A stretch of DNA of 62,874 nucleotides. Origin: Chloroflexota bacterium. GTDB taxonomy: Bacteria; Chloroflexota; Anaerolineae; J036; Brachytrichaceae. The notes beneath the pieces were generated by a model, which was not told where the DNA came from, made no database searches, and saw only the letters and a list, made by a program, of their open reading frames with translations. Shown here one piece after another: positions 1 to 62,874 of the stretch. The stretch covers positions 1 through 62,874 of the forward strand of contig JAUQQA010000011.1 of the NCBI GenBank assembly GCA_030550095.1, written 5' to 3'. Within the stretch, counting starts at the first letter, position 1; each line of letters opens with the position of its first letter. Both the position numbers and the translations under genes were made by a program.

Positions 1-13
1 CGCTCCGACTCGC

Positions 14-19
14 TACAAT
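14..19 (+). promoter_or_regulatory. -10 element of leaderless-type promoter (aldehyde dehydrogenase)
   Basis: TACAAT, followed by 9 nt and then the ATG at 29. No Shine-Dalgarno sequence fits in this space, so the transcript probably begins at or next to the start codon. Any -35 lies at or beyond the window edge. The same arrangement recurs at many other genes in this window. Confidence 0.6.
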
Positions 20-28
20 TCGCGCGCC

Positions 29-1537
29 ATGTATGCGATTCCCCATCGCGACAAGCTGAGCGCGAGCACAGTGCAGTTCTTGGAGCGACAACCTGGACGC
101 TTGTTCATCGCCGGGCAGTGGCAGCCTTCTGCTTCGGGCAAGACGTTGGTTAAAGACGACCCAGCCACGGGCAAGCCGTTCTACGAGGCGTTCATCGGCG
201 ATGCTGAAGACGTGGACCGCGCAGTGCGCCACGCGCGCGCGATCTTCGACGACCTGCACCATCCGTGGCGGCGCATGACGCCGTTGGAGCGCGAGCGCTT
301 GCTCCACGCGCTTGCCGACCGCATCGAAGCAGATAAGCAAACGCTAGCGGAGTTGATCACGCTGGAGAACGGCAAGCCGCTCAGCGCAGCGAGGGGCGAA
401 GTTACCTCGACGGTCAACATGTTTCGCTACTACGCTGGCTGGCCCACGAAGATCGAGGGCGATGTGAAGCCGGTCTCGATCCCCGATCGGCTGAACTACA
501 CGCTGCGCGAGCCGGTGGGCGTCGTGGGCGCGATCATCCCGTGGAACTTCCCGCTCAGCATGATCGCATGGAAACTCGCGCCAGCGCTCGCAGCAGGCAA
601 CGTGGTGATCCTCAAGCCCGCGGAGCAAACGCCCGTCACGGCGATCCGCTTTTGCGAGCTGGTTCAAGAAGCAGGCCTTCCTGCGGGCGTGGTGCAACTG
701 ATCAACGGCTATGGCGAAACGGCAGGCGCTGCGCTCACCGCGCACCCGGGCGTGGACAAGATCGCCTTCACTGGCAGCACCGAGGTTGGCAAGATCATCC
801 TGCGCGCCTCGGCGGGCAACGTGAAGCGCGTCTCGCTCGAGCTGGGTGGCAAAAGCCCACACATCATCTTCGATGACGCCGATCTTGCGCGCGCGATTCC
901 TACGGCGGCATACGCCATCTTCGGCAACGCGGGGCAAAGCTGCAATGCGGGGTCGCGCTTGTTTGTGCATCGGCGCGTGTACGAAGAAGTCGTGCAGGGG
1001 GTGGCGCAACGCGCGCGCTTGATCAAAGTCGGACCTGGCTTCGCGCCGGAGAGCGAAATGGGTCCGCTGGTCTCAGCGGAGCAATTCGAGCGCGTCACGC
1101 GCTACGTGCAGCGCGGGATCGAGCAAGGCGCGCGCGTGCGCGTCGGCGGTGAGCGCCCTGCCTATTTGCCCGAGGGCTATTTCCTCGCGCCGACCATCTT
1201 CGAGGCTGTGCACGACGACATGGACATCATGCGCGAGGAGATCTTCGGTCCAGTGCTCGGCGTGACGCCGTTCGAGTCTTTGGAAGAGGTCGCTGCGCGT
1301 GCGAACGATACGCAATACGGCTTGGCAGCGGGCATCTGGACGCGCGACATTAGCCGTGCGCACAGGCTCGCTGCCATGTTGCGCGCGGGCACGGTGTGGA
1401 TCAACTGCTACAGCCAGTTCGACCCCGCCTCGCCGTTCGGCGGCTACAAGCAAAGCGGTTTCGGGCGTGAGATGGGGCACGAAGTGCTCGAACACTACAC
1501 GGAAGTGAAGTCAGTTTGGGTGGGGTTGGCGTCATGA
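29..1537 (+). CDS. NAD(P)-dependent aldehyde dehydrogenase
   Basis: A 502-residue cytosolic aldehyde dehydrogenase that oxidises an aldehyde to its carboxylate with NAD(P)+. The general base Glu271 sits in VSLELGGKSP and the catalytic Cys305 in GNAGQSCNAG; the cofactor-binding stretch IIPWNFPLSM is also present. Full family length. The C-terminal FGGYKQSGFGREMG and HYTEVKSVWV motifs are typical of the betaine/phenylacetaldehyde dehydrogenase branch, but substrate cannot be assigned. The start is fixed by the TACAAT box 9 nt upstream. The stop overlaps the next gene (ATGA), suggesting translational coupling. Confidence 0.93.
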   Translation: MYAIPHRDKLSASTVQFLERQPGRLFIAGQWQPSASGKTLVKDDPATGKPFYEAFIGDAEDVDRAVRHARAIFDDLHHPWRRMTPLERERLLHALADRIEADKQTLAELITLENGKPLSAARGEVTSTVNMFRYYAGWPTKIEGDVKPVSIPDRLNYTLREPVGVVGAIIPWNFPLSMIAWKLAPALAAGNVVILKPAEQTPVTAIRFCELVQEAGLPAGVVQLINGYGETAGAALTAHPGVDKIAFTGSTEVGKIILRASAGNVKRVSLELGGKSPHIIFDDADLARAIPTAAYAIFGNAGQSCNAGSRLFVHRRVYEEVVQGVAQRARLIKVGPGFAPESEMGPLVSAEQFERVTRYVQRGIEQGARVRVGGERPAYLPEGYFLAPTIFEAVHDDMDIMREEIFGPVLGVTPFESLEEVAARANDTQYGLAAGIWTRDISRAHRLAAMLRAGTVWINCYSQFDPASPFGGYKQSGFGREMGHEVLEHYTEVKSVWVGLAS

Positions 1538-2865
1538 GCGACCGACCGATCTACGTTGTGGGGCACAAGAATCCCGACACCGACGCTGTCGCTTCGGCGA
1601 TCGGCTACGCCTGGCTGCTGCGCGAGCGCGATGGCGCCGATGCGATCGCCGCGCGCGCAGGGGCGATCAACCCGCAGACGCGCTTCGCGCTGGAGGAGTT
1701 CGGCGTGCCAGCGCCGTTGCTGCTTGAGGATGCCTCGCCGCGCTTCAAGTCCATCGCAAATCCCATTGAACCGCTCACGCCGGACACGCCGCTTTCGGCT
1801 GCATGGCAGCTCTCTGCGAAAACGCAGCGCGCTGCGCCCATCGTTGCCGAAGATGGCACGCCGATCGGTTTGGTGACGGGGCGCTCTGTGTTCGAGTTTC
1901 TCTCGCAGCGGCTCGACATGAGCTACGCGGTGTTTGCCAAACTGATCAACGTGCCGTGTGGCGAGGCGTGTGAGCGCGATGTGCCGCGCTTTCTCGCCAC
2001 CGATCGCATCAGCGATCACCGCGAGAGCGTTCTGCGCACGCAGCGCGATGACTTCTGGGTGGTGGACAACCAAGGCAAATACGTGGGAATTTGCACGCGC
2101 GCTGATATTTTGCACCCACCGCGCATGGCGCTGGTGTTGGTGGACCACAACGAACCTGCTCAATCCGTGAGCGGGCTGATGGAAGCCGATTTGCTCGAGG
2201 TGCTCGATCATCACCGCATCGGCGCGATCAACACCACGATCCCGATCAATTTCCACGTGGATGTGGTCGGCTCGTGCTCGACGCTGGTCAGCGAGCGCAT
2301 GCGCATCGCGCGCCTAACGCCGCCGCGCGAGGTGGCGGGGCTGTTGCTTTCGGGTATCCTCTCAGACACGCTCGTGTTCAAGTCGCCGACGACCACGCCG
2401 CGCGATCGAGGCAGCGCAGTGTGGCTCGCGTGGCATGCGTTTGGCGTGGACAACGCTGAGGAGGCGATCCAGCGCTATGGTGAAGCTTTGCTGCGCGCTG
2501 GCGCCGACGTGAGCAATCGCTCGGCGCAAGATATGGTGACGGCGGATTTCAAGGCGTTTGAGGCGAGTGGCGTCAAGTTCGGCATCGCCCAAGTGGAGGT
2601 GACCAGCTACAACGCGGTGCGCGATCGGTTGGACGAGATCCGCGAGGCGCTGCGTGCCTTGCAAGAGCAGCGCGGGCTGCATTTTGCCGCGCTGATGATC
2701 ACCGACATCGTGCAGAACAACAGCCTGCTCGTGTGTGTGGGCGAGACGCGCTATTTGGAGGGGCTGCCCTTCTCGCGCAAAGGAGAAGGTGTGTGGGATA
2801 TGCCTGGCGTCGTCTCGCGCAAGAAACAGTTGCTGCCCACCTTGCTGAGCATGTTGCAAGGATGA
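1534..2865 (+). CDS. ppaC: Manganese-dependent inorganic pyrophosphatase with CBS pair (family II)
   Basis: Hydrolyses pyrophosphate to phosphate, pulling biosynthetic reactions forward. The 443-residue protein begins with the DHH-family motif GHKNPDTDAVASAIGYA. Two CBS modules follow (about residues 65-195), then LDHHRIG, and the C-terminal DHHA2 signature SRKKQLLPTL. The CBS pair is typical of adenine-nucleotide-regulated family II enzymes; I see no DRTGG insert. The ATG at 1534 overlaps the upstream stop (ATGA) and is preferred over an upstream in-frame TTG because the protein then begins directly at the conserved domain. Confidence 0.92.
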   Translation: MSDRPIYVVGHKNPDTDAVASAIGYAWLLRERDGADAIAARAGAINPQTRFALEEFGVPAPLLLEDASPRFKSIANPIEPLTPDTPLSAAWQLSAKTQRAAPIVAEDGTPIGLVTGRSVFEFLSQRLDMSYAVFAKLINVPCGEACERDVPRFLATDRISDHRESVLRTQRDDFWVVDNQGKYVGICTRADILHPPRMALVLVDHNEPAQSVSGLMEADLLEVLDHHRIGAINTTIPINFHVDVVGSCSTLVSERMRIARLTPPREVAGLLLSGILSDTLVFKSPTTTPRDRGSAVWLAWHAFGVDNAEEAIQRYGEALLRAGADVSNRSAQDMVTADFKAFEASGVKFGIAQVEVTSYNAVRDRLDEIREALRALQEQRGLHFAALMITDIVQNNSLLVCVGETRYLEGLPFSRKGEGVWDMPGVVSRKKQLLPTLLSMLQG

Positions 2866-2901
2866 GCGCTTTCCTTTTGGTGTGCCTGCGGGGGGAGTAG
2901 C

Positions 2902-4431
2902 GTGGTGACTTTTGCGGCGAAAGCAGAAAGCAATACGCGCGCGTGGGCGCTGATGCTGAGCGCGCTCAGCGTGTTGATCTTCGCAGCGCAAGTGGCGCTG
3001 TTCTGGCCCTTCACCATTGACGATGCCTTCATCACCTTTCGATACATCCGCCAATTCGTGGCAGGCAACGGTTTGGTGTTTAACATCGGCGAGCGCGTGG
3101 AGGGCTACTCGAACTTCTTGTGGCTGATGTTGCTCGCGCCGTTTCACGCGCTGGGGGCTGATCTCGTGCTCACAGCGAAGGTGTTCGGCGTGCTGCTGGC
3201 GTTGATCACGCTTTGGCTCACAGTGCAGCTTGCGACGCCGACAGGGTACGGCTGGGTGGCGGGCTTGCTCTTGGCGGCAACCGCGCCGTTCGCGATCTGG
3301 GCTGTAGGCGGGCTGGAGACGATGTTGTTCGCCTGTCTGTTCGCAGCGTCGGCGCTCGCCTTCGTGCGCGAGGAGGAGACGGGACGCGGCGTCGTCTCCG
3401 GCATTTTGTTTGCGCTGCTGGCGCTCACGCGCCCTGAGGGGCTTTTGTTTGGCGTGCTTGCGGCTGGGTTTCGCGCCGTGCGGCTCTGGCATGCGCGCCA
3501 AAGTCCAGCCTCACGCGATTGGCTGCGGCTTGCGCTCTGGATCGTGCCGCCGCTCGTTCATTTCATCTGGCGCCTAAGCTACTATGGCTATCCGTTGCCT
3601 AACACGGTGTATGCCAAATCGTTGGGGTTGCATCCACGCGCGTTCATCGAGGGCGCGTATTACCTCTACACGAGCGCGCTGGCGATCGGTGGTGTGTTGC
3701 CCTTGGTGCTCGGCGGGTTTGTTGCAGCGTTTCAAGCACAAGCCCAGGCGCTGCGATATCGTTACCTTCTCGCTGCCGTGTTAGCTTACGCAGCGTTCAC
3801 CTTGGTCGGCGGTGGAGATTGGATGCCGGGACAGCGCTTTTTGGTGCATGTGTTGCCAGCGGTGGCGGTGCTAGCAAGTGTTGGTCTGGAGTGGATCGCG
3901 CGGCAACTGAGCGCCAAGCTGCAACCCTTTGCGCTTGCTGTGCTGGTGGGCGTGCAACTTCTCTTTCTGCTCGTGAGTAGCGCCGATCAGTTTCTGGTGC
4001 GCCGCGTGGTGCAAAACAACGTGGACTACTTCAGCGATCAGCTTTTGAAATACGTCGTCTCAAACCTGAAGTCAGGGGAGAGCATCGCCGTCAACGATGC
4101 AGGCTTGATCAGCTACCTATTGCCTCTCGACGTACGCGTGATTGACATGTTCGGCTTAGCAGATGCGCACATCGCACATCTCAAGCCACGTTTGCCAAGC
4201 GGGTTATTCGGTTGGGGCGATGCCTTCGGAAAATGGGATAGCGACTATGTGCTTGCGCAGAAGCCCAAACTCATTCAGCTCACGCTTTATCCAGCACCAG
4301 ACGGCGTTGGATTTGTAAGCCCTCACACGTCCAATCGGGAATTGATGGAGCATCCTCAATTTCTCCAGCACTATCGCCCTGTGAGTGAGACCTTGCCTCT
4401 TCGTGCGCTCTACCGACGCCTTGAGGATTGA
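2902..4431 (+). CDS. Polytopic membrane glycosyltransferase-like protein (GT39/PMT-like)
   Basis: A 509-residue integral membrane protein with about 9-11 hydrophobic segments. Near the N-terminus is the loop [16 protein letters not shown] followed by GYSNFLWL, a pattern common in bacterial lipid-linked-sugar glycosyltransferases of the ArnT/PMT superfamily, where the acidic pair is catalytic. The C-terminal third is a soluble extracytoplasmic portion. The start is a GTG at 2902 with a G-rich ribosome-binding site (ggggggag) just before it. The next gene begins 3 nt after the stop. Sugar and acceptor are unknown. Confidence 0.72.
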
Positions 4432-4434
4432 CCC

Positions 4435-4857
4435 ATGAAAACCTATCGCAAGGAACTCTGGCTCAACATCCCCAAACGGCGCGCCTTTGTGAACATCACG
4501 CCGCAGGTTGAGCAAGCCGTGCGCGAGAGCGGCGTGCGCGAGGGGCTTTGCCTGGTGAACAGCATGCACATCACCGCTTCGGTGTTCATCAACGACGACG
4601 AGCGCGGCTTGCATGAGGACTTTGAGCGCTGGCTTGAGGAACTCGCGCCCTACGTCCCGGGCACCAGCCGCTACCATCACAACCGCACGGGTGAGGACAA
4701 TGCCGATGCGCATCTCAAGCGCCAGATCATGGGGCGCGAGGTCGTCGTGGCGATCACCGACGGCAAGCTCGACTTTGGTCCTTGGGAGCAGATCTTCTAT
4801 GGCGAATTCGACGGCATGCGCCCCAAGCGCGTGCTGATCAAAATCATTGGCGAGTAG
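4435..4857 (+). CDS. YjbQ/UPF0047 family protein
   Basis: A 140-residue protein matching the secondary thiamine-phosphate synthase (YjbQ, UPF0047) family over its whole length. Family hallmarks visible are the core [37 protein letters not shown], and the C-terminal [15 protein letters not shown]. Family members form compact trimers; weak thiamine-phosphate synthase activity has been reported for some, but the physiological role is unsettled. It lies 3 nt after the membrane glycosyltransferase, so they are probably cotranscribed, although no functional link is obvious. Confidence 0.88.
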
Positions 4858-4882
4858 TGGTTGGCTTTGTGCGCCTCTGCGC

Positions 4883-4888
4883 TACACT
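4883..4888 (+). promoter_or_regulatory. -10 element of leaderless-type promoter (PLP enzyme)
   Basis: TACACT followed by 10 nt and the ATG at 4899, in the 41-base gap after the YjbQ gene. It indicates a separate transcription unit and decides the start of the downstream enzyme. Confidence 0.5.
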
Positions 4889-4898
4889 GAAAGACGCC

Positions 4899-6290
4899 AT
4901 GACTTTGCTCCCCACCTTTGACGAGATGCTTCATCCGCAGCGGGTGAGCGCTGAATTGCGCGCGCGCGCTGAGCGCGCCCGCGTTGAGGATCCGCTCGAC
5001 CCCATCAACTTGTTCAACATCCACTGGCGCAAGCCGGGCAGCGACGCGATCAACTACTTCGTCATGCCCCATGAGATCACCGGCGTCGAGGCGGAGATCG
5101 TCGTGTTGGTCGCCAAGGACTTTCCCACCGGCAGCCACAAAGTGGGCCCGGCTTACTCGGTGTTGGTGGAGAAGTTGGTGAAGGGCGAGATCGAACCCGG
5201 CAAGCACACGTTGGTCTTTCCGAGCACAGGCAACTATGGTATCGGCGGCGCGTGGGTGGGACCGCGCCTCGGCTTCAAGAGCATGGTGATCTTGCCCGAG
5301 GGCATGAGCCGCGAGCGCTTTGAGCGCATTGCCAGCTATGGCGCGACCTACATCAAGACCTACGGCAGCGAGAGCAACGTCAAGGAGATTTACGACGAGT
5401 GTAAGCGGCTCGTGCAAGAGCGCCCAGACGAAGTGCGCATCCTCAACCAGTTCAGCGAGATGGGCAACTACCGTTTCCATTACTACGTCACGGGCAACAC
5501 CGTCGTTGAGCTGGAGCGCGAGCTGAGCGCTAAGCTCGGCACGCGCGGCATCGCCGCGTTTTGCAGCGCGATGGGGAGCGCAGGCACTATTGCCGCGGGT
5601 GATCGCCTGAAGCAGGTCTTCCCAGAGTGCAAGATCATCGGCTTAGAGCCGGTGCAGTGCTCCACGCTCTACAACAACGGCTACGGCAGCCATGAGATCC
5701 AAGGCATCGGCGACAAACACGTGACGTGGATTCACCACGTGACGAACATGGACGGCCTCGCCTGCATTGACGACATGGAGTGCTTAAAGATCACCCAAGT
5801 GTTCACCGACCCCGTGGGCACGGAGACGCTGATCAAGCACTTCGGCGTCAAGCCGGAAGATGCGGAGCAGATCGCAAACATCTTCGGCATCAGCGGCGTG
5901 TGCAACCTGATCGGCGCGATCAAGACCGCAAAGCACTTCGGCTTCACCGATCGCGAGGTGATCGTCACCGTCGCCACCGACAACAACGACCGCTATCGCT
6001 CCGTCATGCAGTGGATGACCGAGCGCTACGGTCCGCTCACTGAGGCAGAGGCGATGTGCCGCGTGCGGAGCATCTTGCATCACCAGAAAACCGATTGGTA
6101 TCAAGACGGCACGCCTGAAAATCGCCGCCGCTGGCACAACTTGAAGTACTACACGTGGGTGGAGCAGCAGGGCAAAACGGTGGAAGAGCTTAATGCCCAG
6201 CTTGACCCCGAGTGGTGGCACGCTGAGCAGGCGAAGGTGCACGAGATCAACGAGCGCATTGCGGCCCTGCGCGAGAAAGTTGCGTCATGA
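4899..6290 (+). CDS. PLP-dependent enzyme of the cysteine synthase/cystathionine beta-synthase fold
   Basis: A 463-residue fold-type II PLP enzyme. Lys81 in PTGSHKVGPAY is the expected Schiff-base lysine; PSTGNYGIGG is the substrate/phosphate loop and CSAMGSAGTIAAGDRL the glycine-rich cofactor loop. The protein is longer than O-acetylserine sulfhydrylase (about 310 residues), with a long C-terminal extension that is not a CBS pair. It could act as a lyase or synthase on an amino acid; substrate is unknown. The start at 4899 follows the TACACT box; an in-frame upstream extension overlaps yjbQ and is rejected. It overlaps the next gene by ATGA. Confidence 0.82.
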   Translation: MTLLPTFDEMLHPQRVSAELRARAERARVEDPLDPINLFNIHWRKPGSDAINYFVMPHEITGVEAEIVVLVAKDFPTGSHKVGPAYSVLVEKLVKGEIEPGKHTLVFPSTGNYGIGGAWVGPRLGFKSMVILPEGMSRERFERIASYGATYIKTYGSESNVKEIYDECKRLVQERPDEVRILNQFSEMGNYRFHYYVTGNTVVELERELSAKLGTRGIAAFCSAMGSAGTIAAGDRLKQVFPECKIIGLEPVQCSTLYNNGYGSHEIQGIGDKHVTWIHHVTNMDGLACIDDMECLKITQVFTDPVGTETLIKHFGVKPEDAEQIANIFGISGVCNLIGAIKTAKHFGFTDREVIVTVATDNNDRYRSVMQWMTERYGPLTEAEAMCRVRSILHHQKTDWYQDGTPENRRRWHNLKYYTWVEQQGKTVEELNAQLDPEWWHAEQAKVHEINERIAALREKVAS

Positions 6291-6745
6291 TCCCGCCAGA
6301 GGCTCGCGTGCTGGTGTGCGTGATCAACCGCCCGCGCGATCTCGAGATCGCGCGTTGGGATCACTGGTACCGCGTGCCCGTGAAACACGCGCCGAGGGAG
6401 TATTTGCCGGAGATCCTCGCGTTCTATCTCACTGCCGCGTTTGAGGATGAGAAGTGGGCGATCCACGAGTACGCGCACGTGCGCGGTCATGAGCTGGTTC
6501 GGCGCATTGACCTTTTGCCCGATGAACCCGATCATCCGCGCGCGCAGGAGCTGTACTACAAGTTCCAGCTTGGGCCCCTGCAACGGCTGCCGCGCCCGAT
6601 CCCCGCGCTGCGTTGGCGGCGCATCACCTTCATCCAAACCACGGGCGATCGCTTAATGCACGCGCTGGAGATCGGGGATCTCGTCGAGCGTCCAAGCGCG
6701 CGCTTCGTCACGCTGATGGATGGCGAAGCAAGTTGGGAGGAGTGA
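6287..6745 (+). CDS. Conserved-looking hypothetical protein, translationally coupled to the PLP enzyme
   Basis: A 152-residue soluble protein that I do not recognise. The ATG overlaps the stop of the upstream PLP enzyme (ATGA), so the two are very likely coexpressed. It is rich in Arg, Pro and aromatic residues, with a central HEYAHVRGHELVRR stretch and a DEPDHPRAQELYYKF segment. There is no signal peptide or membrane segment. It ends 8 nt before the convergent polX gene. Codon use resembles the neighbours, so it is a genuine gene of unknown function. Confidence 0.7.
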   Translation: MIPPEARVLVCVINRPRDLEIARWDHWYRVPVKHAPREYLPEILAFYLTAAFEDEKWAIHEYAHVRGHELVRRIDLLPDEPDHPRAQELYYKFQLGPLQRLPRPIPALRWRRITFIQTTGDRLMHALEIGDLVERPSARFVTLMDGEASWEE

Positions 6746-6753
6746 GTCCCCTC

Positions 6754-8508
6754 TCATCCTCGCCGCGCCCAGGCGAGCAAGCGCTCGAGCGGCCAAGTGT
6801 TGATCACGCGGGCGGGCGTGAGCCAAGCGCGGCGCGCGGTGAGCACGCCGTAGATGCGGTTGTGTAGCCCTGCAGGCGTGTGCGCGTCGGTGCTGATGCT
6901 GAAGACGCAGCCGAGTTCCGCCGCGCGGCGCGCGAGCGTGTCGCTCAGGTCGAGCCGCGCCGGGTCGGCGTTGATCTCCAGCGCGATGTTGCGCTCGCGC
7001 GCTGTGCGAAACACGGCTTCCCAGTCGTAGTCCGCGCCGTCGCGCTCGTTGATCAGGCGCCCTGCAGGATGTCCTACGATGTGCACGTGGGGATGTTGCA
7101 TGGCGCGCAGCAAGCGCGCGGTGATCACCTCGCGTGGTTGGTTCAGCGCGGTGTGCACCGAGATCTGCACCAGGTCAAGTGTTGCGAGCACGTCATCGGG
7201 TAAGTCGAGCGTTCCGTCGCTGCGCACTTCTACTTCGGCGCCGTGGAGCACGCGGAACGCGATCCCCTCAGCGGCAAGTTGCTCGTTCACGGCGTCAATA
7301 GCTTTGCGCTGCTCGCGCAGTCGTGCCGCGTCTAAACCATGGGCGACGGCAAGCCCGACGGTGTGATCGGTGATCAGGATGTATTCGTAGCCGAGCGCGA
7401 TGGCCGTGCGCGCCATGGTCATGATGTCCGCAGCGCCGTCGCTCCAGTTGGTGTGCATCTGCAAGTCGCCGCGCAGGTCGTTCACCGTGATCAGCTCTGG
7501 CATGAGCACGTGACCTGCGCCGAGCGCCTGGGCGTGCTCGATCTCGCCGCGATCTTCGCGCAGCTCGGGCGGAATGTAGGCTAAGCCGAGGCGTGCGTAG
7601 AGCGCCGCTTCGTCGGCGAAGCGTTCCTCTTTGCCATCGGCTTGGCGCGTGAGCGCGTACTCGTTCAGCGAGTAACCGGCGCGCTGCGCCAGCTCGCGGA
7701 TGCGGATGTTGTGCTGTTGGCTACCAGTGAAGTATTGCAGCGCTGTGCCCCACACGTCTGGCACAACGGCGCGCACGTCCACCTGCAAACCGTTCTCGAA
7801 GCGCGCGCTGCTTTTGGTCTCGCCGCTGGCGAGCACTTGCGCGATGCCCGGCTGCTGCAAGAAAGCTTGCATCACGGGCGCGGGATCGCGCGTGGCGACC
7901 AGGATGTCCACGTCGCCGATGGTCTCTTTGCCTCTGCGCAGCGAGCCTGCGTACGCGGCGCGCTGCACGCCTGGCACCGCGCGCAACGTCGTGACGAGCG
8001 CCTCGGCGAAGGGCAACACGTCGCCGAGACGAAAGCGCCCGCTTGCGCGCTGTTTAAGCGCCTCGATCCCTGCCAAAATGGTTTGCTCCGCTTTCTCGCC
8101 CATGCGCGGCAACGCGCGCAATTTGCCGGCGCGTGCTGCGGCTTCGAGCGCCTCGAGGCTGTCAATGCCGAGCGATTCCCAAAACAACTTGGCGCGTTTG
8201 GGTCCAACGCCCGGCACGCGCAGCATCGCAACCACACCATCGGGCACTTCGCGCTTGAGGCGCTCGTAGAACGCGAGTCGCCCCGTGCGCATCAGCTCAT
8301 CAATCTTTTTGGCGATCTCCTTGCCGATGCCGGCGACCTGCTCTAGCTGTCCTGCCGCCCAGATGTCCGCGATGGGCTGCCCAAGCGCGGCGATGTTTTC
8401 GGCAGCGGTGCGGTAAGCGCGCACCTTGAACACCAGCTCGCCTTGGATTTCGAGCCGATCGGCGATGTCGTTAAAGATCGTGGCGAGTTGTTGGTTGGAG
8501 AGCGTCAT
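6754..8508 (-). CDS. polX: DNA polymerase X family protein with PHP domain (PolX)
   Basis: A 584-residue family X DNA polymerase with an associated PHP 3'-5' exonuclease, used in gap filling and repair. The N-terminal lyase-like region carries helix-hairpin-helix motifs (VAGIGKEIAKKI and RVPGVGPKRAK). The nucleotidyltransferase motif GSLRRGKETIGDVDILVA follows. The C-terminal PHP domain has DLQMHTNWSDG, ITDHT and HIVGHPAGR metal-binding motifs. Length matches bacterial PolX. The start at MTLSNQQLATIF gives the usual family N-terminus. The gene stands alone and converges with the unknown gene at 6287. Confidence 0.93.
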   Translation of the reverse strand: MTLSNQQLATIFNDIADRLEIQGELVFKVRAYRTAAENIAALGQPIADIWAAGQLEQVAGIGKEIAKKIDELMRTGRLAFYERLKREVPDGVVAMLRVPGVGPKRAKLFWESLGIDSLEALEAAARAGKLRALPRMGEKAEQTILAGIEALKQRASGRFRLGDVLPFAEALVTTLRAVPGVQRAAYAGSLRRGKETIGDVDILVATRDPAPVMQAFLQQPGIAQVLASGETKSSARFENGLQVDVRAVVPDVWGTALQYFTGSQQHNIRIRELAQRAGYSLNEYALTRQADGKEERFADEAALYARLGLAYIPPELREDRGEIEHAQALGAGHVLMPELITVNDLRGDLQMHTNWSDGAADIMTMARTAIALGYEYILITDHTVGLAVAHGLDAARLREQRKAIDAVNEQLAAEGIAFRVLHGAEVEVRSDGTLDLPDDVLATLDLVQISVHTALNQPREVITARLLRAMQHPHVHIVGHPAGRLINERDGADYDWEAVFRTARERNIALEINADPARLDLSDTLARRAAELGCVFSISTDAHTPAGLHNRIYGVLTARRAWLTPARVINTWPLERLLAWARRG

Positions 8509-8628
8509 ACCACCCGAAGCGCGCGGCAAAGGCGGAGACAATGAAGCTGCGCATGTCAATCATACAAGCTGCGCCGAACAGCGCACGCGGTCGAAAGCGT
8601 TGTGACCTGCCGTGAGAAGGCAGCGCGA

Positions 8629-8634
8629 TACAAT
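8629..8634 (+). promoter_or_regulatory. -10 element of leaderless-type promoter (caspase operon)
   Basis: TACAAT with 7 nt to the ATG at 8642, the spacing expected if transcription starts at the A of ATG. It excludes the upstream in-frame GTG at 8612, which would precede the -10 element. No good -35 is visible at 17 nt. Confidence 0.65.
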
Positions 8635-8641
8635 CCCCGCT

Positions 8642-9775
8642 ATGGCGTTCAACCACGGCTTCGCGCTGCTCATCGGCGTTGCAAAGTATGCAAGCCCTCA
8701 TATCCCTCCGCTCCCCGAGACCGTGCTGAACGACGCGCGCGATCTGGCTGCGCTGCTTCAGCGCCCGGAGCGTGCAGGATACAAGCCCAAGAACGTACGT
8801 GTGTTGCTGGATGAGCAAGCGACGCGCGAGGGCATCCTTGAAGGATTGCGCTGGCTGGCGAAGCGCGCGGGCGAGCACGACACCGCAGTGGTGTTCTTCA
8901 GCGGTCACGGCGGGCGCGTGGAGGAAGGACCGCAGCGCGGAAGCTATTTGCTGCCCTTCGACACCGACCCCACCAATCCCCAAGCCAGCGCGTTAAGCAG
9001 CGAGCAATTCACCGCAGCGCTCAACGCGATCCGCACGCAGAAGTTGCTCGTTTTGATTGATGCTTGCCACTCTGGCGGCAGCGCTGATCCCAAAAGCGCT
9101 TTTGACCAAGACGGTGCTGCGCTCAAGCGCGGCGTCACGGCTGAGATGTATGACGCGCTCAAGCGCGGCAGCGGGCGCATCGTGCTTGCCTCGTCGCGCC
9201 CTGAGGAGTTCTCCTACGTGCTCCCCGGCGCGCCCAACAGCTTGTTCACGCAGTGTTTGCTTGAGGCGCTCGATGGCAAAGCAGGGCACGACGGCGAGGG
9301 CTACATCCGCATCTTCGACGTGGTGGCCTACGTGTTCCGCGAGGTGGCGCGGCGCGCGGCTGCCGTCGGCGGTGCACAGCACCCAATCTTCAAGGTGGAC
9401 ATGATGGACGAGAACTTCGCGGTCGCGCTCTATCGCGGTGGCGAGAAGTCGGCGCAGGGCTTGTCGCACACCGAGGCGCGCGACCTGTTGCAGTTGCTCG
9501 ACCTCGCGCCGATGGCGCCGGCGGATGAGACGGTGGTGGTGCGCGACTTTCTCGCGCAGCGCCTCACGCTCGGCGAGATGGAGACGCTTTGCGCTAATGT
9601 GCGCGCCGCAATGGCACGCGCAGGCTACGACATCCCCTTCGACCTCGAGGCAGTCGGCGCGGTTGGCGTGAGCCGCACGTTGGCAGCGCAGCGCTTGGTG
9701 GACTATCTGAATCGTCGCAGCAAACTCGATTTCCTCATCGCTGAACTGAAGCGCTCGTTTGGGTTCACGCGATGA
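8642..9775 (+). CDS. Caspase-family peptidase (peptidase C14) with C-terminal effector-associated-like domain
   Basis: A 377-residue cysteine peptidase of the caspase fold. The catalytic dyad is clear: His89 in FFSGHGG and Cys142 in LIDACHSGG. The opening FALLIGVAKYA is the usual first strand. After the peptidase domain (to about residue 270) comes a tail of about 100 residues, with TLGEMETLCANV and AAQRLVDYLNRRSKLDFLIAELKR. This resembles the small helical effector-associated domains that pair caspases with partner proteins in bacterial conflict systems. No signal peptide, so cytosolic. No partner with a matching domain is visible nearby. Coupled to the MFS gene by ATGA. Confidence 0.87.
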   Translation: MAFNHGFALLIGVAKYASPHIPPLPETVLNDARDLAALLQRPERAGYKPKNVRVLLDEQATREGILEGLRWLAKRAGEHDTAVVFFSGHGGRVEEGPQRGSYLLPFDTDPTNPQASALSSEQFTAALNAIRTQKLLVLIDACHSGGSADPKSAFDQDGAALKRGVTAEMYDALKRGSGRIVLASSRPEEFSYVLPGAPNSLFTQCLLEALDGKAGHDGEGYIRIFDVVAYVFREVARRAAAVGGAQHPIFKVDMMDENFAVALYRGGEKSAQGLSHTEARDLLQLLDLAPMAPADETVVVRDFLAQRLTLGEMETLCANVRAAMARAGYDIPFDLEAVGAVGVSRTLAAQRLVDYLNRRSKLDFLIAELKRSFGFTR

Positions 9776-11022
9776 GCACAGCGACTGTCTCGACACCGCT
9801 GCCCCGCGGCTTGCGCGGCTATGGGGTGTTGTTGGCGCGCAATGCGGCTTACCGCACGTTGTGGGCAGGCTCGCTCGTCTCGCAGCTCGGCGATTGGTTC
9901 AACACCATCGCGCTGCTTGGTTTGCTAGTGGAGCTGACTGGCAACCCAGGCAGCGCAAGCCTTGCGCTTGTGCTACAGACGTTGCCGCTCGCGCTCGCAG
10001 GGCTGTTCCTCAGCGGTCCAGTTGTAGATCGCTTCGATCGCCAGCGCGTGTTGATCGTGGCGAATGTTGTGCGCGGCGCGATCGGCTTGAGCTATTTGCT
10101 GGTGCGCGATGCAAGCTTCATTGGGCTTGCGTATGCTGCAACGGCAGGCCTATCTTTCGGCGCGGCGTTCGTCCAGCCGGCATTGTTGGCAGCGACGCCT
10201 AACCTCGTCTCGTCCGAAGAACTGCCCACCGCCAACGCGCTGAATCAGTCCACCTTCGCAACGACGCTGTTCCTCGGCTCATTTTTGGGCGGCGTGATCG
10301 CGCAGGCGCTGGGGCGCGAAGCAGCGTTTGTGCTTAACGCGCTTGCGTTTTGGCTTTCGGCTTGGCTTGTCAGCCGCGTGCGCGCGCCGTTCAGCAGCAC
10401 GGCAAGCACAACGCCGACCCCCGTGAACCCGCTGCGCTTGCTTGCAGACGGCGTGCGCTACCTTGCGCAAAACGTGACGGCGCGAACCTACGTGAGCGTG
10501 AAGCTGGTGCACCCGATCGCCTTTGGTGCGATCAGCTTGTTCAGCGCCTATGCGCTGTTCGTGTACGGCGTGGGCGACATTGGCACCTCATGGCTTTACG
10601 CGGCGCGCGGCTTGGGCGCGTTCTTCGGTCCGCTCGCGGCAAACACGTTGCTTGCACCAGATCGGCGCGAAGTGCAGCGTTGGCTGGTGAAGGGTGGCTT
10701 GCTCGTCAACGCGACGGGCTACGCGCTGTTCGCGCTCAGCAGCGCGTTGTGGCAAGGGGTGCTCAGCGTGTTGTTGGCGCACCTCGGCGCGGCGTGCGTG
10801 TGGACGTTCTCCACTGTGATCTTGCAGGCGAGCACGCCCGACCACTACCGCGGGCGGGTGATGGCGCTCGATAGCGTGACGTTCTCCGTCACATACTCCG
10901 TTTCGGCACTAGTGACGGGTGCAGTGGCTGCCGCGTTTGGGCTGCAAGCAGGCGCCTTGACGGCGGCGCTGCTTAGCGGAGCGTGTGGGCTGCTATGGAT
11001 AATCGTCACATGGAAATTGTGA
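9772..11022 (+). CDS. MFS transporter (EntS/MFS_3-like)
   Basis: A 416-residue polytopic transporter with about 11-12 hydrophobic segments. The N-terminal ARNAAYRTLWAGSLVSQLGDWF and GPVVDRFDRQRVLI loop (the motif A-like region between TM2 and TM3) are typical of the drug/siderophore exporter branch of the major facilitator superfamily. The start overlaps the caspase stop by 4 nt, and the end overlaps the E2 gene. Substrate is unknown. Association with a caspase could be only operonic. Confidence 0.88.
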   Translation: MSTATVSTPLPRGLRGYGVLLARNAAYRTLWAGSLVSQLGDWFNTIALLGLLVELTGNPGSASLALVLQTLPLALAGLFLSGPVVDRFDRQRVLIVANVVRGAIGLSYLLVRDASFIGLAYAATAGLSFGAAFVQPALLAATPNLVSSEELPTANALNQSTFATTLFLGSFLGGVIAQALGREAAFVLNALAFWLSAWLVSRVRAPFSSTASTTPTPVNPLRLLADGVRYLAQNVTARTYVSVKLVHPIAFGAISLFSAYALFVYGVGDIGTSWLYAARGLGAFFGPLAANTLLAPDRREVQRWLVKGGLLVNATGYALFALSSALWQGVLSVLLAHLGAACVWTFSTVILQASTPDHYRGRVMALDSVTFSVTYSVSALVTGAVAAAFGLQAGALTAALLSGACGLLWIIVTWKL

Positions 11023-12302
11023 TGCCCAAGGTTGGGCTAACGATGACCGAGGGCACGCTTGCCCAATGGCACAAGCGCGAAGGCGACCGCGTGCGCAAAG
11101 GCGAAGTGCTGTTCACGTTCGAGAGCGAGAAGTCCACTTTGGAGTACGAATCACCTGCCGACGGCGTGCTCAGTCGCGTGTTAGTCCAGGCGGGGCAAAC
11201 CGTGCCCTGCTTGACGCCCGTCGCGATCCTTGAGCCGCTCGCGCCTCAATCGTCCGAGGGTGCAGTGGCGCATGCCGAGGCAGAAGCGCCGCAACGGCGC
11301 CCTGTCTCGCCGCGCGCGCGATGGCGTGCTGCGGCGCTTGGCGTCGATCTCTCGCAAGTGCAGGGCACGGGTCCAGAAGGCGCGATCCGCGAGCGCGATG
11401 TGTTGCGCGCAGCAGAAACGCGCGCTGTAAGTCGAACGTTGCCCGCTGTCAAGGCGACGCCGCTAGCGCAGCGCTTGGCGGAGTCGCTCGGGGTTGACTT
11501 GAGCCGCGTTCAGGGCAGCGGACCCGAGGGCAAGATCACGCGCGAGGACGTGCTACGTGCAGCGGAAGCGCGCGCAGCCGAGGCGCCTGTTGCGCCAAAG
11601 CCTGTTGAAGAAGCACAAGCGTTCGTGCCGCTCTCCAGCGTGCGGCGCATCACGGCGCAACGCCTGAGCGAAAGCGCGCGCACAGCGCCGCACGTCACGC
11701 TGTTCACAGAAGCAGACGCCACGCAGCTTGTCGCTGCGCGCGAGCAAATCAGCGCGGAGCTGGGCGAGAAGCTGAGCTACAACACGCTGCTCATCGCTTT
11801 GTGTGCGCGCGCCTTGCGCGAACACCCAATGCTCAACGCAAGCTGGGCGGGCGATGCAAAGCTAGGCGTCCTTGTGCACGCGCACGTGAACATCGCGCTT
11901 GCTGTGGACACCGAGCGCGGTTTGCTCACGCCAGTCGTGCACGATGCCGACGCGAAATCCTTGCGCACGCTCCACGCGGAAGTCTCAACGTTGGTGCAGC
12001 AAGCGCAAGCAGGCACGCTCTCGCCTGATGCCCTGCGCGATGCCACGTTCACGATCACCAACCTTGGCATGTATGACGTGGATGGCTTCACGCCGATCAT
12101 CAATCCGCCGCAGGCGGCGATCCTCGGGGTGGGGCGCATCCGCGAGCGCGCTGTGCCGCAAGCGGATGGGCGCGTTGTGGCGCGTGCCATGCTCACGCTG
12201 AGCTTGAGCTTCGATCATCGCGTGGTGGATGGTGCGCCTGCCGCGCGCTTTTTGCAGCGCGTGAAGCAGCTCATCGAGCGACCGTTTGCGCTGCTGGTGT
12301 GA
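10995..12302 (+). CDS. Dihydrolipoamide acyltransferase (E2) with one lipoyl and two subunit-binding domains
   Basis: Core acyltransferase of a 2-oxoacid dehydrogenase complex. An N-terminal lipoyl domain carries the lipoylated lysine in FTFESEKSTLEYESP. Two peripheral-subunit-binding-like domains follow in tandem (ALGVDLSQVQGTGPEGAI, then SLGVDLSRVQGSGPEGKI), and then the catalytic domain with SFDHRVVDGAPAARF (His and Asp of the active site). Most bacterial E2 proteins have one subunit-binding domain. No E1 or E3 gene is nearby. The start is ambiguous: 10995 has a distant GGAG, 11010 begins exactly at the lipoyl domain; both overlap the MFS gene. Confidence 0.87.
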   Translation: MDNRHMEIVMPKVGLTMTEGTLAQWHKREGDRVRKGEVLFTFESEKSTLEYESPADGVLSRVLVQAGQTVPCLTPVAILEPLAPQSSEGAVAHAEAEAPQRRPVSPRARWRAAALGVDLSQVQGTGPEGAIRERDVLRAAETRAVSRTLPAVKATPLAQRLAESLGVDLSRVQGSGPEGKITREDVLRAAEARAAEAPVAPKPVEEAQAFVPLSSVRRITAQRLSESARTAPHVTLFTEADATQLVAAREQISAELGEKLSYNTLLIALCARALREHPMLNASWAGDAKLGVLVHAHVNIALAVDTERGLLTPVVHDADAKSLRTLHAEVSTLVQQAQAGTLSPDALRDATFTITNLGMYDVDGFTPIINPPQAAILGVGRIRERAVPQADGRVVARAMLTLSLSFDHRVVDGAPAARFLQRVKQLIERPFALLV

Positions 12303-13584
12303 GCGCTTCGCCAGGGCAGTAGCGCGTTCCGAGTTGCTGCAATTCAGCTTGCGCTTCGTTGAGCTGGACTTCGATCTCGCCGCTGCTTAGGCTCAACAGA
12401 AGCGCCTTTGTCAACACGCGGTCAATGCAGCCTTGCGCAGGGCGGGGCGGGGTGGGAGTTGCTGCGTCGAGCAAACGCGCGAGGTTTTGCGGCGCAAGCG
12501 GCACGCCGAGCAGAGCGGCCTCGCTCATGCGCGGCAGCGCATCGCGCCGAGCGGGTAAGTCGCTCGTCTGTGTCGCGTACGCGGCACTTTGTGGGGCCTC
12601 CAACAACCAGCGCACAAAGCGCCATGCGCGCTGCTCACGCGCAGATGTGGTGCGCGGGATGACCCACAACGGCGCGCGAAAGGGGGCGCGCGCTGAGCCG
12701 TTCTCGCTCGGCAGCACAGTGATGGATAGCGGGAAGTTCTCCGCTGCGCGCACGCGCTGCGCGATGTTTCGCGCGCGACCGCTCCATGCGGTGATGAAGA
12801 GCAGCTCCCCTTCGGCGAAGAGCTGCTCGGCTTCTGCCTCGGTGCGCACGCGCACGGCGCGAAATTGGCTCACCTGCTCCAGCAGGGTGTTCAGCGCGTT
12901 GCGCGTTGCAGGTGTGTTGATTGTGGGAATAGTGCCACCGCCCAGGCTAGCGCCGTGAGCAAGCGCCCACTCTTCCAACGTGATCGCCTCGGAGGTGACG
13001 ACGAAACAGGCGCGCCCCAGTGCAAAATCGCTCGCAGCAGCACACAGCGACATCAACGCTGCGGTGGTGTTGGGGAGGGGTTCTGGGTTGGGTTGTGTGC
13101 CTTGCACCTCTTGCAGGCGCAACTGATTCACAAACGCAAGCCGCATCTGCCCACCTTGTGGGACGCCGAAGAGCTGTTCGTTCCAGCGCCCGGCGGTCAG
13201 CACGAAAGGGAAGAATGCCTCGCGCTCGGTTGGGCTAAGCCCAAGGGTGGGGTCGGCGTTGTTAATGAAGGTCTCGAGCGCGACGAGTTGGTTTTGCTGC
13301 GCGTAGATCGCCAGTTGTTCGGGCGCGACGAGCACCAAGTCGGGCACGCGCTTTTGCGCAAATCCTTGCATCAGCGCGCGATGCTGTTGCTCGTGCGTGC
13401 GCCGCTCTGGGACAACGATGAAGGCTGCAGCGGGGCTTTGGTTCCAGCGATCGACGAGCGCGAGCAACGCGCGTTCGTGCTCGCCGTCGAGCGTGTGCCA
13501 AAGGATGAGCGTGTGGGGCTGGAGCGTGCAGCTTGTGCTGAGCGCGAGCGCGCCTCCAACCAGCCAGCGCAGCAAGGCTTTCAT
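12271..13584 (-). CDS. Extracellular solute-binding protein (ABC family 1), probable lipoprotein
   Basis: A 437-residue solute-binding protein of the sugar-type ABC importer family. It has a hydrophobic N-terminus followed by a Cys (ALALSTSC, a poor lipobox because position -3 is not Leu). The LILWHTLDGEHERALLALVDRWNQ stretch is the classical family 1 start, and a VTAWSGRARN segment lies further on. No permease or ATPase is adjacent, so it is an orphan binding protein. Its start overlaps the stop of the hydrolase gene upstream (ATGA). Its 3' end overlaps the convergent E2 gene by 32 bases. Confidence 0.8.
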   Translation of the reverse strand: MKALLRWLVGGALALSTSCTLQPHTLILWHTLDGEHERALLALVDRWNQSPAAAFIVVPERRTHEQQHRALMQGFAQKRVPDLVLVAPEQLAIYAQQNQLVALETFINNADPTLGLSPTEREAFFPFVLTAGRWNEQLFGVPQGGQMRLAFVNQLRLQEVQGTQPNPEPLPNTTAALMSLCAAASDFALGRACFVVTSEAITLEEWALAHGASLGGGTIPTINTPATRNALNTLLEQVSQFRAVRVRTEAEAEQLFAEGELLFITAWSGRARNIAQRVRAAENFPLSITVLPSENGSARAPFRAPLWVIPRTTSAREQRAWRFVRWLLEAPQSAAYATQTSDLPARRDALPRMSEAALLGVPLAPQNLARLLDAATPTPPRPAQGCIDRVLTKALLLSLSSGEIEVQLNEAQAELQQLGTRYCPGEALTPAAQTVAR

Positions 13585-14441
13585 GCGGGTAAGGGCACGA
13601 AGGAGAACAAACCCTTTTCGTTGCGCACCAAGTTGCCCGCCGGCGCATGCACGTCGTGCGAGTTCACCACCACGGCGCGTTGTTGCGCGAGCCACGGTTG
13701 CCATCGGCGCCGCGTCTCGATGGTGATCATCGGCAACACGTCATACGCTGGCACCCATGGCAGGCGCTCAAGATGGATCGCGTAAGGCGCGAGGTCGCCG
13801 GTGATGAAGCAGGGAGGCGCGTCTGCCGACTGCACGATCACGGACTGATGACCTGCTGTGTGCCCTGGGGTGGGCACCACGCGCACCGAAGGGGTTATCT
13901 GTGCCTCACCATCAAGCAACACCAAGACGCCGTGTTCGAGCAGGGGTTGGAAGTTCTCGGCGAAGTATGTGTTGCGCGTGCGCTCGTTGGGGTGGAGCGC
14001 GTCTTCTAGTTCCTGGCGCTGCACGAGGTAACGCGCACGCGGGAAAGTCGGCACCACGTCGCCGTTGCGCAGGCATGTCGCCCAGCCGCAATGGTCGCCG
14101 TGCAGGTGTGTGAGGATCACCAAGTCAATATCCTCGGGCGCAAGGTGATGACGTGCGAGGTCGTCGAGCAACGTGCCGTTGGGTCTGCGCACGTCGTATT
14201 GCGTGGCGCGCACCTCGTTGGGCTTGTCGCCCACGCCGCAATCCACAAGCAGGCGCAAACCGTCTGCCTCAATGAGCACGCTGCGCAAATCCTGCGGAAC
14301 GAGGTTGTTGTCGTCAGGCGGCAGCACCTTCACCCACTTACTGCGCCCAACCAAGCCAAACGCGCCGCCGCCGTCCCAGTAGGAGATGCCGTCGCTGAGG
14401 AGCGTGAGGCGCGCGGACCCACACGCGAGCGTGATCGCCAT
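13581..14441 (-). CDS. Metallo-beta-lactamase-fold hydrolase
   Basis: A 286-residue MBL-fold protein. The zinc-binding signature is LTHLHGDHCGW, with further metal ligands in TPGHTAGHQS and the ITGDLAPYA aspartate. The C-terminal NSHDVHAPAGN completes the set. No signal peptide, so cytosolic. The family includes lactonases, glyoxalases and other hydrolases; the substrate is unknown. It lies 5 nt downstream of gyrB on the same strand and overlaps the downstream solute-binding protein by 4 nt. Confidence 0.88.
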   Translation of the reverse strand: MAITLACGSARLTLLSDGISYWDGGGAFGLVGRSKWVKVLPPDDNNLVPQDLRSVLIEADGLRLLVDCGVGDKPNEVRATQYDVRRPNGTLLDDLARHHLAPEDIDLVILTHLHGDHCGWATCLRNGDVVPTFPRARYLVQRQELEDALHPNERTRNTYFAENFQPLLEHGVLVLLDGEAQITPSVRVVPTPGHTAGHQSVIVQSADAPPCFITGDLAPYAIHLERLPWVPAYDVLPMITIETRRRWQPWLAQQRAVVVNSHDVHAPAGNLVRNEKGLFSFVPLPA

Positions 14442-14446
14442 GGTGG

Positions 14447-16435
<1,989 letters not shown>

Positions 16436-16488
16436 CTAGAAGTCTTGGAATGCCGCGCGCGCGAGCGCGCGAACGGGCATTCTACCTG

Positions 16489-16517
16489 AGGGCGGATCGC
16501 GTCCGAATCGCTATAAT
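16489..16517. promoter_or_regulatory. Divergent promoter region between gyrB and the BMP transporter operon
   Basis: On the plus strand TATAAT at 16512-16517 lies about 55 nt before the BMP lipoprotein start. On the minus strand TAGAAT at 16494-16489 faces gyrB, with a GC-rich leader of about 60 nt (CGCGCG runs around 16450-16470). Both genes thus have real leaders, unlike many others here. No operator was recognised. Confidence 0.5.
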
Positions 16518-16572
16518 CCCCTGCGCGGCAGTTGTGCTGCACGCAAGTACTTTCATCCCGATGAGGTTGGCA

Positions 16573-17691
16573 ATGAACAACAAGCGCCTGCACCCCTTCA
16601 TCGCCCTGAGTGCGATTTCAGCACTTTTGCTTGCAGCGTGCGCGCAGCCCACGCCTGCGCCGCAGCAACCACAACAGCCCCCTGCCGAGCAGCAGCCCGC
16701 CACCACAAAGCTGCGCGCAAAGCTGGTGCTCAACGGCACGCTCGGCGATAAGTCCTTCTTCGACTCCGCACAGCGTGGCATGGACCTCATGAAGAACGAG
16801 CTGGGCTGGGAGACGAAGACGATCGAGTGCACCTACGACCGCAACAAGTGGTTGCCCTGTCTCGAGGACGCCGCTGCGACCGACGACTACGACATCTTGA
16901 TCGCCGGCACCTTCGACATGAGCGACTACGTGACTCAGGTGGCGCCCAAGTACCCCAACAAGAAGTTCTGGATGTTCGACGCTGCGCCCGATTACGAGAA
17001 CTGCGCGAACAAATGCGAGAACGTGTACACCGTCCTCTTCCGCCAAAACGAAGGCTCTTACCTGTTGGGCGTGCTCGCGGCGAACCTGATCAAGGAAAAG
17101 GCGCTGCCCAACATCACCGAGGACTCCAAGATCGGCATCGTCGGCGGCATGGACATCCCGGTGATCAATGACTTCATCGTGGGCTTCAAGCAGGGCATGC
17201 GCGATCAAGGCGTCGATCCCGAGAAGCACACCATCGTCCAGTACGTCGGTGGCGACAATCCATGGAACAACCCGGCGAAGGGCAAGGAGATCGCGTTGGC
17301 GATGTACAACCAGGGTGCCGCGGTGGTGTGGGGCGTCGCGGGCAACTCGGGCAGCGGTGTGTTCGAGGCTGCCGTTGAGGCAAAGGCATACGCCTTTGGT
17401 GTGGACTCGGATCAATACTTCACCATTGCCGACCCTGCGCAGCGCGCCACCATCGTGACCTCGATGCTGAAGAACGTGGACATGGGCTTGTTCCGCGCTG
17501 CCAAGCTGCACCTTGAAGGCAAGCTGGGCTACGGCGCTCCAGAGCCTGTCGGCGTCGCTGGCGACGCGGTAGGTGTTGCCGTGAACGAGAACACGCGCAA
17601 GCTCGTGAGCGAGTCCATCCTCAAGAAGGTCGAGGAGGCAGCACAAGCCATCAAAGAGGGCAAGATCGTCGTCGAGACCGCGTTCAAGTGA
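16573..17691 (+). CDS. BMP-family lipoprotein, substrate-binding component of a nucleoside ABC importer
   Basis: A 372-residue lipoprotein with lipobox LLLAACAQP, followed by a Pro/Gln-rich linker. The PBP1-like domain follows: LVLNGTLGDKSFFDSAQRG, IIAGTF-like strands, and FRQNEGSYLLGVLAA, which is diagnostic for the BMP/PnrA family. The family binds purine nucleosides outside the membrane. The ATG at 16573 is chosen over 16561 because GAGG lies 6 nt upstream of it. First gene of a complete importer operon; a strong hairpin follows the stop. Confidence 0.9.
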   Translation: MNNKRLHPFIALSAISALLLAACAQPTPAPQQPQQPPAEQQPATTKLRAKLVLNGTLGDKSFFDSAQRGMDLMKNELGWETKTIECTYDRNKWLPCLEDAAATDDYDILIAGTFDMSDYVTQVAPKYPNKKFWMFDAAPDYENCANKCENVYTVLFRQNEGSYLLGVLAANLIKEKALPNITEDSKIGIVGGMDIPVINDFIVGFKQGMRDQGVDPEKHTIVQYVGGDNPWNNPAKGKEIALAMYNQGAAVVWGVAGNSGSGVFEAAVEAKAYAFGVDSDQYFTIADPAQRATIVTSMLKNVDMGLFRAAKLHLEGKLGYGAPEPVGVAGDAVGVAVNENTRKLVSESILKKVEEAAQAIKEGKIVVETAFK

Positions 17692-17733
17692 ACGCGCTGA
17701 CGCCCATGCCGCACTGACGACGAAGCCCAAGCG

Positions 17734-17760
17734 CAGGGGCGAAGCATGCCTTCGCCCCTG
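17734..17760 (+). other. Perfect 11-bp stem-loop between binding-protein and ATPase genes
   Basis: Arms CAGGGGCGAAG (17734-17744) and CTTCGCCCCTG (17750-17760) with a 5-nt loop and no T-run afterwards. Position and lack of U-tract fit an mRNA-stabilising or partial-termination hairpin that lets the binding protein be expressed above the membrane components. The loop contains an in-frame ATG (17746) that would be buried in the stem-loop. Confidence 0.7.
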
Positions 17761-17769
17761 CTTGTGCCT

Positions 17770-19326
17770 ATGAGTCAGAACACGCCTTACATCGTTGAAA
17801 TGCGCGACATCTCGAAGGTGTATCCCAACGGGGTGCGCGCAAACGATCACGTCACCTTCGCGGTGCGCCCACGCGAGATCCATGCGCTGGTCGGCGAGAA
17901 CGGCGCTGGCAAGTCCACGCTGATGAAGATTTTGTACGGCATGGAGCGCCCGAGCAGCGGGCAGATCTTTGTGCGCGGCAAGCCGGTGAGCATCCACTCG
18001 CCACACGAAGCGATTGCGCTTGGGATCGGCATGGTGCATCAAAACTTCATGCTCGTCCCTTCGTTCACCATTGCCGAGAACGTAGTGCTCGGCGCGGAAC
18101 CTGTGCGCCGTCGCCTGCTCGACTACAAAGCGGCTGTGGCGATCACGCGCCAGCTCAGCGCTCAATACGGCCTGGAGGTGGACCCCGAGGCGCCCGTTGA
18201 AGCGGTGCCGGTCGGCATGCGCCAGCGCGTGGAGATCCTCAAGGCGTTGTATCGCGGCGCCGACGTGCTCATCCTCGACGAGCCAACAGCCGTGCTCACG
18301 CCCCAAGAGACGCATGAGCTGTTCACCGCGATCCGCCAGCTTGTGCAAAGCGGCAAGACGGTGATCTTCATCTCGCACAAGCTGCGCGAGGTGAAGGAAA
18401 TCAGCGATCGCGTAAGCGTAATGCGCAACGCGCGCCTTGTAGATACGGTGGACACGGCAGCGGTGACTGAGGAGCAACTGGCGCGCATGATGGTGGGGCG
18501 TGAGGTGTTCTTGCACGTGGACAAGGCACCGCTGCGACGTGGCGAGCCTGTCCTACAGGTGCGCAGTTTGGAGTACGTCACCGAGGCAGGAGTAGAGACG
18601 CTCAAAGGGGTGTCGTTCAACGTCCACGAGGGCGAGATCCTCGGCGTCGCTGGTGTGGAGGGCAACGGACAGACCGAGCTGGTCGAGGTGATCGCGGGGT
18701 TGCGCCCTGCGACGGCAGGGCAGGTGTTGCTGTGTGGGCAAGACATCACCAACGCCTCGCCGCGCCAAGTGCGCCAGGCGGGTGTAGCGCACATCCCCGA
18801 AGATCGCCTCACGAACGGCGCGGCGCTCTCGATGAGCATCGCGGAGAACCTCATCGTGGATCGCTACGAGCGCCCACCGTTCACGCGCGGCGGGTTGCTT
18901 CAACCCACTGCGATCAAGGAGAACGCCGAGTGGCTGATCGAGCAATTTGCGATCCGCGCGCCCGATGGTGATGTGCCTGTGGGGTCGCTTTCCGGCGGGA
19001 ACATGCAAAAGGTGGTGTTGGCGCGCGAGCTCTCGGCGCAGCCTAAGCTGCTGATCGCAGCGCAGCCCACACGCGGCGTGGATATCGGTGCAAGCGAGTT
19101 CATCTACGAGCAGTTGGTGCGCGCGCGCGATAACGGCGTTGCTGTGTTGCTCGTCTCGGCAGATCTCAGCGAGGTGTTGTCGCTCGCTGACCGCATCCTC
19201 GTGATGAAGGACGGGCAGATCACGGCTGTCTTCGACAACACGCCGTCGTTGACCGAGGAAGAAATCGGTTACTACATGTTGGGCGTCAAGCGCATGTCGG
19301 CAGAAGCGATCGCGGCGCGCGCCTAA
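17770..19326 (+). CDS. Nucleoside ABC importer ATP-binding protein (two ABC domains)
   Basis: A 518-residue double-ATPase subunit of the YufO/RbsA-like group. Domain 1 has Walker [12 protein letters not shown], a degenerate signature ([10 protein letters not shown]) and Walker [10 protein letters not shown]. Domain 2 has a degenerate Walker A ([13 protein letters not shown]), a canonical LSGGNMQK signature, and [11 protein letters not shown]. Such asymmetry is normal for this group. Start 17770 is preferred over 17746, because the latter is inside the hairpin loop and adds nothing conserved. Confidence 0.92.
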
Positions 19327-19346
19327 CCAAACCCTGAGCTGCTGCC

Positions 19347-20468
19347 ATGGAATCCACCATCCCACTCTCGTTTGATCGCATTGCTGCGCGCAAAGCGGTG
19401 CAGGCTGAGCGCAGGCGCTCAATGCTGATTGACCTCGGCGTGACGTTGGCCACGATCATCGCCGCGTTGCTCATGGGGTTCATCGTCATCGCATTGTTGG
19501 GCAAGGACCCGTTCCTCGCCTACGAGGCGCTGCTCACAGGACCGATCACGCGCTTGGGGCGCACGGGGCGTTGGTTGGAGCTGGCGACAAACTTGATCTT
19601 GGTCGGGCTGGGCGTTTCCATCGCCTTCCGCGCGCGACAGTTCAGCCTTGGCGGGCAAGGGCAGATGGTCGCTGGCGCGATCGTTGCGGCGCTGATCGCG
19701 ATCTATGTGCCGCTGCCGCCGCTGCTGGGCGTGCTGATCCCGATCGCCGCTGCCATGGTGACGGGCTTCTTGCTGGGCTTGTTGCCCGGCGTGATGAAAG
19801 CGTATCTGCGCGCCAACGAGATCGTCTCCACGCTCATGCTCAATGCGATCGTGCTGCGGCTGTACGATTACGTGCTCACCTTCCATCTCAAGCCCGAAGG
19901 CAGCGCAACCACGCGCTCCTTGCCCGTGCAGCCAACCGCGCAGTTGCCGACGTTTTACGAGTTGTTCGGCGTGGATTTGGGGCGTTTCAACCTGGGTGTG
20001 ATCTTGGTGGTGCTGGGCGCGATCGGCGTTTGGTTGCTGCTGGAGCGCACGCCGTTTGGGTTCGCCATCCGCGCGATCGGCGCTAACGAGCAATTTGCGC
20101 GCTATGGCGGCATTGACACGCGGCGCGTGATCATGCTCGCGTTCGCAGCAGGTGGTGCGGTCTCAGCACTTGCGGGCGTGCACTTGTTGCTTGGCGTGCA
20201 TCGGCGGTTGTTCCTCGACTTCGTGGGTAACATCGGTTGGGATGGCATCACTGTGGCGCTGCTTGCGCGCAATAACCCGCTGCTCGTGCCGCTGAGTGGG
20301 CTGTTCTACGCCTATTTGCTCGTTGGGGGCGATCGCGTTGAGCAACAGGCACAGGTCGGCTCGGAGCTGGTGCAGGTGATCCAGGCAGTGATCATCTTGC
20401 TGATCACCGCGCAGGTGTTGGGCGATTGGATCCGCGCGCGACGGGCGCGCACGCAGGCGGAGGGGTGA
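19347..20468 (+). CDS. Nucleoside ABC importer permease 1
   Basis: A 373-residue integral membrane protein of the BPD_transp_2 family, with about 9-10 hydrophobic segments. Typical motifs are LVGLGVSIAFRARQFSLGGQGQM and VMKAYLRANEIVSTLMLNAI. It is the larger of the two permeases usual for BMP-type nucleoside importers. It lies 20 nt after the ATPase and 7 nt before the second permease. Confidence 0.9.
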   Translation: MESTIPLSFDRIAARKAVQAERRRSMLIDLGVTLATIIAALLMGFIVIALLGKDPFLAYEALLTGPITRLGRTGRWLELATNLILVGLGVSIAFRARQFSLGGQGQMVAGAIVAALIAIYVPLPPLLGVLIPIAAAMVTGFLLGLLPGVMKAYLRANEIVSTLMLNAIVLRLYDYVLTFHLKPEGSATTRSLPVQPTAQLPTFYELFGVDLGRFNLGVILVVLGAIGVWLLLERTPFGFAIRAIGANEQFARYGGIDTRRVIMLAFAAGGAVSALAGVHLLLGVHRRLFLDFVGNIGWDGITVALLARNNPLLVPLSGLFYAYLLVGGDRVEQQAQVGSELVQVIQAVIILLITAQVLGDWIRARRARTQAEG

Positions 20469-20475
20469 GCGTGAA

Positions 20476-21426
20476 ATGGAGGCGCTCAACGTGATCTTCA
20501 GCGTGGCGTTTCTGGCGGCGGTGCTCCGCGTCTCCACGCCGTTGATCTTGCCAGCGCTTGGCGGCTTGATCTCCGAGTTGGGCGGCGTGATCAACATCGC
20601 GCTGGAGGGCATTATGCTGGTTGCCGCTTGCACTGGCGTATTAGTGAGCGTGTGGACGCAAAGCGCGTGGCTGGGCGCGCTTGCAGGCGTCGCCATGGGC
20701 ACGTTTGTCGCCTTGGTATTGGCGTTTTTCCATCTAAACCTCAAGGCGGATTTGATCCTCGCCGCGATTGCGCTCAACTTGCTCGCTTCGGGCGGGACGA
20801 TCTTTGTGGTGTATTTGGTCACGGGCGATAAGAGCAGCACCAGCCGCTTGGTGAGCGGACAAATGCCGTTTCTGAGCGACTTCATCCCTGGGGTGCGCGC
20901 GCTGGGTGAGATTGGGCGCTTGCTCGACCAAAACGTCCTCACCTATGCGGCTTTTGTGCTCACGGCGGTGGTGGCGTTGTTCCTATATCGCACGCGCACA
21001 GGGATGCACCTGCGCGCTGTGGGTGAAAATCCTGAGGCGGCGCGCTCGGTGGGCATCAATGTGCGGCGGATGCAGTATCTCGCGCTGGTGCTCAGCGGTG
21101 TGTTGGCGGCGCTGGGCGGCGTGTATCTCAGCATGGGCTACGTGAAGTTCTTCGCGCGCGACATGACCGGCGGGCGCGGGTTCATCGCGCTTGCGGCGAT
21201 TTACCTCGGCGCGCGCAAGCCGCTCGGCGTGCTGATCGCGGCGCTGGTGTTCGGCGCGGCAGAGGCGCTCTCAATTCAGCTCGGCAACTTGCGCGTGCCC
21301 ACGCAGCTAGTGCAGATCATCCCTTACTTCGCCACGTTAGCCGCGTTGGTCATCTACGCAGTGGTTCAACGCCAACGCGCCTTGGCGCGACAACGCGCGT
21401 TTGTGCAATCACGCGCGGCGCGTTGA
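20476..21426 (+). CDS. Nucleoside ABC importer permease 2
   Basis: A 316-residue integral membrane protein. The N-terminal TPLILPALGGLISELGGVINIALEGIML is the hallmark of the smaller BMP-importer permease, and GINVRRMQYLAL with GRGFIALAAIYLGARKPLG completes the family pattern. It forms a heterodimer with the preceding permease. With the binding protein and ATPase the operon encodes a full importer, consistent with purine nucleoside salvage; a purine nucleoside phosphorylase lies 3 kb downstream. Confidence 0.91.
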   Translation: MEALNVIFSVAFLAAVLRVSTPLILPALGGLISELGGVINIALEGIMLVAACTGVLVSVWTQSAWLGALAGVAMGTFVALVLAFFHLNLKADLILAAIALNLLASGGTIFVVYLVTGDKSSTSRLVSGQMPFLSDFIPGVRALGEIGRLLDQNVLTYAAFVLTAVVALFLYRTRTGMHLRAVGENPEAARSVGINVRRMQYLALVLSGVLAALGGVYLSMGYVKFFARDMTGGRGFIALAAIYLGARKPLGVLIAALVFGAAEALSIQLGNLRVPTQLVQIIPYFATLAALVIYAVVQRQRALARQRAFVQSRAAR

Positions 21427-21436
21427 GGTGCCTCGC

Positions 21437-21442
21437 TACAAT
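21437..21442 (+). promoter_or_regulatory. -10 element of leaderless-type promoter (homoisocitrate dehydrogenase-like gene)
   Basis: TACAAT in the context CGCTACAATCC, 9 nt before the ATG at 21452. It separates this gene from the nucleoside importer operon and excludes the longer in-frame start. Confidence 0.6.
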
Positions 21443-21451
21443 CCGCTCACC

Positions 21452-22459
21452 ATGAAGCTGTGCGTGATCCCCGGCGACGGCATCGGGCAAGAGGTGATCC
21501 CGTGCGCGGTTGCTGTGTTGCAGCGCGTGGTGCCAGACCTAGCGATCGTGGAGGCGCGCGCGGGCTGGGCTTGCTTTCAGGAGACGGGCACGGCGCTTCC
21601 CCAAGCTACGCTGGAAGCTATCCAAGCATGTGGCGCTGCGTTGTTTGGCGCAGTGTCTTCGCCTGCGCACAAGGTGGAGGGCTACCGCAGCCCCATTGTG
21701 CAGCTGCGCCAGCACTTCGATCTACACGCCAACTTGCGCCCAACGCGCATCGCTTGGTCGTTGGCGCTGCGTCTGGTGGGACGCGCGCAGTCAGTGGACC
21801 TTATGCTGGTGCGCGAGAACACGCAGGGCTTATACGCGGGGCGCGAGCGCATCGTCGGCGATGAGGCGATCGCCGAGCGCGTGATCACGCGCGCTGCATC
21901 GGAGCGCATCGCGCATGTGGCGTTTGCGCTCGCACAGCAGCGCGAACGCAAGACGGTGACCATCGTGCACAAGGCGAACATCTTGCCCCTCACCGACGGC
22001 CTGTTTCGTGACGCGGTGCGTGCGGTCGGTGCGCACTACCCAGACGTGAAGATCAACGAGATGCTGGTGGACACTGCGGCGATGATGCTTGCTTCGCGCC
22101 CAGCGCAGTTTGATGTGATCGTCACCACCAACCTCTTCGGCGATATTTTGAGCGACGTCGCCAGCGTGTGGGGTGGGGGGCTGGGCATGGCGCCCTCGTT
22201 GAACTTGGGCGCGCGCGTTGCCATCGCTGAGCCAGTGCACGGCAGCGCCCCAGACATTGCGGGCAAAGGCATCGCTAACCCGTGTGGCGCGATCCTGAGC
22301 GCGGCGCTGCTGCTGCGCTATCACTGGCACCGCCCCGATCTCGCCGAGCGCATCGAGCGCGCGGTGTATGCTGCGGTGGAGAGCGGCGTGCAAACCCCCG
22401 ACCTTGGCGGCAACGCCACCACGCAAGCGATGCTCGACGCGATCCTGCAGCGATTGTGA
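21452..22459 (+). CDS. Isocitrate/isopropylmalate-family dehydrogenase, closest in motifs to homoisocitrate dehydrogenase
   Basis: A 335-residue NAD-dependent beta-decarboxylating dehydrogenase. Family motifs: [42 protein letters not shown] and [14 protein letters not shown]. The substrate-recognition segment ([20 protein letters not shown] then [10 protein letters not shown]) and [14 protein letters not shown] resemble homoisocitrate dehydrogenase of the Thermus alpha-aminoadipate lysine pathway more than LeuB. This comparison is from memory. No other lysine or leucine genes are adjacent. Isocitrate or isopropylmalate activity remains possible. Single-gene unit with a leaderless-type promoter. 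Confidence 0.78.
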
Positions 22460-22471
22460 CCAAGCGTCTGC

Positions 22472-23356
22472 TTAGGCGGGGCGCGTGAGGAGGCGATACG
22501 TTGTCGGGCGCCGCTGATCAAGCAGCGGGAACAACTTGCGCCAAAACTCCATCACTGCGAAGTCCAAATCAGCAATGATCACCGCGGGACGGTGACGCGG
22601 CGCTTGGGCGAGGATGGTGCCAGTGGGGTCGCACACAAACGAAGAGCCATAGAAGCGCACCGTGCCCTCATTGCCCACGCGGTTCACCGCAGCCACGAAC
22701 ACCCCGTTCGCAATGGCGTGGGCTTGCATCATGATCTGCCATCGCGGCTGTGTGTCGAAACGTGGAAAATCGGGTTCGCTGCCGATCGCGCTGGGGTAGA
22801 GGATCAACTCCGCCCCTTTTAGCGCGTAGATGCGCGCCAGCTCAGGAAACCACTGGTCGTAGCAGGTTGGAACGGCAACCTTGATGAAGCCGAGGTCGTG
22901 CACAGGGTAATTGCTATCTCCTGGCTCGAAGTAAAACTGCTCCTCGTAGCCCGTGCCGCTGGGGATGTGATGTTTGCGCGTGAAGCCGACAAGCTCGCCG
23001 GTCGGCGCGAAAATCGCGGCTGTGTTGTAGAAATGCGCGCGCCCGTCGCGTGCCTTGCGTTGTAACGGTTCGCCCCGCTCAAATAGCGAGCCGATCACGT
23101 AAGCGCCGCTTGCGCGCGCAAGCGCGCGGCACAACGCGCTCGTGGGCCCTTCGCCAAGCGGTTCGGCAAGCGCGCGCAGCGATGGGTCTTGAACGTCGCC
23201 AAAGTAACGGTGCAGGGTCAGCTCCTGGAGGGCGATGAGTTGTGCACCCTGGGCTGCGGCTTGCATGACGCTGCGACGCAGAGCGGTTGCATGTCGTTCA
23301 GGGTCAGGGTGCCAGCGCTGCTGGACAAGCGCGATGCGCACGCGGCGTTGCCTCAT
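22472..23356 (-). CDS. Carbon-nitrogen hydrolase, N-carbamoylputrescine amidase-like
   Basis: A 294-residue nitrilase-superfamily amidase. The catalytic triad is Glu45 in ALQELTLHRYF, Lys in FTRKHHIPSG and Cys in VPTCYDQWFPE. The segment YEEQFYFEPGDSNYPV is characteristic of N-carbamoylputrescine amidases (AguB), which release putrescine in agmatine-derived polyamine synthesis. No agmatine deiminase is in the window, so the assignment rests on motifs alone. It converges with the dehydrogenase gene with a 12-nt gap. Confidence 0.83.
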   Translation of the reverse strand: MRQRRVRIALVQQRWHPDPERHATALRRSVMQAAAQGAQLIALQELTLHRYFGDVQDPSLRALAEPLGEGPTSALCRALARASGAYVIGSLFERGEPLQRKARDGRAHFYNTAAIFAPTGELVGFTRKHHIPSGTGYEEQFYFEPGDSNYPVHDLGFIKVAVPTCYDQWFPELARIYALKGAELILYPSAIGSEPDFPRFDTQPRWQIMMQAHAIANGVFVAAVNRVGNEGTVRFYGSSFVCDPTGTILAQAPRHRPAVIIADLDFAVMEFWRKLFPLLDQRRPTTYRLLTRPA

Positions 23357-23364
23357 GAGGCTTT

Positions 23365-23370
23365 GTTGTA
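23365..23370 (-). promoter_or_regulatory. -10 element of leaderless-type promoter (amidase gene)
   Basis: On the minus strand TACAAC is followed by 8 nt and the ATG at 23356. Same spacing as other leaderless-type promoters in the window. The divergent recombinase promoter lies about 75 nt away. Confidence 0.5.
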
Positions 23371-23443
23371 CATCATCACAGCCGTGTGTTCAGCGAGGTC
23401 AATGGTTCACCAACAATCTGCGTCTAGTTTTTGTCAAGGGCTT

Positions 23444-23451
23444 GTTATAAT
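23444..23451 (+). promoter_or_regulatory. Extended -10 promoter of the tyrosine recombinase
   Basis: TGTTATAAT (TATAAT at 23446-23451 preceded by TG one base earlier) is an extended -10 element. The ATG at 23471 is 19 nt downstream, so the leader is only about a dozen bases. No -35 at 17 nt. Confidence 0.6.
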
Positions 23452-23470
23452 GCCTGAACGGTGAACTTTT

Positions 23471-24418
23471 ATGGAGTGGCATCGCGCAATCCAAGATTTT
23501 CTCGTTGAGCTTCGTCAAAGCCGAGGCGCCTCTGAGAATACTATCCTCGCTTACCAGAATGACCTCTCGCAGCTCGCCCACTTCCTCAATGCGCATCTTG
23601 GCTCCAAGGAACGTTGGCGTGAAGTGGATGGGAATGTGCTCAACGCTTACGTGCAAAGCTGGCTGGTAAACCGGCGCTACACCTCCTCCACCTTGGCACG
23701 AAAGATCGCAGCGTTGCGCACTTTTTTCCGCTGGCTGCTACAGCGCGGCATTGTGAACGAGGACCCGAGCGCGCAGTTGCGCTCGCCGAAAGTGGAGCGT
23801 CGTTTGCCGCGCTTGCTCGATGAGCACGAGGTGCAGCGCTTGTTTGCTGTGATTGCGCAATCTGTCTCCTTCCGCGCCTTGCGCGACCGCGCGTTGCTTG
23901 AGGTGATCTACGCCGCTGGCTTGCGTGTGTCTGAGGCAGTGGGGTTGCGCTTGCGCGATGTCGATCTAGTCAACGGCATAGTGTTTTGCGCTGGGCGCCA
24001 TGGGCGTGTGCGCTCTGTGCCACTCACCAGCTCCGCAATTGCAGCTCTCCAAGAGTATCTGCGCCACCGCTATGAAGTTGCAAGCGTCGAGCCGGAAGCC
24101 TACCTCTTTGTGAACTCGCGCGGCAACAAGCTCACGCGCCAATCGGTGTGGCAAACCATCCGACACTATGGAGAAGCGGCAGGGCTTGGCAGCGACCTCA
24201 CACCACACACCCTGCGCCATTCGCGCGCGGCGCACTTGCTAGAGAAAGGCTTCGATATTCACCGCGTGCGCGAGTGGCTGGGACACGCCAACCTCGCCAC
24301 CACCTATCTCTACCGTCAGTTTTACAACCAAGTTCGCAGTGATGCACTGAACGCCGCGCGGCACCTCTCGACAACGGCTGCCGCTTCGCTCTCACAGCCC
24401 ATCACCGTGTCTGCTTGA
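23471..24418 (+). CDS. Tyrosine recombinase, XerC/XerD-like
   Basis: A 315-residue site-specific recombinase. The N-terminal SAM-like core-binding domain has SRGASENTILAYQNDLSQL. The catalytic domain has Arg in AAGLRVSEAVGL, the box HTLRHSRAAHLL, His in WLGHANLATT, and the Tyr nucleophile in TTYLYRQF. The beta-hairpin that normally carries the catalytic Lys (GKGxKxR) reads AGRHGRVRSVPL, with Arg in place of Lys. Length fits XerC/XerD. It probably resolves chromosome dimers, but the replaced Lys and the lack of a second copy leave an integrase role open. No flanking attachment repeats were seen. Confidence 0.85.
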   Translation: MEWHRAIQDFLVELRQSRGASENTILAYQNDLSQLAHFLNAHLGSKERWREVDGNVLNAYVQSWLVNRRYTSSTLARKIAALRTFFRWLLQRGIVNEDPSAQLRSPKVERRLPRLLDEHEVQRLFAVIAQSVSFRALRDRALLEVIYAAGLRVSEAVGLRLRDVDLVNGIVFCAGRHGRVRSVPLTSSAIAALQEYLRHRYEVASVEPEAYLFVNSRGNKLTRQSVWQTIRHYGEAAGLGSDLTPHTLRHSRAAHLLEKGFDIHRVREWLGHANLATTYLYRQFYNQVRSDALNAARHLSTTAAASLSQPITVSA

Positions 24419-24430
24419 GGCGCTCGCTCC

Positions 24431-25294
24431 ATGCACGCACCTTCAACGCCCCCCAGCGAAGCCTTCATTGTTGAACAATGTCAACGCGCGGCGGACCACA
24501 TTCGCGCGCAAGCCCCTGGCACCTGGCGCGTGTTGCTGATCCTCGGCAGTGGTTTGGGGCCGCTTGCAGACGCAGTGGGCGAAGCCACCGTCCTCCCTTA
24601 CGCAGCGATCCCTGGCTTTGCTACGTCCACGGTGATGGGTCATGCAGGGCGCTTGGTGCTAGGCGTGCTGTCTGGGCAGCGCGTGATGGTGATGCAAGGG
24701 CGGCAACACTTCTACGAGGGCTATCCTTTGTGGCAGATCACGTTGCCCGTGCGCGTGGCGCGCTTGCTGGGCGCTGAGATCCTCATCATCACCAACGCCG
24801 CTGGTGGCATCAACCGCCATTTCGCCGTGGGTGACGTGATGGCGATCATCGATCACATCAACCTGGTGGGGATGGCAGGACACAACCCGCTCATCGGGCC
24901 GAACGTCAGCACCTTTGGACCTCGCTTCCCTGAAATGACCCGAGCCTACGACGCCGCGATGATCGCCCTAGCGCAGCAGGCAGCCGAAGAGGCAGGCATC
25001 TCCTTGCAGCAAGGCGTGTATGCCTGTGTTGCTGGTCCGAGCTTTGAGACACCAGCGGAGCTGCGCTTTTTACGTGCGATTGGCGCTGATGCTGTAGGCA
25101 TGTCCACAGTGCACGAGGTCATCGTCGCGCGCCACGCGGGCATGCGCGTGCTCGGGCTAAGCGGCATCACCAACGTTGCGCGGCTGAGCGCCGATGAAGG
25201 CGAACCGCCTTCGCACGAAGAAGTGATGCAAGCCGCGCAGGTGATCGCGCCGAAGATGCAGCAGATCATTCGCGGCGTGCTCTCACGGTTGTAG
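24431..25294 (+). CDS. punA: Purine nucleoside phosphorylase
   Basis: A 287-residue enzyme that cleaves purine nucleosides with phosphate to base plus ribose 1-phosphate. Motifs of the trimeric family: ILGSGLGPLADAV, GHAGRLVLG, MQGRQHFYEGYPL, TNAAGGINRHF, YACVAGPSFETPAELRFL and VGMSTVHEVIVARH. Full length and cytosolic. It starts 12 nt after the recombinase stop. Together with the nucleoside ABC importer at 16.6-21.4 kb it suggests purine salvage. Confidence 0.94.
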   Translation: MHAPSTPPSEAFIVEQCQRAADHIRAQAPGTWRVLLILGSGLGPLADAVGEATVLPYAAIPGFATSTVMGHAGRLVLGVLSGQRVMVMQGRQHFYEGYPLWQITLPVRVARLLGAEILIITNAAGGINRHFAVGDVMAIIDHINLVGMAGHNPLIGPNVSTFGPRFPEMTRAYDAAMIALAQQAAEEAGISLQQGVYACVAGPSFETPAELRFLRAIGADAVGMSTVHEVIVARHAGMRVLGLSGITNVARLSADEGEPPSHEEVMQAAQVIAPKMQQIIRGVLSRL

Positions 25295-25320
25295 TGCGTT
25301 CATTGGCGCAGCGCGCTCGA

Positions 25321-25326
25321 TACAAT
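25321..25326 (+). promoter_or_regulatory. -10 element of leaderless-type promoter (Ig-like membrane protein)
   Basis: TACAAT in the context CGATACAATTCC, 11 nt before the ATG at 25338. It lies right after the purine nucleoside phosphorylase gene and starts a new unit. Confidence 0.55.
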
Positions 25327-25337
25327 TCCAGCGTTGC

Positions 25338-26267
25338 ATGGACGCCCTGCTTCGATTACTGCTGGAGGCGCGCACTGCGCTCGTGATTGTGTTCGTGATC
25401 ATCGCCGCGGCCTTCCTTCTCACAGGATTTGCCTCGCGCCGTGAGGTGCGCCGCACGCTGCTCAACTTTGAGCGCGAGCAGCTTGAGCGTCGGACGACTA
25501 ACGCCTGGTTGCGCGCCGCGCTTTTCGCTGCGTTGGCGGTGTTGGTGAGCTGGGGCACAGAATACCTCGCGCGCAACCCAGCGACGACAACCGCATCACG
25601 TGCGCGGCAGCTCCCTGTTGGGATCACGTTTGTGGCGCCGACGAAGACGCCTGTGCTCTACGTGTTAGGTGCTGAAAGCAGCGAGATGGGCGTGAGCATC
25701 GCCATCGCAGCCACGCCGACGAGCCCGCCTGATCCCACACCGACCATTGACATCCCGCTTGCGATCTTGTTAGGCACGCCCACACCAGCACCAACGGCTC
25801 CACCGCGGATCGGGGCCACAGCAACCCCGCTGCCTTTGCCGACGCCTACGGCGTTGCCTACGCCAACGCCTGTGCCCACACTTGTCCCGATTGTGACGCT
25901 AGAGCCGCTGCCCACACCAACGCCCGAGGCAACAACGGAGCCAGAGTGGGTGGCTGATTGTCCCTATGCTGACGCACAAATTACGAGCCCCGCACCTGGG
26001 CAGCGCATCCAAGGGGTGATCCCAATAGTAGGAACAGCAGGATTTGCGGCAGGCGGCAAATACAAAATTGAGATTTTGCGCCCAAATGTGCCCGGCTGGG
26101 CTTTCCTGTGGGAGGGATACAGTGAGGTGAAAAGCGGCGTTTTGATGCCCGCTTTTGACAGCACGCTCTTCCCGCCAGGCGTGTACACCTTGCGCTTGCT
26201 CATCGTTGACCCGGCCGGGCAAGAGACGACGCTGATCTGCCGCGTTCCGATTCGCATCGGCGGGTAA
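25338..26267 (+). CDS. Membrane-anchored protein with Pro/Thr-rich stalk and C-terminal Ig-like domain
   Basis: A 309-residue protein of unknown function. Two hydrophobic segments (about residues 13-32 and 55-75) flank a short charged cytoplasmic stretch. Residues about 130-200 form a low-complexity stalk full of PTP repeats. The C-terminal 90 residues (from DAQITSPAPGQRIQG to CRVPIRIGG) look like an Ig-like beta-sandwich: PGVYTLRLLIVDPAGQETTL is typical. Inference: a cell-surface protein projecting a beta-sandwich on a flexible stalk. It is followed 14 nt later by a GNAT gene. Confidence 0.7.
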   Translation: MDALLRLLLEARTALVIVFVIIAAAFLLTGFASRREVRRTLLNFEREQLERRTTNAWLRAALFAALAVLVSWGTEYLARNPATTTASRARQLPVGITFVAPTKTPVLYVLGAESSEMGVSIAIAATPTSPPDPTPTIDIPLAILLGTPTPAPTAPPRIGATATPLPLPTPTALPTPTPVPTLVPIVTLEPLPTPTPEATTEPEWVADCPYADAQITSPAPGQRIQGVIPIVGTAGFAAGGKYKIEILRPNVPGWAFLWEGYSEVKSGVLMPAFDSTLFPPGVYTLRLLIVDPAGQETTLICRVPIRIGG

Positions 26268-26281
26268 GGCTTAGAGGAAAT

Positions 26282-26809
26282 ATGCCGGTTCGTCCGCTGT
26301 CGGAAAAGGACTTCGATGCGCTGCTTGCGCTCGATGCCAGCTTTGTCACGGAGCGAGTTTGGCAAATGCAGCAACGAAGCACGTCGCAGCAGCGCGAAAT
26401 CTCGTTCCAACTTGTCAACTTGCCGCGCCCCCTGCGTGTGGACGGGCTTTACGACGCGCTCATGCGGCGCATCTGCTTGAACCGATGTCATTTCGGTTGG
26501 GTAGCAGAGGAGGATGGCGCGGTGCAAGGGGGGCTAACGCTCGAGGTGCTTCCTTGGTTGAACGCTGCCTGGATTACGTGGCTGGTGGTTGCCCCAGCGT
26601 GGCGGCGGCGTGGGCTTGGCACGGCGCTTCTCGACGCTGCCATTGATCAGGCGAAAGCGCTTGGGCTGCAAAGCGTGCAGATGCATCTCTCGACGAAGAA
26701 CTATCCAGCAATGCGCTTCTGCAATGCGCGTGGCTTGCGATACTGCGGCTACGCCGAGGGGATGTATGGCAACGAGATCATGCTCTTGTTTGCCTATAGA
26801 ATCCGCTGA
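26282..26809 (+). CDS. GNAT-family N-acetyltransferase
   Basis: A 175-residue acetyl-CoA-dependent acyltransferase. Acetyl-CoA-binding motif A is VAPAWRRRGLGTALLDAAIDQA, and motif B is around STKNYPAMRFCNARGLRYCGYAEG. The acceptor is unknown. The start is supported by GAGGAAAT directly upstream of the ATG. It overlaps no neighbour and lies 12 nt before the sensor gene; the latter's putative promoter sits in its last codons. Confidence 0.85.
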   Translation: MPVRPLSEKDFDALLALDASFVTERVWQMQQRSTSQQREISFQLVNLPRPLRVDGLYDALMRRICLNRCHFGWVAEEDGAVQGGLTLEVLPWLNAAWITWLVVAPAWRRRGLGTALLDAAIDQAKALGLQSVQMHLSTKNYPAMRFCNARGLRYCGYAEGMYGNEIMLLFAYRIR

Positions 26810-26821
26810 CCGCAAGGTGTC

Positions 26822-28867
26822 ATGAGTGCATTTTGGAGCAGCGTGTTGAGTGCAGTTCAGCTATTCAACCGCATCACGGTGACGGCGGTGCTGATCACGG
26901 CGTTCTCGCTGCTGATTTACATTGCGCTCTATAACCGCCGCAGCGAGATTGGCCGCGCCTACGCGATAGTGCTTGCATGTGTGATCGGCACAGCACTCGG
27001 CGACTTGCTGGCGCAGATCTCAGATGTGGGGAGCGATGAGCCTTGGCTGCGTTTGCAATGGGTGGGGATTGCGTTTATCCCTGCAGCTTCGCTGCACATG
27101 TCCGATGTGCTGCTGCGCGCAACAGCGGACACCTCGCCGTTGCGGCGGTTGGCACCACGGGTTGGCGCTGGGATCGGACTGGTGGTGTTTTTGCTCGTGC
27201 TCTTCACCGATTTTGTCGCGACGCCGGGCCTCTCGCGTGAGGGGTTAACGCACCTTGTGCCGGGGGTGTTGTTTTACCCGTTTACGCTGTATTACTTTGC
27301 GAGCGTGGGTTGGGCATCTTACAACGTCTTTGAGGCGCGTCGGCGCGCGCTGACCTCAACGAGCAAACGCCGCATGACCTACCTAGCGTTTGCTTTGCCT
27401 GTGCCCGCGCTGAGCATGTTCCCTTATCTACTCCCTACGGGATGGCCCTCGACGCTGCCGCTCCTTGTGCCCTGGGTGGGCATTTTGTTGGTCAACATGG
27501 GATTGGGGGCCGCGATCACATTGATGGGGTACACAGTGGCATATTTCGGCGCGATTGCACCCGATCGCGTGATCAAGCGCCGCATGGTGAAGTATCTCAT
27601 CCGCGGTCCCTTGCTCGCGGCGATGGTGATCACCGCGCTCGTGCTCAGCACGCGCATTGAGCGCTTGCTCAATTTGCCTGGTCTCTTCGTGGGGCTGATC
27701 GCCGCGGCGACGATCATCCTGCTCACACAGCTCTTCATCGTCACCCTGCAACCAACGCTCGATCGCCTGATCGCGGGCGACGATGCAGCCGAGGTGCAGC
27801 GCCTGCAACAGTTCACCGAGCGCCTGATGACCACCTCGGACCTCACTCAGTATCTCGAAAACATCCTCGTCGCGCTGTGCGATCTCCTGCGCGCGCGCAC
27901 GGCGTTCGTCACCGACTGCACGCAGGGTGGGGGCGTTCTTTGCCCACAAGCGCTGACGGTGATCGTTGGGCAAGCTGCCGAGGGCGCGAACGCGTTGCCT
28001 GTGCCGCCTCAAGCGGTGCGTTCCGCGATTCAGTTGCCCGTCGCAGCGCGGAGCGGGCAGCGCGTGTTCGAGCTGGAGCATGATTTCATCATCTGGGATG
28101 GCTACTGGCTGATCCCGTTGCGCTCGCGCGATCGACAAGAAGTGCTTGGTGTGATGGGCTTGGCGGCGCGCACTTCTGAGCCAGAGTTGCTCGATGAGGA
28201 ACGCGAGGGCGTTGCCGTGCTCATCGAGCAAGCGGCGCGCGCGCTGGAGGACGCGCTTAAGCAGCGCCGCGCCTTCGAAGCGCTGGAGCGCCTTGTGCCC
28301 GAAGCAGTGGACATGCAACGGCGTTTGGCGAGCACGGAGAACCCTGCTGCGCCGCGCCTTTCAGACTTCGAACGCATTCCTGCGCAGAGCTATGACGATT
28401 TCACGCAGATGGTGCGTGACGCGCTGAGTCAGTTTTGGGGCGGACCGAAGCTCACGGAGTCGCCATTGCTCAATCTGCGCGTCGTCGCTGAGGCGATGCA
28501 GCAAGAGAACGGCAATCCCACCAAAGCGCTGCGCCGCGTGCTCTACAACGCCATTGAGCAGCTCAAACCCGAAGGCACGCGCAGCTTCACGGCTGCGGAG
28601 TGGCTGTTCTACAACATCCTTGAGCTGAAGATCATCCAAGGCCTGAAAGTACGCGACATCGCCAAGCGCTTGGTGATGAGCGAAAGCGATCTCTACCGCA
28701 AGCAGCGTGCTGCGTTTGAAGAAGTCGCGCGCATCGTGCTGGAGATGGAGCGCGCCGCGCGCGAGCGCGAACGCCAACAGGCAGCTACAGCAAACGGCGT
28801 TACTCTGCCCTCCAGTGAAGAAAAGACAAATCCACCAGCATCCTCTGCTTCTGCCACCTGCCCGTGA
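26822..28867 (+). CDS. Multi-TM, GAF-like, helix-turn-helix sensor/regulator without kinase domain
   Basis: A 681-residue protein. The N-terminal 310 residues contain about eight hydrophobic segments, resembling the membrane sensor modules of histidine kinases. Residues about 320-490 form a GAF-like domain. There is no HisKA/HATPase. The C-terminal region has FYNILELKIIQGLKVRDIAKRL followed by MSESDLYRKQRAAFEEVARIV, a helix-turn-helix-like pattern, then a charged tail. Inference: a membrane-tethered one-component regulator. The alternative is a signalling scaffold without DNA binding. AAGGTG precedes the ATG; a TAGAAT box lies at 26797-26802. Confidence 0.65.
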   Translation: MSAFWSSVLSAVQLFNRITVTAVLITAFSLLIYIALYNRRSEIGRAYAIVLACVIGTALGDLLAQISDVGSDEPWLRLQWVGIAFIPAASLHMSDVLLRATADTSPLRRLAPRVGAGIGLVVFLLVLFTDFVATPGLSREGLTHLVPGVLFYPFTLYYFASVGWASYNVFEARRRALTSTSKRRMTYLAFALPVPALSMFPYLLPTGWPSTLPLLVPWVGILLVNMGLGAAITLMGYTVAYFGAIAPDRVIKRRMVKYLIRGPLLAAMVITALVLSTRIERLLNLPGLFVGLIAAATIILLTQLFIVTLQPTLDRLIAGDDAAEVQRLQQFTERLMTTSDLTQYLENILVALCDLLRARTAFVTDCTQGGGVLCPQALTVIVGQAAEGANALPVPPQAVRSAIQLPVAARSGQRVFELEHDFIIWDGYWLIPLRSRDRQEVLGVMGLAARTSEPELLDEEREGVAVLIEQAARALEDALKQRRAFEALERLVPEAVDMQRRLASTENPAAPRLSDFERIPAQSYDDFTQMVRDALSQFWGGPKLTESPLLNLRVVAEAMQQENGNPTKALRRVLYNAIEQLKPEGTRSFTAAEWLFYNILELKIIQGLKVRDIAKRLVMSESDLYRKQRAAFEEVARIVLEMERAARERERQQAATANGVTLPSSEEKTNPPASSASATCP

Positions 28868-28931
28868 GCGCGGCAGAGCGGACCGAGGCTTTGTTTTCGG
28901 CGCGCTTGCCTGGTTGCGCCTGCGTGCGCAC

Positions 28932-28960
28932 TTGACGAATTCACACTCTGCGTGTAGCGT
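28932..28960 (+). promoter_or_regulatory. Promoter (-35 TTGACG, 17-nt spacer, -10 TAGCGT)
   Basis: TTGACG at 28932-28937, a 17-nt spacer, then TAGCGT at 28955-28960, and 9 nt to the ATG at 28970. One of the few places with a recognisable -35 in combination with leaderless spacing. The 102-base gap upstream holds nothing else recognisable. Confidence 0.5.
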
Positions 28961-28969
28961 TAGCTCGTC

Positions 28970-29584
28970 ATGGTGCGCGATACCGTCTTAGAGCGCGATC
29001 CCGATGAGTTCACGCGCTTCACGCCTTTTAAAGGAGATGTGCTGGTCGAGCCAAATCGTTTGCATCGTTTCATTTGTGGGGTGGCGTTGCTGGTCGCGCT
29101 CGCGCTCGGCGTGAGCGGGTTGACGCTTGTCATTAACGTCTTCAGCAGCCCAGTGGGATCGCCTGAGGAGACGCTGCTGCTTGGACTGGGCGGGCTGTTG
29201 CTTGCCTTTGGCGGTGGCTTGGCATGGCGTTTCCTCAAGCCGTTTGTCTTCGCGGTGTTGGTCGCCGAAGACGTGTTGATGTGGCGCACGCCGTTCGGCT
29301 GGGTGAGCAAGCCGTGGCGCGAGGTCGAGTTCGTGATGGTGCGCCCGCACACGACGTTCGGCGCGCGCAAGGTGTATATCAAAGCGGACACCGCGCGCCT
29401 GCAGTACGGTTGGCATGACGTGACGGACTGGTACACCATCGGCCCTTGGGAATCGTTCCCTGCAGAAGAGGCAAAGGCGTTGACGCACACCATCGTGCAG
29501 CGCGCCGGCTTGCAGCGCCGTGAACCTGGCGTTTGGGTGCGCGATGACTACACCGCTGTCTCCACGGGGGTTGTGGAGTGGTGA
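28970..29584 (+). CDS. Hypothetical membrane protein with two TM segments and PH-like domain
   Basis: A 204-residue protein. Two adjacent hydrophobic segments (about residues 35-58 and 67-92) form a hairpin, and the following soluble region (DVLMWRTPFGWVSKPWREVEFVMVRPHTTF) resembles bacterial PH-like domains found after TM hairpins. Function unknown. The start is supported by the promoter 9 nt upstream. The stop overlaps a possible GTG start of the following S41 peptidase gene. Confidence 0.68.
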   Translation: MVRDTVLERDPDEFTRFTPFKGDVLVEPNRLHRFICGVALLVALALGVSGLTLVINVFSSPVGSPEETLLLGLGGLLLAFGGGLAWRFLKPFVFAVLVAEDVLMWRTPFGWVSKPWREVEFVMVRPHTTFGARKVYIKADTARLQYGWHDVTDWYTIGPWESFPAEEAKALTHTIVQRAGLQRREPGVWVRDDYTAVSTGVVEW

Positions 29585-29625
29585 GCGCGAGCGAGGTGAT
29601 TGCAGGCAAAACAAAGAGCAACAAA

Positions 29626-30957
29626 ATGGGCTGCGGTCTGGTGAGGCGCAAAAGCTGGTCGCACGGGCTGAGGGCGGGCGTGGCTGGGGTTTGCGTGTTG
29701 CTGTTCGGTGTTCTTTCTCGCGGCGCACAGGCGCAAGCAGAGGCCCCGTTCTCGAGCGCACAAGCGCGGCATGTGTTCGAGGTCACGTGGCAGATCGTCG
29801 CGGATTACCACGTGGACGCGGCGCTCGCTGCCGAGCACTGGCGCGCCATGCGTGATGTATTCGAGCCGCGCGTTCGGGCTGCGCGCACGGCAGGGGAGTT
29901 TTACGCGCTCATGCAGGCGATGGTTGCCAGCTTAAACGATGGTCACTCCGTCTTCTTGCCGCCGCGCGCGGCGCAGCTTGTGCGTGCGCATCGGAGCGGC
30001 GCACCTGGTGCGCGAATCTTTGGCTTGGCGGCAAATCTTCGCGCGATGCCCGACGGCAGCTTGCTCGTGTTGCAGGTCCCTGCGCGCGCTGAGGCTGCGC
30101 GTTGGCTCAAGCCAGGCGAACGCATCCTCGCAATTGAGGGGGTGCCGGCCTCCGCGCTTGGTGCAACCGCGGCGCTGTTCGACGCGCGCGCGCAGGTGCA
30201 TCTCACACTCGTGGATGCCCAAGGGCGCACGCGTACGGCGACCGTTCCCAAAGAGTTATTTGACGCCAGCCAATTCCCGCCGCCTGTGCTTGCGCAGCGC
30301 CTTGAGGGTGAGATCGGCTACTTGGCGCTGTATGACTTCGCCGCGTTTGGCGGCTCGGCGTATGCGCGCGATGCCCTCACGCGGCTCACGCGCCGCAAAC
30401 CGATCAGCGGCTTGATCATTGACGTGCGCGCCAACGAGGGCGGTGTGATGGGACAAATGCTCGACGTGCTCGGTATGTTTTTAGAAGGCGGTGATGCTGG
30501 CGCGCATGTGGATCGCGAGGGTAACGCGAGCTTGTATCAGGTGCCGACTGGTCGCTTGTTGCCCGCGCTACGCGGTGTGCCCATTGTGGTGCTCGTCGGC
30601 GCGACGACGCAGAGCGCCGCCGAGATCTTTGCGGCTGTGTTGCAGGCACATGGTCGGGCGCGTGTGGTGGGGACGCCGACGCCGGGCAACACCGAGTTAG
30701 TGCGTCCGTTTCGTTTGCCTGATGGCTCAAGTGTGTGGCTTGCGGTCGCTGCGTATCGGGCGCCGAGCGGGCAGATGTTAGAAGGCACTGGCGTGGTGCC
30801 TGATGTGATCGTCGAGGCGCCGTGGTGGCGCTTTGCGCTAGAAGATGACCCGCAGCTTGCGGCGGCTGTGCGCGTGGTGCGCGCCTTGCGCGCAGCACCT
30901 GCGCCCTCACCACTCGCGGAGGATCAGCGCGTTCATCGCAGCACGCTCGGGCAGTGA
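29626..30957 (+). CDS. S41-family peptidase-like exported protein with atypical active site
   Basis: A 443-residue exported protein with an N-terminal signal sequence (VAGVCVLLFGVLSRGAQAQA). A degenerate PDZ-like region follows (about residues 120-200), then the S41 core: IIDVRANEGG and GATTQSAAEIFAAVLQAHGRA with the catalytic Ser. The usual Lys-containing GKG motif is replaced by TPGNTE, so the Ser-Lys dyad is incomplete. The GNTE-type loop may mark a subfamily using another base. An overlapping GTG at 29581 is an alternative start that would add 15 residues before the signal sequence. The end overlaps the convergent M20 gene by 51 bases. Confidence 0.75.
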   Translation: MGCGLVRRKSWSHGLRAGVAGVCVLLFGVLSRGAQAQAEAPFSSAQARHVFEVTWQIVADYHVDAALAAEHWRAMRDVFEPRVRAARTAGEFYALMQAMVASLNDGHSVFLPPRAAQLVRAHRSGAPGARIFGLAANLRAMPDGSLLVLQVPARAEAARWLKPGERILAIEGVPASALGATAALFDARAQVHLTLVDAQGRTRTATVPKELFDASQFPPPVLAQRLEGEIGYLALYDFAAFGGSAYARDALTRLTRRKPISGLIIDVRANEGGVMGQMLDVLGMFLEGGDAGAHVDREGNASLYQVPTGRLLPALRGVPIVVLVGATTQSAAEIFAAVLQAHGRARVVGTPTPGNTELVRPFRLPDGSSVWLAVAAYRAPSGQMLEGTGVVPDVIVEAPWWRFALEDDPQLAAAVRVVRALRAAPAPSPLAEDQRVHRSTLGQ

Positions 30958-32028
30958 GCTGAGCACCACGTGCTCGTCCACCGCGTGTAGCCCATCGCCG
31001 ACGGCGCCGAGACCGTCCATCGTCGGCGCGATGGGCGCGGTGAAGGCGGCGTCGCTGCCAGCGCCGCTGGGGCCATGATCGAGCGCGAGGATCGGCGCAG
31101 CGATCTGCTTGAGGCGCTCGAAGATCGCCAGGCGCTCAGCGTTGCACTCCATCGGCGGTCGGTCGAACCCGCCGCTGATCTCCAAGCGCGCGCCGGGCAG
31201 CACAGGTTGCAAGGCATGGATCTGCGCCGTGATCCACTCCGCGTCAGCGAGCGTGTTCGCGCGCGCGTCCACGTGAATCTCGCAGCGATCGGGGATCACG
31301 TTGCGCGCAACCCCGCCGTGGATCAAGCTGACGGTGGTCGCAATGCCGCGCGCGTAATCGGTGAGCGCTTGGACGCGCAAGATGTGGTGTGCGATCTCTT
31401 GGATCGCGTTGATGCCGCGCTGGTGATCGCCGCCGGCATGCGCGGCGCGCCCGTGCGCAACGATCACGAACTCAGCCACGCCTCGGCGCGAGGACTTCAA
31501 GCGCCCATCGGGCAGCGCCGGCTCCATCACCATCACAAGAGCAGCGCCGCGCGCGGTTTCCTCGATCAAAGCGCGCGAGGTGGTGCTGCCGATCTCTTCG
31601 TCGCTCGTGAACAAGACGCGGATCTCGCGGTTGGGCATCTCGCCGAACGCTTGCAGGACGTGCAGCGCGTAGAACGTGATGACGTGGCTGGCTTTCATGT
31701 CGAACGCGCCAGGGCCGTAGAGCTTGCCGTCTTCGATCTTGAAGCGCTCGGCGAAGGCGCCGCGCGGGTGCACGGTGTCGGTGTGCAAGATCATCGCAAT
31801 GGGCGAGCCTGCGCCTGCGTTGAACACGCCGAGCACGTGATCGCCAGCGGTGGTTTGCGGGTAGCGCGTGATGCGCGCGCCGAGGCGCTCCAGCTCGGCG
31901 CTCACGGCGTCAGCCATTGCATCCAAGCCTGCTTTATCGGCGCTGAAGGATTCGATGCTCACCAGGCGGGTGAGCAGCTCGGTCATCTCGGGGAGTTTGT
32001 CGGTGAGATAGCGGAGGTAAGGGTGCAT
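30907..32028 (-). CDS. M20-family metallopeptidase (glutamate carboxypeptidase-like)
   Basis: A 373-residue zinc-dependent amidase/carboxypeptidase. Metal ligands are visible in LHTDTVHP (His), GPGAFDMKAS (Asp), TSDEEIGS (catalytic Glu and metal Glu) and VMEPAL (Glu). A dimerisation domain lies between (GRAAHAGGDHQRGINA). It resembles carboxypeptidase G2 and related hydrolases releasing C-terminal glutamate, but the substrate is not certain. Last gene of the bglA-ppc-yvcK-M20 cluster, 3 nt after yvcK. Confidence 0.87.
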   Translation of the reverse strand: MHPYLRYLTDKLPEMTELLTRLVSIESFSADKAGLDAMADAVSAELERLGARITRYPQTTAGDHVLGVFNAGAGSPIAMILHTDTVHPRGAFAERFKIEDGKLYGPGAFDMKASHVITFYALHVLQAFGEMPNREIRVLFTSDEEIGSTTSRALIEETARGAALVMVMEPALPDGRLKSSRRGVAEFVIVAHGRAAHAGGDHQRGINAIQEIAHHILRVQALTDYARGIATTVSLIHGGVARNVIPDRCEIHVDARANTLADAEWITAQIHALQPVLPGARLEISGGFDRPPMECNAERLAIFERLKQIAAPILALDHGPSGAGSDAAFTAPIAPTMDGLGAVGDGLHAVDEHVVLSSLPERAAMNALILREW

Positions 32029-32031
32029 GGC

Positions 32032-33336
32032 TCAAACATGACTCAAGAGATCGAGGATGGCGCGGGCGAGCTTGTCGGGGTGATGTTGGAGCGGCGCTTG
32101 CTCGTCCACGAGATCGGCGGTGATCACGCGGGCGCGGCTCCCGACGATGCGATCCTCAGGCAAGACAACGCTCACGCCGCTGGGCAAGGCGCTGGCGGAC
32201 GGCAGGCGATGGTTTGCCAGAACAACATCGATCACACCGGCGCCAAGGTGTCGCTCTAAGGCGCGCACGTGATCGCTGAGCGTGAAGCCGTCTGTCTCGC
32301 CCCGCTCGGTCGCAACGTTGCTCACGTACACGCGCAGCGCGCGGGTCTGTCGCAGCGCCTCGGCAATGCCAGGCACAAGCACGTTGGGCATGACGCTGGT
32401 GAACAGGCTGCCTGGTCCGAGCACAACTACATCTGCGTCGAGGATCGCCTTGACCGCGTCGGGATACGCTGGTGGATCGGATGGCTCTAGCCAAACGCGG
32501 GCGATCGGCGCGCCGACTGTGCCGATGGCGGATTCGCCGCGCGTCCATTGCACTGCGCCCTCGCTTTCTGGCTCATACTCAGCACATAGCGTGACGTTGG
32601 TGAGTGTGCTGGGCAAGATGCGCCCTTGGCTGGCGACCACTTTGCTGGATTCTGCCACGGCGCGCTCGAAGCTGCCGGTCAGCTCTGCGAGCGCCACGAT
32701 GAACAAGTTGCCAAACGAGTGGCCGCTCAAGCCGTTGCTGTTGCCGCCGAAGCGATACTGCATGAGTTGGGTGACGAGCGACTCTTCGTCGGCAAGCGCG
32801 GCGATGCACATGCGGAAGTCGCCTGGTGGCAGCGTGCCCAACTCACGCCGCAGGCGTCCTGAACTGCCGCCGTCGTCTGCGACGGTGACGATCGCAGTGA
32901 TGTTCGCGGTGTAGCGCTTCAAGCCGCGCAGGAGCGTCGCTTGTCCATGCCCGCCGCCGATCGCGACCACGCGCGGCCCCTGTGCGGCAAGGTGCTGGCG
33001 CACAAGCCGCCGCAAGATGGACTGCGTGTCGCTGCCGCTCGCCGCGCGCACCAGCACCTCATTGAGGCGGTAAAGACCAAGCAGGAACATCGTTAGCCCA
33101 ACGCCAAGAAGCAGCGCTGCGCGCAATGGGCGCGGGATGAACTGAAGCGTGAGCCAGTAAAAGAACGAGGGCAGCGGCGCCTCGCGGTAAATCGCTGTGA
33201 GCGCGATCCCGATCCCAAGCCCCATCACAACCGTGCCGGTAAGCAAGAGCAGCAACCAGCGCTTGAGCTTCAATCCAGGGAGCAGCAAGCGCAGCTGGCT
33301 TGGTTTTGACCAGGGCAGAGAACGCGACTTGCGCAT
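32032..33336 (-). CDS. yvcK: YvcK/CofD-like family protein (gluconeogenesis factor) with N-terminal membrane segments
   Basis: A 434-residue protein. Two hydrophobic segments (about residues 25-50 and 70-90) precede the CofD-like domain, with VVAIGGGHGQATLLRGLKRY, TVADDGGSSGRLRRELG and VVLGPGSLFTSVMPNVLV. YvcK of Bacillus is a UDP-sugar-binding protein needed for growth on gluconeogenic carbon and for envelope homeostasis. The membrane-anchored form is common outside Bacilli. GAGGT precedes the start. Being downstream of PEP carboxylase fits a role in central carbon balance. Confidence 0.9.
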   Translation of the reverse strand: MRKSRSLPWSKPSQLRLLLPGLKLKRWLLLLLTGTVVMGLGIGIALTAIYREAPLPSFFYWLTLQFIPRPLRAALLLGVGLTMFLLGLYRLNEVLVRAASGSDTQSILRRLVRQHLAAQGPRVVAIGGGHGQATLLRGLKRYTANITAIVTVADDGGSSGRLRRELGTLPPGDFRMCIAALADEESLVTQLMQYRFGGNSNGLSGHSFGNLFIVALAELTGSFERAVAESSKVVASQGRILPSTLTNVTLCAEYEPESEGAVQWTRGESAIGTVGAPIARVWLEPSDPPAYPDAVKAILDADVVVLGPGSLFTSVMPNVLVPGIAEALRQTRALRVYVSNVATERGETDGFTLSDHVRALERHLGAGVIDVVLANHRLPSASALPSGVSVVLPEDRIVGSRARVITADLVDEQAPLQHHPDKLARAILDLLSHV

Positions 33337-33359
33337 GTGTGGACCTCGTGTTTGTGCAA

Positions 33360-36173
<2,814 letters not shown>

Positions 36174-36176
36174 CCC

Positions 36177-37496
36177 TCACACCAAGCCGTTGTTGGCGAT
36201 CACCTCTCGATAGAAGTATCCGCTATCCTTGATCAACCGCGCTTGGGTGGTGTAATCCACGCGCACCAGCCCAAAGAACTGCTGATAGCCCCAATCCCAC
36301 TCGAAGTTGTCGAGCAGCGACCAAACGAAGTAGCCGCGCACGTCTGCGCCGTCTTGAATCGCGCGGTGCACGGCGGCGATGTGGGCGCGCAGGTAAGCAA
36401 CGCGGCGCTCATCGTGCACGTGCCCGTCCACCACCGTGTCCTCAAACGAGGCGCCGTTCTCGGTGATGTAGATCGGCAGTTGTCCGCGCGTGTCGTGGTG
36501 TAGGCGCATCAACAGTGCGTATAGCCCTTGCGGGCGGATCTGCCATCCCATCAGCGTGTACTCGGGGTTGTCGTCGTTTACCACGCCGCGCTCGGCGCTG
36601 ATCAATGTGGCGGTGTAGTAGTTGACGCCGAGGAAATCGAGGCGCGTGGCAATCGTGGCGAGGTCGCCAGCGCGGATCTCCACCGCGCCCCCGAGTTGCT
36701 CCAGCACGCGCGCGTTGTAGGCGCCGGTGAAGATCGGCTCAGCGAAAGGTTCGTAGAGCCAATCGGGTGCCTCGGCGGCTGCTTTTCGGTCGGCTTCGCT
36801 GTCGGTGGCGGGCAGGTTTGGCGCGAAGTTCAGCGTGATGCCGACGCGCGTTTGGGCGTCGCCGGCGGCGCGGATGGCTTGCGTCGCCATGCCGTGCGCA
36901 AGCAGCAGATGATGTGCAGCGCGTGCCGCGAGCGTGCGATCGCGGTATCCTGGCGCGTGCTTGCCGAGTTCATAGCCGAGGTAGGCGCTGCACCATGGCT
37001 CGTTGAGCGTGATCCAATCCTTTACGCGGTCGCCGAGCGCGCGCACCATCACGGCGGCATAGTCTGCAAACCAACCTGCGCTGTCGCGGTTGGTCCAGCC
37101 GCCTTGCGCGTTCAGCGCGCTTGGCAAGTCCCAATGGTAGAGCGTGACGAAAGGGCGAATGCCTGCCTCAAGCAATGCGTCCACGAGGCGTTGGTAAAAA
37201 TCCAAGCCCTTTTGGTTGATCGCGCCGCGCCCTTGTGGCAGCACACGTGGCCAGGCAACGGAAAAGCGATAAGCCTGCACGCCAAGCGAGCGCATCAGCG
37301 CCACATCTTCGGCGTAGCGGTGGTAATGATCGCAGGCGATGCTGCCGTCGCTGCCATCTCGAATCGCGCCCTTGATGCGGCAAAAATCATCCCAGATGGA
37401 AGGCCCGCGCCCGTCCTCGTGGACGGCGCCTTCGATTTGGTAGGCTGAGGTCGCTGTGCCCCAAAGAAAGCCTGGTGGAAAGAGTTGCTTGCTCAT
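36177..37496 (-). CDS. bglA: Beta-glucosidase (glycoside hydrolase family 1)
   Basis: A 439-residue GH1 retaining glycosidase. The acid/base is Glu166 in ITLNEPWCSAYLG and the nucleophile Glu346 in YITENGASFED. The start FPPGFLWGTATSAYQIEGAV is the classical N-terminal signature. No signal peptide, so it acts on imported beta-glucosides in the cytosol. First gene of a four-gene minus-strand cluster. A TAAACT box lies 18 nt upstream of the ATG, divergent from nagZ. Confidence 0.94.
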   Translation of the reverse strand: MSKQLFPPGFLWGTATSAYQIEGAVHEDGRGPSIWDDFCRIKGAIRDGSDGSIACDHYHRYAEDVALMRSLGVQAYRFSVAWPRVLPQGRGAINQKGLDFYQRLVDALLEAGIRPFVTLYHWDLPSALNAQGGWTNRDSAGWFADYAAVMVRALGDRVKDWITLNEPWCSAYLGYELGKHAPGYRDRTLAARAAHHLLLAHGMATQAIRAAGDAQTRVGITLNFAPNLPATDSEADRKAAAEAPDWLYEPFAEPIFTGAYNARVLEQLGGAVEIRAGDLATIATRLDFLGVNYYTATLISAERGVVNDDNPEYTLMGWQIRPQGLYALLMRLHHDTRGQLPIYITENGASFEDTVVDGHVHDERRVAYLRAHIAAVHRAIQDGADVRGYFVWSLLDNFEWDWGYQQFFGLVRVDYTTQARLIKDSGYFYREVIANNGLV

Positions 37497-37552
37497 TGTG
37501 CTGCAATGGGAGTAAGTTTACGGTAGCGCAGCGCGCTGCGAAAACAAAGCCG

Positions 37553-37558
37553 TACAAT
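37553..37558 (+). promoter_or_regulatory. -10 element of leaderless-type promoter (nagZ)
   Basis: TACAAT followed by 6 nt and a GTG at 37565. It fixes the nagZ start at this GTG; a longer in-frame extension to 37475 would precede the promoter and overlap the divergent bglA start. Confidence 0.6.
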
Positions 37559-37564
37559 CGCCGC

Positions 37565-39232
37565 GTGATCAGGCACCCTTTGCGCGCATGGCTGGCGGTT
37601 GGGTGCGCGATGATGCTGCCAATGAACGCGCTTGCTCCTGTGACCTCAGACCCCGCGCTTGCGCGCGCCGAGTCCATTCTGGCGCGTATGACGCTCGATC
37701 AGAAGGTCGGGCAACTCTTTTTGGTCTCCTTCAGCGGTCCCACGCTTTCACCTGCGCTGCGGCGCATGATCGCCGAGCATCACATCGGCGGCGTGGTTTT
37801 GTTCAAGATCGCGGGCAATGTGATCAGCGCGCAGCAAGTGGCGCAGTTGATCAACGACGCGCAGAGGCTGGCAACGCGCAGCGGCGCGGGTGTGCCGCTG
37901 TTCATCGCTGTTGACGAGGAGGGTGGGCGCGTCTCACGGTTGCCGCCAGCTGCGCCGCGCTTTCCCTCGGCAATGGCGCTCGGCGCAACGGGCTCTGAGG
38001 CAAACGCGCGCGAAGCAGCGCTTGCGATTGCGAGCATGTTGCGTGCGCTTGGCATCAACGTGAACCTCGCGCCAGTGCTCGATGTGAACGACAACCCCGA
38101 TAACCCCGTGATCGGCACGCGCGCCTTTGGCGACGACCCAGCGCTTGTGGCGCGGCTTGGTGTGGCGATGATGCGCGCCTACCGCGAGGCTGGTATCCTC
38201 CCAGTGGCGAAACACTTCCCTGGGCACGGCGGCACGGCAGCAGATTCGCATCACACCCTGCCGAGCGTGACGCGCGCCGAGGCAGAGACGTGGCGTGTGG
38301 ATCTCTCACCGTTTGCGCGTGCCATTGCCGAAGGCGCCGACGCGATCATGACCGCCCACGTTGTGCACACGGCGCTCGATGCTGAACACCCGGCGACGTT
38401 TTCGCCGCGCATTCTGCACACCGTGCTGCGCGGACGGATGGGCTTTCGCGGTTTGGTGATGAGCGATTCGCTGCTGATGCGCGGCGCGGTCAACGAGCGG
38501 CGCACGCTGGCGCAGGCGTTGGTGGATGCCCTGATGGCGGGCGCGGATGTTTTGGCTATCGGCGCCGACCCAGGCTATGAGCAATTGGCACAGCCCGATG
38601 CGTATCGCGCTTTGCGAGAGGCCGCGCTGGCGGACCCAGCGGTAATGCAGCGCGTCAACGAGGCAGTGCGACGCATCTTGTGGGTCAAAGCGCGTTACGG
38701 CGTGCTCGATTGGCAGCCGGTTGATCCATTGGCCGCCGAGCAAGCGCTGCGCGATCCACAGAAGCACGCGCTGGCGCAGCGCCTTGCCCGTGAAGCCGTG
38801 ACGTTGTTTCGCGATCCGCACCACCTTCTTAAGGAGCGTGCGCTTGCGCGGCAAACGTTGCTTGTGCTCCCGCTTGATGAGCCTGCTGAATCGCTCTGGC
38901 AATCGCTGCGCGCGCGTCATCCCAAGGTTCAGCGTGTGGACACATCCACGCTTGCGCGCCGACTCGGCGATGATCCCGACGCCGTTGTGATTGCTGTGCT
39001 TGCCACGCCGCGCCCTTCTGCGCAAGTGTTGGCGCAGGTTGCTGCGCTCCCTGCAGAGCGTACGATTGTGGTCAGTCCTGCGCAACCGTTTCTTGCGCGC
39101 AAGCTGCCACGCGCGCTTGCGTTTCTCACGGCGTTTGATGACGGGCCTTTTGCGGTGGAGGCGCTTGCAGAAGTGCTCAGCGGGCAGCGTTTGCCGCGCC
39201 GCCAGGTTCACCTTTCAACGCTTGCGCCGTGA
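37565..39232 (+). CDS. nagZ: Beta-N-acetylhexosaminidase (glycoside hydrolase family 3, NagZ-like), exported
   Basis: A 555-residue GH3 enzyme that removes N-acetylglucosamine from muropeptides or chitooligosaccharides. The flexible catalytic loop KHFPGHGGTAADSHHTLP (His general acid/base of NagZ) and the nucleophile Asp in LVMSDSLLM are present, as is VDEEGGRVSRL. The N-terminus (about 22 hydrophobic residues, AWLAVGCAMMLPMNALA) is a probable signal sequence, unlike cytosolic NagZ of enterobacteria. A C-terminal domain of about 180 residues follows. GTG start set by the TACAAT box. Confidence 0.9.
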   Translation: MIRHPLRAWLAVGCAMMLPMNALAPVTSDPALARAESILARMTLDQKVGQLFLVSFSGPTLSPALRRMIAEHHIGGVVLFKIAGNVISAQQVAQLINDAQRLATRSGAGVPLFIAVDEEGGRVSRLPPAAPRFPSAMALGATGSEANAREAALAIASMLRALGINVNLAPVLDVNDNPDNPVIGTRAFGDDPALVARLGVAMMRAYREAGILPVAKHFPGHGGTAADSHHTLPSVTRAEAETWRVDLSPFARAIAEGADAIMTAHVVHTALDAEHPATFSPRILHTVLRGRMGFRGLVMSDSLLMRGAVNERRTLAQALVDALMAGADVLAIGADPGYEQLAQPDAYRALREAALADPAVMQRVNEAVRRILWVKARYGVLDWQPVDPLAAEQALRDPQKHALAQRLAREAVTLFRDPHHLLKERALARQTLLVLPLDEPAESLWQSLRARHPKVQRVDTSTLARRLGDDPDAVVIAVLATPRPSAQVLAQVAALPAERTIVVSPAQPFLARKLPRALAFLTAFDDGPFAVEALAEVLSGQRLPRRQVHLSTLAP

Positions 39233-39242
39233 TGAGGGTGTC

Positions 39243-39902
39243 ATGCGACGGTCGTTAACTCTCTCGCGTTTGTTCGGCGCGCGCCCGGTGCTCTACAGCG
39301 CTTCGAGCGCTACGGTTTCGGCGGCTTGCCTGCCGAGCACGCTTTCCGCCGAGCAGTTCCGTGCTGCGCTGAGCACGCCACATGGGTTGTTCTTCGCGCT
39401 GCTTGCGCCCGAGCGGCAAGATGAAAGTGTCGCCACCCTGCTCGAACAAATCGCGCACGGATATCGGCTAATTCCGCCAGACACCGACCGAAAGTTGGCG
39501 CTGCGTGCGGCGCTTCATTATGCAGGCATCGAGGCGTCCTTCGGCGGCGCGCTTGCGATTGGCGCTTTGGTGAACGACGCGGTGTACCTGCTGGGCGTAG
39601 GAGCAGTGCGCGCATTTCACGTTGACGAAAGCGGGCGTTTGCTCAGCTTACGCCTTGTGAGTGCTACCCAACAGACGTTTGCGCGCGGTGATGCGCTGGT
39701 GGTGCTGAGCGGACAGCTCGGCATGGTCTTCGACCCGTATGAGCTTGCGCTTGCGATCTACGCCCACGACGCAGAGGGAGGAGCGCGGCGTCTATTAGCG
39801 CTCGCTCAGCAGCGCAACGCAACGGGTGCGCTCATGGTGCTCAAGCCGGAGCATCGCCGCAGTGCGCTGCGCAGCCTGCAGGAGATGCTGCGACCTTCGT
39901 AA
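39243..39902 (+). CDS. Hypothetical protein, possibly a degenerate PP2C-like fold
   Basis: A 219-residue protein. The pattern GALAIGALVNDAVYLLGVGAVRAFHV, then ARGDALVVLSGQLGMV, then GGARRLLALAQQRNATGALMVLK follows the order of strands in PP2C phosphatases (NVGDSRAY, CSDGL, DNxTVVVV). All the expected metal-binding Asp residues are absent. Inference: a pseudo-phosphatase or a chance structural resemblance. It lies 10 nt after nagZ with GAGGGTG before its ATG. The longer in-frame upstream extension overlaps nagZ in another frame and is rejected. Confidence 0.55.
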   Translation: MRRSLTLSRLFGARPVLYSASSATVSAACLPSTLSAEQFRAALSTPHGLFFALLAPERQDESVATLLEQIAHGYRLIPPDTDRKLALRAALHYAGIEASFGGALAIGALVNDAVYLLGVGAVRAFHVDESGRLLSLRLVSATQQTFARGDALVVLSGQLGMVFDPYELALAIYAHDAEGGARRLLALAQQRNATGALMVLKPEHRRSALRSLQEMLRPS

Positions 39903-39912
39903 GACTGTCGCA

Positions 39913-39954
39913 CAAAAACGTTTTCACTTGCGCAAATGCGCTGCTGCCTATAGA
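39913..39954 (+). promoter_or_regulatory. LacI/CcpA-type operator and promoter of the sugar ABC importer
   Basis: CAAAAACGTTTTCA at 39913-39926 contains the palindrome AAAACGTTTT (39915-39924) and differs at two positions from the LacI/CcpA-type consensus TGAAAACGTTTTCA. A second inverted repeat, GCGCA-AA-TGCGC, lies at 39930-39941. TATAGA (39949-39954) is the likely -10. The ATG at 40008 has a GGAGG site (39995-39999). No lacI-type gene is in the window. Confidence 0.55.
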
Positions 39955-40007
39955 CTGGAGAGCACACGCTCAATCCCGAGAATCTTCCAGGCTTGGAGGA
40001 AAACAAC

Positions 40008-41345
40008 ATGAAATCCGAACGCAAACTTACTCGACGACAGGCTCTGAAGCTTTTCGGTGCAGGTGCTGCGAGCGCTGCGCTCGCGGCATGCGCTGCACCT
40101 GCTGCGCAGCCCGGTGGGCAACCAGCCCAACAACCCCAGCAGCCTGAGCAGCCCGCGCAGCAACCCAAGCGCCGGCTTGAGATCTTCTCTTGGTGGACCA
40201 ATGGCGGTGAGGCAGACGGCCTGAACGCCATGTACGAGGTCTTCCTGCAGAAGAACCCCGGCGTCGAGATCATCAACGCCACCGTTGCCGGCGGCGCAGG
40301 CACGAACGCCAAAGCGGTGTTGCAAACGCGGTTAGCTGGTGGTCAGCCGCCCGACAGTTGGCAAGTGCACGCCGGGCGCGAGACGCTCTCCTACGTCAAC
40401 GCAGGTCAGGTCGAGCCGCTCACGGAGTTCTTCACAGAGAAGGGCTTCGATAAGGTCATGCCGCAGTTCCTGCTCGACCAGCTCAAGATCAACGGTGAAA
40501 TTTGGACGGTGCCCGTGAACATCCACCGCTCGAACGTGCTTTGGTACAACCCCAAGGTGCTTGAAGAGGCAGGCATCGAGCCGAAGTTCCCCACGCTCGA
40601 CAGCCTGTTTGCTGCACTGGAGAAGCTAAAGGCGCAGGGCAAGGTGATCCCGATTGCGGTCGGCGGCAAAGACAAGTTCGAAGCGTCGCACACCTTCGAG
40701 AGCATTTTGCTCGCTGTGTTTGGGGTCGAGGACTACATCAAGCTGTGGGACGGCACCGACACGATGTGGAACGACCCGCGCGCAGCCGAGGCGCTGGGGC
40801 AGCTCAAGCGCCTGTTCAGCTATGCCAACAGCGACCGCGCGGCGCAAGGCTGGGCGGACGCGATGACCATGGTGCTTGAGGGCAAAGCTGCTATGACCAT
40901 CATGGGTGACTGGGCGCACGGCTTGGGCATCAGCAAGGGTGCGAAGGTCAATCAAGATTACGGCTGGATGCCCGCGCCTGGCAGCGACGCCTTCATGTGG
41001 CTGAGCGACAGTTTCTGTCTGGCGAAGGGCGCGCCGAACCCCAACGAGGCGCGCGCGTGGCTTGAGGTGTGCGGCTCGCGCGAAGGTCAGGATGCGTTTA
41101 ACCCCAAGAAGGGTTCCATCCCCGCGCGCACCGACCCAGACCTAAGCAAATATGACGACTACCTCAAGGCTGCAATTGCGGACTTCGCAAGCAAGCCGCT
41201 CGTGCCAAGCGCTGCCCACGGTGCGAGCACCACGAACGCCTATCAGGCGAAGTTCCACAACACCCTCGAAGTGTTCTCTAGCGACCTGGACGAAAAGTCC
41301 GCGCTGGAGAGCTTGAAGGAGGCCGTTGCAGACAACAACCGTTGA
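40008..41345 (+). CDS. Sugar ABC importer substrate-binding protein
   Basis: A 445-residue family 1 binding protein with a twin-Arg-like start (KLTRRQALKLFG) and lipobox SAALAACAAP, followed by a Gln/Pro-rich linker. The mature domain begins RRLEIFSWWTNGGEADG; the MTIMGDWAHGLG and NAYQAKFHN segments match glucose/oligosaccharide binders. It has a strong ribosome-binding site (GGAGG). First gene of a binding protein-permease-permease operon; as usual for this class, the ATPase is not encoded here. Confidence 0.9.
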   Translation: MKSERKLTRRQALKLFGAGAASAALAACAAPAAQPGGQPAQQPQQPEQPAQQPKRRLEIFSWWTNGGEADGLNAMYEVFLQKNPGVEIINATVAGGAGTNAKAVLQTRLAGGQPPDSWQVHAGRETLSYVNAGQVEPLTEFFTEKGFDKVMPQFLLDQLKINGEIWTVPVNIHRSNVLWYNPKVLEEAGIEPKFPTLDSLFAALEKLKAQGKVIPIAVGGKDKFEASHTFESILLAVFGVEDYIKLWDGTDTMWNDPRAAEALGQLKRLFSYANSDRAAQGWADAMTMVLEGKAAMTIMGDWAHGLGISKGAKVNQDYGWMPAPGSDAFMWLSDSFCLAKGAPNPNEARAWLEVCGSREGQDAFNPKKGSIPARTDPDLSKYDDYLKAAIADFASKPLVPSAAHGASTTNAYQAKFHNTLEVFSSDLDEKSALESLKEAVADNNR

Positions 41346-41369
41346 CGAGCGCCTAGACCGGCTCTCACA

Positions 41370-41408
41370 GGGTGCGGAGGTGTGCTTGCACGCGGCATCT
41401 CCGCACCC
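41370..41408 (+). other. Perfect 10-bp stem-loop between binding-protein and permease genes
   Basis: Arms GGGTGCGGAG (41370-41379) and CTCCGCACCC (41399-41408), with a 19-nt loop that can itself form a small GTGC/GCAC stem. No T-run follows. It has the same position relative to the binding-protein gene as the hairpin at 17734, which suggests a shared strategy for differential expression within the operon. Confidence 0.7.
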
Positions 41409-41435
41409 ATGCTCTCCTGTGGAACAAGAACGCTC

Positions 41436-42425
41436 ATGGCAATCGCTCGTCCTGCGCTTGCGGCTCCAGTAGTGCGTCGCCGTGTGCTGCACCGCGATCG
41501 CCTCATCGCTGTGTTCATGCTGTTGCCTTCGATCATTGCGATCGCGGTTTTCGTGTACGGCTTCATCGCCTACACCGCCTACGTCTCGATGTCCAACTAC
41601 ACCACAGCACGCATTGACCTGAGCTTTGTCGGGCTTGATCACTACGTGCGGCTGTTCGGCGAGCGCCGCTTTCAGGAGAACATCCGTAACCTCGTTGTGT
41701 TCACGCTGATGTTCCTCGCAGTGTGCTTGGTCTTCGGGCTGGTGCTGGCGCTGATGGTGGACGCGCGCGTGAAGGGAGAGTCGCTCTTTCGCTCGATCTA
41801 CCTGTTCCCGATGGCGATCTCCTTCATCGTGACGGGCGTGGCGTGGCGCTGGCTGTTCACGCCAGGCGATCTGGAGCCGACGGGGATCAACCTGCTGCTG
41901 GAGCGCATCGGCTTGGGCTTCCTCAAGGCGCGCTGGATCACGGACACGAGCGTCTGGCCCAACTTGGAGGTGCCGGGGTTGAAAGTGCGCCTGATGGTGC
42001 CGCTGGCGATCGTCCCCGTGGTGATCGCAGCGGTGTGGCAGATGTCGGGCTTTGCCATGGCGATGTTCCTCGCTGGGCTGCGCAGCATCCCCGAGGAGAT
42101 CAAAGAGGCGGCGCGCGTGGACGGTTGCTCGGAGTGGCAGCTGTTGCGCTACATCGTCCTGCCGATGCTGCGCCCAGTCACACTGAGCGCGATCGTCGTC
42201 CTCACGCACGTCTCGTTGAAAACCTTCGACCTCATCATGACCATGACCGGTGGCGGTCCGGGAAACAAGACGGAGCTACCGAGCTTGTACATGTATGAGC
42301 TGCGCTTCAGCCAATTCAACACCGCGCAAGCGGCGGCAGTCGCTATGATTTTGCTGATCTTGGTGAGCTTGCTCACGGTGCCCTATCTGCTTTATAACCG
42401 ACGCGCCCAAAGCGTGGAGCAATGA
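41436..42425 (+). CDS. Sugar ABC importer permease (MalF-like)
   Basis: A 329-residue integral membrane protein with six main hydrophobic segments. The EAA loop reads [28 protein letters not shown], which contacts the ATPase. The start ATG at 41436 gives the usual N-terminus; upstream in-frame codons run into the hairpin. It overlaps the next permease (ATGA). Confidence 0.92.
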
Positions 42426-43306
42426 GTGCGATTTCCCCCGCAGCCCACCCTGTGCACGGCAAGCCGTTGCGGCAACGTCTCAGTCGCGCGCTGCTGTATG
42501 CGGTGATGATCGCGTTGGCGTTGTGGTTCTTGCTCCCCGTGTACTTGTTGCTCATCACTGCATTCAAGGACTTCAGCGAGGTGAGCCTCAGCCGCATGTG
42601 GGATTTGCCGACGCGCCTGAGCTTGGAGAGCTTCGACCGCGCGTGGAACGGCGGGCAAGGCACGACGGGCATGCGGGGCAGCTTCTTGAACAGCGTGCTC
42701 GTTGTTGTGCCTGCGACCGTTATCTCATGCTTGCTTGGCTCGATGAACGGCTATGTGCTCTCCAAGTGGAAGTTCCGCGGCAGCGAGACGCTCTTCACGC
42801 TGATCCTGTTCGGGATGTTCATCCCCTACCAGAGCATTCTCGTGCCGCTCGTGATGGTGCTTTCTGCCATCGGGCTCTACGCCTCGTTGCCAGGGTTGAT
42901 CCTGACGCACGTGGTGTACGGCATCCCGATCACCACGCTGATCTTCCGCAACTACTACGCCAACGTGCCCACAGAGCTGGTCGAGGCAGGGCAAATTGAC
43001 GGCGCAGGTTTCTTCAGCATTTACCGCCGCATTTTGTTGCCACTTTCAGCGCCGGGGTTTGTCGTGGTGGCAATTTGGCAGTTCACCTCGATCTGGAACG
43101 AGTTCCTATTTGGGCTCATCATCACGAATGACCCGCGCTTGCGCCCGGTGACGGTTGCCTTGCAGAACATGTCGGGCAGCCAGTTCACCCAATGGAACGT
43201 GCAGATGGCAGGTGCGCTCATCGTCGCTGTGCCAACGCTTTTGGTGTACATCTTCCTCGGGCGCTACTTCTTGCGCGGCTTGCTAGCAGGTAGTTTAAAA
43301 GGCTGA
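42422..43306 (+). CDS. Sugar ABC importer permease (MalG-like)
   Basis: A 294-residue integral membrane protein with six hydrophobic segments. The EAA loop reads [25 protein letters not shown]. It pairs with the preceding permease, whose stop overlaps its start by 4 nt. A 6-bp hairpin (GCCTGC/GCAGGC, 43310-43327) follows the stop and may end the operon. Confidence 0.92.
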
Positions 43307-43309
43307 CGC

Positions 43310-43327
43310 GCCTGCATGCGAGCAGGC
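43310..43327 (+). terminator. Weak stem-loop after the sugar importer operon
   Basis: GCCTGC and GCAGGC arms with a 6-nt loop directly after the permease stop. There is no T-run, so termination is doubtful. The remaining bases up to 43456 show no further recognisable element. Confidence 0.35.
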
Positions 43328-43456
43328 CTTCGGCGAGTGCGCGGTCTCCCCATCGTTAGCTAAGTCCATCTCAGTGTTGCAACGCGGGCTGCTACATTGG
43401 CAAGTTCGTAGCTCGGTCTCGCTCAGCAACGCTTGAGCAAGCGGAGCACCTTCGCC

Positions 43457-43462
43457 TACAAT
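43457..43462 (+). promoter_or_regulatory. -10 element of leaderless-type promoter (PDZ/S41-fold lipoprotein)
   Basis: TACAAT with 5 nt to the GTG at 43468, 8 nt to the GTG at 43471 and 17 nt to an in-frame ATG at 43480. Spacing elsewhere in the window favours 43468 or 43471. Confidence 0.5.
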
Positions 43463-43467
43463 CCATC

Positions 43468-44736
43468 GTGGTGCGTGTGATGAGAACGCGGGCGGTCCTT
43501 GTTTTGACGGTGCTGGTGTTCTTGCTCAGCGGCTGCACAGGTGCTGCGCTGCAAGAGCGGTTTTTGCGTCTGCGTGCGACGCCAGCACCTAGTTATGAGG
43601 ATGTGGCGCCGCGTGTGGTTGCGCAACTGCGCGACTTTGATACCGCTGTGGCGCGGCTTCGGGAGCTTTATCGAAATCCTGCTGCGCTCGACGCAGCATG
43701 GGAGCGCAAAGTTGCTGAGGCTCGTCTGGCGATTGCGCGTAGTGACGGGGGGTCATTACAGCCTTTAGTGGACAGCTTGAGCGCGATCCTCGAGGCACTT
43801 GGTGATGAAGAGGTGCGGCTGATGCCGCCTGCTTTGCTGCAAGGCACGATGCCGCGCTATGGTGGGATCGGCGTGTTGGTGGATCTCCCGCGCCCCGGCA
43901 AGGATCGCATCTTGGTGCTCAGCGTGTATCCGGGCTCCCCTGCAGAGCGCGCAGGGATTCAGCCCCATGACGCCATTATCGCTGTTGAAGGTGAGCCAGT
44001 CACTTTTGAGCAGCGCGATGAAGTGATTCAACGCCTGCGCGGCAACCCAGGCACGCGTGTGGCGATCACAGTGCGCCGCCCTGGGCAAGCCACGCGTGAG
44101 GTGCAACTCACGCGCGAGCTGATCGAGATGACAGACGCCACCGTGTATCGCCGCATAGCTAACACGGACGTAGCTTATCTGTTGCCTGCCCCTTCGCAGC
44201 CTCGACGCGCGGATGAGGAGCTTGCGGCGGCGCTGCGCGCGCTAAACGCAGATGTGCCGCTCGGCGGCTTGATTCTTGATCTGCGCGTGGCGCGCGGCGA
44301 CGATCTGCCCCTCGAAGCAATGTTGCGCCTGTTTGCTAATGGTCAAGTGGGGTGGGTGAAACGGCGTGAGACGCTTGAGCCTCTTGAGGTGCAGGGAATC
44401 GCTGTCGCTGGCTCGCAGGAGCTGCCGCTGGTGATCTTGGTCAGCGAGCTCACGAGCGGCCCTGCCGTTGTGTTCGCAGGGCTGTTGCAGGCATTAGGGC
44501 GCGCTTACGTGGTGGGAACGCCGACGGAAGCGCCGATGCCCTACGTTGAGGAGATAACCTTGCCCGCCTCGAAGATACGGCTCTCCATCCCTGCGGGTGA
44601 ATACCTAGACTTCTATCGCCGCGGCTGGCGTGAAGGCGTCCTCCCAAACCCGCGCTCGGATCAGGCATGGGAGTCGTTCACGCCGGATAACGATCCACAC
44701 CTTCGCCTCGCGCTCGAGCTGCTCGGCGTTCGATGA
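43468..44736 (+). CDS. PDZ-containing S41-fold lipoprotein lacking catalytic residues
   Basis: A 422-residue lipoprotein (lipobox FLLSGC). A PDZ domain (about residues 130-200: GGIGVLVDL, VYPGSPAERAGIQPHDAIIAVEGEPV) is followed by an S41 core. Where active members have a Ser-Ala-x-Glu motif this protein has LTSGPAVVFAGLLQALGRA, and where they have GKG it reads TPTEAPM. Both members of the Ser-Lys dyad are therefore missing. Inference: a non-catalytic chaperone or binding protein. Note the paralog at 29626, which keeps Ser but not Lys. It ends 3 nt before a convergent gene. Confidence 0.78.
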   Translation: MVRVMRTRAVLVLTVLVFLLSGCTGAALQERFLRLRATPAPSYEDVAPRVVAQLRDFDTAVARLRELYRNPAALDAAWERKVAEARLAIARSDGGSLQPLVDSLSAILEALGDEEVRLMPPALLQGTMPRYGGIGVLVDLPRPGKDRILVLSVYPGSPAERAGIQPHDAIIAVEGEPVTFEQRDEVIQRLRGNPGTRVAITVRRPGQATREVQLTRELIEMTDATVYRRIANTDVAYLLPAPSQPRRADEELAAALRALNADVPLGGLILDLRVARGDDLPLEAMLRLFANGQVGWVKRRETLEPLEVQGIAVAGSQELPLVILVSELTSGPAVVFAGLLQALGRAYVVGTPTEAPMPYVEEITLPASKIRLSIPAGEYLDFYRRGWREGVLPNPRSDQAWESFTPDNDPHLRLALELLGVR

Positions 44737-44739
44737 GCC

Positions 44740-45372
44740 TCACAGGCGCGGCGCGACGCCCACATGCGCGCACAGCGCGCGATACCCCTCCACGCCGAGC
44801 GCAAGCGCGACCTCCTCTGCATACACTTGAAAGATCGGTTGCGCTACTGCGCACGCTTCGCGACAATCACCACCGCGCGCGAAGAGGTCGTTCTCGTCGT
44901 CGAGCGTGAGCCGTGGGTAGGGGAGGCGCTCGCCGTTGGCGTCCGTGTGCTCATCTACAAGCGGATACAGGCAGCAGTAAAACGGCTTGAGCGACCACGG
45001 TGGCAAACCGTTCGCCACCGAGGCAACTTGGATCGCGCATAACCGATCCTCTGGGCGCAAGAAGATGCACGTGGTCTTCAAGGGATCGTCGAGGTCGGGC
45101 ACAGTGGTCGTGCCGGTGTAGCGCCCTGAGGGAAAGCCCGGGTCGTCGTCGTGCAGCTCAGCGAACCACGTTTGCGGATCGCGGCGCTCGGCGGGCAAGA
45201 ACGGCTGGATAAGCGCTGCGTGTGCCAGGATGCGCTGCGCTTGGTCCCAATCCACCCAAACGCCATCCGCGCAACACGCAGCGCGACACGCGCTCAGCCG
45301 ACAGCGCTGGATTGGCGCTTGCTGCAAGAGTTTGTCGTCAATTGCATAGCCGTTGATGATGAGCGCGCTCAT
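44740..45372 (-). CDS. DUF3109/YkgJ-like cysteine-cluster protein
   Basis: A 210-residue protein with a conserved cysteine pattern: RCRLSACRAACC near the N-terminus, a TTCIFL segment, then KPFYCCLYPL and GGDCREAC. This fits the DUF3109 family, whose Cys cluster probably binds metal or an Fe-S cluster; function unknown. The start overlaps the stop of the YtxH-like gene (ATGA). Confidence 0.75.
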   Translation of the reverse strand: MSALIINGYAIDDKLLQQAPIQRCRLSACRAACCADGVWVDWDQAQRILAHAALIQPFLPAERRDPQTWFAELHDDDPGFPSGRYTGTTTVPDLDDPLKTTCIFLRPEDRLCAIQVASVANGLPPWSLKPFYCCLYPLVDEHTDANGERLPYPRLTLDDENDLFARGGDCREACAVAQPIFQVYAEEVALALGVEGYRALCAHVGVAPRL

Positions 45373-45572
45373 CGCCGCAGCTCAGCAAGTTCTGCCTCAA
45401 GGTCGCGGCGTCGTTGCTCGGCAGCCTTGCGCGTTTCGACGAGGATCGTGTGCCACTCGTCCTGGATCGCAGCTCGCAGCGCAGCGCCCGATTGTGGTGC
45501 AAAGAGCAACCCGATTGCGCCGCCCAGCACGGCGCCCACCGCAAAGCCGCCCAGGAAGTTCAGCCAACGCAT
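45369..45572 (-). CDS. Small YtxH-like membrane protein
   Basis: A 67-residue protein. The first 25 residues form a glycine-rich membrane segment (LGGFAVGAVLGGAIGLLFAPQSG), followed by a charged helix. This is the YtxH (gas vesicle protein-like) pattern, seen in small envelope-stress proteins. The start ATG at 45572 is set by GATAAT, 6 nt upstream. It is coupled to the DUF3109 gene. Confidence 0.75.
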   Translation of the reverse strand: MRWLNFLGGFAVGAVLGGAIGLLFAPQSGAALRAAIQDEWHTILVETRKAAEQRRRDLEAELAELRR

Positions 45573-45578
45573 AAACGC

Positions 45579-45584
45579 ATTATC
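45579..45584 (-). promoter_or_regulatory. -10 element (GATAAT) embedded in the moaD stop codon
   Basis: GATAAT on the minus strand contains the TAA stop of moaD and sits 6 nt before the YtxH-like ATG. It combines a stop-codon/-10 overlap with leaderless spacing. Confidence 0.5.
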
Positions 45585-45858
45585 CACCGCCCACGGGCGG
45601 GAAAATGTCAATCGTATCGCTCGGGCGGATCACAGTGTCGTGTCCGTCGGCGTAGTGCACGTCGCGCCCGTTGACGAAGAAGTGAATGTGACCGTAGAGC
45701 TTGCCGTTCTCGTCCACCAGTTGTGGACGCAGCACAGGATAGTGCTCTAGCAATACACGGAGCACTTCGCCAGCGGTGGTCTCACCCTCAATCGGCAGCT
45801 TGACCGTTTTTTGCCCCACTGCTGCGCGCAGCATGGCGAACAGGTTGACTTCTATCAT
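45580..45858 (-). CDS. moaD: MoaD/ThiS-family sulfur carrier protein
   Basis: A 92-residue ubiquitin-fold sulfur carrier. MIEVNLFAMLRAAVGQK at the start, the FVNGRDVHYADGHDTVI loop and the C-terminal PPVGGG, whose terminal Gly-Gly is thiocarboxylated, are the family marks. It probably supplies sulfur to molybdopterin synthase; the adjacent moeA genes support this over a thiamine role. GAGGAG lies before the ATG. Confidence 0.88.
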   Translation of the reverse strand: MIEVNLFAMLRAAVGQKTVKLPIEGETTAGEVLRVLLEHYPVLRPQLVDENGKLYGHIHFFVNGRDVHYADGHDTVIRPSDTIDIFPPVGGG

Positions 45859-45932
45859 GGCGCTCCTCTTCTCGTCGTGGGTTGGATCTTGCGTTAATTG
45901 TGCACAAACTTCGCTGCGCGGGGAGGCGCGCT

Positions 45933-47894
45933 TTAAGGTTGGACAAGGCGCTGAGTGCCCATCGCGCGCACCTCGTAGCCAGGCAGAGAAGCGGCTTGTG
46001 CGCGAAAAGCGGGATCGTCGAGCACAGCGAACAGGGGCGCAAGCAGCGCTGAATCCACAAACGCGCGCGGGATTGCGAGATCGTAGCGCTCTTGGAAGAG
46101 CGGCACGAAGTCTAGCCCCAGCGCTTGCGCTGCTGCGGGAATGCCCAGCCCGCAATCAGCGCGCCCCGAAGCCACCGCGGCTGCAACCGCGAGGTGCGTG
46201 TACTCCTCGCGCTCATAGCCTTGGATGTGTGCTGGGTCGAGGTTGCGCTGTTGGAGTGCGTAGTCGAGCAGGATGCGCGTGCCGGAGCCGCGTTGCCGAT
46301 TGACGAAGCGCACATCGGGGCGCAGCAAGTCTTCCAAGCTCAAAATGCGCTTGGGGTTGCCTGGCGCCACCATCAGCCCTTGCTCGCGGTGTGCGAGCGT
46401 CACCAGCACAATCGCCTCGCCAGGAAGATAGCGGCGCACGTACGCCACGTTGTACTCGCCGCTTTCGGGGTCGAGCAGGTGACAGCCTGCGAGGTGCGCG
46501 TGGCGCTGCTTGAGCGCTATCAGCCCTCCAATGCTGCCGACGTTCGCCGAGGAGAGGCGTCGGTCATGACGCGCGAGGTGTTGCGCGAGCACGTCGAGCA
46601 GCACGTCGTGCGAGCCGATCGCCACAAGCGTGCGCTCGAGTTCGTGCAGCGGCGTGTAGAGCTGCACGGTCACTTCGGCGTCGGCGTCGTAGCCCTGCAA
46701 GCCGCGCGGCACAACGAGAATGCCGTCTGCGCGCACCAGCGAGGTGATCACCCCGGCGCCGCGCGAGAGCGGCGCAGCAACCCAGCGTTCGCCCACTTTC
46801 CCCACCATGACGCGCACGTAGTCATCGTCGCCTGCAGGCGAGGCGAGCTTGCGCGTGAGGTGTGCCTTGATCGTGCTCGGTGCTGGTGCGCCAAGACCGA
46901 GCCAACGCGCCAGCAGCGGTTGTACGAAGATCTCGCCCGTGAGCGCAGCGGAGACAGGATAGCCCGGCACGCCGATAATCGGCACTGCGCGCTCGTCCAC
47001 ATGCAACATGCCGAGAATGACGGGGTGCCCAGGGCGAACGGCGATGCCGTGCACTAGCAACGTCCCTAGGCGCTGCACCACACGCGCGGAGTAATCTTCG
47101 CTCCCAGCAGAAGAGCCGGCATTAAGCAACACGAGGTCATGACCGCGCGCTGCCTCGCGCACGCGCGCTGTGATCTGCTCAAGGTCATCGGGCGTGATCG
47201 GAAAGCGCGTCGGCTCGCCGCCCCATGCTTTGACTTGTGCAGCCAGCACAATCGAGTTGAACTCGATGATGTCGCCTCGCTTAGGGGGCTGACCGATCGG
47301 CACGAGTTCGCTGCCGGTGGGCAGGATCGCAACGCGCGGCTTGCGCGCGACGGGCACGTGTGTATGCCCACACGCGGCAATCGCGCCGAGATCAGCCGGG
47401 CGCAGCACGTGACCTGCGGGGAGCACCAGCTCTGTCGCCACGATGTCCTCGCCCATGGGGCGCACGGCTTGCCAAGGGCGCGCGGCTGCGCGGATGCGAA
47501 TGGCGTATGGGCGACGCGGATCAGGCGCCGGGTTGCCTGCGCTGTCTAGCGGCTCAGTGTTTTCGATCGCGATAACCGCGTCTGCCCAATCGGGCAGGGG
47601 GTCGCCTGTGTCCACCCACACGACTTGCTCGCCGACGCGCAGCACAAGCGGCGTGGTGGGTCCGGCGCCTTCGGTCTCGGCGGCGCGCACGGCGAACCCA
47701 TCCATCGCCGAGGCGTGATAGTGCGGCGAAGAGAGGCGCGCCCAGATCGGCTCTGCGAGCACGCGCCCAACCGCGTTTTCGTCCAACGGGAGATGCTCCA
47801 CGCCGAGCACGCCGCTCAGGCCTGCCTCAGCCAGCGCAGTGTCGAAACGGCGCTTGGCTTCGTCGAGAGGGATGTCGTGCAGATACACGCTCAT
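45933..47894 (-). CDS. MoeA fused to a C-terminal periplasmic-binding-protein-like domain
   Basis: A 653-residue fusion. Residues 1 to about 410 form a MoeA molybdopterin molybdenumtransferase (SPHYHASAMDGFAVRA; LLNAGSSAGSEDY; VHGIAVRPGHPVILG; IIGVPGYPVSAALTG). Residues from about 420 are a type 2 periplasmic-binding-like domain (ALKQRHAHLAGCHLLDPESG; RFVNRQRGSGTRILLDYAL; ADCGLGIPAAAQALGLDFVPL). There is no signal peptide, so this domain works in the cytosol, perhaps sensing molybdate/tungstate or cofactor. The architecture is known from archaea and some bacteria. It lies 7 nt after the other moeA. Confidence 0.9.
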   Translation of the reverse strand: MSVYLHDIPLDEAKRRFDTALAEAGLSGVLGVEHLPLDENAVGRVLAEPIWARLSSPHYHASAMDGFAVRAAETEGAGPTTPLVLRVGEQVVWVDTGDPLPDWADAVIAIENTEPLDSAGNPAPDPRRPYAIRIRAAARPWQAVRPMGEDIVATELVLPAGHVLRPADLGAIAACGHTHVPVARKPRVAILPTGSELVPIGQPPKRGDIIEFNSIVLAAQVKAWGGEPTRFPITPDDLEQITARVREAARGHDLVLLNAGSSAGSEDYSARVVQRLGTLLVHGIAVRPGHPVILGMLHVDERAVPIIGVPGYPVSAALTGEIFVQPLLARWLGLGAPAPSTIKAHLTRKLASPAGDDDYVRVMVGKVGERWVAAPLSRGAGVITSLVRADGILVVPRGLQGYDADAEVTVQLYTPLHELERTLVAIGSHDVLLDVLAQHLARHDRRLSSANVGSIGGLIALKQRHAHLAGCHLLDPESGEYNVAYVRRYLPGEAIVLVTLAHREQGLMVAPGNPKRILSLEDLLRPDVRFVNRQRGSGTRILLDYALQQRNLDPAHIQGYEREEYTHLAVAAAVASGRADCGLGIPAAAQALGLDFVPLFQERYDLAIPRAFVDSALLAPLFAVLDDPAFRAQAASLPGYEVRAMGTQRLVQP

Positions 47895-47901
47895 CGCAGC
47901 T

Positions 47902-49137
47902 TTACTCCCATAGCATGACTTCGGCGAGCGCGCCTGCCTCTAAGCCCGTGGCGTCGGCTGGCACTTTGAGCAGCCCATCAGCCTCGGCAAGCTTGAAGAT
48001 CAGGTTGCTCTTGTAATGCAGCGGCTCAGCCTCCCAGCCGTCCTCGGTGCGGTGTAAGCGCACGGGCCACCAATCCTCGCGCCCTGCTTCTGAGGCGAGG
48101 TTAGTGCGCAGCCGCGCGCGCAGGAGCGGCGTTGGACGCGGGTGGTCAAGCCCTTGCAACTGCTCGATCGCTGGCTTCACGAAGAGCCAAGCGTTGATGA
48201 GCGCGCTGACGGGGTTGCCCGGCAAACCAGCGATAGGCTTGCCGTTCACGATGCCGAGGATGGTGGGACGTCCTGGTTTGGTGTTCACGCCGTGCACCAG
48301 CACGCCAGGCGCGCCGAGGCTGTTGATCACCTCGGCGGTCATGTCGCGCACGCTGGCGGAGGATCCAGCCGTGATCACCACCATATCGCACGCGTCGAGC
48401 GCGTCGCGCAGCCGGCGTTGGAGCGCTTCGCGGTCGTCGGGCACGATGCCATATCGCAGTGGTTCGCCGCCACACTGTTGCACTACAGCGGCAGTGGTAT
48501 AGCTGTTCACGTCGCGCACCTGCCCAGGCTCGGGCTTCTGCTCGGGTGGAATCACTTCATCGCCTGTGGAGAGGATGCCCACCAACGGCTTACGTGCGAC
48601 GCGCACTTCTGTGATGCCCAATGCCATGAGTGCGCCGATCTCAGGCGCGCGTAGGCGGGTGCCGGCAGGGACGACCACCTGGCCTTTCTCCATGTCCTCG
48701 CCTGCCAAGATCAAGCCCTCGCCGACCGAGACCGGGCGGAGGATCTCCACCTCGCTTTCGCTGATGCGTTGGGTGTGCTCCACCATCACCACGGCGTTCG
48801 CGCCCATCGGCACCATGCCGCCTGTGTGGATGAGCGCAGCTTGCCCAGGCAGCACTTGGAACAGTGGCGCCTTGCCCATTGGCACTTCAGCGATCACATG
48901 CAGGTAAACCGGCAGCCCTTCGCTCGCAGCGTAGGTGTCGCTCGCGCGTACCGCGTAGCCGTCCACCTCAGCTCGGTTGAACGGCGGCACGGGATGAGGC
49001 GAGAGCACAGCCTCAGCGGTGATGCGATGCAGCGCCTGTGCGGTGGCGATGCGCTCAGCGGCGGTGTGGTGCTCCAGCGCTTGCAGCCAACGATGACGTG
49101 CCTCTTCGGGCGGTAGTAGATTCAGGAACTCAGCCAT
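47902..49137 (-). CDS. moeA: Molybdopterin molybdenumtransferase MoeA
   Basis: A 411-residue enzyme that inserts molybdenum into adenylylated molybdopterin. Motifs: PVPPFNRAEVDGYAVRA, GGMVPMGANAVVMVEHT, ITAGSSASVRDMTAE, GVNTKPGRPTILG and GLPGNPVSALI. Full-length, without an extra domain. It precedes the MoeA-PBP fusion; the pair may act on different metals or on successive steps. Its ATG shares two bases with the divergent ATG of the gene at 49136. Confidence 0.93.
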   Translation of the reverse strand: MAEFLNLLPPEEARHRWLQALEHHTAAERIATAQALHRITAEAVLSPHPVPPFNRAEVDGYAVRASDTYAASEGLPVYLHVIAEVPMGKAPLFQVLPGQAALIHTGGMVPMGANAVVMVEHTQRISESEVEILRPVSVGEGLILAGEDMEKGQVVVPAGTRLRAPEIGALMALGITEVRVARKPLVGILSTGDEVIPPEQKPEPGQVRDVNSYTTAAVVQQCGGEPLRYGIVPDDREALQRRLRDALDACDMVVITAGSSASVRDMTAEVINSLGAPGVLVHGVNTKPGRPTILGIVNGKPIAGLPGNPVSALINAWLFVKPAIEQLQGLDHPRPTPLLRARLRTNLASEAGREDWWPVRLHRTEDGWEAEPLHYKSNLIFKLAEADGLLKVPADATGLEAGALAEVMLWE

Positions 49138-50926
49138 GCGTGTTCAAGTCGCTCAAGGGTCGTGGCGTTTTGTGGGCTTGATCGTATCGCTGCTTGCGGC
49201 GGCGGTGGCGTTTGCTGAGTTCGGCGGCAACACCTTCCGAGCGCTCGGCGTGATCGCATGGGGGGTGAGCGTGGCTGCGTTTGTGGCGTCGCTCATCGCG
49301 CGACCGATAAACCTGCGCCCAACGCTTTCGCGGCGCGATTGGCTTGTGCTCGTTATTGTGCTCCTCGTCGGCGCGGGCTTTCGGTTTTACCAGCTCGACC
49401 TCAACCCGCGCGAGATGAACAGCGACCACGCCGAGAAACTCCTAGACGTGTACGACGTGCTTCGCGGCGCAGCGCCGATCTTCTTTGAGCGCAACACAGG
49501 ACGCGAGCCGTTTCAGTTTTACTGGACGGTGGCGTTGATTCACCTGAGTCGTTTATTGCCCCCGCCGTTCGTGCTGGCGCCGGACTTCATGGCGCTCAAG
49601 GTGGGCACGGCGATTTGGGGGCTGTTTTCATTGCCTGCGATCTATGGGTTGGCGCGCGCGTTGTTCGGCGCACGCGCGGCGGCGTTTGCTGCTCTGTTTG
49701 CGGCGGTGATGAGCTGGGGGGTGTTAGCGCAGCGCTTCGGCTTGCGCGCGGGGGTGCACACCACCATGGCGGCGTGGGTGCTCTTTTGGCTGGTGCGCGC
49801 GGTGCAGACCAACGCGCGCAATGCGTTCTTGGCGTTGGGGGTCTCGCTTGGTGTTGCGCTGCTGGGTTACATCCCAGCGCGGGTGTTGCCGCTGGTGGTG
49901 TTGCTCTTCATCGTTGCGCGCGGCGTGCAGCTCTGGCGTCAGCGCGACCTGCTCGCATGGCGGCACTTGCTGAGCCATTCGGTTGCGAGTTTTGCCCTTG
50001 CTGGGTTGGTGATTTTGCCGTTGCTCCGCTATACGCTCGAACGTCCCGACATGGTGGTTTATCGCATGGCGACGCGCCTCGCTGAGGTGGAAAAGCCCAT
50101 CGAAGGCAATCCGCTGCTCATCTTCGCCGATAACCTGTGGCGTGCGTTGCTCATGTTTCACGTCACGCGCGATGAAACGTGGGTGACCAACCTCCCTGAC
50201 CGACCCATCCTCGACCCTGTGCTTGGCGGCTTGTTGATCGCTGGGCTGGTGTTGGCGCTTGTGCTCGGCGCAAGGCGTCGGAATTGGGAGATGTTGTTGC
50301 TGCCGATCGCAGTGGTGATCTTGCTGTTGCCCTCGGCGTTGAGTCTTGCTTTTCCACGCGAGAACCCGAGCGCCATTCGCACGTTGGGCGCGCTCCCGAT
50401 CGTCGCTGCGCTTTGCGCGTTGCCAATAGGTTGGGCACTAGAGACGACGCGCGCGCATCGCCTCGTCCACAGGGTTGTGTTCACAGCAGCGGTGGGGCTA
50501 AGCGTGAGTGTGGGTGCGCTCAACGCGCAGCGCGTGTTTGTGGATTATCCCGCGCAGTATTGCCCACGCGCGCAGAACGCGAGCGATATCGCGCGCGTGA
50601 TGCGCGAAGCAGCGGCGCAAGGCGTGTCGCTGCAGAACATTTGGCTCGTCGGCTACCCGCACTGGGTCGATCATCGCGCGGTAGGTGTGTGGCTGGGCGA
50701 TATTTACTTCAGCAACGTGACGGGCGCAAGCGTAGGCTTGCAAGATGCAGCAGAGGTGCCCCTAGCGCCTGGAGCTGCGCTGTTTGTGCTGCATCCTGCC
50801 GACGCCGGCTCGCTCAGCCGCTTGCTGGTGCGCTTTCCTTACGCGCGTTATCGCGTGCAGGAAGGCACGCAGTGTGATGGGCGTGAGTTCTTGGTCTTTG
50901 AGGTGCCTGCGTTGGAGGTGCCTTGA
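49136..50926 (+). CDS. Polytopic glycosyltransferase family 39-like membrane protein
   Basis: A 596-residue protein with about 11-12 hydrophobic segments. After two N-terminal TMs comes RFYQLDLNPREMNSDHAEKLLDVYDVL, the acidic first loop that substitutes for the DxD-like motif in many GT39/PMT enzymes. The C-terminal 120 residues form a soluble outer domain. Expected to transfer sugars from a lipid carrier outside the membrane; the acceptor is unknown. The start codon overlaps moeA's divergent start (CATG). A TAGATT box at 49117-49122 could serve as -10. Confidence 0.72.
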   Translation: MRVQVAQGSWRFVGLIVSLLAAAVAFAEFGGNTFRALGVIAWGVSVAAFVASLIARPINLRPTLSRRDWLVLVIVLLVGAGFRFYQLDLNPREMNSDHAEKLLDVYDVLRGAAPIFFERNTGREPFQFYWTVALIHLSRLLPPPFVLAPDFMALKVGTAIWGLFSLPAIYGLARALFGARAAAFAALFAAVMSWGVLAQRFGLRAGVHTTMAAWVLFWLVRAVQTNARNAFLALGVSLGVALLGYIPARVLPLVVLLFIVARGVQLWRQRDLLAWRHLLSHSVASFALAGLVILPLLRYTLERPDMVVYRMATRLAEVEKPIEGNPLLIFADNLWRALLMFHVTRDETWVTNLPDRPILDPVLGGLLIAGLVLALVLGARRRNWEMLLLPIAVVILLLPSALSLAFPRENPSAIRTLGALPIVAALCALPIGWALETTRAHRLVHRVVFTAAVGLSVSVGALNAQRVFVDYPAQYCPRAQNASDIARVMREAAAQGVSLQNIWLVGYPHWVDHRAVGVWLGDIYFSNVTGASVGLQDAAEVPLAPGAALFVLHPADAGSLSRLLVRFPYARYRVQEGTQCDGREFLVFEVPALEVP

Positions 50927-50935
50927 AAGAACACC

Positions 50936-50975
50936 GGGGTGCAGTATGCGCGCGATGTGCCGCAAACTGCACCCC
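50936..50975. terminator. Perfect 10-bp stem-loop between convergent genes
   Basis: GGGGTGCAGT (50936-50945) and ACTGCACCCC (50966-50975) with a 20-nt loop. It sits between the ends of two convergent genes and could act in both directions. Neither side has a clear T-run. Confidence 0.5.
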
Positions 50976-51007
50976 AACGAACAGTGCGCGCAGCGTGGCG
51001 GGTGGGA

Positions 51008-51631
51008 TCACACCAGCTTGTGTTTCACCGCGAGCGCCACTGCTTCAGTGCGGTTGCTGACGGCAAGCTTGGACAAGATGCTGCTGACGTGGAACTTCAC
51101 CGTGGATTGGCTGACGAACAAGCGTTTGGCGATGTCTTGATTGCTTAGCCCTTCCACCATGAGCGCAAGCACTTCGCGTTCGCGTTCGGTGAGTTCGTTG
51201 CCGGGGAAGGGTGGGTGATGGGCTGCGTTGATCAGCGCCTGGGCAGCTTCTGGCGCGAGCGTCGCTTTGCCGGCGTGTGCAGCGCGGATGGCGCGTGCCA
51301 ACTCATCCGCTGTGACGTTTTTGAGCAAGTAGCCTGTTGCGCCCGCTTTCAGCGCGCTCTGCACCAGCTCCTCTTCCTTAAAGCTGGTGAGCACGAGCAC
51401 GTGGATGTTGGGGTTTTGCTCGCGGATCAAGCGTGTGGCGGTGGCGCCGTCCATTTCGGGCATGACGAGGTCCATGAGGACAACATCGGGCTTGAGTTCG
51501 GCGCACAGGCGCACCGCTTCTGCGCCGTTGGCTGCCTCACCAACCAGCTCTAGGTCGTCATACACCGAGAGCAGGGCGCTCAAGCCGCTGCGCACCATTG
51601 GATGATCGTCCACCACCAAGATGCGGATCAT
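51008..51631 (-). CDS. LuxR/NarL-type response regulator
   Basis: A 207-residue two-component transcription factor. The receiver domain has the acidic pocket VDDH, the phosphoacceptor Asp in [20 protein letters not shown] and the Lys in YLLKNVT. The C-terminal LuxR helix-turn-helix has [25 protein letters not shown] and [14 protein letters not shown]. No histidine kinase is adjacent. The start at 51631 follows TAGAAT at leaderless spacing; a longer in-frame start would precede the -10. Confidence 0.92.
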
Positions 51632-51641
51632 GGCGTTAACT

Positions 51642-51647
51642 ATTCTA
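51642..51647 (-). promoter_or_regulatory. -10 element of leaderless-type promoter (response regulator)
   Basis: TAGAAT on the minus strand, 10 nt before the ATG at 51631. The 96-base gap upstream up to Uma2 (51632-51727) holds no other recognisable signal. Confidence 0.55.
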
Positions 51648-51727
51648 GCGGGAGCGCGAAAAAGCACAAGACGCGCTACGGAATGTGCTTCTCAAGCAGG
51701 GAAGGTTTTTAGCGGGGGACGAAGCTT

Positions 51728-52546
51728 TTAAAGCTCTTCGATGCCCAAAGCGCGGAGCTTTGCCTTAAGCTGTTCAAGCTGCTGCTGCATGGCTTCGCGT
51801 TCACGCTCAGCTTGCTCGGCGCGCTGGCGCGTTAACTCGAGTTCGCGCTCGGCACGCTCTGCGCGTTCGCGTCCAGTGAGCAAAAGCTGTCCCTCGCGGT
51901 CACACCAGCGCAGCCAAGTGGTTGTGATGCCTTCGAAGGTGCCCTCCCAGAGCGTCACGCCCAGCTCGAGCACGTCTAGCCAATTGCCCTCAAGCACTTG
52001 CCAACCGCGCAGCGTTCCCTCGAAGATGCGCAACGGCGTATCAAGCAATAGCTGTTGTGGGTCGAACACGACGTAGTAGCCGACGCGCATGCGGTGATAG
52101 AGCTGCATCTTCCGCCCCAGTTCCTCGCCTTCCTTGTTCGAGACGATCTCGAGCACGAGGTCGGGCGGCTTGCCGCAGACCCAGTTGAAGTAAGAACGAC
52201 CCTCTTTCGCCCACACATCAGGGTAAGGTTCCACGTCAAGACTCACCAGCAGGTCGGGCACAAGCGAAGTGGGGCGACCCTCGAAAAACACGCCAACGTT
52301 TGCTGCGACAAGGAAGCGTTTGCCGAATTGTGAGTGTGACCAGCTTGTGTAAAGCGCATCCGCGAGCAGGCGTTGTTGTTTCTCGGAGAATAGGTTGTCC
52401 ACGGGCTGGTCATCCTCGGTTGGGAGAGACTCCATCATCTGCCGGTATGCCTCAAGCTCCTCAGGGGTCATGTAGCGCACGTCTTGCGCCTGGCTACCTG
52501 CCGGTGCCTTCTCTTCCTGGGCAGCGAGGGGCGTTGCTTGGGTCAT
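51728..52546 (-). CDS. Uma2 family endonuclease-like protein with C-terminal coiled coil
   Basis: A 272-residue protein of the Uma2 (DUF820) PD-(D/E)XK family. The core has PDLLVSLDVEPYPD, PPDLVLEIVSNKEGEELGRK (Asp, Glu, Lys cluster) and YYVVFDPQQLLL. The last 60 residues are a long charged coiled coil (RERAERAERELELTRQRAEQ onward). Function of the family is unclear; nuclease activity is inferred from the fold. A TAGAAT box (52563-52568) lies 16 nt before the ATG. Confidence 0.85.
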   Translation of the reverse strand: MTQATPLAAQEEKAPAGSQAQDVRYMTPEELEAYRQMMESLPTEDDQPVDNLFSEKQQRLLADALYTSWSHSQFGKRFLVAANVGVFFEGRPTSLVPDLLVSLDVEPYPDVWAKEGRSYFNWVCGKPPDLVLEIVSNKEGEELGRKMQLYHRMRVGYYVVFDPQQLLLDTPLRIFEGTLRGWQVLEGNWLDVLELGVTLWEGTFEGITTTWLRWCDREGQLLLTGRERAERAERELELTRQRAEQAEREREAMQQQLEQLKAKLRALGIEEL

Positions 52547-52603
52547 GAGCAGATGCAATGTTATTCTACGCCCTTTGTAGGGCAGGTGAAAATCAGCGCG
52601 TGC

Positions 52604-54481
52604 TCACTCGCGTCCTGGTCCTGGCGTCATTGGCGGGGGTGGTTTGTGTTGAGCGCGGCGTTGATCAAGCTGCGCCTTCACGCGCATCGGCAAGCCGAAC
52701 AAGCGGATGAATCCATCGGCGCTGCGTTGATCGTAAGCCTCGTCGTTGTTGAAGGTGGCGAGGTCTTCGCGGTAGAGCGAGTAGGTCGCTTTGCGCTGCA
52801 CCACCATTGCGTTGCCCTTAAACAGCCGCACGCGCACGCTGCCGGTCACGTCGCGCTGTGTGACGCTGATGAAGGCTTGCAACGCATCGCGCAGCGGTGT
52901 GAACCATTGACCGTTGTACACCAAGTCGGCGAACTTCAGCGCGACGATTTGCTTGAAATGCAGCGTCTCGCGGTCGAGTGTGATCTCCTCTAGCCCTTGA
53001 TGGGCAACGCGCAGGATCGTCGCTGCGGGTGCCTCGTCGAGCGCGCGCGATTTAATGCCCACCAGGCGATTCTCCACGATGTCCACGCGCCCGATGCCGT
53101 GCAGCGCGCCGATTTCGTTGAGCCGTTCGATAAGTTGTGCGCCGCTGAGTGCCTCACCGTTCAGCCGCTTCGGGATGCCGTTGAGGAACTCGATCTCGAC
53201 GTACTCCGGCGCGTCGGGCGTCTCTTCGATCGCGTTGGTCCACTTCCACAAGTGCTCTTCGGGTTCGTACTCGAGGTCTTCAAGTTTGCCGCCTTCGTGG
53301 TTGAAGTGCCACAAGTTCTCGTCGAGCGTGTAGAGGTCGTCGTCGAAATCGCCCACGGGCACGCCGCGCGCGCGCGCGTACTCGTACACGTCGCGCCGCC
53401 CTTTGAAAGGCCACTCGCGCCAAGGCGCGATCACGCGCAGCTCGGGTTTCAGCGCCATGTAGGTCAACTCGAAGCGCACTTGGTCGTTGCCCTTGCCTGT
53501 TGCGCCATGTGCCACAGCGTCGGCGCCTTCTTGCAAAGCGACGTCCACCTGATGCTTGGCGATCAGCGGGCGCGAGATCGAGGAGCCTAGCAGATACTTG
53601 TGTTCGTAGATCGCGCCGCTTTGAATGAGCGGGAAGAGGTACTCATTAGCGAACTCCTCGCGCAAATCGCGGATGATCACTTTGCTTGCGCCGATGCGCA
53701 GCGCTTTCTGACGCAGCGCCTCAAAGTCCTCGCGCTGGCCGATGTCGGCGAGGAAGCAGATCACCTCGCAGCCGTAATGTTCGATCAGCCACGGCACGCA
53801 AGCGGAAGAATCCAGACCGCCTGTGTACGCGAGCACCACCTTGCGCACGCCGCTGGTGTTGTTAGGCGCAGCGGCGTGTGTTGTGGCGCTCAGGCGCGTA
53901 ACTGTTTCGAGAGGGATGCGGTTCTCGCGGCTCACGGCGCGGCGTGCGATGCGCCCGGCGCGCACGGCTGCGAGCACCTGTGCGCGCATCTGTGTGGTGA
54001 TCGTGGGCGCTTGCTCGGGTTGCAAAGGCAGCATCACGGCGACCTCATCGCAGTTTTCCAGCATCGGACATTGCACGCAGTCGCTCCAAACCTTTTCGGG
54101 GAAGAACTCTTTTGGTGCGACGGAAAAACCGCACTTCTCGAAGAAGCGCACCGCGCGCGTCAGCGCGAAAATCGTGCCGAAGCGACGACGGCGCGCTTCT
54201 TCGACCAGCGCAGCCACGAGCTTTTGTCCCACGCCACTCCCGCGCGCGTGCTCGTCCACCGCTAGCGAGCGCAGCTCGACGAGCGTGGCGTTCATCGGCA
54301 GCAGCGACCCGCAACCAATCACGGCGCCTTTGTCGTCTTCAGCGACGAGAAAGTTGCCGAGATGTGCGCGGATGTTTGCTTCGCTGCGCGGCAGCAAGCC
54401 GCCACGACGTGCGTTGCGCGCGATCAGCGCCACAATCGCAGGCACGTCATCGTGGACAGCGGGACGGATGCGCACAGCCAT
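52604..54481 (-). CDS. Fusion of N-acetylglutamate synthase (GNAT) and argininosuccinate synthase
   Basis: A 625-residue two-domain protein. Residues 1-155 are a GNAT domain: VDEHARGSGVGQKLV is the acetyl-CoA loop, and FFEKCGFSVAPKEFFPEKVW followed by DCVQCPMLENCDEVAV is the Cys-containing ending of short ArgA-type N-acetylglutamate synthases. A linker of about 55 residues follows. Residues 212-605 are a standard-type argininosuccinate synthase with P-loop AYTGGLDSSACVPWL (usual form AYSGGLDTS), AHGATGKGNDQVRFEL and WREWPFKGRRDVYEYA. It would join the first committed step of arginine synthesis to the penultimate one. It lies 24 nt after the separate argG. Confidence 0.88.
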   Translation of the reverse strand: MAVRIRPAVHDDVPAIVALIARNARRGGLLPRSEANIRAHLGNFLVAEDDKGAVIGCGSLLPMNATLVELRSLAVDEHARGSGVGQKLVAALVEEARRRRFGTIFALTRAVRFFEKCGFSVAPKEFFPEKVWSDCVQCPMLENCDEVAVMLPLQPEQAPTITTQMRAQVLAAVRAGRIARRAVSRENRIPLETVTRLSATTHAAAPNNTSGVRKVVLAYTGGLDSSACVPWLIEHYGCEVICFLADIGQREDFEALRQKALRIGASKVIIRDLREEFANEYLFPLIQSGAIYEHKYLLGSSISRPLIAKHQVDVALQEGADAVAHGATGKGNDQVRFELTYMALKPELRVIAPWREWPFKGRRDVYEYARARGVPVGDFDDDLYTLDENLWHFNHEGGKLEDLEYEPEEHLWKWTNAIEETPDAPEYVEIEFLNGIPKRLNGEALSGAQLIERLNEIGALHGIGRVDIVENRLVGIKSRALDEAPAATILRVAHQGLEEITLDRETLHFKQIVALKFADLVYNGQWFTPLRDALQAFISVTQRDVTGSVRVRLFKGNAMVVQRKATYSLYREDLATFNNDEAYDQRSADGFIRLFGLPMRVKAQLDQRRAQHKPPPPMTPGPGRE

Positions 54482-54505
54482 GGAGGCGCGCTGCGCTTGC
54501 TGCGC

Positions 54506-55909
<1,404 letters not shown>

Positions 55910-55937
55910 TCAACTCCTTGATGGTGAAGCTAGGGCT

Positions 55938-56696
55938 TCACGAATTCACAAAGGTCGTGCCTTGATCGTGAGCTAGACCCGCAAGGTGCGCGATGCGCAC
56001 GCGCGCCACGCCAAGCGCAAGCGCATCCAGCGCTGTGCGCACCTTCGGGATCATGCCGCCGTGGATCACGCCCTGCGCGATGAGCGCTTCGGCTTGTGCG
56101 CGGGTGAGCTGCGGCAGCAACGCGCCGTTCGCGTCGAGCACGCCAGCGACATTTGTGATGAAAGTGAGCAAATGTGCGCCAAGCGCAGCGGCGATGGCGC
56201 CGGCAGCGTGGTCGGCGTTCACGTTGTAGATCGCGCCATCTTCGCCGAGCGACATCGGCGCGATCACGGGCACCCATCCTTGCGCGAGCAGCGCTCGCAG
56301 CCAATCAGCGCGCACGTGCGTTGGCTTGCCAACGAACATCAGCGCTTCGCTGATCGGCGCAGCGCGGATCAAGCCGCCGTCAACGCCGCTCAGGCCGATG
56401 GCGTCTATGGTGCGCGCCTGAAGCGCAGCGACCAAGCGCTTGTTGGTCAAGCCGCTCAACACCATCAGTGCGGCGTCGCGCGTCGGTGCGTCGGTCACAC
56501 GTAGCCCTTCGACGAAGCGCGTGGGCACGTTGAGCGCAGTGAGCAGCTCTGTGAGCGCCTTCCCACCGCCGTGCACGATCACCACGTGCTCGTTGTGGTT
56601 ACGCAGGGTGGCGACTGCCTCGGTCAAGCCAGTGATGAACGCTGCGTCGTCTAGCTCATTGCCGCCCACCTTGATCACATGCACGCGCGCGCTCAT
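55938..56696 (-). CDS. argB: N-acetylglutamate kinase
   Basis: A 252-residue kinase for the second step of arginine synthesis. Motifs: VIKVGGNELDD, VHGGGKALTELL, RFVEGLRVTDAPT, LSGLTNKRLVAAL and YNVNADHAAGAIA. The FVEGLRVTD segment favours N-acetylglutamate kinase over the LysW-aminoadipate kinase. The start overlaps the argC stop (ATGA). Confidence 0.9.
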   Translation of the reverse strand: MSARVHVIKVGGNELDDAAFITGLTEAVATLRNHNEHVVIVHGGGKALTELLTALNVPTRFVEGLRVTDAPTRDAALMVLSGLTNKRLVAALQARTIDAIGLSGVDGGLIRAAPISEALMFVGKPTHVRADWLRALLAQGWVPVIAPMSLGEDGAIYNVNADHAAGAIAAALGAHLLTFITNVAGVLDANGALLPQLTRAQAEALIAQGVIHGGMIPKVRTALDALALGVARVRIAHLAGLAHDQGTTFVNS

Positions 56697-57721
56697 CGCA
56701 AGCCCTCCTGCTCGTCGAAGCCGAACATCAGGTTCATGTTTTGAATTGCTTGCCCGCTCGCGCCTTTCACCAAGTTGTCAATGCACGAAACAATTTGCAG
56801 GCATCCTGGTAGGTCAGCGACGGGATGCACGGAGATCACCGCGTTGTTGGTGTGTGCGGCGTGGGCGATGGTGCTGATGCGCCCTGCTGGCAGCACGCGC
56901 ACGAATGGCTCTTCGGCGTAGCGTTGCGCGTAGCGCTGCTGCCAATCTTCGCGCGCGGCTTCGGGCTTCAGCCGCACGTAGATCATGCTCAACATGCCGC
57001 GCGAGATCGGCAACAGGTGTGGGCTGAACCAAACCTGCGTCGGTGCGCCGCGCACGGCGCTGAGTTCTTGCTCGATCTCGGGCACGTGGCGGTGGACATG
57101 CCCAATGTTATAAGGCGCAAGCGACTCGTTCACCTCGACGAAATGCGTGCTGAGTGTTGGCTTGCGCCCGGCGCCGCTCACGCCGCTCTTGCTGTCGGCG
57201 ATCACCAACGGCTCGGCGAGCGCGTCGGCTTCGAGCAGTGGTAGCAGCCCGAGCACGATGCTGGTGGGGTAACACCCTGGGTTAGCGACGAGGCGCGCCG
57301 TGCGGATGTGCGCGCGGTAGCGCTCGGGCAGACCGTACACTGCTTCGTTGAGCAAATGCGGAGCCGGGTGCTCGTGGCCGTACCAGTGCGCATAGGCACC
57401 TGGGTCGCGCAATCGGAAGTCGGCGGAGAGATCGATCACACGCGCGCCCGCCTCGAGCGCACGCTGACACAAAGCTGCGCTTGCGCCATGGGGCAAGCAA
57501 GAAAAAACAACGTCAACGCGATGCAGCGGTGCCTCGTCGGCAGCGACAAGCGTGAGGTCGAAGGGAAGGGGCAGCACGTCGCTGAGCACGGCGCCAGGGT
57601 TGCTCTCGCTGTGCACGAACGCGATCTGCACGTAGCGGTGGCGTGCGAGCCAGCGGAGCAACTCGGCGCCGGTGTAGCCCGTGGCGCCGAAGATGCCAAC
57701 GCGGATGTATGAACTGCTCAT
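56693..57721 (-). CDS. argC: N-acetyl-gamma-glutamyl-phosphate reductase
   Basis: A 342-residue NADPH-dependent reductase for the third step of arginine synthesis. Nucleotide loop GIFGATGYTGAELLRWL; catalytic Cys in VANPGCYPTSIVLGL; DSKSGVSGAGRKP and HRHVPEIEQEL near the active-site His. First enzyme gene of the operon, located 13 nt after the T-run of a strong terminator hairpin, with TTGAGG as ribosome-binding site. A LysY function, or a dual role, cannot be excluded by sequence alone. Confidence 0.93.
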   Translation of the reverse strand: MSSSYIRVGIFGATGYTGAELLRWLARHRYVQIAFVHSESNPGAVLSDVLPLPFDLTLVAADEAPLHRVDVVFSCLPHGASAALCQRALEAGARVIDLSADFRLRDPGAYAHWYGHEHPAPHLLNEAVYGLPERYRAHIRTARLVANPGCYPTSIVLGLLPLLEADALAEPLVIADSKSGVSGAGRKPTLSTHFVEVNESLAPYNIGHVHRHVPEIEQELSAVRGAPTQVWFSPHLLPISRGMLSMIYVRLKPEAAREDWQQRYAQRYAEEPFVRVLPAGRISTIAHAAHTNNAVISVHPVADLPGCLQIVSCIDNLVKGASGQAIQNMNLMFGFDEQEGLR

Positions 57722-57733
57722 GTTGCCTCAACG

Positions 57734-57768
57734 AAAAACGCCCCCAACACGTGTGTGTGTCGGGGGCG
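57734..57768 (-). terminator. Transcription attenuator (intrinsic terminator) before argC
   Basis: Minus strand: CGCCCCC pairs with GGGGGCG, continued inward by a G-T wobble and ACAC/GTGT, giving a 12-bp stem with loop ACACAC (57768-57739). TTTTT follows at 57738-57734. It lies between the arginine-rich leader ORF and argC. The CACACACG segment (57757-57750) is complementary to CGTGTGTG inside the leader ORF (57834-57827), so an antiterminator could compete with this hairpin. Confidence 0.85.
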
Positions 57769-57787
57769 TGGATGCCGCAGCCGTTGC

Positions 57788-57874
57788 TCACGCGATCGCA
57801 GCGCGTGCTGGCGTGCCCGCACCCGGCACACACGCGAGTGCGTTACGACGACGGTCACGCGCTGGTCGCTGCAT
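57788..57874 (-). CDS. Arginine-rich leader peptide (candidate argL) of the arg operon
   Basis: A 28-codon ORF beginning MQRPARDRRRN and ending in TGA 20 nt before the terminator hairpin. Six of 28 residues are Arg (positions 3, 6, 8, 9, 10, 24), with three successive CGT codons at 8-10. The ATG is 8 nt after a TATAAT box, so the ORF would be translated from a leaderless transcript. Inference: ribosome stalling at the Arg codons under arginine shortage frees CGTGTGTG downstream, which pairs with the terminator's inner segment and lets RNA polymerase reach argC. A hairpin GTGCC/GGCAC (57829-57813) inside the ORF may serve as pause structure. Confidence 0.68.
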   Translation of the reverse strand: MQRPARDRRRNALACVPGAGTPARAAIA

Positions 57875-57882
57875 GATGCCCA

Positions 57883-57888
57883 ATTATA
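57883..57888 (-). promoter_or_regulatory. -10 element of the arg leader/operon promoter
   Basis: TATAAT on the minus strand, 8 nt before the leader-peptide ATG at 57874. No good -35 is visible. It is divergent from the tRNA-Glu promoter, with 53 nt between the two -10 boxes. Confidence 0.65.
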
Positions 57889-57941
57889 AGCAACGAGCAA
57901 GCTTAGGCAGCGGCGCAGGCTTCCAGCGTGCCGCTTCGTGT

Positions 57942-57947
57942 TACAAT
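57942..57947 (+). promoter_or_regulatory. -10 element of the tRNA-Glu promoter
   Basis: TACAAT in the context GTTACAATCCC, 11 nt before the mature tRNA 5' end. The same -10 sequence as the leaderless protein genes, confirming that TACAAT is a real promoter element in this genome. Confidence 0.65.
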
Positions 57948-57958
57948 CCCTGCGTCTT

Positions 57959-58030
57959 GCCCCCATCGTCTAGTGGTCAGGACGCAGCCCTTTCAAGGCT
58001 GAAACACGGGTTCGAGTCCCGTTGGGGGCA
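57959..58030 (+). tRNA. tRNA-Glu (anticodon TTC)
   Basis: 72 nt forming a full cloverleaf. The acceptor stem GCCCCCA pairs with TGGGGGC, with discriminator A. The anticodon stem CAGCC/GGCTG encloses CTTTCAA, so the anticodon is TTC (Glu). The T arm ACGGGTTCGAGTCCCGT is canonical. CCA is not encoded. Glutamate is the precursor of the arginine pathway encoded next to it, which is probably coincidence. Confidence 0.96.
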
Positions 58031-58045
58031 ATGTTCCCCCTGGTC

Positions 58046-58867
58046 TCACTCCAGCCCTGCTTCAAAGCTCGCCTCAGTGAGGATAGACGCGCGGAGCGCC
58101 ATTGGGTCGAAGTGTGCGCCGCGCAGCACCGCGCGCGTGAAGTTGGTGCGGTTCAGGCTTGCCCGGCTGAGGTTCGCGCCGCGGAAGAGCGCGCGGCTGC
58201 AATCTGCCTCGTCCAGCATCGCGCCCATGAGCAACGCCTCGCTGAGATTAGCCTCGCGCAAGTTAGCGTACGGCAACTTGGCGTTGATCAAGCTCGCGCG
58301 CAAGAGGTGTGCCTGGCTTAAGTCCACGCCAACGGCGATTGCTTCATCGAGATTTGCATCGTTGAGTTCGACGCCGTTCATCTCGGCGGCGGTTAGCGTT
58401 GCGTAGCTCAGCACAACGCTGGTGAGTCGCGCGCGGGTGAGGTTTGCGTGTGAGAGATCGGCCGCGGTGAGGTCGGCGCGCGCCAAGCGTGCACGTTGCA
58501 AGGAAGCGCTGCGCAGGTTTGCGCCAGCCAGTTGTGCAGCTTCAAGCTCTGCCTCATCGAGCACAGCGTCGGCGAAACAGGCGCCGTCGGCGTGGGCATT
58601 GGTGAGCCGGGCGCCTACGAGCCGTGCGGCGGTGAAGTCGGCGTCAATCAAAGTTGCGCCTTCAAGTTGCGCTCCATCTAGCCAGGCGCTGCGCAAGTTT
58701 GCCCCTCGTAGGTCTGAGCCGCGGAGGTCGGCGTAGGCGAAGTTCAGCCCGTGTAGGTCTAAGCCGCTGAGGTCCACACCTGCGAGCCGCACCCCCCAGC
58801 GAACCTCTTCGCCGTGAGGGATCACGGCAAGGAGCCGGATCACCTCAAGCCGCGACAGTTCTGCCAT
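58046..58867 (-). CDS. Pentapeptide-repeat protein
   Basis: A 273-residue protein made mostly of A(D/N)LXX repeats from about residue 25 to 265 (for example LDGAQLEGATLIDADFTAA), which fold into a right-handed quadrilateral beta-helix. The first 20 residues (LSRLEVIRLLAVIPHGEEVR) are a short non-repeat cap. Some family members mimic DNA and protect gyrase; no specific role can be assigned. The start lies within the end of the acyl-CoA dehydrogenase gene (23-base overlap), so they are cotranscribed. Confidence 0.88.
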   Translation of the reverse strand: MAELSRLEVIRLLAVIPHGEEVRWGVRLAGVDLSGLDLHGLNFAYADLRGSDLRGANLRSAWLDGAQLEGATLIDADFTAARLVGARLTNAHADGACFADAVLDEAELEAAQLAGANLRSASLQRARLARADLTAADLSHANLTRARLTSVVLSYATLTAAEMNGVELNDANLDEAIAVGVDLSQAHLLRASLINAKLPYANLREANLSEALLMGAMLDEADCSRALFRGANLSRASLNRTNFTRAVLRGAHFDPMALRASILTEASFEAGLE

Positions 58868-60038
58868 CGGCTTTGTCCTGAAGCGTTGCGCGAAGCGCCG
58901 CTTCGCCGAGGAGTGCGAGGGCGTGATCGTCCTGTGGCGGGTGCATCAGTCCAGCGCGTGCATCGCGCAGCAGTCGCTCGAGAGGCAAGCCACGCTCCAA
59001 GCCGGCCGCTCCAACCGTGCGCAAGGCGAGGTCTGTGACCGCAATGGCGGCGTTTGTGCAAAGGTATTTTGCGGCAGCAAGCTGCGCGTTCAGCGTGGCG
59101 CGCGCTTCAGGCTTTCGTTCCCAGCTTTGGGCGACTGCGTGGAGCAGCGTGCGCGCTGCAAGGAGCGTGAGGTGCATCTGCCCGAGGTTGCGGCGCACAT
59201 GCGGCAGCTCGGCGATGGGCTTCCCAAGGGCGGAAGGGACGCGCATTTGGCAATAGCGCGCGGTGTGTTGCAGCGCTGCCTCGCCAACGCCGAGATACAC
59301 AGCAGCAAAGGCGCACACAGCCCAGCCCGAGAGCGGCGCCATTGACGGGGCAGGAGCGCGACGTTCTACGCACCATCGCTCTTCTACAAACACGTCGTTC
59401 AGGATCACGTCGAAAGAGCCGCTGGCGCGTAGGCTTAAGCTGTCGCGCCAACTGGATTCGTCGAGCTGCACGCCGGGGGTGCTGCGTTCAACAACGAAAA
59501 CGCCAATCTCCTCATCGAGCTGGGCGGTGACGAGGAAGTAACTGAGCGCTGGTGCGAAGGTGACCCAACGTTTGCGTCCGTTGAGCACGTAGCCGCCCGA
59601 AACGCGCCGTGCAGTTGTGGCGGGCATGCCGCCGCGAGAGGGGCTTCCCATTTCGGCTTCGCTTGCAGCGCTGTTGACCAGCGCGCCATCGCGTACGACG
59701 CGCGCACACAACTCGGCAAAGGTTGCCTCATCCCAAGTGCGTCGCTCCGCCAATGTGCCGATCACGTGAAAGTGCATCGCGACGCCGAGCGCAGTGCTGG
59801 CGTCGCCTTGAGCGAGTTGTTCGAGGATGAGCACGCAGTCATACAAGCCTAGCCCGTCGCCGCCGTACTCTGCGGGCACAGGCACGCTTGGGATTGCTGC
59901 GGCGCGCAACTCAGCGACATTTTCGTGGGGAAAGCGGCTTGTGCGATCATAGTCGTCAGCGCGCGCGGCGAATTGCGTTGCCAGCGCGCGCACAAGCGAC
60001 AGCACTTCCGCAGAGGTCCGTCTCGGAGAGGGGTTCAC
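58845..60038 (-). CDS. Acyl-CoA dehydrogenase-family flavoprotein
   Basis: A 397-residue FAD-dependent protein with the three-domain acyl-CoA dehydrogenase layout. The N-terminal helical domain has AIPSVPVPAEYGGDGLGLYDCVLILEQLA; the middle beta domain has VSGGYVLNGRKRWVTFAP; the C-terminal helical domain has RTVGAAGLERGLPLERLLRDARAGL. Substrate unknown; related monooxygenases of the DszC type share this profile. The start overlaps the nucleotidyltransferase stop (ATGA). Confidence 0.84.
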   Translation of the reverse strand: MNPSPRRTSAEVLSLVRALATQFAARADDYDRTSRFPHENVAELRAAAIPSVPVPAEYGGDGLGLYDCVLILEQLAQGDASTALGVAMHFHVIGTLAERRTWDEATFAELCARVVRDGALVNSAASEAEMGSPSRGGMPATTARRVSGGYVLNGRKRWVTFAPALSYFLVTAQLDEEIGVFVVERSTPGVQLDESSWRDSLSLRASGSFDVILNDVFVEERWCVERRAPAPSMAPLSGWAVCAFAAVYLGVGEAALQHTARYCQMRVPSALGKPIAELPHVRRNLGQMHLTLLAARTLLHAVAQSWERKPEARATLNAQLAAAKYLCTNAAIAVTDLALRTVGAAGLERGLPLERLLRDARAGLMHPPQDDHALALLGEAALRATLQDKADGRTVAA

Positions 60039-61105
60039 AGCAATCCAACTTGGCTGTAGTCACCGAGCAGTAAGCGGTAGCTCTGGGGCTTGCGCGGTGT
60101 GCGCGTGATCTGCACGCGCCGACCGATGAGGCTGTCGTGAATGCGCGCTGGGATGTCGCGAATCACGCAGTGCTCGAGGATGATGCTGCGCTCGATCTCC
60201 GCGTTCTCGATCACGCAGTCGTGGTCAATGCTGGTGAACGGGCCGATGTAGCTGTTGACAATGCGCGTGTTGTGCCCGATGATGGTTGGCCCGCGCACGA
60301 CGCTGTTGATGACCTGCGCGCCAGCTTCCACAGTGACGCGCGAGTCAACTTCTGAGGCGGCGTCCACTTCGCCTTCGATGCGCGGGGTCATTTCTTCGAG
60401 CACGAGCGCGTTTGCCTCGAGCATATCCTCGCGCTTTCCTGTGTCCACCCACCAACCTTCGTGGATGTAGGGGTACACGCGGTAGCCGTTGGAGACCAGC
60501 CACTGGATCGCGTCGGTGATTTCCAGCTCGTTGCGCCAAGAGGGCTGGATGTTCTCGACAGCGGTGAAGATGTTGTGATCGAACATGTACACGCCGACCA
60601 GCGCGAGATCGCTGGGTGGGTCCTTGGGCTTTTCGATCAGGCGCACAATTTGCCCTGCCTCGCCGAGCACCGCGACGCCGTAGCTGCGCGGATCGGGCAC
60701 GCGCTTGAGCACGATCTGCGCGTTGTAGTCGGACTGAGCGTATTGCTGGATCAGCGTGTGAATGCCGCCCTGCAAGCAGTTGTCGCCGAGGAACATCACG
60801 AAGCGATCATCGCCGATGAAGTCGCGGCTGATCTTGACGGCATGAGCCAAGCCGCGCGGCGCGTCCTGCACGATGTAGGTGATCTTCACACCCCACCGCG
60901 AGCCATCGCCGACGTTCTGTTTGATCTCCTCGCCAGTCTCTGGCGCGATCACGACGCCGATCTCGGTGACGCCTGCTTCGGCGATGGCTTCGATCACGCG
61001 AAAGAGCACGGGCTTGTTTGCGAGCGGGATGAGCTGCTTGGCGCTCGTGAAGGTGAGCGGGCGGAGGCGTGTCCCTTTGCCGCCGCTGAGCACAAGTCCT
61101 TTCAT
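60035..61105 (-). CDS. Glucose-1-phosphate thymidylyltransferase, long form (RmlA/StrD-like)
   Basis: A 356-residue sugar-nucleotide synthase. The nucleotide-binding start is LSGGKGTRLRPLTFTSAKQL; FLGDNCLQGG and GVYMFDHNIF follow. The last 110 residues form a left-handed beta-helix of hexapeptide repeats (VINSVVRGPTIIGHNTRIVNS onward), as in the long actinobacterial/Chloroflexota type. No other dTDP-rhamnose genes are nearby. Its start overlaps the PPOX stop (ATGA). Confidence 0.9.
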   Translation of the reverse strand: MKGLVLSGGKGTRLRPLTFTSAKQLIPLANKPVLFRVIEAIAEAGVTEIGVVIAPETGEEIKQNVGDGSRWGVKITYIVQDAPRGLAHAVKISRDFIGDDRFVMFLGDNCLQGGIHTLIQQYAQSDYNAQIVLKRVPDPRSYGVAVLGEAGQIVRLIEKPKDPPSDLALVGVYMFDHNIFTAVENIQPSWRNELEITDAIQWLVSNGYRVYPYIHEGWWVDTGKREDMLEANALVLEEMTPRIEGEVDAASEVDSRVTVEAGAQVINSVVRGPTIIGHNTRIVNSYIGPFTSIDHDCVIENAEIERSIILEHCVIRDIPARIHDSLIGRRVQITRTPRKPQSYRLLLGDYSQVGLL

Positions 61106-61506
61106 GGCTTCTGTGCAGTGCTAGGTGATGATTCGGTAGCTGGCATGATCTTAATCACAGCGTAGGATTCTTTGCGCATCAAACCCATGAGGTCGAAGGC
61201 GCGTTTCATCAGGCCGTACTTGCGGTTGAGCAGATCATTGGCATGTGCGGCTTCTGTCTCGTCGGCAAGCAGCGCGCGCGCTTCCAGCCAAGCGCCCTTG
61301 AGGTTGCCGCGCGCGTCGCACGCTGCCACGCGCACGTGTGGGTTGTTGCGCACGCGCTTCACCTTGCCGGAGCGCGCCAAGGTGCGCACGTAAAGCACGC
61401 CGTTTTCCTCAACGAACCAGACAGGCGTTGGCACGCCTTGGCCGTTCTTGCGGAACGTTTGCAGGTTGATGTAGGTTTCGCTGCGCAGGGTGCTTAAGTC
61501 GCTCAT
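61102..61506 (-). CDS. PPOX-class pyridoxamine-5'-phosphate-oxidase-like protein
   Basis: A 134-residue split-barrel flavin/F420-binding protein. TFRKNGQGVPTPVWFVEENGVLYVRT followed by KVKRVRNNPHVRVAACDARGN is the usual start of the F420-dependent PPOX family. It may reduce or oxidise a small metabolite with F420 or FMN; substrate unknown. It lies 5 nt after the PD-(D/E)XK gene and overlaps the nucleotidyltransferase by 4 nt. Confidence 0.85.
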   Translation of the reverse strand: MSDLSTLRSETYINLQTFRKNGQGVPTPVWFVEENGVLYVRTLARSGKVKRVRNNPHVRVAACDARGNLKGAWLEARALLADETEAAHANDLLNRKYGLMKRAFDLMGLMRKESYAVIKIMPATESSPSTAQKP

Positions 61507-61511
61507 GGGAA

Positions 61512-62351
61512 TCAGTATTCCACATCGGGCACACTGCTGAGATCAGGCATGAGCAACTCTTCATCTGGTGGTGGCGCATCTGGGGTTCCTGTGCGGCGGC
61601 AGAGCGTGCGGTAAGTGCAAAACGTGCACTGGCGCTCGTCGCTGGTCATGGGGAAATCCGTCTCGTTGCGCCCTTGGCGGATCTGCGCAATGAGGTCACG
61701 CAGAAATTGTGAATCGCGCTCGTAATCCGTGCGTGAGTATGGGATCTCCACCCACGGTTGCTGAGGAAAATTCGCCAACCAGTAGCGCATCGTGCACTGC
61801 TCAGGTTCAAGAGGTCGCCCGTTGTTCAAGGATGCGCTGGCGGTGACGAGCGTGTAGAGGTAAATGCGGGTTTGGATGCGCTGGCGCAGAAACGAGAAAG
61901 AGGGTGGCTGCGTGCCGCGCAGGGTTTTCCAGTCCACGATCACCGCGCGTGTCTCAGGGTCCTCAGGAGCGCTCAGCGCGAGCAGGTCGAAGCGCGCGTA
62001 GATGCGCGCTTCATCGAGCGCCGCGACCAGCTCGAGTTCCGGCAAGCGCACGGGTGGCAAGTCGTGAAAGTCCGCCTGCTGAAAACGCACCCACCATGTC
62101 CTAAGCTCTTCGTCGGAGAGCGTTGCAGCATCGGGTGTTGGTAACCCGAGCCAGTAGCGCTCGATCCAGCGATGCAGCACCGCGCCGCGCTGCAAGTAGG
62201 CGCGGTACGCCATCACGTCCATGTCGCCGGGAGGCGTTTCAATGAGAGGCCAAGGTTGCCGAGCAATGTATTTCAGGTAGAAACGCCGCGGGCAGTCAAG
62301 ATAGTCGCCGAGGCTGTGCTGGCTGAAGACAAAAGCGGGGTCGAGGGTCAC
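61512..62351 (-). CDS. PD-(D/E)XK nuclease-family protein (RecB/Cas4-like)
   Basis: A 279-residue protein. FSQHSLGDYLDCPRRFYLKYI contains the first Cys of a Cas4-like Fe-S set; RAVIVDWKTLRGTQ provides the nuclease Asp and Lys; QCTFCTYRTLC gives the last three Cys. This is the PDDEXK_1 arrangement of AddB/Cas4-like exonucleases. No cas genes or arrays are nearby, so a repair role is more likely. It starts with GTG at 62351, 10 nt after a TAGAAA box. Confidence 0.85.
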   Translation of the reverse strand: MTLDPAFVFSQHSLGDYLDCPRRFYLKYIARQPWPLIETPPGDMDVMAYRAYLQRGAVLHRWIERYWLGLPTPDAATLSDEELRTWWVRFQQADFHDLPPVRLPELELVAALDEARIYARFDLLALSAPEDPETRAVIVDWKTLRGTQPPSFSFLRQRIQTRIYLYTLVTASASLNNGRPLEPEQCTMRYWLANFPQQPWVEIPYSRTDYERDSQFLRDLIAQIRQGRNETDFPMTSDERQCTFCTYRTLCRRTGTPDAPPPDEELLMPDLSSVPDVEY

Positions 62352-62361
62352 AGCTGTTGGT

Positions 62362-62367
62362 TTTCTA
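62362..62367 (-). promoter_or_regulatory. -10 element (TAGAAA) overlapping the upstream stop codon
   Basis: TAGAAA on the minus strand includes the TAG stop of the preceding gene and lies 10 nt before the GTG start of the PD-(D/E)XK gene. Third example of a -10 box fused with an upstream stop codon. Confidence 0.4.
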
Positions 62368-62874
62368 GCGCGCTTTGCTTTGTGCGCTCAAGGTGATCAA
62401 CTTGCTAGCTGGGATGATTTCGCCGTTGATCTTCAAAAGTCCTGCCCCTGAGGTTTTAATAACCTCGAGCGCCCCTTCATCAAAGCGGATAGCGTAGAAG
62501 TAGAGGTAGAACGAGCCTGAGACGCCTCGCTCCAACAAGCGACGTTGCCAATCTGGTGTTTGTACCCGCTGGACCCAAGCTTGCACATCGCGACGGCTAA
62601 GACGCGCTTTCGTCTCGACGATCACCCAGATGCGTTGCCCTTGTTCATTCTCAAACGCTTGCAAAACATCAACCTCACCGTCAAGTGCGACCGAGGCTGA
62701 AATGGTCACAGGGCGGTAACCCTTCTTGCGCATGACGAGCTCAAGCACATCGGCGGCTTCTTCTTCGAGTGTTGCGCCAAAGGTTTGTTGCAGTTTATCC
62801 ACAGAGGACTTGAGCTCGTTGAGCCGCTCATCGGTGCGACGTTGGGCTTCGGCAAGAGCCTCAAGGCGTTCCTC
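62365..62874 (-). CDS. Coiled-coil protein with nuclease-like C-terminal domain (5' end beyond the window)
   Basis: The frame stays open to the window edge, so the gene is truncated at its 5' end; the 170 visible codons are the C-terminal part. The first 45 visible residues are a heptad-type coiled coil (EERLEALAEAQRRTDERLNE). Then comes a domain with DGEVDVLQAF and IWVIVETKARLSRRDV, the Asp and Glu-x-Lys pattern of a PD-(D/E)XK fold. This matches the DUF3782-like proteins common in Chloroflexota and cyanobacteria. The internal GTG at 62802 is not the true start. Confidence 0.75.
   Translation of the reverse strand, partial: EERLEALAEAQRRTDERLNELKSSVDKLQQTFGATLEEEAADVLELVMRKKGYRPVTISASVALDGEVDVLQAFENEQGQRIWVIVETKARLSRRDVQAWVQRVQTPDWQRRLLERGVSGSFYLYFYAIRFDEGALEVIKTSGAGLLKINGEIIPASKLITLSAQSKAR

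Follow-up and report, generated by a model that had tools for sequence, protein, structure and literature searches.

How a bacterium of the Anaerolineae, in the phylum Chloroflexota, controls arginine biosynthesis is the question raised by the region upstream of argC in the window (the whole stretch of DNA analysed, 62,874 nucleotides). Bacterial arginine biosynthesis is a textbook case of control by the ArgR repressor, and leader-peptide attenuation has been described for his, trp, leu, ilv, thr, phe and cys. An earlier note on this DNA had proposed a ribosome-mediated arginine attenuator before argC. That interpretation is supported here by conserved elements, by alternative pairings with covariation, by an association with argC only and by the absence of ArgR. 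From its sequence, the locus very probably holds a transcription attenuator of the trp/his type, with charged tRNA-Arg as its signal and the argC-argB-argG operon as its target.

The argC leader and its operon

The features of the locus are listed in Table 1. TATAAT, a 28-codon ORF with Arg at codons 3, 6, 8, 9, 10 and 24, a GC-rich hairpin and argC were found on the minus strand in the order given by the earlier note; the hairpin stem, put there at 12 bp, was counted as 13 pairs (including one G-U) around a 6-nt loop. The leader ORF runs from an ATG at 57874 to a TGA at 57790-57788 (minus strand). Its Arg codons are CGA (codon 3), CGT (6), CGT CGT CGT (8-10) and CGC (24), with five Arg within codons 3-10. 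CGT makes up 4/6 of the leader Arg codons versus 19/255 (7%) in nine neighbouring genes, where CGC reaches 79% (p = 4e-4). Segment 2 lies inside the ORF, 11 nt past the last CGT.

Table 1. Coordinates of the argC leader elements and of the genes of the operon
Feature	Position	Strand	Basis
-10 promoter element TATAAT	57883..57888	-	sequence; family loci
Leader peptide ORF, 28 codons, MQRPARDRRRNALACVPGAGTPARAAIA	57788..57874	-	sequence; Arg-rich ORF at the equivalent site in relatives
Putative sensor codons CGT CGT CGT (codons 8-10)	57845..57853	-	RR(x)R core kept in relatives with synonymous codon changes
Further leader Arg codons	57868-57866 and 57859-57857	-	sequence
Segment 2, proposed antiterminator 5′ strand, GTGTGTGCCGGGTGCGGG	57816..57833	-	pairs with 57771-57753; compensatory changes between families
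Candidate protector hairpin; could sequester segment 2 if the leader is untranslated or the ribosome stalls early	57791..57842	-	predicted fold
Intrinsic terminator, 13-bp stem (segments 3 and 4), then T's to 57734	57738..57769	-	fold; kept before argC in relatives
Shine-Dalgarno of argC, GAGG	57726..57729	-	sequence
argC, N-acetyl-gamma-glutamyl-phosphate reductase, first regulated gene	56693..57721	-	TIGR01850, 384 bits (cut-off 234)
argB, acetylglutamate kinase, start overlapping argC	55938..56696	-	TIGR00761
argG, argininosuccinate synthase, 447-aa type	54506..55903	-	NF003779
N-acetyltransferase domain fused to a second argininosuccinate synthase	52604..54481	-	NF005840, residues 3-153 (just below cut-off); NF001770, residues 212-606

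Folded alone, the terminator hairpin (57769-57738) has a free energy of -26.6 kcal/mol (z = -7.4), and it was the sole terminator-like site found in 56500-58800. Its end is separated from the argC start (57721) by 16 nt, into which a promoter would not fit, and every argC transcript must therefore pass it. Since the tRNA-Glu gene upstream of the leader (57958-58031, plus strand) is transcribed away from argC, the leader promoter is the sole evident source of argC transcription. The weakest element of the unit is the protector hairpin (57842-57791, -28.6 kcal/mol), the stability of which is no better than that of shuffles; some distant homologues, L024 and L028 among them, show CCAGAC..GTCTGG hairpins. 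Downstream, the acetyltransferase-ArgG fusion gene (52604-54481) is probably in the same operon as argC-argB-argG. Two ArgG types would then stand in one operon, one of them an unusual fusion with an acetyltransferase domain related to N-acetylglutamate synthases.

The spacing from TATAAT to the leader ATG is 8 nt in the window and 7-10 nt in 20/21 family loci, the remaining locus having TAGAAT. The -35 element is weak in the genus of the window (3/6); in several relatives it is a perfect TTGACA at 16 nt. Transcription is predicted to start at ~57877-57874, which would give a 5′ UTR of 0-3 nt and an mRNA that is leaderless or nearly so. In the genome, TATAAT-N5-8-ATG occurs 10 times (once in a reversed control), mostly at the starts of long, known-looking ORFs, and Chloroflexi genomes are reported to contain leaderless genes that carry a TATAAT signal (PMC3160421). 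Leaderless translation of the leader ORF is likely on these grounds. The spacing is also ~10 nt in family f58 and is at least 17 nt, with room for a Shine-Dalgarno site, in many other Anaerolineae; a leaderless start is a trait of some lineages and not of the attenuator as such. Nor is a leaderless leader peptide a new variant in itself, as the earlier note had supposed: Streptomyces lividans is reported to have leaderless leu, trp and ilv leader peptides (LeuL, TrpL and IlvL; PMC8079986), and PMC9094748 cites Canestrari (2020) for mycobacterial polycysteine ORFs that are leaderless. At another locus (L200, G000:C29) a TATAAT-led ORF of 7 codons (MFLQALA) stands ahead of a ribosomal protein S21-like gene.

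Conservation of the unit in Chloroflexota

ArgC orthologues were located in 60 relatives, in named species genomes and in 301 genomes of the phylum, and the DNA upstream was read in a selection of them. By ArgC, the nearest named relatives include Thermoflexales bacterium SKYG100 (87%) and Candidatus Roseilinea sp. (74%). Of the genomes searched, 46 have the unit before argC: 21 belong to the family of the window, 15 to other Anaerolineae families and 10 to f58 and f83, taken to be Chloroflexia. For numbered families other than that of the window, the names Chloroflexia, Ktedonobacteria and Dehalococcoidia were assigned from genome size and relatives. Two Anaerolineae loci, L134 and L190, in which the Arg run is poor or absent, were excluded from the 46. 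In the 46, among them all 21 readable same-family loci, the promoter, a short ORF with an Arg run, segment 2, the terminator and argC are present; in L004 the short Arg ORF is present and segment 2 is weak. Named Chloroflexi MAGs carry the unit as well (L039-L045, L054, L056, L088 and L098). What flanks the unit varies from one relative to another; the unit therefore travels with argC. The Arg codons, the terminator and the complementary segment with compensatory changes, which the earlier note had named as support to be sought upstream of argC in related genomes, were found in many families.

A covariance model (R1) built from 15 family members gave one strong match per genome, always directly before argC, and also picked out a single locus from a different family (G036, E = 7e-4). 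Weak extra matches in G029, G022 and G024 were set aside as chance; they fall in unrelated sequence, none before arginine genes. Among the upstream argC regions read, the unit was not seen at loci outside Chloroflexota, where Arg-containing matches often resemble the end of a ribosomal protein gene, nor in families f48 and f43 (small, Dehalococcoidia-like genomes) and several other members of the phylum. Members of f48 (L117, L122, L125 and L129-L133) have argC with neither the attenuator nor an ArgR match. A search of the window and 13 other argC-upstream loci against Rfam returned no attenuator family.

In the window sequence alone the Arg-rich leader ORF is only suggestive (p = 0.025, 2000 dinucleotide shuffles), and the high Arg frequency of GC-rich DNA weakens such single-sequence tests. 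Over 23 loci, one per family or lineage, the Fisher-combined shuffle p was 4e-10; as judged from these sequences, conservation puts the Arg-rich leader far beyond chance. The leader peptides MVAIEIRFRRPR, MVYQVRSLNNRYPRRPR, MLRRADRRRVR and MLTNLFSPALRLRRPR have little in common except Arg, and both leader length and the peptide outside the Arg residues vary between families. Depending on the lineage, the Arg runs are spelled CGT, CGC, CGA (six in L118) or AGG (four in L031). Since Arg is retained under different codons, the comparison points to selection of leader Arg at the amino-acid level.

The earlier note had put forward an 8-nt complement, CGTGTGTG/CACACACG, as a plausible antiterminator. 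The complement exists, but a longer, conserved register pairs better: GTGTGTG.CGGG.GCGGG (57833-57816) with 57771-57753, at -27 kcal/mol as a duplex, which invades the GC-rich 5′ arm of the terminator beyond the CACACACG tract. Segment 2 and the terminator 5′ arm read GTGTGTCCGG/CCTGACACAC in the family of the window, and GTCTGG/CCAGAC, GTCCGG/CCGGAC, GTTCGG/CCGAAC or GTTCAG/CTGAAC elsewhere; in the genus of the window one antiterminator pair is a C-A mismatch. When the leaders and terminators of 28 loci were combined, duplexes from the same species had a mean of -20.7 kcal/mol and mismatched species -16.5 kcal/mol (permutation p = 5e-5). In the alignment of an 8-nt core 92.8% of cells were paired, a percentage biased upward by the picking of segments with complementarity in view; two-sided compensatory changes, readable directly in the sequences, affected 5/8 pairs. 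The covariation score was 0.489; shuffles gave 0.214, and slid segments no more than 0.119. The own-versus-foreign duplex test and the Fisher-combined Arg test are less biased than the core alignment.

Proposed switch and rival explanations

From the sequence we infer where transcription starts, that translation is leaderless, that the ribosome stalls and in which direction regulation runs. Transcription would begin just past TATAAT, and the leader ORF would be translated at once from a leaderless or near-leaderless mRNA. With ample arginine, the ribosome would pass the CGT run and segment 2, the hairpin 57769-57738 would fold and transcription would end before argC. If charged tRNA-Arg runs short, codon 8, 9 or 10 would occupy the A site of a stalled ribosome, which would cover the RNA to ~57835 and leave segment 2 (57833-57816) free to pair with the emerging 5′ arm of the terminator, which would not form in time, and argC would be transcribed.

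A ribosome covers the RNA for ~12 nt beyond its A site. With this footprint, a stall at codons 8-10 leaves RNA free from 57840-57834, just before segment 2. For that stall, with nascent RNA to 57753, the predicted fold is the antiterminator (-40.1 kcal/mol) and segment 2 is free to form it, in agreement with the earlier suggestion that stalling at codons 8-10 would expose the antiterminator strand. A stall at codon 3 is predicted to hide segment 2 in another hairpin, and a ribosome that has reached codon 24 or the stop codon leaves the terminator as the one remaining fold. At equilibrium the completed terminator wins in every ribosome state, and the switch would therefore have to be kinetic, decided during transcription, as is usual for attenuators.

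Other explanations of the locus were weighed against an attenuator. The hairpin could be the ordinary terminator of the pentapeptide repeat protein gene upstream (58867-58046, minus strand), the short ORF being there by chance. That gene is on the same strand and no other terminator-like site was found in the region, but the hairpin stands ~280 nt downstream of it, beyond the opposite-strand tRNA-Glu, and an ordinary terminator would fit poorly with upstream sequence that is wholly different in relatives while the unit stays with argC, with the want of room for a promoter between the hairpin and argC, or with the covariation of segments 2 and 3. We regard this explanation as barely credible. 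The ORF could instead encode a functional small protein that its Arg residues serve, and RxRRxR and VSG are indeed well conserved within the family. VSG, however, is encoded by segment 2 itself (GTGTCCGG), and between families the Arg residues alone persist while length and the other sequence vary, so that a small protein is extremely improbable.

Arginine might also act via Rho, RNase or argC translation, in an arrest-peptide or RNA-stability system like that of Salmonella speF orf34, where two consecutive Arg codons respond to arginine (PMC6386406). Against this stand the intrinsic terminator with its U-tract in nearly every homologue, the covariation of segment 2 with the 5′ arm of that terminator, and a peptide that, unlike arrest peptides, is not conserved between families outside Arg; a system of this kind is very unlikely here. 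The likeness to speF orf34 lies in consecutive leader Arg codons that read arginine supply. It controls ornithine decarboxylase and not an arginine biosynthesis gene, and it acts via Rho termination, RBS masking and RNase G without an intrinsic terminator, whereas the Chloroflexota leader has one (PMC6386406). The attenuator remains the reading that we prefer.

Other regulators and known attenuators

ArgR was searched for with two Pfam models: PF02863 had no match in 60 relatives (0/60; positive controls such as E. coli and B. subtilis were matched), and PF01316 had none in the genome of the window organism (controls positive). Within the phylum ArgR is present in 72/301 genomes and in 0/46 of those with the attenuator; conversely, the attenuator was missing in 8/8 ArgR-bearing genomes in which the region upstream of argC was read (G073, G132, G160, G172, G176, G223, G284 and G287). 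A Fisher test of ArgR against the attenuator drew on rough counts and was set aside in favour of these raw numbers. This mutual exclusion is suggestive, and it is not independent evidence because the distribution of both follows phylogeny. ARG box-like palindromes such as TTGCATAATTATGCA occur just before argC in several ArgR-bearing Chloroflexota (L150, L170, L175 and L178). No match to the T-box (RF00230) was found in the window, where the Rfam search found the tRNA alone. The argC leaders of large-genome, Ktedonobacteria-like members (L221-L224) match RF00230 with E = 3e-15 to 8e-6, below the gathering score.

The ilvB operon of the same genome (L227, G000:C9) is preceded by a branched-chain leader ORF, MNSLLLVVVVLALLVL..., containing LLLVVVVLALLVL, and by a terminator in which CCTAAACGGG is the exact 10-nt complement of CCCGTTTAGG in the leader (segment 2/3). 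By its sequence this region is a leader-peptide attenuator for branched-chain amino acids, and given this leader peptide and complement, the organism would use the same design elsewhere. Upstream of a trpE-like gene (L225, G000:C4), GGGTGGCACCACG is followed by a hairpin, which suggests a T-box; hisG appears, from its upstream region, to lie inside an operon.

Leader-peptide attenuators of the trp/his/thr/leu type are known in Proteobacteria and Actinobacteria (PMC2965389, PMC1262725; model in PMC1183508). The argC leader resembles them in its ORF rich in codons for the end product, its alternative antiterminator and terminator, and the first biosynthetic gene downstream; it differs in sensing arginine, in its Chloroflexota host and in matching no Rfam family. 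It would share with the Streptomyces lividans and mycobacterial leaders an attenuator ORF at or near the mRNA 5′ end, but those concern other amino acids and another phylum, and the leaderless state here is predicted from promoter spacing only. ArgR with its ARG boxes and T-box leaders control the same genes elsewhere, including, by gene content or model match, in other Chloroflexota; here ArgR genes are absent and the window has no T-box match.

A search of open-access papers found no earlier report of an arginine-specific leader-peptide attenuator of arginine biosynthesis. What is new is that the device is specific for arginine, that it extends over Anaerolineae and part of Chloroflexia, and that ArgR is excluded; the class of mechanism is itself classical. 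On balance, we favour the view that this is the first known arginine-specific attenuator of an arginine biosynthesis operon, that it took the place of ArgR in these lineages, and that in the Roseilinea-like family it works from a leaderless mRNA, sensing from the first codon. The argC gene appears to be served in one phylum by three devices (ArgR, T-box or an Arg leader peptide), which opens the exchange of regulators for one pathway to study. The element is short and well defined, suited to testing attenuation from leaderless mRNAs, and it may be how ArgR-less Chloroflexota control arginine.
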